Shown here: positions 1 through 24,133 of the stretch, piece by piece
How the letters are laid out: the number at the start of each line of letters is the position of its first letter
Position numbering within the stretch: position 1 is the stretch's first letter
IMG/VR virus record: IMGVR_UViG_3300022602_000421
Span: 1-24,133 of that record
Reading direction: 5' to 3' (one strand)
Origin: a virus
Length of the DNA: 24,133 nucleotides
The notes under the pieces: generated by a model
What the model saw: only the letters and a program-made list of their open reading frames with translations
Databases searched by the model: none
Told to the model about the DNA's origin: nothing
Made by a program: the position numbers and the translations under genes

Positions 1-170
1 GCGTTGAATGGGTTTACGACGCTGTTAAAGATACATGGCGTGAAGAGAAACTCGATAACATGAAGAAAGCGATGCATAAAATGACTATGGATCAGCTTGA
101 AGAGAACAAGTTTGCTATCTATGAGAACTTCTTAAGCTCTCTAGCATTAAATTCGAAGAAATATAAATAA
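1..170 (+). CDS. 21: C-terminal end of probable prohead core protease gp21 (partial)
   Basis: Open frame entering from the left edge, first full codon at base 3, stop TAA at 168-170. About 55 residues are visible, charged and helical in character (EWVYDAVKDTWREEK near the start, NSKKYK at the end). No catalytic residues lie in this part. The assignment rests on position: in T4-like phages the gene directly before scaffold gene 22 is gene 21, the protease that cleaves scaffold and capsid proteins during head maturation. Another small prohead core protein is possible. The last codons overlap the late promoter motif for gene 22. Confidence 0.5.
   Translation, partial: VEWVYDAVKDTWREEKLDNMKKAMHKMTMDQLEENKFAIYENFLSSLALNSKKYK
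162..169 (+). promoter_or_regulatory. T4-type late promoter (TATAAATA) before gene 22
   Basis: The octamer TATAAATA matches the T4 late promoter consensus exactly and lies 29 bases before the gene 22 start codon, overlapping the stop codon of the preceding gene. Late promoters are read by host RNA polymerase carrying the gp55 sigma factor, which is encoded at 5369-5926. Confidence 0.65.
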
Positions 171-197
171 TTCTAAATTCCACTACGGGAGAACAAA

Positions 198-1256
198 ATG
201 ACAGATCAAGTAGAAAACAATGAAGTAGATGTGGCAGAGGAAACTCTCGCAGCTTCTTCTCTTCATCCTGCAGCTCGTCCAGCTGGCGCTGACCCAAAGT
301 CAAAGATTGAGTATATCACTCACGCTATTGGCGCGATGCATGCTATGAAAAAGGACGACCTTACAAAGTGGTTCCATCAAGCTATGGATCTCATCGGTAA
401 GGAAGCTTCTCATCTTCCAGCTGGCGCTAACGAAAAGGGCAATGAAGCTTCGATTCGTATGAAGCCATCTTATGCAGCTGGCAAGAAAGGCGCTTCTGCT
501 AACATGCCAATGCCAAAATTGTCTGTTAAAGAAGACGTTGAAGAAATGTTTGCTGGTTCTGATCTGTCTGAAGAATTCAAAGACAAGGCTTCAACATTGT
601 TTGAGGCAGCTGTTCAAGCCCGTATTATCACTGAGTCAGCTCGTCTTGAAGAAGAATTTGAAGCAAAGCTCACAGAAGCTGTTGCCGAAATCAACGAAGA
701 ACTCGCATCAAAGGTTGATGCATATCTCGATTATGTTGTTGAGAATTGGATGGAAGAGAATGCCGTCGCTATTGAATCAACACTACGTAACGAAGTTATG
801 GAAGAGTTTATGGAAGGTCTTAAGGGTCTGTTCGCAGAGCACTATATTGACGTTCCACAAGAAAAGGTTGACGTGATCGAGTCGCTTGCTACTAAGGTTG
901 AAGAACTTGAAGCAGCTCTTGACGAACAAATCACAGAGTCAGCTACTCTTAAATCAGCCATTGTTGAAGTAGAAAAGAAAGAAGTATTTGAGTCTTTCCT
1001 TTCGGATCTTGCTCTCACACAGCAAGAAAAGTTCAAAGCACTCGCTGAAGGCGTGGACTTTGATGGTGATTTAGAAGTTTACTCAAAGAAACTTGCTGTA
1101 ATCAAAGAAAACTATTTTACAACAGAAAAGAAAGCTCCAGTTGAAACAAACATCACTGAAGAAACTTTTGAAGTTGAGCCATCAACAACTGTTGTAAGTA
1201 ATGATCCATTAGTGAATCGTTACGCAGCTGCTATTACAAGATCGTTGAAAAAGTAA
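198..1256 (+). CDS. 22: Prohead core scaffold protein gp22
   Basis: 352 residues, strongly acidic and predicted mostly helical with coiled-coil character from about residue 105 to 300. The central part (KVDAYLDYVVENWMEEN, then FMEGLKGLF and YIDVPQEKVDVIE) has the typical signature of T4-like gp22. gp22 assembles as the internal core around which gp23 forms the prohead and is then degraded by the gp21 protease. It is longer than T4 gp22 (about 270 residues); the extra length is largely an N-terminal, alanine- and proline-containing region with a repeated PAGA motif. The start has a good GGGAG Shine-Dalgarno. Its position between the probable gene 21 and gene 23 fits exactly. Confidence 0.93.
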   Translation: MTDQVENNEVDVAEETLAASSLHPAARPAGADPKSKIEYITHAIGAMHAMKKDDLTKWFHQAMDLIGKEASHLPAGANEKGNEASIRMKPSYAAGKKGASANMPMPKLSVKEDVEEMFAGSDLSEEFKDKASTLFEAAVQARIITESARLEEEFEAKLTEAVAEINEELASKVDAYLDYVVENWMEENAVAIESTLRNEVMEEFMEGLKGLFAEHYIDVPQEKVDVIESLATKVEELEAALDEQITESATLKSAIVEVEKKEVFESFLSDLALTQQEKFKALAEGVDFDGDLEVYSKKLAVIKENYFTTEKKAPVETNITEETFEVEPSTTVVSNDPLVNRYAAAITRSLKK

Positions 1257-1259
1257 TTG

Positions 1260-1268
1260 TAATAAATA
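1260..1268 (+). promoter_or_regulatory. Probable late promoter (TAATAAATA) before gene 23
   Basis: TAATAAATA lies just after the gene 22 stop and 34 bases before the gene 23 start. The same nonamer recurs at 2865-2873 before another structural gene. It resembles the T4 late consensus TATAAATA with one change. Confidence 0.5.
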
Positions 1269-1302
1269 ATTAACAATACCCAGTATAGAAAGGGAGACAA
1301 AA

Positions 1303-2754
1303 ATGTATCTAGCTGAGGAAATCCAAAAGAAATGGGCACCGATTCTCGATCATGAGGCACTCGGTTCCATTAAAGACGCGACTCGTCGCTCAACAACTGC
1401 AGTAGTTCTCGAGAACACAGAACGTGCTCTCCGCGAATCAGCTGCTCATGGTTCATATCAAACTCTGACAGAAACAGGTTTGGAGCCAATGGCACTTAAC
1501 GCTATGGGTGGTTCTTCATCCACAGCTGGCGCTGGCGGTATCGACACATTCGATCCCGTGTTGATCTCACTCGTTCGTCGTGCAATGCCTAACCTCATTG
1601 CTTATGACATCTGCGGCGTGCAGCCAATGACAGGTCCTACAGGCTTGATCTTCGCAATGCGCAGCAAGTACAACAACCAAGGTAACGGCACTTCAAATAC
1701 ATCTTTCGGTGGCAACAACACCAACGAAACATTCTATAACGAAGTGAACACAGCTTTCTCAACAATCGCTGCTAACGTTACAACAAACTCAGTTGGTATC
1801 GGTCAGACAAACAACTCTGTGACTGCTACATTCACTGGCACAATTCCAGGCGCTACAAATACTTCACCTTTGACAGCTGTTACACAGTATGACACTGGTA
1901 CAGGTATGGCAACGGCTACAGCCGAAGCTTTGGGCGCTACCTATTATGCTAACGGCGCTGCTGGTCCTGGCGACTTCGCTCAGATGGCTTTCTCAATCGA
2001 GAAGGTTACAGTGACTGCTAAGACACGCGCTCTCAAGGCAGAATACACCATGGAATTGGCACAAGACTTGAAAGCAATTCACGGTCTTGACGCCGAGACA
2101 GAATTGGCTAACATCTTGTCAGCTGAAATTCTCGCCGAAATCAACCGCGAAGTTGTTCGTACAATCAACATCACTGCCGTTCCTGGCGCTCAAGACAACG
2201 TCACAACAGCTGGCGTGTTCGATCTTGACACTGATTCCAATGGTCGTTGGTCAGTTGAAAAGTTCAAAGGTCTTATGTTCCAGCTCGAGCGCGAAGCGAA
2301 CCAAATCGCTAAGCAAACCCGTAGAGGGAAAGGCAATATTCTGATCTGCTCTTCAGATGTTGCATCCGCTCTTCAAATGGCTGGCGTTCTCGACTATACA
2401 CCTGCTCTCAACAGCAACAACTTGCAAGTTGACGATACAGGCAACACCTTCGCTGGTGTGTTGAATGGTCGCCTCCGTGTTTACATCGACCCATATGCAG
2501 TCGGTGGTAACTACCTCACAGTTGGCTACAAAGGCTCTTCTGCTTTTGACGCTGGCTTGTTCTACTGCCCATACGTTCCTCTCCAGATGGTTCGTGCAGT
2601 CGACCAACAGTCCTTCCAGCCAAAAATCGGCTTTAAGACTCGTTATGGTATGGTTGCTAACCCATTTGCTGAAGGCACAAACACTGGCTATGGCGAGTTG
2701 GTATTGAACACCAACAAGTACTATCGTCGTGTTATCGTCAATAACTTGATGTAA
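1303..2754 (+). CDS. 23: Major capsid protein gp23
   Basis: 483 residues. The segment DPVLISLVRRAMPNLIAYD (about residues 84-102), followed by GVQPMTGPTGLIFAMRSKY, is the hallmark of T4-like gp23, the protein that forms the hexamers of the head. The C-terminal part (KIGFKTRYGMVANPF, YYRRVIVNNLM) is also family-typical. LTE at residues 55-57 is a plausible gp21 cleavage site of the (L/I)xE type, which would remove the N-terminal peptide on maturation. It is slightly shorter than T4 gp23 (about 520). A strong AAAGGGAG Shine-Dalgarno precedes the start. Codons are richer in C-ending forms than in neighbouring genes, as expected for a very highly expressed protein. No gene 24 (vertex protein) follows, as is common outside the T4-proper group. 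Confidence 0.98.
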   Translation: MYLAEEIQKKWAPILDHEALGSIKDATRRSTTAVVLENTERALRESAAHGSYQTLTETGLEPMALNAMGGSSSTAGAGGIDTFDPVLISLVRRAMPNLIAYDICGVQPMTGPTGLIFAMRSKYNNQGNGTSNTSFGGNNTNETFYNEVNTAFSTIAANVTTNSVGIGQTNNSVTATFTGTIPGATNTSPLTAVTQYDTGTGMATATAEALGATYYANGAAGPGDFAQMAFSIEKVTVTAKTRALKAEYTMELAQDLKAIHGLDAETELANILSAEILAEINREVVRTINITAVPGAQDNVTTAGVFDLDTDSNGRWSVEKFKGLMFQLEREANQIAKQTRRGKGNILICSSDVASALQMAGVLDYTPALNSNNLQVDDTGNTFAGVLNGRLRVYIDPYAVGGNYLTVGYKGSSAFDAGLFYCPYVPLQMVRAVDQQSFQPKIGFKTRYGMVANPFAEGTNTGYGELVLNTNKYYRRVIVNNLM

Positions 2755-2788
2755 GATTATAAGATCCGAGATAATCGGACTCGACTTA

Positions 2789-2815
2789 ATGGGGGGCTTC
2801 GGCTCCCCATTTTTT
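2789..2815 (+). terminator. Rho-independent terminator after gene 23
   Basis: Nine-pair stem (2789-2797 with 2802-2810, one G-T pair) closed by a C(TTCG)G tetraloop and followed by a run of six T. The extra-stable UUCG loop is a favourite of T4-type phage terminators. It ends the head gene unit. Confidence 0.92.
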
Positions 2816-2819
2816 ATGC

Positions 2820-2847
2820 TTGACTTTTCTGCAAAATGCAGTATAAT
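2820..2847 (+). promoter_or_regulatory. Sigma70-like promoter after the gene 23 terminator
   Basis: TTGACT at 2820-2825 and a perfect TATAAT at 2842-2847, spacer 16. It lies directly behind the gene 23 terminator, so it restarts transcription toward the tail-tube-like gene and uvsY. The start of the sequence (TTGACTTTTCT) is repeated at the uvsY promoter at 3416. Confidence 0.72.
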
Positions 2848-2864
2848 CAGTTATGTCGGCATGA

Positions 2865-2873
2865 TAATAAATA
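2865..2873 (+). promoter_or_regulatory. Probable late promoter (TAATAAATA) before the tail-tube-like gene
   Basis: Same nonamer as before gene 23, 21 bases ahead of the likely start codon at 2895. With the sigma70-like promoter at 2820 this gives the structural gene both an early-type and a late-type start. Confidence 0.45.
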
Positions 2874-2894
2874 ACAGTAACAATGGAGAAACAA

Positions 2895-3419
2895 ATGACT
2901 GCTATTGACGACACTCCGATTAATCGTAACTTTCTGAGTCCATTAAACTTTCAGTTCTCAATTAAGAGAGCTCCCAATGTTAACTTCTTTTTACAAAGGG
3001 TTAACATCCCTTCATTACGTTTGCCAGCTGTAGAAATTCCAACTCAGTTTGTTCCTATTCCTACTCAGGTTACTCACATTGAATACGGGGAGTTTTCTAT
3101 CACATTTAAGGTTGATGAAGACTTTCAGAACTATCTAGAAATTCACAACTGGATGAGATCATTAGGTTTTCCACAAAGTTATAGCGAACGCGCAGCTATC
3201 GATGCTATTCCTGGATATACAGGATATGGAGACGTTTCTGACATTTCAATCATTGCTCTTAATTCTGCTAAGAATCCAAACTTCGAAATAACATTTACAG
3301 ATGCATTCCCTACTTACCTTGGAGATGTTGTTTTTGATTCAACACTTGACGATGTTCAGTATATTACCTGTGATGCCACCTTCAAATATACTTTGTATGA
3401 ATTGAATTCAATTACTTGA
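2895..3419 (+). CDS. Tail tube-like structural protein (gp19/gp3 type)
   Basis: About 174 residues. The pattern PLNFQFSIKRAPNVNFF, then a beta-rich region and YLEIHNWMRSLGFPQ, resembles the T4-like tail-tube fold family (gp19 and related tube-end proteins such as gp3). In several non-enterobacterial T4-like phages a gene of this family sits between gene 23 and uvsY. It would be part of the tail tube or its head-proximal end; which one cannot be told here. An ATG at 2883 is in frame, but GGAG lies between the two ATGs and serves the one at 2895. The stop TGA is embedded in the -35 box of the next promoter. Confidence 0.72.
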   Translation: MTAIDDTPINRNFLSPLNFQFSIKRAPNVNFFLQRVNIPSLRLPAVEIPTQFVPIPTQVTHIEYGEFSITFKVDEDFQNYLEIHNWMRSLGFPQSYSERAAIDAIPGYTGYGDVSDISIIALNSAKNPNFEITFTDAFPTYLGDVVFDSTLDDVQYITCDATFKYTLYELNSIT

Positions 3420-3444
3420 CTTTTCTATAGAATCGTAGTATAGT
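3416..3444 (+). promoter_or_regulatory. Sigma70-like promoter of uvsY
   Basis: TTGACT (3416-3421) and TATAGT (3439-3444), spacer 17, within GTAGTATAGTATATG. It drives uvsY-uvsW-55-47-46, where consecutive genes overlap by one to about thirty bases and no terminator is visible. Confidence 0.75.
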
Positions 3445-3468
3445 ATATGTTGTTATTGTGGAGATACT

Positions 3469-3900
3469 ATGAAGTTAGAAGCTATCTACGAAGAGTGGAA
3501 GAAAGATTCAGAAATAGATAAAACAGAGCTCGGGGATGAGTCAATCAAAATCCCTAAGCTTCATCACAAATACTTTCAGGTCTACTCTTCAGAAAAGTTA
3601 CTGCTAAAGAAATATGAAGCGGAGATGCGTCAGTTGAAGCTGGCGAAGTACGAATTTTATACTATGGGTCCAAACGAAGATACGCCTAAAGATTGGACAT
3701 TACCGCCACGCGGAATGATACTTAAAGGAGATATACCTATGTATCTCGAGGGAGACAAAGAAATTATTGAAATGTCTCTTAAGATTGGATTACAGCAAGA
3801 GAAGGTAGAACTGCTCGAGTCAATTATTAAAAGTCTAAGTAATCGTGGATTTCAGATTAAAGCGGCAATTGATTGGTTTAAGTTCACTATGGGAGCATAA
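3469..3900 (+). CDS. uvsY: Recombination mediator UvsY
   Basis: 143 residues, close to T4 UvsY (about 137). It starts MKLEAIYEEWKKDSEID, matching the T4 start (MRLEDLQEELKKD). The C-terminal part SNRGFQIKAAIDWFKF aligns with the T4 segment SRGFAIKHIQDMRAF. UvsY loads the UvsX recombinase on ssDNA covered by gp32 during recombination-dependent replication. The gene has its own promoter and a GGAG site, and its TAA stop shares a base with the uvsW start, so the two are translationally coupled. Confidence 0.92.
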   Translation: MKLEAIYEEWKKDSEIDKTELGDESIKIPKLHHKYFQVYSSEKLLLKKYEAEMRQLKLAKYEFYTMGPNEDTPKDWTLPPRGMILKGDIPMYLEGDKEIIEMSLKIGLQQEKVELLESIIKSLSNRGFQIKAAIDWFKFTMGA

Positions 3901-5369
3901 TGGATATTATAGGCATCGAGAAAATCGATGAAACGTACAATAAGATAATCGCTGATCCTTCCATTATTATGGAGATGAGCGAACATTTCACGTTTGATGT
4001 TCCAGGCGCTAAGTTTATGCCCGCCTACAGAAACAAGTTTTGGGATGGTAAGATACGCTTACTCAATCCTATGACTTGCACCATATATGCTGGACTCAAT
4101 AAGTATATTGAAGAATTTGCTGAGAAACGTGGATATGAGATTGAATATAAGTCAGACTTTTCTGCTGAAGAGTTTTCTCTCAAAGAAGCAAACGAATTTA
4201 TCAGCAGTTTAAATATTCCCAGCAAATTTGAGCGTAGAGATTATCAAGACAGCGCATTTACATATGCTGTTCGTAATAGACGCGCTCTTATGTTATCACC
4301 AACTGCATCAGGCAAATCGTATATAATTTACTTACTTGTGAGGTACTATGAAGAATATCTTAGGGACAATAACTTCCGCGCTCTTATTATTGTGCCAACT
4401 ACTTCTTTGGTGCATCAGCTTGCCACTGATTTTATTGACTATGGTTATAGTGATTCCAGCAACATTCATAGAGTATTTGCAGGACAAGATAAGAAAACAG
4501 ATCATCCTATTGTCATATCGACATGGCAATCGATTTACAAACTGGACAAAAAGTATTTTGACTCGTTTAGCGTTGTAATCGGCGATGAAGCGCATCTTTT
4601 CAAAGCAAAATCTCTTACTAGCATTATGTCTAAGCTTTCTAACTGTCGGTATCGTTTTGGGTTTACTGGAACTCTCGACGATACTCAAACTCATAGACTT
4701 GTTCTGGAAGGTCTCTTTGGGTCTGTTAGAAAAGTCATTAGCACAGCTGAATTGATTGAACAAAAATATCTAGCACAGTTCCTTATCAAATGTATTGTTC
4801 TTAGATATTCAGATACCGATCGTCAGCTTGTTACAAAAATGGATTATCAAGCTGAAATGGATTGGCTTGTTCGTAACGAATCTCGAAATCGTTTCATAAA
4901 GAACTTGACTTTATCGTTAAAAGGTAATACACTATTATTATTTCAATACGTTGAAAAGCATGGCAAAGTATTATATGAAATGCTTAAAGACGAAGGTATA
5001 CCTGTTCATTTTGTTCATGGAGGAGTTGATGGCGAAGATCGTGAAGAAATACGTAGAATCGTGGAGCAGTCACCATCCAGTATTATCGTCGCTTCTTACG
5101 GGACTTTTTCTACAGGAGTTAACATTCGTAATTTGCATAACATTATATTTGCTAGTCCTTCAAAATCTAAAATAAGAAACTTACAGTCTATTGGTCGTGG
5201 CTTACGTAAGTCAGAAAGCAAAGATACTGCAACACTTTATGATATTAGTGATGATTTAGTTTGGAAGTCAAAAAAGAATTTTACCATCCAGCATTTTGCT
5301 GAGCGTGTGAGAATATACAATGAAGAGAAATTTGATTACAAGATTTACAAAGTTAATTTAAAGGTATAA
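3900..5369 (+). CDS. uvsW: RNA-DNA and DNA helicase UvsW
   Basis: 489 residues, superfamily 2 helicase. Motif I SPTASGKS at about 133-140, motif II DEAH at about 229-232, motif III FTGTL at about 255-259, and motif VI QSIGRGLRKSE near 430. The N-terminal 100 residues correspond to the UvsW substrate-binding domain (AKFMPAYRNKFWDGKIRLL). UvsW unwinds R-loops and branched DNA, shifting the phage from origin-dependent to recombination-dependent replication. It overlaps uvsY by one base and gene 55 by one base. Confidence 0.96.
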   Translation: MDIIGIEKIDETYNKIIADPSIIMEMSEHFTFDVPGAKFMPAYRNKFWDGKIRLLNPMTCTIYAGLNKYIEEFAEKRGYEIEYKSDFSAEEFSLKEANEFISSLNIPSKFERRDYQDSAFTYAVRNRRALMLSPTASGKSYIIYLLVRYYEEYLRDNNFRALIIVPTTSLVHQLATDFIDYGYSDSSNIHRVFAGQDKKTDHPIVISTWQSIYKLDKKYFDSFSVVIGDEAHLFKAKSLTSIMSKLSNCRYRFGFTGTLDDTQTHRLVLEGLFGSVRKVISTAELIEQKYLAQFLIKCIVLRYSDTDRQLVTKMDYQAEMDWLVRNESRNRFIKNLTLSLKGNTLLLFQYVEKHGKVLYEMLKDEGIPVHFVHGGVDGEDREEIRRIVEQSPSSIIVASYGTFSTGVNIRNLHNIIFASPSKSKIRNLQSIGRGLRKSESKDTATLYDISDDLVWKSKKNFTIQHFAERVRIYNEEKFDYKIYKVNLKV

Positions 5370-5926
5370 TGATGGATAAACCAAAAAGAAAAGTGCATTA
5401 CGTAAATAATAAAGATCTTTACGCTGCGATGGTTACGTATAAAGAAAAGATGAAAAAGGCACAAGACGAGGGGCGAACACTACCAAAAGTTCCTGATTAT
5501 GTTGGTATGTGTTTTCTAAAGATTTGCAACAAGTTAGCAACAAAACCAAACTTTGCAGGTTACTCTTATCGAGATGAAATGATTGCTGATGGTATAGAGA
5601 ATTGCGTATCAGCTGCTCATTCCTTTGATCCATCCAAGTCGAACAATCCTTTTGCTTACTTTACTCAGATTGCTTGGAATGCTTTTATCAGAAGAATTGC
5701 TAAAGAGAAGAAACAGTCATATATTAAGCATAAGAATTTCATTCATAGCAATCTGATGGATGGTCTTAATGAAGAAGTTAATATGACAGGAACTCCTATC
5801 CACAACGAATACTCTGATGAGATCATAAAAAACTTTGAAGAGAAGTTGACTAAAGTGGCAAAAAAGGGTAAGATAGGTCTTGAAAAATTCGTAGAGGATG
5901 ACATTGAAGATAGCTCTGATAACTGA
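5369..5926 (+). CDS. 55: Late-gene sigma factor gp55
   Basis: 185 residues, the same length as T4 gp55. YVNNKDLYAAM near the N-terminus and the core segment YRDEMIADGIENCVSAAHSF, with NPFAYFTQIAWNAFIRRI, match the sigma region 2-like part of T4 gp55 (EMIADGIEASIKGLHNFD in T4). gp55 directs host RNA polymerase to late promoters of the TATAAATA type, several of which occur in this window. T4 gp55 ends in a clamp-binding peptide (SLDFLYE); here GLEKFVEDD near the C-terminus may be the counterpart, which is inference. A second ATG at 5372 is an alternative start. The 3' end overlaps gene 47 by 29 bases. Confidence 0.94.
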   Translation: MMDKPKRKVHYVNNKDLYAAMVTYKEKMKKAQDEGRTLPKVPDYVGMCFLKICNKLATKPNFAGYSYRDEMIADGIENCVSAAHSFDPSKSNNPFAYFTQIAWNAFIRRIAKEKKQSYIKHKNFIHSNLMDGLNEEVNMTGTPIHNEYSDEIIKNFEEKLTKVAKKGKIGLEKFVEDDIEDSSDN

Positions 5927-6959
5927 TACACACTGGGGCGTGCGTAATGATCACGTCGCCTTTCTTGATAATAGCAAAAAGTTCCTAGATGAACTTTTCT
6001 TTCCTTATTTGGCAGAAAATGAAATTAGTCATATTACTCATCTTGGCGACATCGTTGATCGGCGTAAGTATATTAACTTTAACACTGCTTTACGTCTTAG
6101 AGAAGATTTTCTCGATCCCTTGCTTAAACGAAACATCAGTCTTCATATCATTGCTGGTAATCATGACACTTACTTTAAAAACACTAATCGGGTTAATGCA
6201 CTCCACGAGCTTATCGAGGGAAAGTATTCAAACGTCACAACCTTCATTGAACCAACAGTCGTCCAATTAGGCGACTTAGATATTCTCTACTTACCATGGA
6301 TATGCGATGAAAACAGAAAACAAACTATGGAACTCATTCGAAATGCGAGCGCTCAGATTGCGATGGGTCATCTTGAGCTCGCTGGCTTTGAAATGTATCG
6401 TGGATCTATGGTCAGCCATGGAGATAATGTTCGTGACTTTGAGAAATTTGATATGGTTATGTCTGGTCATTATCATCATCGTTCCTCCGATGGGCATATA
6501 TTTTATTTGGGTAGTCATGCTGAATTTACTTGGTCTGACTACGACGATCAAAAAGGGTTCCACATCTTCGACACCCAAACAAGACAGTTGACTTTTATCA
6601 AAAATCCATATAGAATGTTCAATAAGGTTTGGTACAATGATGCCGAATCGAATCCTGAAGATATTGATGTAAAAGAATATACAGGTCAGTTTCTAAAAGT
6701 TATTGTTACATCTAAGAACGACCCGTATCGTTTTGATCGATTCATTGATCAACTTCAAAAAGTTGCGCTTGATATTCAGATCGTTGAAGACCATCTGAAT
6801 ATGAATATGGAAGATGATACTGATATTGTAAAAGAAGCAGAGTCAACTATTGATATCTTCAAACATCATATCGAACAAATAAACATTCAGAACTTGGATA
6901 AAGTTCGCTTACAAAAGACAATCGTTGAATTATATCAGGAAGCACTGACAATAGAATGA
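5898..6959 (+). CDS. 47: Recombination endonuclease subunit gp47 (Mre11 type)
   Basis: 353 residues. Calcineurin-like phosphoesterase motifs in order: DTHWG (10-14), GDIVDRR (about 50-56), GNHD (87-90), GHLE (about 157) and GHYHH (near 190), all supplying metal ligands. gp47 is the nuclease partner of gp46; together they resect DNA ends for recombination, as Mre11-Rad50 or SbcCD do. The start lies inside gene 55 and the stop overlaps the start of gene 46, so synthesis of the two subunits is coupled. Confidence 0.96.
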   Translation: MTLKIALITDTHWGVRNDHVAFLDNSKKFLDELFFPYLAENEISHITHLGDIVDRRKYINFNTALRLREDFLDPLLKRNISLHIIAGNHDTYFKNTNRVNALHELIEGKYSNVTTFIEPTVVQLGDLDILYLPWICDENRKQTMELIRNASAQIAMGHLELAGFEMYRGSMVSHGDNVRDFEKFDMVMSGHYHHRSSDGHIFYLGSHAEFTWSDYDDQKGFHIFDTQTRQLTFIKNPYRMFNKVWYNDAESNPEDIDVKEYTGQFLKVIVTSKNDPYRFDRFIDQLQKVALDIQIVEDHLNMNMEDDTDIVKEAESTIDIFKHHIEQINIQNLDKVRLQKTIVELYQEALTIE

Positions 6960-8662
6960 TTTTATTTAAGAAGTTGCGTTGGAAGAATTTCCTATCAACT
7001 GGAAATATCTTTACAGAAATAGATCTTAACAACCATAACACTACACTTATTGTCGGCGAAAATGGAGCTGGTAAATCAACTATGCTCGATGCGCTGACAT
7101 TTGCGTTGTTCGGTAAACCATTCCGCAGTATTAAGAAAGGTCAATTGATCAACACTATTACTCAAAAAGGTATGGTTGTAGAAGTCGAATTTGATATTGG
7201 TGTCAACAGATATAAGATTGTTCGTGGTCTTAAACCAACATTGTTTGAAGTTTATCAGAACGATGAGTTGATAAATCAATCAGCTGAGATGCGCGATTAT
7301 CAAGAACATCTTGAACGTAACATTCTTAAGTTGAACCTGAAGTCATTCTGTCAGGTTGTTGTTCTTGGTTCTGCATCGTTTGTTCCATTTATGCAGTTGT
7401 CTGCTTCTCAGCGTAGAGAAGTTATTGAAGACTTGCTTGACCTTCAAATTTTTACAACAATGAATAGTTTGTTGAAAGATAAAGTTGCGAACAACAACGA
7501 AGTTTTAGATCAAATTGCCAATGATCAGAAAGTTGTTACTGAAAAGATTAAGTTGGTCAAAGAACATCTATTAGAAAAGCAGAACAACAACGAAAAGATC
7601 GTTGCTGAAAAAGTAAATGTTATTGAAGACACAAAAGATAAGATTGACGCTATGGCTGTAAAGCTTACTGATGTAATGAATCAGGCGATGGAGCTGAATA
7701 AGAAAACAGTCAAGAAAGATGAAGTAACAAAGCTTATACAGAAGATGACAAAGTACCGTCATCAGATCGAAGCAAAGGTTGCTCTTATCAATCAGGATGT
7801 CGAGTTCTTCAAGAATCACGATCATTGTCCAACTTGCACTCAGGTTATAGATGAAGATCTAAAGACGCAAAAGTTAGAACATAAAGAAACAGAACTCAAC
7901 GAGATCAATAATAATTTAGAACTGTTGACTAAGAAATTTGATGAAGCGCAAACAGAGCTTGATGAGATTATGCAGCACAGTGCAACTATTTCTCAGTTGA
8001 CTCTAGAAAAGGTGCAGATCGAAAGTCAGATCAGTTCTCTTAACAAATATGTAAAGCAACTTGAACGTGAGATCAATCACATCAATCAACTTCAAGAAGC
8101 AGATGAAGATAGTAAGATGGAAGATCTTGAAGCGGAGATGGCTGTTGTTGCTGAACGATATAATGAAGCAATGGATGAGAAGTTAATCTATACCGCAGCT
8201 TCTATGTTACTGAAAGATGGTGGTATCAAGTCAAGGATTATTAAGCAGTATGTTCCAGTTATTAACAAGCTTATCAGTAAGTATCTCAGCGCTATGGATT
8301 TCTTTGTACAGTTTGAACTTGATGAAGAGTTCAATGAAACAATAAAGTCAAGGTTCAGAGACGAATTCAGCTACGCCTCATTCTCCGAAGGCGAGAAAAT
8401 GCGAATCAATCTTGCTATACTATTTACATGGCGTAGTGTTGCTAAACTTCGTAATTCTGTTAGCACTAATCTCCTCATTATGGACGAAGTGATGGATAGT
8501 TCTCTTGATGCTAATGGCACAGAGGAGTTTTTAAAGATACTACATAACTTGACGCAAGACACAAACACTTTCATCATCTCTCATAAAACTGATCAGTTGT
8601 ATGATAAGTTTGCGAATGTGATTCGTTTCGAAAAGAAGCAGAACTTCTCTAAGGTGGCATAA
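6956..8662 (+). CDS. 46: Recombination endonuclease ATPase subunit gp46 (Rad50 type)
   Basis: 568 residues. Walker A GENGAGKST at 34-42, a long charged coiled coil from about 180 to 390 interrupted by a zinc hook CPTC at 291-294, the ABC signature FSEGEK near 475-480, and Walker B LLIMDEVMD at about 506-514. This is the complete SMC/Rad50 plan at T4 length (about 560). It powers the gp47 nuclease. The start overlaps the end of gene 47 by four bases, and the stop TAA shares its last base with the next ATG. Confidence 0.97.
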   Translation: MILFKKLRWKNFLSTGNIFTEIDLNNHNTTLIVGENGAGKSTMLDALTFALFGKPFRSIKKGQLINTITQKGMVVEVEFDIGVNRYKIVRGLKPTLFEVYQNDELINQSAEMRDYQEHLERNILKLNLKSFCQVVVLGSASFVPFMQLSASQRREVIEDLLDLQIFTTMNSLLKDKVANNNEVLDQIANDQKVVTEKIKLVKEHLLEKQNNNEKIVAEKVNVIEDTKDKIDAMAVKLTDVMNQAMELNKKTVKKDEVTKLIQKMTKYRHQIEAKVALINQDVEFFKNHDHCPTCTQVIDEDLKTQKLEHKETELNEINNNLELLTKKFDEAQTELDEIMQHSATISQLTLEKVQIESQISSLNKYVKQLEREINHINQLQEADEDSKMEDLEAEMAVVAERYNEAMDEKLIYTAASMLLKDGGIKSRIIKQYVPVINKLISKYLSAMDFFVQFELDEEFNETIKSRFRDEFSYASFSEGEKMRINLAILFTWRSVAKLRNSVSTNLLIMDEVMDSSLDANGTEEFLKILHNLTQDTNTFIISHKTDQLYDKFANVIRFEKKQNFSKVA

Positions 8663-9231
8663 TGTTTGAAACATTGGTTGTTGATAATGTTGTAGATATC
8701 GAAGTGCAAAGATATCTAAAAGATAACATTATGAAAACTGCACATTGGAAGTTTCTTAATGATGTAAGCGGAAAAGAAATGCAAACATATCCATCGCATG
8801 GTTTCGTTCATCTTATGAAACATCCTGAAATGGATAGCCCAGCTGGTTTATATCCACTGATGCAAAATCTTATGCCAGCGATGGAAAAAGCTATTGGCAT
8901 ACCAGTCAACGATCAAACAAACTATCACAATCGTATCTTTTTACAGTTACCATTAGCAGAACAATATAGAAAAGAACACAACGCTATTCACGTTGATCTT
9001 CCAGCTGATAAGCCACACATTGCTTGCATCTATTATGTTAATGGTAGCGATGGTGATACTATCATCTATGAAAACACTATTGGTGGCGATACAACTAATC
9101 TAGTAGAGCATAAAAGAGTTTCGCCGAAACGCGGACGTATGGTATTCTTTGATGGCTCACGTTATCATTGCTCTTCTCAACCAATCGTAAATTACCGTTG
9201 TATAATTAACTTCGACATTCTAAAGGATTGA
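8662..9231 (+). CDS. 2OG-Fe(II) oxygenase, prolyl-hydroxylase-like
   Basis: 189 residues with a jelly-roll pattern. The Fe(II) site is visible as H110-V-D112 and H169 (DGSRYHCSSQP), with R179 (NYRCIINFDI) as the expected 2-oxoglutarate ligand. Oxygenases of this size are frequent in T4-like phages of aquatic bacteria, and their substrates are unknown. The gene is coupled to gene 46 by a one-base overlap and is the first gene of the accessory island before gene 45. Whether it acts on protein, DNA or a small molecule cannot be read from the sequence. Confidence 0.85.
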   Translation: MFETLVVDNVVDIEVQRYLKDNIMKTAHWKFLNDVSGKEMQTYPSHGFVHLMKHPEMDSPAGLYPLMQNLMPAMEKAIGIPVNDQTNYHNRIFLQLPLAEQYRKEHNAIHVDLPADKPHIACIYYVNGSDGDTIIYENTIGGDTTNLVEHKRVSPKRGRMVFFDGSRYHCSSQPIVNYRCIINFDILKD

Positions 9232-9233
9232 TA

Positions 9234-9728
9234 ATGGAACTCGTAAAAGCTGATGACCCTATTTTAAAAACAAAATGCGAAAACTTCGATTTTCAAGATC
9301 CGCAGGTTGATCCAATTCAACTAGCTCAAGAGATGGTTAAGTTTGTTTATGATAACAATGGCGTAGGAGTTACAGCCAATCAGTTAGGATTACCTCTTCG
9401 AGTATTCGCGATGCGTGCATTCCCAGAAAACTTTGTTTGTTTTAATCCGAAAATCGTTCAAGCATCTGAACAAGAAGTTGTTCTCGAAGAAACTAGCCTT
9501 ACTCATAAAGGTCTTATTGTTAAAGTAAAAAGACCGCAGCATGTTCGAGTTCGATTTACTCTTCCGAATGGTGAAACTAGAACAGATACTTTTACTGGAT
9601 TATCTGCAAGAATCTTTCAACATTGCCTTGACTTTTTGGATGGAAAAGAGTATTATAATAGAGCAAATGCATACCACAAAGAACAAGCTTTCAAACGTTG
9701 GAAAAAAGATGAACATATTCTACGTTGA
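9234..9728 (+). CDS. Peptide deformylase-like protein lacking the metal site
   Basis: 164 residues with the deformylase layout: motif 1 GVGVTANQLG (43-52), then NPKIV, a degenerate motif 2 LEETSLTHKGL (84-94) in place of EGCLS, and motif 3 QHCLDFLDG (129-137) in place of QHExDHLDG. Active deformylases bind metal through the Cys of motif 2 and both His of motif 3, with Glu as catalyst. Here the Cys position holds Ser or Thr, the Glu is Cys131 and the second His is Phe134; only H130 remains. The fold is recognisable, but normal deformylase activity is unlikely. AAAGGA upstream supports the ATG at 9234 over the TTG at 9228. Confidence 0.82.
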   Translation: MELVKADDPILKTKCENFDFQDPQVDPIQLAQEMVKFVYDNNGVGVTANQLGLPLRVFAMRAFPENFVCFNPKIVQASEQEVVLEETSLTHKGLIVKVKRPQHVRVRFTLPNGETRTDTFTGLSARIFQHCLDFLDGKEYYNRANAYHKEQAFKRWKKDEHILR

Positions 9729-10251
9729 CCATGACCCAGTCGTAGCTGCTCAATCTCTTGTCGATAAACATGTCGTTAAGATGATTCTCGAGTCAGCTCA
9801 ACTATTATCTACAGCGCATCGTTATCTCGATGGCGTTGAAGTTGTTGGCACCAGTAAAACTGGTCGTAAAGCTAAACGCTGGGTTCTTAATGACTCTCGC
9901 GAAGATGTTTTATATTCAGCAACACATATCAATCATCCGTCAGCTGTTTGGTGTCGCGAGTCAGTAGAAAACTATAACTGGCTGGTTGAGCACTTCTTTG
10001 CTCTCGGTGACGAATACACATATCGTTACGGTAAAACACATAAATGTTTTCAAGGCGATCTTGCGTATATGTTACAGTCTCCTCCAAATTCTCTTAAAGT
10101 ATATGAATGGACTGAGATGCCATCTGCTATGGCTGACGAATATAAAATCAGCAACGATCCATTAGAAAACTATAGGAATTATTATATACTTGGAAAATCA
10201 AGAATGCATAGTTGGAAAAACAGACAACCTCCGGAGTGGATAAATGGGTAA
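9709..10251 (+). CDS. Conserved T4-like phage protein of unknown function
   Basis: 180 residues beginning MNIFYVDHDPVVAAQSLVDK, followed by HVVKMILESAQLLSTAHR, a segment I recognise as widespread in T4-like phages but without a known role. A second conserved-looking block is HINHPSAVWCRESVENYNWL. No signal peptide or membrane segment. The start is inside the 3' end of the deformylase-like gene (20-base overlap), preceded by GGAAAAAAG. The open frame extends further upstream, but that part overlaps a clear gene and has no ribosome site. A distant link to the pyrimidine-dimer excision fold is a guess only. Confidence 0.8.
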   Translation: MNIFYVDHDPVVAAQSLVDKHVVKMILESAQLLSTAHRYLDGVEVVGTSKTGRKAKRWVLNDSREDVLYSATHINHPSAVWCRESVENYNWLVEHFFALGDEYTYRYGKTHKCFQGDLAYMLQSPPNSLKVYEWTEMPSAMADEYKISNDPLENYRNYYILGKSRMHSWKNRQPPEWING

Positions 10252-10612
10252 ACATACTTTAACAATGTCAGACGTTCTCGCAATTCAGAACGTACAGAAA
10301 AAATTGCACGGACAAGCAAAAGAAATGGGATGGCACGATACGCCACGTGAGATTGGCACATTGATTGCTCTTTGCCATTCAGAATTATCAGAGGCGCTCG
10401 AGGGTGCGCGAAAGGATTTGATGGATGACCACTTACCTACAAGGAAAATGCTTGAAGTGGAGCTTGCGGATACTATTATTCGAATACTTGATATTGCTGG
10501 CTTACTGGATTTGGACGTGGCAGGTGCAATAGCAGCAAAGCATGAGTATAATGCTTCTCGCGCTGATCATCAAAAGAGTAACCGAGAAGCAACAGGTGGA
10601 AAGAAATTTTAA
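10244..10612 (+). CDS. MazG-like nucleotide pyrophosphohydrolase
   Basis: 122 residues, all-alpha. The metal-binding pattern ExxE ... ExxD of the MazG/dUTPase-like superfamily is visible as E47-LS-E50 and E73-LA-D76, followed by ILDIAGLLDLDV and a C-terminal KHEYNASRADH, a common ending in this family. Such enzymes hydrolyse NTPs or dNTPs to monophosphates. In phages they adjust (d)NTP or (p)ppGpp pools. The gene overlaps the preceding one by eight bases. Its place just before the TET/JBP gene would suit a role in supplying or cleaning nucleotides for modified DNA, but MazG proteins are also common without such genes. Confidence 0.85.
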   Translation: MGKHTLTMSDVLAIQNVQKKLHGQAKEMGWHDTPREIGTLIALCHSELSEALEGARKDLMDDHLPTRKMLEVELADTIIRILDIAGLLDLDVAGAIAAKHEYNASRADHQKSNREATGGKKF

Positions 10613-10674
10613 ATTGTGATCTATTTCGTAATGTTGTTCGTATATATAACTGAACGCGAACATTGGAGGTCAAT

Positions 10675-11973
10675 ATGGTAAGAGTATTAGTTAAACAGAA
10701 ACTTGATGCAGAACACACGCTAGGCACATTTATCACATGCGCTGATTATGCTGATGAAATTATTACAGAAGATTGTGATCTTTATGCTCTAGATCCTCTT
10801 GATCCAACAAAAATGGATGAAGAGAATATTATTTTTAAGTTTCGCAAAAATGTTTTCACTCATGATGAACGTCGCCTTTGTTATGAAGGATTACGTCCAG
10901 CAGCAACTGAATCACAGAATCGTGGTTTAGCTGCAGGTCCACGTGGTGATCAACTTGGTCAAGAAGGACGTGGTAATCGCGACTGGGTTACTGCTGAACA
11001 AGAAGATCTTTTATCTTTCCTTGCTCGTCCATTAAATTCACTTGACGATGGTACATCAATCGAATCGATTCAAGAATATCATAAGACAAACAAGAAAGAA
11101 GAAACACGTGGTCGTGTTTGGTTGCGGTCAGAAGTAACTAAAGTATATCCTGAGTATCATGGCTGGTTTGATAAATGGCTCGTAGATGTAAAGAAGTTGT
11201 CTCGTGAACAACAGCTTGAAGAAGCATTGAAAATGTCAGATATGATTTCTGAGACAAATTATGCTCAGTCTGTTATGTCTGGTATCGCAGGATATTATGA
11301 TCGTTATCCACGTATTCCTTTCGGTCGTGCAACTTCTTACACTGAAAAGAATCTAGAAGCTTTCGCCAAGTCATATCCTTTCTTGCGTAAGCTCAATTCA
11401 CAGTTTAAGAAATTGTTGCCTGTTCGTTGGGGTAGACAGCGTAAAGAAGCTGATAAGCTCGATCCGCGTTTCTTGATTGATGAAACAGTATTCACTACAC
11501 TCACTGTCAATCATAACTGGCGTACAGCTTGTCATCGAGATGCTGGTGACTTGCATGAAGGTTTCTCTAACATCTGCGCCTTGGGTAAAGGATGGCAAGG
11601 CGGCGAGTTTATTCTCCCTGAGTTCCGCATTGCTGTTAAATTGCAGTCAGGCGATATGTTACTTGTTAACAACCATGGTGGTATTCATGGTAATGACGCT
11701 CTTGTCGGTGATGATAATGATCGTATGACTATCGTTGCTTACTTCCGCGAAAAGATGCTTGATCTCAAGTCTTGGGATTATGAAAATCTTCGTAAGCAAT
11801 ATATTGAAGAGCGTCGTCAAAATAAAGATCATAAGTACTATCGCCCGCTGTGGAATGGTGTTTCGCCTAGTATGTGGGAAGAACAAGAGTGGTATGATTA
11901 CATGAAGAAACACAATATGGAAGATCCATATGCTGAACACAAAGATGCATCTCTTGAGGATTTGTTTGCATGA
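10675..11973 (+). CDS. TET/JBP-family 2OG-Fe(II) dioxygenase (putative DNA base hydroxylase)
   Basis: 432 residues. The C-terminal catalytic half carries H287-R-D289 (TACHRDAGD), GWQGGEFILPEF, GDMLLVNNHGGIHGN (distal iron His334 or His338) and R350 in DRMTIVAYFR. This arrangement matches the phage branch of the TET/JBP family, whose known members oxidise the methyl group of 5-methylcytosine or thymine in DNA. The N-terminal 180 residues are unassigned. The last residues, ASLEDLFA, resemble a sliding-clamp-binding tail. GGAGG precedes the ATG at 10675. Its stop overlaps the start of a glycosyltransferase gene, suggesting successive steps of base hypermodification. No cytosine methylase or modified-pyrimidine synthase is in this window, so the substrate base is unknown. 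Confidence 0.8.
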   Translation: MVRVLVKQKLDAEHTLGTFITCADYADEIITEDCDLYALDPLDPTKMDEENIIFKFRKNVFTHDERRLCYEGLRPAATESQNRGLAAGPRGDQLGQEGRGNRDWVTAEQEDLLSFLARPLNSLDDGTSIESIQEYHKTNKKEETRGRVWLRSEVTKVYPEYHGWFDKWLVDVKKLSREQQLEEALKMSDMISETNYAQSVMSGIAGYYDRYPRIPFGRATSYTEKNLEAFAKSYPFLRKLNSQFKKLLPVRWGRQRKEADKLDPRFLIDETVFTTLTVNHNWRTACHRDAGDLHEGFSNICALGKGWQGGEFILPEFRIAVKLQSGDMLLVNNHGGIHGNDALVGDDNDRMTIVAYFREKMLDLKSWDYENLRKQYIEERRQNKDHKYYRPLWNGVSPSMWEEQEWYDYMKKHNMEDPYAEHKDASLEDLFA

Positions 11974-12755
11974 TTGATTATGAAATCGCTATTCCTTCCT
12001 ATAAGCGACCTGAAACTATTAAAAAGAAAACTCTGAAAGTTCTTGAGAGTTATAACATTGACCCTAATAAGATCACTGTTTTTGTAGCCAATGAAGAAGA
12101 GTATGATGCTTATTCTAAGTCATTGGCTACAACACCTATAAAGCGTATTGTGATAGGTGTTCCAACTATTGGAGCACAGCGTAATTTCATTGAGAAGTTT
12201 TATCCTGAAGGTACACGTCTTATGATGTTTGATGATGACATCGAAGAAGTGCAGAAAAAAATCTCTGAACAAAAGCTCGGAAGGGTTGACAATTTGGAGG
12301 AAGAGGTTATACTAAAAGGATTCAGTGAATGTGAAAAAGTTGGAGCGAAGACATTTGGTATCTACGCTGCTTCTAATGCATACTTTATGAAAGATCGTAT
12401 CTACACTGAATTGTGTTATATCATTGCTTCAATGTTTGGTGTTATTGTAGAACACAGTGATGATCTTGCTCGTGTTACAAACCATGGTGAAGACTACGAA
12501 TATTCTATTCGCCAGTATATTAAAAATGGTGCTGTTGTTCGTTTAGATAATTACACTGTTAAGTCTAACTATTACAAAGAAGATGGTGGTCTTCAAACAA
12601 TTCGCACCAAAGAATATGTTCATGAATCTATCAAGAAAATTGCAGAAATGTATCCTGATTTCTGCACAATGTATATTCGTGAAACAACTGGTATGGCTGA
12701 ATTGCGTTTAAAAGATACCAGATATGATGGAGCGACTTTAGAAGATTTATTTTGA
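11970..12755 (+). CDS. Glycosyltransferase next to TET/JBP (TAGT-like, putative DNA glucosylation)
   Basis: 261 residues, GT-A-like. IAIPSYKRPETI at the N-terminus is the usual nucleotide-sugar binding start, and MMFDDDI (about 85-91) supplies the DxD metal motif. TIGAQRNFI (about 66-74) and NHGEDYEY (about 170) are further likely active-site segments. Its ATGA overlap with the TET/JBP gene and its form fit the TET/JBP-associated glycosyltransferases described in phages, which are predicted to glycosylate hydroxymethylated bases. The C-terminus ATLEDLF repeats the end of the preceding protein using different codons. Family assignment is from memory of motifs; acceptor and sugar are unknown. 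Confidence 0.72.
   Translation: MIDYEIAIPSYKRPETIKKKTLKVLESYNIDPNKITVFVANEEEYDAYSKSLATTPIKRIVIGVPTIGAQRNFIEKFYPEGTRLMMFDDDIEEVQKKISEQKLGRVDNLEEEVILKGFSECEKVGAKTFGIYAASNAYFMKDRIYTELCYIIASMFGVIVEHSDDLARVTNHGEDYEYSIRQYIKNGAVVRLDNYTVKSNYYKEDGGLQTIRTKEYVHESIKKIAEMYPDFCTMYIRETTGMAELRLKDTRYDGATLEDLF
12286..12313 (+). promoter_or_regulatory. Possible internal sigma70-like promoter
   Basis: TTGACA (12286-12291) and TATACT (12308-12313), spacer 16, inside the glycosyltransferase coding region. Form and spacing match the intergenic early promoters of this window. It could give extra transcription of the downstream genes up to gene 45. A chance match inside coding sequence is possible. Confidence 0.35.
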
Positions 12756-12765
12756 GGAAAAGATT

Positions 12766-13083
12766 ATGCCAATGCCTGAAGATTATTATGTTGATAACAA
12801 AGAAATTGACTATAAATATGCAGAAGGACAGATTATTGCTGACTTCAAAGCCTATATAGATCAGACATACTCTCAGCACTATAAGACCGATGATAACAAG
12901 ATAGAATGTTTCGATGCGTGGATTGCTCTCGGTGACTCGATGCCTACCTTCCGTAACACAGCTCTCAAATATCTTTGGCGATATGGTAAAAAGGGTGGCA
13001 GCAATAAAGCTGACTTAATGAAAACATTGCATTACGTTTTAATGTGTTTGTACGTAGATCATTATCTTAAGAAAGGTGATTAA
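12766..13083 (+). CDS. DUF3310-like phage protein
   Basis: 105 residues. The C-terminal half, IECFDAWIALGD then FRNTALKYLWRYGKKGG and ADLMKTLHYVLMCL, has the pattern of DUF3310 proteins (IECIDAI... GNVIKYLWRY...KKKG... DLKKA..YL), small helical phage proteins usually found with nucleotide-metabolism or replication genes. No activity is established for the family. GAGGAAA precedes the start. It sits between two glycosyltransferase genes in the accessory island. Confidence 0.7.
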   Translation: MPMPEDYYVDNKEIDYKYAEGQIIADFKAYIDQTYSQHYKTDDNKIECFDAWIALGDSMPTFRNTALKYLWRYGKKGGSNKADLMKTLHYVLMCLYVDHYLKKGD

Positions 13084-13086
13084 AGA

Positions 13087-13944
13087 ATGGAAATAAAAAT
13101 TGACATGGAAAAGTTGCGTGAACGTGGTTTGTTCGTAGCAACTCCAATGTATGGCGGTCAGTGCGCTGGTATGTTTGCTAAGTCATGCGCTGACTTATCT
13201 GCTATTTGTACTCAGTATGGTATTCCTTTACAGTTTTACTTTTTGTTTAATGAGTCTTTGATTACGCGTGCTCGCAATTATTGCTGCGATGAGTTTTATC
13301 GCGCTTCTGCGCAACATATGATGTTCATCGATTCGGACATCGGTTTCAATCCACAAGACGTTATTGCTCTAATGGCTCTTCAAGCGAATGAACCAGAGAA
13401 GTATGAGATCATCGGTGGTCCATATCCTAAGAAGTGCATCAGCTGGGAAAAAATTAAGCTTGCAGTTGATAAGGGTATTGCTGACGAAGATCCAAACGTG
13501 CTTGAGAAGTTCGTTGGTGACTATGTGTTTAATCCTAAAGGTGGTCAACAGTCAATTCGTATTGATGAGCCAGTTGAAGTTCTTGAAATTGGTACAGGAT
13601 TTATGATGATCACTAAAGATGCATTCACAAAGTTCAACGAAAAATATCCTGAATATCTGTATCGTCCTGACCATGTTCGTACAGAACATTTTGATGGTAG
13701 CCGTAAGATTATGATGTACTTCCAAGCAGAGGTTGATCCTAAGTCAGAACGCTATCTTTCAGAAGATTATTGGTTCTGTCAGAAAGCTCAGGAAGCAGGT
13801 ATCCGTACTTGGTTCTGCCCATGGATGAAGTTGCAACATGTTGGCAGCTATATCTTTGGTGGTTCATTAGCAGATCTTGCGACAATTGGTGCAGCAGCAA
13901 CAGCTGATCCAGGTTCGCTTGGTGGTAAGAAAAAGAAGAAGTGA
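13087..13944 (+). CDS. Second glycosyltransferase (GT-A fold)
   Basis: 285 residues. LFVATPMYGG (about 15-24) at the N-terminus, FIDSDIGFNPQD (DxD at 82-84), GTGFMMITKDAF as an acceptor-side strand, and SEDYWFCQKAQEAGI (about 224-238) with WMKLQHVGSY near the end are typical of GT-A glycosyltransferases found in T4-like phages. The C-terminus GGKKKKK is a strongly basic tail that could favour nucleic-acid contact. It is unlike the preceding glycosyltransferase in sequence, so two different sugar transfers, or one on DNA and one elsewhere, are possible. The gene starts three bases after the DUF3310-like gene. Confidence 0.78.
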   Translation: MEIKIDMEKLRERGLFVATPMYGGQCAGMFAKSCADLSAICTQYGIPLQFYFLFNESLITRARNYCCDEFYRASAQHMMFIDSDIGFNPQDVIALMALQANEPEKYEIIGGPYPKKCISWEKIKLAVDKGIADEDPNVLEKFVGDYVFNPKGGQQSIRIDEPVEVLEIGTGFMMITKDAFTKFNEKYPEYLYRPDHVRTEHFDGSRKIMMYFQAEVDPKSERYLSEDYWFCQKAQEAGIRTWFCPWMKLQHVGSYIFGGSLADLATIGAAATADPGSLGGKKKKK

Positions 13945-13955
13945 GGTAATATAGT

Positions 13956-14174
13956 ATGATGATTCAATTGACACACCCAGAACCAAATTATGAATTGTGG
14001 GTGGATGCTATGGATATTGTTGTGATGGAACGATACACTAAACCAAAGTCTATCATCATCACAGTGAATGACGAACGACCAAATGTTACGGCATTGGTTC
14101 TAAAATCAGGCAAGATTATGTCTTGTATGGAAACTCCATCTGAAATTATGGCAATTGTGAAAGGACAAATTTAA
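13956..14174 (+). CDS. Small FlbD-like protein of unknown function
   Basis: 72 residues. The pattern MIQLTHP..YELWVDAMDIVVMER, a TALVLKSGKI strand and ETPSEIMAIV at the end follows the small beta-rich FlbD-like layout (IxLT, I..ME, L.SG, V.E.P.E) that recurs in phages next to replication genes. FlbD is a flagellar protein of unknown biochemical role, so the similarity does not give a function. GAGG lies nine bases before the ATG. The stop shares a base with the gene 45 start. Confidence 0.68.
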   Translation: MMIQLTHPEPNYELWVDAMDIVVMERYTKPKSIIITVNDERPNVTALVLKSGKIMSCMETPSEIMAIVKGQI

Positions 14175-14836
14175 TGAAACTCGAAGCAAAAACATTGGCA
14201 GTTCTCAAGAACTATGCGCTGATCAATCCATCAATTCTTTTCAAGGAAGGTGATGTTATCTCAACAATCTCACCATCTAAGTCAATTCTCGCAAAGGCAA
14301 AGGTTCCAAATACTTTTAGCCGTCGCTGCGCAGTTTATGAATTGACAAAGCTTCTTGGTGGTATTTCTATCGCTGAAGATCCAGAAATTTCTTTTGATAC
14401 TGGTTCAGTTATTATCAAGGATAAGCGTAGCGTTCAGAAGATTCCTTATACTCCAGAGGAATCAATCAAAACTCCTCCAGAAAAGAATATCGTTCTTGGT
14501 TCAACAGCTGTTACTCTTTCTGTAACTGATGCTGATATTAAGAATGTTATTAAGGCAGCTGGTAACTATGGATTGCCTGAGATTGCTTTCGTTGGTGATG
14601 GTGAAACATTAGCATTCCAAGCAGTTGATGCTAAAAATCCTAACAGCTCATCATACAGCATTCCTGTCGGTACAACGGATAAGTCTTTCCGTGTTATCTT
14701 CAAGGTAGAAAACATTTTGAAGTTGATGGCTGGTGATTATCAAGTTGTTATTTGCGCCAAGCCTCTGGTTGCTCACTTCAAGAATGATGATATTGAGTAT
14801 TGGGTAGCAGTGGAAACAACGTCAAATTTTGATTGA
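14174..14836 (+). CDS. 45: Sliding clamp gp45
   Basis: 220 residues, near T4 gp45 (228). It begins MKLEAKTLAVLKNYALINPS, the typical start of T4-like clamps, with further family segments ILAKAKVPNTF, VYELTKLLGGI and a C-terminal YWVAVETT. gp45 trimers encircle DNA, tether the polymerase gp43, and activate late transcription by contacting gp55 and gp33. It is followed by the clamp loader genes 44 and 62 as in T4. Two enzymes encoded upstream carry C-terminal peptides that look like ligands for this clamp. Confidence 0.95.
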   Translation: MKLEAKTLAVLKNYALINPSILFKEGDVISTISPSKSILAKAKVPNTFSRRCAVYELTKLLGGISIAEDPEISFDTGSVIIKDKRSVQKIPYTPEESIKTPPEKNIVLGSTAVTLSVTDADIKNVIKAAGNYGLPEIAFVGDGETLAFQAVDAKNPNSSSYSIPVGTTDKSFRVIFKVENILKLMAGDYQVVICAKPLVAHFKNDDIEYWVAVETTSNFD

Positions 14837-14861
14837 CATTTTACTTTGGGAGAGGTATAGT
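14833..14861 (+). promoter_or_regulatory. Sigma70-like promoter for the zinc-finger gene and clamp loader
   Basis: Perfect TTGACA (14833-14838) and TATAGT (14856-14861), spacer 17. The -35 box overlaps the gene 45 stop codon, and the -10 box lies inside the terminator hairpin described next, so a transcript started here would contain only the 3' arm of that hairpin. Confidence 0.72.
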
Positions 14862-14880
14862 AATACTTCTCCCACTTTTT
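14848..14880 (+). terminator. Rho-independent terminator after gene 45, overlapping a promoter
   Basis: Eleven-pair stem, 14848-14858 with 14863-14873 (one G-T pair), loop AGTA, followed by AC and a run of T at 14876-14880. It would end transcripts coming from gene 45. The promoter at 14833 has its -10 box inside this palindrome. Confidence 0.82.
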
Positions 14881-14898
14881 TATATTATGGAGTATGTG

Positions 14899-15132
14899 AT
14901 GAGAAATGCTAGAATTCCAAGAGATGTTGTAGTCCAAACTATTTTTGGAGAAGAAATTAGGCAGCAAAAATGTCGTATTTGCAAAATCGAAAAACCAATT
15001 TTCGAATTTTACTGCAAAAGTGATAGTTATGAAGCCAGAGAAGATTGTAAAAAATGCTGGAAAATGTTTAATGGTAATTTTAAATCTTCAAAATCTTTTT
15101 CAGAATACATCCGTAAATACGGAGAAAAGTGA
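14899..15132 (+). CDS. Small zinc-finger protein
   Basis: 77 residues with C25-RI-C28 and C50-KK-C53, a four-cysteine zinc ribbon. The spacing and the segment IEKPIFEFY between the pairs resemble the N-terminal zinc ribbons often seen in phage HNH and endonuclease VII-like proteins, but no nuclease domain follows. TGGAG precedes the ATG at 14899; an in-frame ATG at 14887 lacks such a site. The stop overlaps the start of gene 44 (TGATG). A nucleic-acid or protein-binding role near the clamp loader is inference. Confidence 0.7.
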   Translation: MRNARIPRDVVVQTIFGEEIRQQKCRICKIEKPIFEFYCKSDSYEAREDCKKCWKMFNGNFKSSKSFSEYIRKYGEK

Positions 15133-16064
15133 TGCAAGAATTTCTTTGGGTTGAAAAATATCGTCCTAAGACTATTGAAGATACAATTTTACCAGCTGAT
15201 CTAAAAACAACTTTTCAACAGTTTGTTGATCAGCAAAACATTCCTAATCTTATTCTATCTGGTACAGCTGGTGTTGGTAAAACAACAGTAGCTCGTGCTA
15301 TGTTAGAACAACTTGGTTGTGACTATATCGTAATTAACGGAAGTATGAATGGCAACATCGATACTCTGCGTAATGAAATTCTAAACTTCGCCTCCACTAT
15401 CTCTTTCACTGGAGGTCGAAAGTATGTTATCCTCGATGAGGCAGATTATCTTAACGCAAACTCAACACAACCAGCTCTTAGAAACTTTATGGAAGAATTC
15501 AGCGCTAATTGCGGATTCATCCTAACATGTAACTTTAAGAATAGGATTATCGAACCACTCCATTCGCGTTGTTCGGTTGTAGATTTTAAGATCAGCAAAA
15601 AAGATATGAGCAAGCTTGCTGCTGAGTTCTTCAAGCGTGTTCAAACAATCCTTTCAACTGAGAATGTAGAATATGACAAAGCAGTTGTAGCTGAAGTCAT
15701 CAAGAAACATTTTCCAGATTGGCGACGTGTTCTGAACGAACTGCAGCGTTATGCAGCCACAGGTAAAATTGATAGCGGTATCTTATCTAACATTCAAGAA
15801 ACTTCTTTGAAAGAGCTTATTGTTTTGATCAAGGATAAGAACTTCACAGCTGTTCGTAAGTGGGTTGCTGAAACATCTGAAAACACAGATGATGTTTTTC
15901 GTAAGCTCTATGATATTTGCGCTGAATACTTCACTTCAGCTTATATTCCAGCGTTAGTTCTAACTATCGCAAAGTATCAGTATCAGGCTGCATTTGCTGC
16001 AGATCATGAAGTGAATTTGGCTGCTTGTTTGGCAGAGATTATGATCGAGTGCGAGTTCAAATGA
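15132..16064 (+). CDS. 44: Clamp loader ATPase subunit gp44
   Basis: 310 residues. It starts MQEFLWVEKYRPKTIEDTIL, the standard opening of T4 gp44 and RFC small subunits. Walker A GTAGVGKTT at 44-52, Walker B LDEAD at 101-105, and the SRC motif (LHSRCSVVDF) near 140 are all present. Four gp44 and one gp62 open the gp45 clamp and place it on primed DNA. GGAG at 15121 supports the ATG at 15132. The stop overlaps the gene 62 start by four bases. Confidence 0.96.
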   Translation: MQEFLWVEKYRPKTIEDTILPADLKTTFQQFVDQQNIPNLILSGTAGVGKTTVARAMLEQLGCDYIVINGSMNGNIDTLRNEILNFASTISFTGGRKYVILDEADYLNANSTQPALRNFMEEFSANCGFILTCNFKNRIIEPLHSRCSVVDFKISKKDMSKLAAEFFKRVQTILSTENVEYDKAVVAEVIKKHFPDWRRVLNELQRYAATGKIDSGILSNIQETSLKELIVLIKDKNFTAVRKWVAETSENTDDVFRKLYDICAEYFTSAYIPALVLTIAKYQYQAAFAADHEVNLAACLAEIMIECEFK

Positions 16065-16432
16065 CCCCATTCGATTATACCAACGCCATCACACAGAACA
16101 AGAAGCAACTGATCGTAGACGAGGCGACAGAGAAAGCATACAGTCCATTTATGACTAACAGAGGGCTATCTTACTTTGTGGATTGCCTTTTGCATGCCAA
16201 TGAGATGAATATCAACCCACATCTAGATAAAAAACTTCAATTCGACTATCTAATAAATAGTATACGTTCCGCGAAGCGATACGCTAAGTGGGGCAAACGG
16301 AAAGAGGATAAAGATCTAGAATTGGTTCGTGAGTACTATGGTTACAACCACCGAAGAGCCAAAGAAGCTCTATCTATTCTTTCTTCCGAACAGATCGAAA
16401 TGATAAGAAGAAAATTAGAAAAAGGTGGATAG
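16061..16432 (+). CDS. 62: Clamp loader small subunit gp62
   Basis: 123 residues starting MTPFDYTNAITQNKKQLI, with NRGLSYFVDCLLHANEMN and KLQFDYLINSIRSAKRYAKW, segments typical of gp62 in non-enterobacterial T4-like phages, where the protein is much shorter than in T4 (187). It is the non-ATPase member of the clamp loader. The ATGA junction with gene 44 implies translational coupling, as in T4. The frame is open further upstream, but that would overlap gene 44 without a ribosome site. Confidence 0.9.
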   Translation: MTPFDYTNAITQNKKQLIVDEATEKAYSPFMTNRGLSYFVDCLLHANEMNINPHLDKKLQFDYLINSIRSAKRYAKWGKRKEDKDLELVREYYGYNHRRAKEALSILSSEQIEMIRRKLEKGG

Positions 16433-16433
16433 A

Positions 16434-16832
16434 ATGACTACAGTAGATTCGCTCATTGAAGTGAAAATAGCCGAAGAAGAAGATTTTTTGAAGATAAAAG
16501 AAACTCTCACACGTATCGGCGTTGCTTCTCGTAAAGACCAAAAGTTGTATCAATCTTGCCATATCCTACATAAGCAGGGCAAGTATTACATCGTTCATTT
16601 CAAAGAGCTGTTTGCTCTTGACGGTAAGCCATCAGATTTCACAGCTGAAGACAAAGGTCGTCGTAACACGATCATTCAGTTGCTTGAGGAATGGGGTCTT
16701 GTAAAAGTTGTTGAAGCAGATATCATCAAAGATCCAAAAGCTCCAATGTCACAAGTGAAGATTATTCCTCACAAGGACAAAGCAAATTGGACACTTGAAG
16801 CTAAGTATAACATTGGTAGAAAGAAAAAGTAG
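16434..16832 (+). CDS. regA: Translational repressor RegA
   Basis: 132 residues. EEDFLKIKETLTRIGVASRKD followed by LYQSCHILHKQGKYYIVHF matches T4 RegA almost residue for residue in these stretches (EDFLKVKETLTRMGIA, LYQSCHILQKKGLYYIVHFKE). RegA binds AU-rich start regions of early mRNAs, including its own and those of the clamp genes, and represses their translation. The end GRKKK is a basic extension. AAAGGTGG precedes the ATG at 16434. It directly follows gene 62, as in T4, but no DNA polymerase gene 43 comes next. Confidence 0.95.
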   Translation: MTTVDSLIEVKIAEEEDFLKIKETLTRIGVASRKDQKLYQSCHILHKQGKYYIVHFKELFALDGKPSDFTAEDKGRRNTIIQLLEEWGLVKVVEADIIKDPKAPMSQVKIIPHKDKANWTLEAKYNIGRKKK

Positions 16833-17186
16833 ATGTTCAAAATCTTTAAGATGAAGCCGAAAACTACGGCAGATGTGAAAATTGAACAAGTAATAAAATT
16901 ATTGTTTCCTCCTCTGGAACTTCACGTCGATAAAGAAGGAAACAAGTTCCATATCGATCATTCGGTCGATTCTAATCTAGAAGCTGCACTAATGGATCTT
17001 GAGGAAGGGCATAATGATATTGCCAGCCAAAAGACAATTCGTAGTGTATCTGATCAATTGATTAAGGTTCGTAAACTGCTAGAGGCGTATCAAGAAATCG
17101 ACGCCGAAGCAAAATACTTTATCGCAGAAGATCCAGAGGATAAAATAAATGTTGAAAAAATACAAGCTTCAGATAGCTTCAATTGA
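16833..17186 (+). CDS. Hypothetical protein after regA
   Basis: 117 residues, starting on the base after the RegA stop, so certainly cotranslated. It is predicted helical, acidic, without membrane segments or motifs I recognise; the middle, DSNLEAALMDLEEGHNDIASQKT with IKVRKLLEAY, could form a helical hairpin. The last 38 bases overlap the next gene. Similar unknown small genes often follow regA in T4-like phages. Confidence 0.72.
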   Translation: MFKIFKMKPKTTADVKIEQVIKLLFPPLELHVDKEGNKFHIDHSVDSNLEAALMDLEEGHNDIASQKTIRSVSDQLIKVRKLLEAYQEIDAEAKYFIAEDPEDKINVEKIQASDSFN

Positions 17187-17376
17187 TAAGTTTATCGATT
17201 CACTTGAAGAGATGATCGATGCACGTGATGATATGTGGGATGAAGAAAAGTATTCCAACTATCGTGAAATGTGGAAGATAAAAAACGAAAGATATTTACC
17301 AGCCAAAGAAGCGCTGAAAGAAGCTCTCCATGATTTCGTTGTTGAAGTCATGGAAGAGGAAGAAGCTGAGCAATAA
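17149..17376 (+). CDS. Small acidic helical protein, unknown function
   Basis: 75 residues, highly charged and helical (FIDSLEEMIDARDDMWDEEK at 15-34), ending in an acidic tail VEVMEEEEAEQ. AGAGGA lies before the ATG. It overlaps the preceding gene by 38 bases and is the last gene before the promoter at 17405. No family recognised. Confidence 0.65.
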   Translation: MLKKYKLQIASIDKFIDSLEEMIDARDDMWDEEKYSNYREMWKIKNERYLPAKEALKEALHDFVVEVMEEEEAEQ

Positions 17377-17404
17377 AAAGTTATTGTTAAGCCGAAAATA
17401 GTTA

Positions 17405-17432
17405 TTGACATTTTTGTGTTTGGAAGTATAAT
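17405..17432 (+). promoter_or_regulatory. Sigma70-like promoter of the small-gene cassette
   Basis: TTGACA (17405-17410) and perfect TATAAT (17427-17432), spacer 16. It is followed by a GGAAAGGAAG ribosome site and the gene at 17461. Same form as the other early-type promoters in the window. Confidence 0.75.
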
Positions 17433-17460
17433 ATAAGCCTAACTTGGAAAGGAAGCCAGA

Positions 17461-17643
17461 ATGTTAGAGCTTAGCTATATTTTCAAAAGTTTTCAAGAGC
17501 TTGACAATATCAACGACAAAATCGCCTATTTGCAAAGCTTAGAAAAGCTTAACCATAATTTTGACTTCAATATTGCCAACCTAGTAAGCGCATGGGAAAA
17601 GCTTGGCAATAAGGAAGAAACAGAAGATCAACCTCAGCAATAA
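17461..17643 (+). CDS. Small hypothetical protein
   Basis: 60 residues in its own transcription unit: promoter at 17405, purine-rich ribosome site just ahead, terminator at 17651. Helical and polar (ELDNINDKIAYLQSLEKLNH), ending EETEDQPQQ. No family recognised. The insulated single-gene unit suggests strong early expression, typical of small host-takeover proteins, but that function is only inferred. Confidence 0.65.
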   Translation: MLELSYIFKSFQELDNINDKIAYLQSLEKLNHNFDFNIANLVSAWEKLGNKEETEDQPQQ

Positions 17644-17650
17644 TAATTCA

Positions 17651-17689
17651 GGTCTTGGCAATAAAAAAAGTATTGCCAAGACCATTTTT
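17651..17689 (+). terminator. Strong Rho-independent terminator
   Basis: Perfect 13-pair stem (17651-17663 with 17671-17683), loop AAAAAAG, followed by a run of five T at 17685-17689. It closes the single-gene unit at 17461-17643 and stands directly before the next promoter. Confidence 0.93.
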
Positions 17690-17693
17690 CTAG

Positions 17694-17721
17694 TTGACAT
17701 TATTGCAAATGGTAGTATACT
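17694..17721 (+). promoter_or_regulatory. Sigma70-like promoter after the terminator
   Basis: TTGACA (17694-17699) and TATACT (17716-17721), spacer 16, within GTAGTATACTATATG, very like the uvsY promoter. It begins the run of overlapping small genes 17750-19518. Confidence 0.75.
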
Positions 17722-17749
17722 ATATGGGTAAGATTGAAAGGGAACTAAA

Positions 17750-17857
17750 ATGACCAGTTACGAAATTACCTTAGCAATAATCCCATTCATAGCATTTTTC
17801 ATTATAATAGCTATTGGGTTTGGTTTCGCTCATTATTTCGATGTGAAAGGTCAGTAA
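17750..17857 (+). CDS. 35-residue single-pass membrane protein
   Basis: ATG at 17750 follows a clear AAAGGGA site, and the frame is open for 35 residues. Residues 7-25 are almost wholly hydrophobic (TLAIIPFIAFFIIIAIGFG), a single transmembrane helix, followed by a short polar tail AHYFDVKGQ. It is the first gene behind the promoter at 17694 and its stop is one base before the next ATG. Function unknown; tiny inner-membrane proteins are common among early phage genes. Confidence 0.62.
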   Translation: MTSYEITLAIIPFIAFFIIIAIGFGFAHYFDVKGQ

Positions 17858-17858
17858 T

Positions 17859-18092
17859 ATGATGGAATTCAATAACTTCGAAGCTTCCCACGACGCACTC
17901 CAAATGAAATATCAAATTTACGGTGACTACGGTCTCGATTCGCAGAATCTTCTCGAAGAGTTCAAATTTATCGAAACGGCTCGTGGTTGGTTCAAGAAGT
18001 ATACTCTTCGTGATATCGGTGGCTATTCCAACATATCGTTGGTGACTGCTTCTGGTGAAGTTCTTAATTGTGTTGAGGAGCTGATGCTATGA
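17859..18092 (+). CDS. Small hypothetical protein
   Basis: 77 residues; alternative ATG at 17862. Soluble, mixed alpha/beta (DSQNLLEEFKFIETARGWF, then RDIGGYSNISLVTASGEVL). No family recognised. AAAGGT before the ATG lies within the preceding gene, and the stop overlaps the next ATG (ATGA). Confidence 0.62.
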   Translation: MMEFNNFEASHDALQMKYQIYGDYGLDSQNLLEEFKFIETARGWFKKYTLRDIGGYSNISLVTASGEVLNCVEELML

Positions 18093-18223
18093 TCTGGGTT
18101 GCATATAACCACAATGGTCGTGAGATTTGCCGTAATGTTGACTTCGGTAATTTGATGGAAGAGGTTATGTTCTACGAAGAACAAACTGGTAATAAGTGTT
18201 CAATAGCTCAAGTTGAGGTTTGA
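18089..18223 (+). CDS. 44-residue hypothetical protein
   Basis: ATG overlaps the previous stop and follows GAGGAG. The product starts MIWVAYNHNGREICRNVDF and ends CSIAQVEV, a compact alpha/beta pattern (strand, helix LMEEVMFYEEQT, strand) seen in small phage proteins of unknown role. Its last codons (GAGGTTTGA) also form the ribosome site of the next gene. Confidence 0.6.
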   Translation: MIWVAYNHNGREICRNVDFGNLMEEVMFYEEQTGNKCSIAQVEV

Positions 18224-18224
18224 T

Positions 18225-18410
18225 ATGAATAAGCCAAGGTATATGGATTGCGTTAATGTTGCGCAAGAAATTCGTAACATTTTGCTAAATGCGAAAGAGT
18301 TTGGCTATTCAAAGTCAGACTTAGAAATTGAGATTGAAGAACTTGCAGATAAGATAGATGATGATCACTGCGAGTATATGACTCAGCTTTATGTTAAAGA
18401 AGAGGTTTGA
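18225..18410 (+). CDS. Small acidic helical protein
   Basis: 61 residues, helical (MDCVNVAQEIRNILLNAKEF, then DLEIEIEELADKIDDDH). The start ATG at 18225 is two bases after the previous stop and is served by GAGG inside that gene's last codons. It ends EEV like its upstream neighbour, and the junction sequence is repeated. No family recognised. Confidence 0.62.
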   Translation: MNKPRYMDCVNVAQEIRNILLNAKEFGYSKSDLEIEIEELADKIDDDHCEYMTQLYVKEEV

Positions 18411-18411
18411 T

Positions 18412-18717
18412 ATGATTATCGATGAGTATGACTTTGAGAAAACAGCTCAAGCTGTCTTTATTATGAATCCTTCGGCTCAAGAGCTCTATAGCGATTGGCA
18501 AGAACTACGCTCTTTCATGGTTTCGATGGCGTATCGTAATGGTGACAAAACAACATCTTTCAGTACTGGTGGGTTTCAGCTGACCTTCTTTAAAGCCAGT
18601 GACGGAGAAACTTGCTGTCGTGCTTCGGTCTGTGGTTCAGTAGCTTTGCAATATGCTGAGAAACATTGGGATTTTGCAAAGAGATTGAAAAAAGAATTGG
18701 AGTTGTTTGACGCATGA
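18412..18717 (+). CDS. Hypothetical protein ending in ELELFDA
   Basis: 101 residues from the ATG at 18412, which is preceded by AGAGG. Soluble alpha/beta protein with TSFSTGGFQLTFFKASDG in the middle and a C-terminal helix AEKHWDFAKRLKKELELF. The last residues ELELFDA look like a bacterial or T4-type clamp-binding peptide (LxLF), but they could equally be the end of an amphipathic helix. No family recognised. The stop overlaps the next start (ATGA). Confidence 0.62.
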   Translation: MIIDEYDFEKTAQAVFIMNPSAQELYSDWQELRSFMVSMAYRNGDKTTSFSTGGFQLTFFKASDGETCCRASVCGSVALQYAEKHWDFAKRLKKELELFDA

Positions 18718-18980
18718 ACAAGAGACAACTTACACTCAAGAACATGATTGACGCTGGTATCATTCCTACAGTGATTGATTCAACGTCAATTTGGAAAGAA
18801 AATGAAGACGACATCCCCTTTCACTGGGGCGATATCGAAGTTCTTGGATATGGTAAAACATTCCGTGAAGGCAATAAAGACGGAGATGTTATTGATGTTC
18901 ATCGTCAATACACTGGACCTAATAAGATCAATCTTGAAGGTACTGGCGAGATGACTATGGGAATGTGGAGCAAACGATGA
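18714..18980 (+). CDS. Small hypothetical protein
   Basis: 88 residues, starting MNKRQLTLKNMIDAGIIPT, then a beta-rich stretch with DIPFHWGDIEVLGYG. No family recognised. Both ends overlap the neighbouring genes by four bases (ATGA junctions), so it belongs to the same cotranslated string. Confidence 0.62.
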   Translation: MNKRQLTLKNMIDAGIIPTVIDSTSIWKENEDDIPFHWGDIEVLGYGKTFREGNKDGDVIDVHRQYTGPNKINLEGTGEMTMGMWSKR

Positions 18981-19342
18981 CAATGCATCTCTGCCCAGCA
19001 TTTGTTACAACAACAAAAACCAATTCTAAAGGTAAGAAGCTTAACCGTAAGCAGCTTATTGCAAAGGCAGAGCATCAGAAGTTTATCGAAAAGTATACAA
19101 AAGGTCAAAAAGCCGACAAGAAACTACTTGACCAACAGTTCAAAACCGAGTATACTAATAGTATGAAAGTTGATAGATCGGCTTTCGGTAAGACAGGTAT
19201 GGTTCGTGGTGTTTTCGCGCCACCGAAAGAAAAAGTATATACAGGCGATAAGTTGATTGGTATCGCTACCATGCATAAGTCTAACTCAGTTCCAGTCTTC
19301 AAGAAAGAGGACGCTGCTGAAATTGCGAGTATGAGACGATGA
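18977..19342 (+). CDS. Basic hypothetical protein
   Basis: 121 residues, strongly basic in the first half (KGKKLNRKQLIAKAEHQKF, KGQKADKKLL), soluble, with a proline-containing strand VRGVFAPPKEKVYTG. It may bind nucleic acid by charge, but no motif is recognised. The start ATG at 18977 overlaps the preceding stop; an in-frame ATG two codons on (18983) is an alternative. A sigma70-like promoter lies inside the gene. Confidence 0.65.
   Translation: MTMHLCPAFVTTTKTNSKGKKLNRKQLIAKAEHQKFIEKYTKGQKADKKLLDQQFKTEYTNSMKVDRSAFGKTGMVRGVFAPPKEKVYTGDKLIGIATMHKSNSVPVFKKEDAAEIASMRR
19128..19156 (+). promoter_or_regulatory. Possible internal sigma70-like promoter
   Basis: TTGACC (19128-19133) and TATACT (19151-19156), spacer 17, inside the basic hypothetical gene. 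It could add transcription to the two small genes and the tRNA region downstream. As coding sequence also constrains these bases, it may be chance. Confidence 0.4.
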
Positions 19343-19518
19343 AGAATTATTATATTCAGGCGCAAGACACTTCTGGTAACTGGCGCACATATCATGTTAC
19401 GCCAGCTGGACCTAATATGCAGAGAGTTTTGTCGGAGATGAAGTCGCTCAAGCAGCGCTATCCCGACTATCGAGTTCGTACCATTGATGATGATGGGCGA
19501 GTGGTGGATATTCTTTGA
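19339..19518 (+). CDS. 59-residue hypothetical protein
   Basis: ATG overlaps the preceding stop (ATGA). The product begins MKNYYIQAQDTSGNWRTYHV and ends DDDGRVVDIL, with a helix MQRVLSEMKSLKQRY between two strand regions: a beta-alpha-beta mini-domain like many small phage proteins. Codons are richer in G and C than in neighbours, so it may have been acquired separately. No family recognised. Confidence 0.62.
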   Translation: MKNYYIQAQDTSGNWRTYHVTPAGPNMQRVLSEMKSLKQRYPDYRVRTIDDDGRVVDIL

Positions 19519-19551
19519 ATATCTTAATTTTGTTAAAATGGAGAAATATGA

Positions 19552-19785
19552 ATGACTAAGACTGAACAACTTTTGAAGGCATTTTCTAAGGGTGAAGAGC
19601 TTACCGCAAAGCAAATTGCTACACGTTATGGCGTTAAGAATGCACATAACATGGTTTATCAATTGCGTAACGAAGGTCATGCAATTTACCTGAACAAGCG
19701 CACAAATTCAAAGGGTGAAGTCACTCATAAGTATCGTCTTGGTACACCTACGCGCGCAATGCGTAAGGCAGCTAAGGCTAAGTAA
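19552..19785 (+). CDS. Small winged-helix DNA-binding protein
   Basis: 77 residues. EQLLKAFSKGEELTAKQIAT, then RYGVKNAHNMVYQLRNEGHA, is a clear helix-turn-helix with recognition helix, followed by a wing (IYLNKRTNSKGEVTHKYRLG) and a basic tail (RKAAKAK). Similar small proteins are widespread in T4-like phages of aquatic hosts. It may be a transcription regulator or nucleoid-type protein. GGAG precedes the start. It is followed by a GC-rich hairpin and the tRNA-Pro gene. Confidence 0.78.
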   Translation: MTKTEQLLKAFSKGEELTAKQIATRYGVKNAHNMVYQLRNEGHAIYLNKRTNSKGEVTHKYRLGTPTRAMRKAAKAK

Positions 19786-19790
19786 TCCTG

Positions 19791-19822
19791 TGAGAGGCGG
19801 GATTAAGTTTCCGCCTCTCTCA
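19791..19822 (+). terminator. GC-rich hairpin between the winged-helix gene and tRNA-Pro
   Basis: Nine perfect pairs (19792-19800 with 19811-19819) around a ten-base loop. There is no T run after it, so it may be a weak terminator or an mRNA 3'-end stabiliser and processing element at the mRNA/tRNA boundary. Confidence 0.5.
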
Positions 19823-19826
19823 TTGA

Positions 19827-19903
19827 CGGAGATTAGCGCAGTCTGGTAGCGCATCTGCTTTGGGAGCAGAGGGTCGTAAGTTCGAATCTTACATCTCCGA
19901 CCA
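19827..19903 (+). tRNA. tRNA-Pro (anticodon TGG)
   Basis: Complete 77-base cloverleaf: acceptor CGGAGAT/ATCTCCG, D arm with GCGC ends, anticodon stem TCTGC/GCAGA with loop TTTGGGA (anticodon TGG), T arm GTAAG-TTCGAAT-CTTAC, discriminator A and encoded CCA. It reads CCA and probably other CCN proline codons. Confidence 0.96.
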
Positions 19904-19924
19904 TTATATAAAGAGTAAATAAAT

Positions 19925-20119
19925 ATGCGTAAGTTGGTTATGATTTCTTTTGTTATGATTGGACTGACTGGTTGTGCTGAACGCGAACAAGTAGTGTTTG
20001 GTGATGTTCCTTTGCCACCAGAGCGTCCATATCATTTGGAAACTGTATGTGTGACAAAAGCTTTTCGTAACTATGAACACCAACTTAGATACGAAACAGT
20101 TTGTGGTCCAAAGAGATAA
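19925..20119 (+). CDS. Small lipoprotein between tRNA genes
   Basis: 64 residues. Basic start MRKL, a hydrophobic stretch VMISFVMIGLTG and the lipobox LTGC with Cys17, so a signal peptidase II substrate with a mature part of about 48 residues. The mature part has a proline-rich PLPPERP segment and two further cysteines (C42, C60). Size and proline content recall outer-membrane spanins (Rz1 type), but no inner-membrane spanin gene is adjacent, so this stays open. The start is 21 bases after tRNA-Pro; AAATAAATA just ahead resembles the late motif. Confidence 0.7.
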   Translation: MRKLVMISFVMIGLTGCAEREQVVFGDVPLPPERPYHLETVCVTKAFRNYEHQLRYETVCGPKR

Positions 20120-20126
20120 AGTTTAT

Positions 20127-20202
20127 TTCCCGATAGCTCAGTTGGTAGAGCAAGCGACTGTTAATCGCTTTGTCCTAGGTTCGAGTCCTAGTCGGGGAGC
20201 CA
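20127..20202 (+). tRNA. tRNA-Asn (anticodon GTT)
   Basis: Complete 76-base cloverleaf: acceptor TTCCCGA/TCGGGGA (one T-G pair), D arm GCTC/GAGC, anticodon stem AGCGA/TCGCT with loop CTGTTAA (anticodon GTT), T arm CTAGG-TTCGAGT-CCTAG, discriminator G and encoded CCA. Confidence 0.96.
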
Positions 20203-20213
20203 ATTATGTTGGT

Positions 20214-20351
20214 AACCAATTAACTGGGAAAGGTGCGTCGCCGCTGCCAGTTTAATTAGTAAGGCGAATACGGTTGCACTGGGTGGGGGTGTAACAAGAG
20301 ATTAAGCTCGGACGGAGAAAATAGTCTGAGTTAGCCCACCCCAAATTGGTT
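20214..20351 (+). ncRNA. Putative structured RNA after tRNA-Asn
   Basis: Gene-free stretch that folds by eye into a three-way junction with mutually compatible helices: P1 20214-20221 with 20344-20351 (eight perfect pairs), P2 20233-20236 with 20276-20279 continued by 20238-20242 with 20263-20267, P3 20281-20287 with 20335-20341 (seven perfect GC-rich pairs) and P4 20307-20313 with 20324-20330 (one G-T pair). An alternative hairpin 20218-20227 with 20247-20257 competes with P1 and P2. It lies 11 bases after the CCA of tRNA-Asn, so it is probably cotranscribed and separated by tRNA processing. T4 also has stable RNAs of unknown function in its tRNA cluster; homology is not claimed. Confidence 0.5.
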
Positions 20352-20356
20352 GGTCG

Positions 20357-20365
20357 CAATAAATA
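20357..20365 (+). promoter_or_regulatory. Late promoter-like motif (CAATAAATA)
   Basis: Matches the AATAAATA core of the other late motifs in this window and lies 54 bases before the oxygenase gene at 20419, directly after the structured RNA. Confidence 0.42.
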
Positions 20366-20372
20366 GACCCGC

Positions 20373-20412
20373 GAGGAGCCATGGTCAGCTCCTCACTTAA
20401 TTTCTTGTGAGG
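20373..20412 (+). promoter_or_regulatory. Alternative hairpins in the leader of the oxygenase gene
   Basis: Two helices share bases 20391-20394: hairpin A pairs 20373-20379 with 20388-20394 (seven perfect pairs), hairpin B pairs CCTCAC 20391-20396 with GTGAGG 20407-20412 (six perfect pairs). GTGAGG is the Shine-Dalgarno of the gene, so B would hide the ribosome site and A would free it. Confidence 0.42.
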
Positions 20413-20418
20413 TTTATG

Positions 20419-20997
20419 ATGGAAAAGTATTTAAAGCTTTGGGCAACACCGATTGCGATCTTTCAACATCCTGATTTCGAAAGAATCAATGCAGAGCTTT
20501 TATCTTATCCTGAGTTGCGCGGTATGAATTTTATGAACAAGAAAGATGCTTGGGATCTTGTTGATGAAATTCCTGCTATGAAAACACTTTATGATTGGAA
20601 ATTAGAGTGTGCAGCAAAGTATGCGACTGATTGTTTTGGTGTTGACTATAAACCAGAATACTTCTTTCATACGCATGGTTCTATAAACTTTCGTGGTCAT
20701 GGTGAAGAAGCTCCTCTTCACACTCATAGATTGACAACTATTGTGACGACATATTATATTGATGTTCATGATAATTGCGGCGATCTTCGTATTATTGATC
20801 CACGTAGTACTCTTGGTTGGATAAGTCTAGACAAAAAAGGATATAATCAATTCACCTATACTCCAAAAAATGGTGAGATGATTATGTTCCCTGGATGGGT
20901 TACTCATGCAGTACTACATAATAAGACAGACAAAGAAAGAGTAGCATTGACTTCTAATATGCGATTGGTTCGTGAAATAGAGGAAAATGTTTATTAA
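20419..20997 (+). CDS. Putative 2OG-Fe(II) oxygenase
   Basis: 192 residues. PLHTHRLTTIVTTYYIDV holds the HxH metal pair (H101, H103), and MIMFPGWVTHAV with DKERVALTSN gives the distal His163 and the 2OG-binding Arg174. This matches the TIGR02466-type oxygenases common in aquatic T4-like phages, with unknown substrates. Three start codons are clustered (GTG 20407, ATG 20416, ATG 20419); GTGAGG at 20407-20412 suits 20419 best by spacing. It sits between tRNA-Asn and tRNA-Thr and is related to the protein at 22795. Confidence 0.82.
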   Translation: MEKYLKLWATPIAIFQHPDFERINAELLSYPELRGMNFMNKKDAWDLVDEIPAMKTLYDWKLECAAKYATDCFGVDYKPEYFFHTHGSINFRGHGEEAPLHTHRLTTIVTTYYIDVHDNCGDLRIIDPRSTLGWISLDKKGYNQFTYTPKNGEMIMFPGWVTHAVLHNKTDKERVALTSNMRLVREIEENVY

Positions 20998-21004
20998 GAG
21001 TTTC

Positions 21005-21080
<76 letters not shown>

Positions 21081-21081
21081 T

Positions 21082-21273
21082 CGGGAGTGTTTGGATGGAA
21101 ACACCATACAGTAATCAGAGGTCATGCTCTGACTCCCGCCCAGTTTCGATGAGCAGCGTAGTTTGCACGGCTAGAAACACTGAGGTGTTCTAGCGAGGTC
21201 GGGAGAGATTGAATGGTCTCGTAACCTTGGTAACCCGAACGCTGAAAAGGATAGCGCTGTCCGTCCTCATCGA
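21082..21273 (+). ncRNA. Putative two-domain structured RNA after tRNA-Thr
   Basis: Begins two bases after the tRNA-Thr CCA; no gene is visible. Domain 1 (21082-21138): closing helix CGGGAGT/ACTCCCG (seven perfect pairs), hairpin GTTT/AAAC at 21089-21102 and hairpin TCAGAG/CTCTGA at 21115-21132. Domain 2 (21146-21273): closing helix TCGATGAG/CTCATCGA (eight perfect pairs) extended past an internal loop by CAGCG/CGCTG, enclosing GCTAGAA/TTCTAGC (21170-21194), TCGGG/CCCGA (21199-21203 with 21234-21238) and CGCT/AGCG (21240-21256). This many compatible long-range helices are unlikely by chance. No match to group I intron cores, RNase P or tmRNA signatures was seen. Confidence 0.55.
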
Positions 21274-21291
21274 TTATTAAGAAAGTTAGTC

Positions 21292-21462
21292 ATGACAGAT
21301 TATTTGTTGAATGATTTTAATCCAAATGATGAGACATTTAAGTCAGCATTTTGGGATTGGTTTGATAATCTTTCAAAAACAGAAAAGAAAAAGTTCTGGG
21401 ACTTCTCAGTTGACATGGCTATGATTTACTTCTACAATAAAATTTACCGACACAATAAATGA
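21292..21462 (+). CDS. 56-residue hypothetical protein
   Basis: MTDYLLNDFNPNDETFKSAF at the start, aromatic-rich middle (FWDWFDNLSKTEKKKFWDF) and end AMIYFYNKIYRHNK. Acidic N-terminus, basic C-terminus, probably helical. The ribosome site is weak (AAGAAAG). The stop overlaps the start of the dehydrogenase gene (ATGA), which itself has no ribosome site, so this small gene probably also serves for translational coupling. No family recognised. Confidence 0.6.
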   Translation: MTDYLLNDFNPNDETFKSAFWDWFDNLSKTEKKKFWDFSVDMAMIYFYNKIYRHNK

Positions 21463-22109
21463 CTTTAAATTTGAAAGTAGCAATTATAACTGGCGCCACA
21501 TCTTTGATGGCTGAAGAGACTTGCAAAAGGCTAGTCGGCTGGGATATTCATTTATGTAGCCGCAGTTATAATGGAGTTGATGTTACTGATTCAGAAAGCA
21601 TTAAAGAGTTTCTTTCATCAGTCAATAGAGTTGATGCTCTTATCAATATCGCTGGCGGTAAAAATGGAATCAGCAAGAATAAGTTTCTTGACATGACGCC
21701 AGACGAATTCAATAAGATTATGGATGTCAACTTCAACAGCGTTGTTAATATGACACGCGCATGCATACCCAAAATGCAAAATGGCGGATCAATCATTAGT
21801 ATTGTTTCGGCAGCAGCTTATACTGGGTTGCCTCGAATGTCAGCTTATTCTGCTGCCAAAGCTGCTGTTCTTGCCTTTACAAAAACAATAGCACAGGAAT
21901 ATGCCGAACAAAATATCCGCGCAAACTGTATTCTGCCTGGATACACTTTATCTAAACACGCTAAAGAAACACCGATAAACAAACTGACTTCGCTAGGTCC
22001 AACAAAGCCAGCCGATGTTGCTGATATGATCGAATTCTTACTATCGAATAAAGCATCCCATATAACTGGATCTTGTTTTGATATATCTGGCGGCGTAGCT
22101 CTCCATTAG
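21459..22109 (+). CDS. Short-chain dehydrogenase/reductase
   Basis: 216 residues, Rossmann fold. Start VAIITGATSLMAE in place of the usual TGxxxGIG, then NIAGG (the NNAG motif), NFNSVVNMTRA, catalytic Ser in ISIVSAAAY, YSAAK (Tyr and Lys of the active site), and the C-terminal ITGSCFDISGG that closes most members. The Ser-Tyr-Lys triad is complete, but two of the three glycines of the cofactor loop are replaced and the protein is shorter than the usual 250. Substrate unknown; a role in sugar or cell-surface metabolism is possible. It has no Shine-Dalgarno and is coupled to the small gene before it. Confidence 0.88.
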   Translation: MTLNLKVAIITGATSLMAEETCKRLVGWDIHLCSRSYNGVDVTDSESIKEFLSSVNRVDALINIAGGKNGISKNKFLDMTPDEFNKIMDVNFNSVVNMTRACIPKMQNGGSIISIVSAAAYTGLPRMSAYSAAKAAVLAFTKTIAQEYAEQNIRANCILPGYTLSKHAKETPINKLTSLGPTKPADVADMIEFLLSNKASHITGSCFDISGGVALH

Positions 22110-22142
22110 AATAAATACTCCAGAGAAACTACTCTTTGGAGT
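22109..22142 (+). promoter_or_regulatory. Late promoter motif overlapping a hairpin that hides a ribosome site
   Basis: GAATAAATA at 22109-22117 directly after the dehydrogenase stop. ACTCCA (22117-22122) pairs perfectly with TGGAGT (22137-22142), which contains the Shine-Dalgarno of the gene starting at 22147. A transcript beginning about six bases after the late motif would lack the 5' arm and expose the ribosome site, while read-through mRNA would hide it. Confidence 0.48.
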
Positions 22143-22146
22143 TATT

Positions 22147-22791
22147 ATGCGGATAGCTTTGTTTCAAAATCATCCTGAATGCAGTCGTCAATGCTGCAAT
22201 GGAATGGTCAAAGCTTTAACTCCCCACTACGATGTTCGCATATTCGGTATTCATGATAGGTTAGAAGATGTTCTTGACAAATGTGATATTGTGGCTTTTC
22301 CTGGCGGCATCGGTGATGTTAGCACTTATGATAACTTTTTTCGTCGTAAATCTGCTAACAGAATTGCTGATTTCGTTGCTGGTGGTGGGAAATATCTTGG
22401 GATTTGTATGGGTGCTTATTGGGCTGGTCCACTTTATTTTGATATACTTCAAGATGTTACAGTAGAACAATACATCAAAAGACCAACAGCCGATATAAAA
22501 AGACCTTACGGAACTGTCGCTAAAGTTACATGGAAAGATCAAAAAGAGTTTATGTTCTTTTATGATGGCGGAGTTATGGTTGGCGATGAGTCGCAGTTCA
22601 AAACCATTTCTCGATACAAAAATGGTGAGCCGATGGCGATTATTCAGGGCAACGTTGGTATAATCGGTTGTCACCCCGAAAGCGAATCATACTGGTACAA
22701 CGATCCATATCAGTATATCAGCCAATATTGGCACCAAGGCAAACATCATAAACTGTTATTAGAATTTGTGAATGAATTAGTTGAAAGATGA
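22147..22791 (+). CDS. BPL_N / class I glutamine amidotransferase-like protein
   Basis: 214 residues. MRIALFQNH at the start, FPGGIGD (51-57), GGGKYLGICMGAYWAG with nucleophile Cys87, and GCHPESES with His176 and Glu178, completing a Cys-His-Glu triad. The pattern fits the N-terminal domain of eukaryotic-type biotin-protein ligases (BPL_N), a branch of the amidotransferase-like fold with unclear activity. No synthetase partner domain is attached. It lies in a late accessory operon after a dehydrogenase and before a 2OG oxygenase, with four bases to the latter. Confidence 0.8.
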   Translation: MRIALFQNHPECSRQCCNGMVKALTPHYDVRIFGIHDRLEDVLDKCDIVAFPGGIGDVSTYDNFFRRKSANRIADFVAGGGKYLGICMGAYWAGPLYFDILQDVTVEQYIKRPTADIKRPYGTVAKVTWKDQKEFMFFYDGGVMVGDESQFKTISRYKNGEPMAIIQGNVGIIGCHPESESYWYNDPYQYISQYWHQGKHHKLLLEFVNELVER

Positions 22792-22794
22792 AAT

Positions 22795-23376
22795 ATGCCC
22801 GTTCAGTATTTTTTTCCAGTTGCAACATACTGGTCAATGATTGATAATGAAGCAGCCAAAAAAGAAGCTTATGACGTTTATCTAGATTTGAAAGCAAAAA
22901 AAGCTTTTAAGAAAAACGAAGCTTGGCAATCTCACAAACTATCAGATACTACATTCAAACAAAATGTTATAACGGAATATAACATGACGAATTTCAATGA
23001 CGAAATTCATAAACATTTGACTTATTATTTGAATGAAATTCAAGCGAGATTTGATAGAGCAGTAGATTATAGTATAGCATCCTGCTGGTTAACAACTACC
23101 TCAAAGGGTGAATACGCTCATATTCATACGCACAAAGCTGATATATCGGGCGTATATTATATCAAAACAAATCAAAAAGATGGAAAGTTTTTCTTTACTA
23201 ATCCAAACACGCCTGCGCTGATGAATTGGTATGCGGATAATGATAAAACTATAGAGTATACACCAGAAGAAGGAAAATTGTTATTGTTCCCTTCTTGGTT
23301 AGCTCATGGCGTTTGGACAAATACAACTAACAATGAAAGAGTTAGTATGTCTTTTGATATTATATTTAAGAGATAA
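22795..23376 (+). CDS. Putative 2OG-Fe(II) oxygenase (TIGR02466 type)
   Basis: 193 residues. EYAHIHTHKADISGVYYIK carries the HxH pair, and LLLFPSWLAHGVWTNTTN with NERVSMSFDI supplies the distal His and the 2OG-binding Arg, the defining pattern of this family. N-terminal FPVATYWSMID is also typical. It is related to the oxygenase at 20419, most clearly in the second half, so the two may be an old duplication. Substrate unknown. Its stop abuts the stop of the convergent lipase gene; no terminator is visible between them. Confidence 0.86.
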   Translation: MPVQYFFPVATYWSMIDNEAAKKEAYDVYLDLKAKKAFKKNEAWQSHKLSDTTFKQNVITEYNMTNFNDEIHKHLTYYLNEIQARFDRAVDYSIASCWLTTTSKGEYAHIHTHKADISGVYYIKTNQKDGKFFFTNPNTPALMNWYADNDKTIEYTPEEGKLLLFPSWLAHGVWTNTTNNERVSMSFDIIFKR

Positions 23377-24126
23377 TTACTCAGTCATCGTCCGTTCGGT
23401 ATTCTGAACATAAAGATCCATGGAGTGATAGTCAATCCCATCAAACAACTTCCCCTTCTTCCACGAATGCCAGTGGGCTCTCATCTGGTCTTTTATCTTT
23501 TGCCACGTAGTTAATTTTCTAACATAGCCATAGTAGTTGATATAATTCAACTCGCCATGATGAATAAAACCAATGGCTGTTGGCGGTACGTGTGTCACCA
23601 TATCCAAACAATTTACATAACGATGATGTTCGATATTCATAGCATGAACGAACAAACGATCGCCTAAACGTGGGCTGCCATAAGTGTAAAGAATAGGCTC
23701 ACCCAAACCATTCCATTTGATCTCTTGAGCCATGTAAGTTGCCATGGCAGCGCCGAGTGAATGACCCGTAACATAGATCTTACGGTTTGGGTGAGCTTTA
23801 ATATAGTCGAATACCATATCGTAGAGCTTGCGAGCTTCTTTACGGAATCCAGCATGAACAAATCCTGGACCATTACGTTTTGGTATTGTGTCTAAATCTG
23901 CGAGTAAATCATTAAGTTGAGTCGGCTGAGTGCCACGGAAGGTAATGACTAATTCATCATCATTACATACAACATGCCCTTCGGCTTCTTCTTTTTCTAG
24001 AAATTCGTAGTCGTCTTCAAATCCATATTGTTTGAAGATAGCGCTGGAGTCGTCTTTATATGCGTCTCTAGCAAATTGGGCAAATATGTATGCGAGATGC
24101 TTTTGATCTAAATTCTGTAGAGCCAT
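23377..24126 (-). CDS. Class 3 lipase (alpha/beta hydrolase)
   Basis: 249 residues on the minus strand, complete. ITFRGTQPTQ (61-70, oxyanion strand), GFVHAGF (88-94), the nucleophile elbow GHSLGAA with Ser123, YGSPRLGD (149-156), Asp175 in CLDMVTHVPP, and His189 or His190 in GFIHHGE complete the triad in the order of fungal-type class 3 lipases. No signal peptide is seen, so it would act in the cytoplasm unless released by lysis. A possible role is attack on host membrane lipids or storage polymers. The opposite orientation marks a separate transcription unit whose promoter lies beyond the right edge. Confidence 0.92.
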   Translation of the reverse strand: MALQNLDQKHLAYIFAQFARDAYKDDSSAIFKQYGFEDDYEFLEKEEAEGHVVCNDDELVITFRGTQPTQLNDLLADLDTIPKRNGPGFVHAGFRKEARKLYDMVFDYIKAHPNRKIYVTGHSLGAAMATYMAQEIKWNGLGEPILYTYGSPRLGDRLFVHAMNIEHHRYVNCLDMVTHVPPTAIGFIHHGELNYINYYGYVRKLTTWQKIKDQMRAHWHSWKKGKLFDGIDYHSMDLYVQNTERTMTE

Positions 24127-24133
24127 TGTTGTT

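Follow-up and report, generated by a model that had tools for sequence, protein, structure and literature searches.

Two neighbouring enzymes encoded in a stretch of phage DNA of 24,133 nucleotides (the window), a dioxygenase of the TET/JBP family (TET) and a TET-associated glycosyltransferase (TAGT), end in nearly the same short peptide. We interpret this shared end with considerable confidence as a gp45 clamp-interacting peptide, which would tether the base-modifying enzymes to the sliding clamp of the phage. What we observed is the motif itself and its conservation; it is identical with the gp43 tails of related phages, covaries with the presence of gp45 and is used almost exclusively by enzymes that act on DNA. 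Physical binding and coupling to replication are inferred from these comparisons. The window, a 24 kb piece of a T4-like phage genome, has the relevant features listed in Table 1.

Table 1. Positions of the enzymes, their tails and clamp-related features; positions refer to the window unless a locus is named.
Feature	Position	Strand	Basis or remark
TET/JBP-family 2OG-Fe(II) dioxygenase	10675..11973	+	ATG at 10675; TTG at 10663 is a possible alternative start upstream
TET C-terminal tail ASLEDLFA, proposed gp45 clamp-interacting peptide	11947..11970	+	homologue conservation; lone helix after low-pLDDT linker
TET-associated glycosyltransferase (TAGT)	11970..12755	+	PF20691; ATG overlaps TET stop (ATGA)
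TAGT C-terminal tail ATLEDLF, proposed gp45 clamp-interacting peptide	12732..12752	+	homologue conservation
Sliding clamp gp45, proposed receptor for both tails	14174..14836	+	PF09116, profile matches, fold
Clamp loader large subunit, gp44-like	15132..16064	+	named only by its sequence and by position in annotated relatives (same gene order in DLP6)
GLEKFVED near the end of a gp55-like sigma factor (5369-5926)	5876..5899	+	possible degenerate clamp-binding site
P12024L-group TAGT (QLEIF / QTQLF / QTTLF)	L185:2595-3353, L277:2501-3259, L278		bacterial beta-clamp-binding pattern

Conservation of the C-terminal tails of TET and TAGT

The TET protein matched Pfam PF12851 (E 1.5e-17) and its fold matched CcTet and human TET2. 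Residues H287 and D289 (HxD), H338 and the 2OG arginine R350 were invariant in 71 homologues, so that the HxD...H iron triad is complete. The TAGT protein matched PF20691 (E 4.4e-16; 59.9 bits against a cut-off of 27.5). A search for a C5-cytosine methyltransferase (PF00145) in nine TET-bearing related records (G001, G002, G003, G004, G006, DLP6, C48C1, Cr30 and S-CBWM1) revealed none. The substrate of TET may be thymine, or 5mC made elsewhere.

An earlier, sequence-only reading of the window had placed the two ends correctly; they read KDASLEDLFA in TET and DGATLEDLF in TAGT, each directly before the stop codon. It had also argued from differing codons that the shared end does not stem from a recent DNA duplication. 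This is borne out by the window pair, in which three of the five LEDLF codons differ (TET/TAGT: CTT/TTA, GAG/GAA, GAT/GAT, TTG/TTA, TTT/TTT), and by the homologues. A scan for the pattern [ASTNVDGE][STNDI][LI][DESAGQ]x[FLM][FYL]x0-2 at the C-terminus, applied to the window and to genomes, detected TET and TAGT and no further tail among the 37 non-overlapping ORFs of the window; the frequency of the pattern inside proteins predicts 0.03 tails against the two observed, and a chance origin was rejected. The tail is not a general trait of genes in this region either, as the neighbouring DUF3310-like protein, phrog_1574 protein, peptide deformylase and gp45 lack it.

The decisive evidence for a real tail is comparative. 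Relatives of TET and TAGT were gathered from viral contigs and named phages, and their ends were compared with the pattern [LI]-x-x-[FLM]-[FYLM]-x0-2. The alignment of homologues, which the sequence-only reading had named as a check, revealed a conserved end that fits this pattern in 93 of 98 distinct TET and 44 of 49 distinct TAGT sequences. Entropy at the L, F and F positions of the tail was 0.19-0.43 bits, compared with mostly 1.5-3.5 bits in the preceding linker, which varies among homologues in both sequence and length; the residues preceding the L/F positions vary freely. Exceptions are the TET of locus L132, which has no tail, and that of Cr30, which ends in GATLF only.

The AlphaFold2 model of TET showed a confident core domain (mean pLDDT 86) and values of about 55-61 for the last 12 residues, with LEDLF predicted as a lone helical turn (427-431) after a low-confidence linker. 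The core of the tail, L-x-x-[F/L]-[F/Y] with acidic and small neighbours, is as in the gp45 clamp-interacting peptide (CIP/SCBM). The near-C-terminal position on a divergent flexible linker, which is a further criterion for such a site, is also met, judged by the entropy and length of the linker and its pLDDT of 55-61. The tail does not belong to the TAGT family as such, since it is absent from the distant TAGT-like proteins of Aeromonas 65, avDM6 and Vibrio henriette, phages in which gp45 is present and a TET cassette is not known. TAGT homologues of actinobacterial phages also lack it.

Relation of the tails to the gp43 polymerase and the gp45 clamp

The polymerase gp43 of T4 ends in ASLDFLFG, with the same residues as the TET and TAGT tails and likely the same pocket. 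Its SLDFLF peptide occupies a hydrophobic gp45 pocket, where it forms a single-turn helix that the lone helical turn of the TET model resembles; removal of the last six residues of gp43 abolishes its association with the clamp (PMC12746103). In T4 the tails of gp43, gp55 and gp33 can replace one another; in gp55 the linker that carries the tail is divergent and varies in length (PMC2988020). Among gp43 proteins of related phages, 70 of 75 distinct ends fitted, with the consensus [AS][ST]L[ED]xFF (C48C1 AATLEDFFG, DLP6 IATLDSFFA, Cr30 KADLSSLFD, G001 NTLESFFDD, G003 KASLEDFFG, G016 TASLEDFF). The gp43 gene belonging to the window lies outside of it, so that a match of the window tails to their own polymerase is an inference drawn from relatives, in which a polymerase of the same phage does share the peptide.

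Two of these relatives are near-complete genomes, G001 (134 kb, 196 ORFs) and G003 (153 kb, 183 ORFs). In each of them exactly three ORFs were tailed, namely gp43, TET and TAGT, with 0.06 and 0.15 expected, respectively. Variants of the end are shared within a phage: in L128/G049 an FL end is common to gp43, TET and TAGT (DLSAFLV, SLAGFL, SLADFLV), gp43 and TAGT of Cr30 have DLSxLF in common (DLSSLFD, DLSKLF), and an LF end is found in both TET and TAGT of the window and of L120-L123. The end classes of TET and TAGT matched in 38 of 43 cases, which was reached by none of 20,000 permutations in a test that ignores phylogeny. By these sequence comparisons the tails drift together inside a genome, with the class matching confounded by phylogeny.

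The sliding clamp gene starts 1.42 kb past the TAGT stop codon, in agreement with the distance of about 1.4 kb given by the sequence-only reading. Its product matched the gp45-slide_C domain (PF09116) and the profiles of RB69 gp45 (1b77/1b8h, E 1.7e-39), T4 gp45 (1czd) and 6drt; 1b8h is a peptide complex of RB69 gp45, and 6drt is T4 gp45 with a ligase peptide. The AlphaFold2 model (pLDDT 94) was matched to T4 gp45 1czd by Foldseek (E 9.8e-20, TM 0.9). We compared the pocket residues described for RB69 gp45 (PMC3012046) and found the window protein hydrophobic at four of five positions (Y39 to L39, I107 to I106, F109 to L108, V217 to W210), whereas W199 is replaced by S/C and the basic R32 by I. 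The hydrophobic pocket is thus probably there, but altered compared with RB69.

Presence of the tail follows presence of the clamp. All seven large tailed genomes (DLP6, C48C1, Cr30, G001-G004) contain gp45, whereas gp45 was not found in seven complete phages with TET/TAGT (S-CBWM1, Acadian, Indlovu, Altadena, Bolt007, HTVC112P and P12024L). None of the latter has a clear gp43-like tail, the TAGT end LEDLLP of S-CBWM1 being doubtful. The sequence-only reading had asked whether the end is kept only where gp45 is present; this is the pattern obtained, although phylogeny confounds it. Between TAGT and the clamp the window encodes a phrog_1574 protein (13087-13944) of unknown function, which ends in KKKKK and has no clamp-like tail.

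Further proteins with clamp-like ends

Of 29 distinct amino acid:DNA transferases (ADDT, PF18724), 26 have an end of this type, compared with 2.5% of other ORFs. A scan of all loci revealed that unrelated enzymes which replace or join TAGT in TET cassettes are tailed as well. A 259-residue family encoded directly after TET (L084:11320-12099; also in L011, L012, L013, L015, L016, L032 and L034) has a clamp-like tail in five of six sequences; it matched no Pfam or PHROG entry, and its sequence gives hints of a methyltransferase fold. In a 345-residue family with a weak match to the ADDT PHROG (L038:11305) the tail was recognised by eye in 4/4, and a 363-residue family (L063:2658) ends in LECFM. 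If the enzymes are tethered to the clamp, a gp43-like tail would provide a simple sequence rule for spotting unknown DNA-modifying enzymes in uncharacterised phages, which here flagged the ADDT proteins and families without a Pfam match.

A 104-residue protein with a proline-rich linker is encoded near gp43 (L212:2131-2445 and five relatives). It ends in TLDKFFE or TLDIFFE in five of the six and in TLDKFF in the sixth, and is a candidate for a new clamp-binding protein. The Dam-type adenine methyltransferase of C48C1 (CDS0038, L155:33480-34364) ends in STLDAFFG; its three homologues have no tail, and Dam (1/4, C48C1 only) was not accepted as a regular carrier.

The sequence-only reading had also compared the tails with the end of T4 gp55, SLDFLYE. 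This motif is present, but T4 gp55 ends in SLDFLYEAND, so that it is not strictly terminal. A clamp epitope of gp55 has been described (PMC2988020), and G[LVI]EKF recurs near the end of most gp55 homologues in the clade of the window, where it possibly represents a degenerate clamp-binding site.

Proposed clamp tethering of base modification and its alternatives

Since the base-modifying enzymes share the tail by which the polymerase grips the clamp, they probably ride the clamp and modify new DNA during synthesis. Docking of TET and TAGT on the phage clamp in the manner of the polymerase appears highly likely to us, in the absence of binding data. The sequence-only reading had suggested that the enzymes ride the clamp and act right behind the fork; homologue conservation, the match to gp43 tails, co-occurrence with gp45 and the linker and helix support this interpretation, whereas binding and the modification of nascent DNA at the fork via the clamp remain inferences.

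Each of the two enzymes would carry, on a flexible linker, a clamp-interacting peptide of the kind used by T4 gp43, gp55 and gp33, and would dock its L-x-x-F-F/L-F residues in the hydrophobic pocket of one gp45 protomer. A gp45 trimer has three of these pockets, so that modifiers could sit on a ring together with the polymerase. Tethered in this way, the enzymes would stay with newly made phage duplex DNA, where TET would oxidise the base and TAGT would then add to the product during or soon after strand synthesis; in relatives this second step would fall to an amino acid:DNA transferase or to some other enzyme. Phage TET and hypermodification enzymes must find phage DNA and modify nearly all target bases ahead of restriction cleavage. 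If they are tethered to the clamp, this would account for a modification that is fast, complete and specific to phage DNA.

The tail might instead bind gp45 mainly on clamps engaged in late transcription or repair, or compete for the pocket to regulate polymerase exchange, without modification at the fork. Late transcription uses gp45 via the gp55 and gp33 tails (PMC2988020), clamp-bound gp43 of T4 undergoes exchange (PMC12746103), and gp55 of the same phages has the possible GLEKF site. We nevertheless regard this alternative as unlikely, because the terminal motif is found chiefly in gp43 and in enzymes that modify DNA, and occurs in no other ORF of two whole genomes. Docking on a different shared partner, such as a scaffold or the clamp loader, is compatible with the lack of binding data and with the two gp45 pocket residues that differ from RB69/T4; it is very improbable given that the known ligand of the gp43 tail is gp45 (PMC12746103, PMC3012046) and that the tail tracks gp45 presence. 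Among TET homologues, the invariant leucine of the tail is written with all six leucine codons and the five-residue core with 72 distinct 15-mers in 93 TETs, indicating that selection acts on the peptide. Although the motif is short and the TET and TAGT genes overlap, a likeness of the gene ends that has no function and is due to chance or common ancestry can be practically discounted, since the frequency is far above chance, the same end occurs in unrelated families and gp43, and the peptide is conserved across roughly 90 distinct TETs while its codons are not.

Coupling of a modifier to the clamp, as preferred here, has a precedent in the T4 alpha-GT, which binds gp45 and co-purifies with it (PMC13216743, confirming the cited Sommer et al. 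2004). Clamp binding was judged not to be what mainly makes alpha-GT dominant in vivo, the share of glucosylation being mostly set by expression strength (PMC13216743). Like TAGT as proposed here, alpha-GT is a DNA base-modifying glycosyltransferase on the phage clamp, but it belongs to a different family and acts, without a TET enzyme, on hmC made at the nucleotide level. It ends in FDIITK and has no terminal clamp peptide, so that a tail of this kind cannot account for its gp45 binding; the window enzymes, both of which are tailed, do not fit this type of coupling. DNMT1 and other eukaryotic chromatin enzymes bind PCNA. DNMT1 is likewise a DNA-modifying enzyme held on a clamp by a short peptide, but clamp, motif (PIP box) and chemistry are different. 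The CIPs of T4 gp43, gp55, gp33 and DNA ligase are also C-terminal hydrophobic-acidic peptides on divergent linkers (PMC2988020, PMC12746103, PMC7892883), but they sit on a polymerase, transcription factors and a ligase, whereas the tails described here sit on base modifiers (TET, TAGT, ADDT and others). An incomplete literature search revealed no account of phage TET, TAGT or ADDT proteins with a clamp tail, nor of TET cassettes whose enzymes have a clamp address in common at their ends. For TET this agrees, within the papers searched, with the statement of the sequence-only reading that such a coupling is not known to be described; for glycosyltransferases the statement needs care because of the T4 alpha-GT.

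We lean towards the wider view that the tail addresses base modifiers in general to the clamp. Almost all post-replicative modifiers of the T4-like phages that have a TET cassette (TET, TAGT, ADDT proteins and three or more uncharacterised families) would independently have gained or kept the polymerase clamp tail, so that the hypermodification pathway would be assembled on the sliding clamp, and at least one group without detected gp45 (P12024L) would convergently end its TAGT in the host beta-clamp motif Q-x-x-[LI]-F. The bacterial beta-clamp-binding pentapeptide is Q-x-x-L-F. TAGT of the Nonlabens phage P12024L ends in SNQLEIF and that of two relatives in SNQTQLF and SNQTTLF (n=3), ends which we take to fit this pattern; they would be an apparent counterpart of the pentapeptide that binds the host clamp and are not the motif of the window. 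A search for prophage relatives of the P12024L TAGT found none. These three sequences suggest, as no more than a lead, that a phage without its own clamp may use that of its host. The TAGT proteins of P12024L and L277 are 80% identical overall, and of their last five residues only the Q and the final F are the same.

Follow-up and report, generated by a model that had tools for sequence, protein, structure and literature searches.

A small phage RNA family, found in tRNA arrays and elsewhere, with a conserved core and a predicted self-pairing loop

GOLLD and ROOL are structured RNAs of phages and prophages that lie beside tRNA islands and assemble into RNA-only homo-multimers through kissing loops, and their function is unknown (PMC12286853). 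Palindromes that switch in symmetric loops were the argument used for the RNA-only multimers of OLE and GOLLD, and the OLE RNA forms a dimer, the palindrome of its symmetric loop differing between species (PMC12286853). Here we describe a 128-nt RNA in the window, which is the whole 24,133-nt stretch of virus DNA that was analysed. Full-length members of its family are about 122-202 nt long, whereas GOLLD and ROOL measure about 660 to more than 800 nt and have other sequences and folds. The covariance models of GOLLD and ROOL gave no match in the window or in the members (cmscan, gathering score and E up to 10). The 128-nt RNA resembles OLE in having a changing palindrome in a symmetric loop, but OLE is bacterial, larger and unrelated in sequence, and had no Rfam match here. 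The HIV-type dimer initiation hairpin carries a six-base loop palindrome with a few flanking extra bases within the viral genomic RNA; the loop palindrome is alike, but the sequence and the surrounding fold are not common to the 128-nt RNA. The stable T4 RNAs rnaC and rnaD are alike in their size (119-139 nt), in their position directly 3' of a tRNA and in belonging to a T4-type tRNA cluster.

The window belongs to a 24-kb virus record with T4-type genes, including those of the major head protein, a helicase, an SbcC-like subunit and a clamp loader. ARAGORN annotated three tRNAs (tRNA-Pro, tRNA-Asn and tRNA-Thr) towards the window end. The genes flanking the tRNAs are located at 20407-20997, 21459-22109 and 22147-22791, and their products include a 2OG-Fe(II) oxygenase and a FabG-like reductase; the third of these genes had no PHROG match and, in our own reading, looks like a glutamine amidotransferase. 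The stretch 21082-21273 contains no convincing gene, as the preliminary description of this DNA had stated. The features are listed in Table 1.

Table 1. Features of the 128-nt RNA and its surroundings in the window
Feature	Position	Strand	Evidence or remark
tRNA-Thr (UGU), CCA encoded	21005..21080	+	ARAGORN; Rfam RF00005 68.3 bits
Separate tRNA-like element	21082..21142	+	Sequence, fold; stand-alone copy in L211 (13107-13172), 95.5% identical
Conserved 128-nt RNA, whole element	21146..21273	+	R2 103.6 bits, E 5.1e-21; R1 123.4 bits
P1	21146..21153 TCGATGAG / 21266..21273 CTCATCGA	+	8/8 pairs covary, 97.3% paired
P2	21154..21159 CAGCGT / 21239..21244 ACGCTG	+	6/6 pairs covary, 99-100% paired
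P3 hairpin GCTAGAA...TTCTAGC	21170..21194	+	7/7 pairs covary, 83% paired
Conserved strand 1 CGAGGTCGGGAG	21194..21205	+	GAGGTCGGG nearly invariant in alignment A3
P4 hairpin GAGA...TCTC	21205..21220	+	4/4 pairs covary, 97.6% paired
Conserved strand 2 GTAACCTTGGTAACCCG	21221..21237	+	Nearly invariant in A3, also outside pattern-fixed positions
P5 hairpin GGA-TAGCGCTG-TCC, loop palindrome AGCGCT 21253-21258	21249..21262	+	Stem covaries; proposed kissing-loop homodimer site

The preliminary description treated 21082-21273 as one RNA with two domains. Both of the closing helices it named are present: the first (CGGGAGT 21082-21088 / ACTCCCG 21132-21138) has seven perfect pairs across 43 bases, and the second, P1, has eight perfect pairs across 112 bases. 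The unity of the stretch did not hold. In L211, a syntenic relative on a 34-kb contig, the 5' and 3' elements are about 520 bp apart with tRNAs in between. The first 66 bases stand alone there after a tRNA-Asn and are followed by the next tRNA, and the part belonging to the 128-nt family comes downstream after a different tRNA. Because they are apart in L211, 21082-21142 and 21146-21273 are two separate RNAs, which happen to lie side by side in the window. The folding energy was only mildly unusual (z -2.2; 3 of 200 shuffles folded equally well). Energy alone is a weak signal, and the proof of structure is comparative, drawn from aligned sequences.

The first relative was found in L078, a weak BLAST match among loci retrieved for a neighbouring gene, which has the same letters 3' of a tRNA-Leu. 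Members were collected by IMG/VR pattern scans and with the covariance model R1, of which the window is a seed member; L101 was added by identity. In IMG/VR the family is present in 50 contigs and comprises about 36 distinct sequences; of 84,980 prokaryote genomes, two carry it. The copy in Rhizobium sp. AC27/96 sits inside a prophage that has genes for terminase, portal and DnaB. One copy lies in a 518-kb contig, directly 3' of a tRNA-Asn, and each of the six whole records carries a single copy. A second model, R2, was based on eight sequences that excluded the window, L211 and L117, and it recovered both the window and L211 (the scores of the window are given in Table 1). BLAST searches of 50,697 cultured-phage records with the copies of the window, L111, L118, L134 and L150 gave chance matches only. 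A 22-nt match in a Vibrio phage was read and rejected as a member, and a pattern match in L123 was rejected as a coding stretch (E 1.2). No family match was found in 84 other phage loci, many of them with tRNA arrays, and no member in 50 control loci.

The stretch had been placed outside known RNA families, and this was confirmed: searches of Rfam 15 (4227 families), with the gathering cutoff and with E values of up to 10 allowed, covered 20100-21300 of the window and 12 member loci and assigned no family to the stretch or to the family members. A search of the open-licence literature with the core letters returned no relevant paper. The parallel with T4 remains positional, as first proposed. 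With filters off, the best R1 score was 7.4 bits elsewhere in the T4 stretch, R2 gave no match, and the conserved strands were absent from rnaC and rnaD when their sequences were read.

The alignment of 32 members showed that the relatives preserve the pairings, the point on which the preliminary description had staked its structural claim. Standard pairs make up 94.1% of the paired cells (63.4% when shuffled), and for each of the 28 pairs both partners differ between some of the members. The covariation score was 0.824, compared with 0.215 for shuffled columns (0 of 500) and at most 0.155 with the partners slid; these values come from alignment A3, which was fitted to the model and so favours the structure. 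Mismatch-type cells comprised 66 G-U and 9 A-C. This large excess of G-U over A-C identifies the + strand of the window as that of the RNA. P1 closes the structure, P2 is a helix inside it, and P3 and P4 form side hairpins; P4 is absent from L151 and L158.

The core consists of two nearly invariant strands between the helices, CGAGGTCGGG and GTAACCTTGGNAACCCG. About 30 positions, mostly outside helices and lying between variable side hairpins, are nearly invariant, and this conservation is partly imposed because the search patterns required parts of both strands. The TT of conserved strand 2 is constant though one search pattern did not demand it. A pseudoknot of GAGGT/ACCTT with CGGG/CCCG is possible on paper; its zero-base linker makes both helices together unlikely, and covariation cannot test it because its columns are nearly invariant.

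In most members, P5 has a stem of three pairs and a loop of eight bases, the inner six of which form a palindrome. Of the 36 members with a readable loop, 35 have a perfect 6-nt palindrome there. Nine palindromes were found, namely AGCGCT (window), ATGCAT, GTCGAC, TGCGCA, CTGCAG, TGGCCA, GTGCAC, GGCGCC and TCTAGA. Nine of the 10 distinct hexamers are palindromic; 20,000 column shuffles gave 0.35 on average and never more than 4. The loop stays self-complementary despite its changing sequence, as a palindromic kissing loop should. The inner four loop bases cannot pair within one molecule. As neighbouring loop bases are unable to pair intramolecularly, their self-complementarity points to pairing between two molecules, and the changing but preserved palindrome suggests a symmetric kissing-loop homodimer. 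Dimerisation may not be universal in the family: L151 has an imperfect palindrome, L148 (outside the 36) has none or an unclear one, and L114, L116 and L122 (also outside the 36) lack a 6-nt palindrome, their P5 loops being T-loop-like. The last three are divergent, and their core seems to be set in a tRNA-like frame with a T-arm-like hairpin; a D-arm-like hairpin is present in L114 and L122. These three members may show how the family arose.

The position of the RNA suggests how it could be produced. P1 lies 2-6 nt downstream of a tRNA CCA in 13 members from tRNA arrays, the preceding tRNA being tRNA-Leu, Ala, Ile, Val, Asn, Met or Gly, and the next tRNA often begins 8-13 nt past the end of P1. 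All 146 tRNAs within 2 kb of family copies are on the strand of the RNA. As P1 lies just past the CCA of several different tRNAs, the RNA is probably released by tRNA-processing enzymes in tRNA arrays. The proposal that tRNA processing sets the 5' end is therefore probably right; in the window, the 128-nt RNA sits 3 nt past the tRNA-like element and not directly past tRNA-Thr. The start just after a tRNA CCA does hold for the first helix, although the gap is one base and not two (the CCA ends at 21080). The family loci share no neighbouring gene, and the copies outside tRNA arrays have varied neighbours; the 128-nt RNA is therefore not a cis-regulator. A clear promoter directly upstream was seen only in L129 and L142, which are copies outside tRNA arrays. 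In L112 and L129, an initiator-like tRNA with a CAT anticodon lies within 7-12 nt downstream of the RNA, and in L211 the family RNA is 3 nt past a Met tRNA.

We consider it probable, at about 0.7, that 21146-21273 encodes a phage RNA that stands alone, acts in trans and belongs to a new family, and that this RNA is dimeric, with an invariant core that meets a widely conserved partner. In tRNA arrays it would be co-transcribed with the tRNAs and excised by the enzymes of tRNA 3'- and 5'-end processing. The P5 loops of two copies would afterwards pair by way of their six-base palindromes and so give a symmetric dimer, and the invariant strands would form a compact core, a fixed surface for a partner common to very different bacteria. 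The dimer is well supported by the comparison of members, although as a prediction. The partner would most likely be a component of the machinery of translation or of tRNAs, which is remodelled by phages that carry tRNA arrays; this choice is a guess. We give somewhat less than an even chance to a reading in which the RNA is the first described of a class of small self-dimerising phage RNAs, matured by tRNA processing, in phages of unrelated bacteria, with the core acting as an RNA-only device that is catalytic or binds a ligand or the ribosome.

Other explanations were weighed against the trans-acting dimer. The RNA might be a tRNA mimic or decoy in which P1 and P5 stack like an acceptor and a T arm and occupy tRNA enzymes or host defence nucleases. 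P5 does lie at the T-arm position of a tRNA, the RNA is found among tRNAs with a tRNA-like element adjoining it in the window, and the T-loop-like loops of the three divergent members, with the D-arm-like hairpin of two of them, fit this idea. However, the tRNA and tmRNA test with ARAGORN and RF00005 found nothing in 21146-21273, CCA is absent after P1 and there is no anticodon arm. The conserved bases are in the core and not in the tRNA-like part, and most members lack the T-loop letters, so mimicry appears rather unlikely. Catalytic and ligand-binding cores usually look like these nearly invariant and mostly unpaired positions, and P4 is dispensable; this would suit a monomer that uses its invariant strands as a self-cleaving ribozyme or as a pocket for a small molecule, with the P5 palindrome serving another purpose. 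Such a monomer is an unlikely explanation, as no ribozyme or riboswitch family of Rfam 15 matched the 128-nt RNA even at E 10, and the nine different palindromes are left unexplained; for a riboswitch, the position between tRNAs with no gene behind it also counts against it.

It is highly improbable that the feature acts as DNA, as an origin, recombination or packaging site whose palindrome is read by a dimeric protein. The single copy per record and the 6-bp palindrome, which is a symmetric DNA site too, would agree with this, but the excess of G-U over A-C and the orientation relative to the tRNAs (146 to 0) speak for RNA; moreover, five helices covary, and a DNA-binding protein needs no ever-changing palindrome. 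Chance folding or a decayed gene, to which the modest energy z-score would lend itself, can be practically dismissed: both are refuted by the covariation in 32 members and by the recovery of left-out sequences with R2, and the lack of matches in the other phage and control loci speaks against them too.

Relative to Rfam 15 and the open-licence papers, the 128-nt family, its core and its switching six-base palindrome are new. Self-assembling RNAs of phages in the vicinity of tRNAs have precedents as a theme, and the newness lies at the level of the RNA family; an earlier description could exist outside Rfam and the open-licence papers. The family adds an RNA class without an Rfam match that is present in phage contigs of up to 518 kb and in at least one prophage. 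That single strands stay nearly invariant in phages this diverse points to a partner, or a chemistry, that many bacteria share. Homodimerisation can be tested directly by way of the changing palindrome, and at about 128 nt the RNA is more tractable than the much larger GOLLD and ROOL. The family also bears on the role of the stable RNAs in phage tRNA clusters.

The neighbouring element at 21082-21142 was called a tRNA by none of the tools, and its likeness to a tRNA is our own reading of its letters. Its closing helix would be a 7-bp acceptor-like stem; it further has a D-arm-like hairpin, a T-arm-like hairpin (CAGAG-GTCATG-CTCTG) and a 3' end of C plus CCA (21139-21142), and the anticodon arm is absent. 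It may be a decoy, a processing substrate or a remnant. More unannotated tRNA-like or hairpin RNAs were seen among the tRNAs at 12900-13700 of L211; examples are GCTGTCT...AGACAGCACCA and a helix of 13 bp, GTGATGTGTCTGG...CCAGACACATCAC.

The region after tRNA-Asn in the window (20203-20400; folding z -2.0) was rejected as a member of the 128-nt family. Its first part, the roughly 140 bases from tRNA-Asn to the stretch at 20347 (20203-20346), folds well too, with helices such as GGGTGGG/CCCACCC, and relatives were found only for its 3' end. A second conserved stretch 3' of tRNA-Asn at 20347-20393 (GGTCGCAATAAATAGACCCGCGAGGAGCCATGGTCAGCTCCTCAC) is also present in L211/L255, L117, L147 and L233. 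It forms two hairpins, both preserved despite sequence changes, and is possibly another RNA family of these tRNA arrays.
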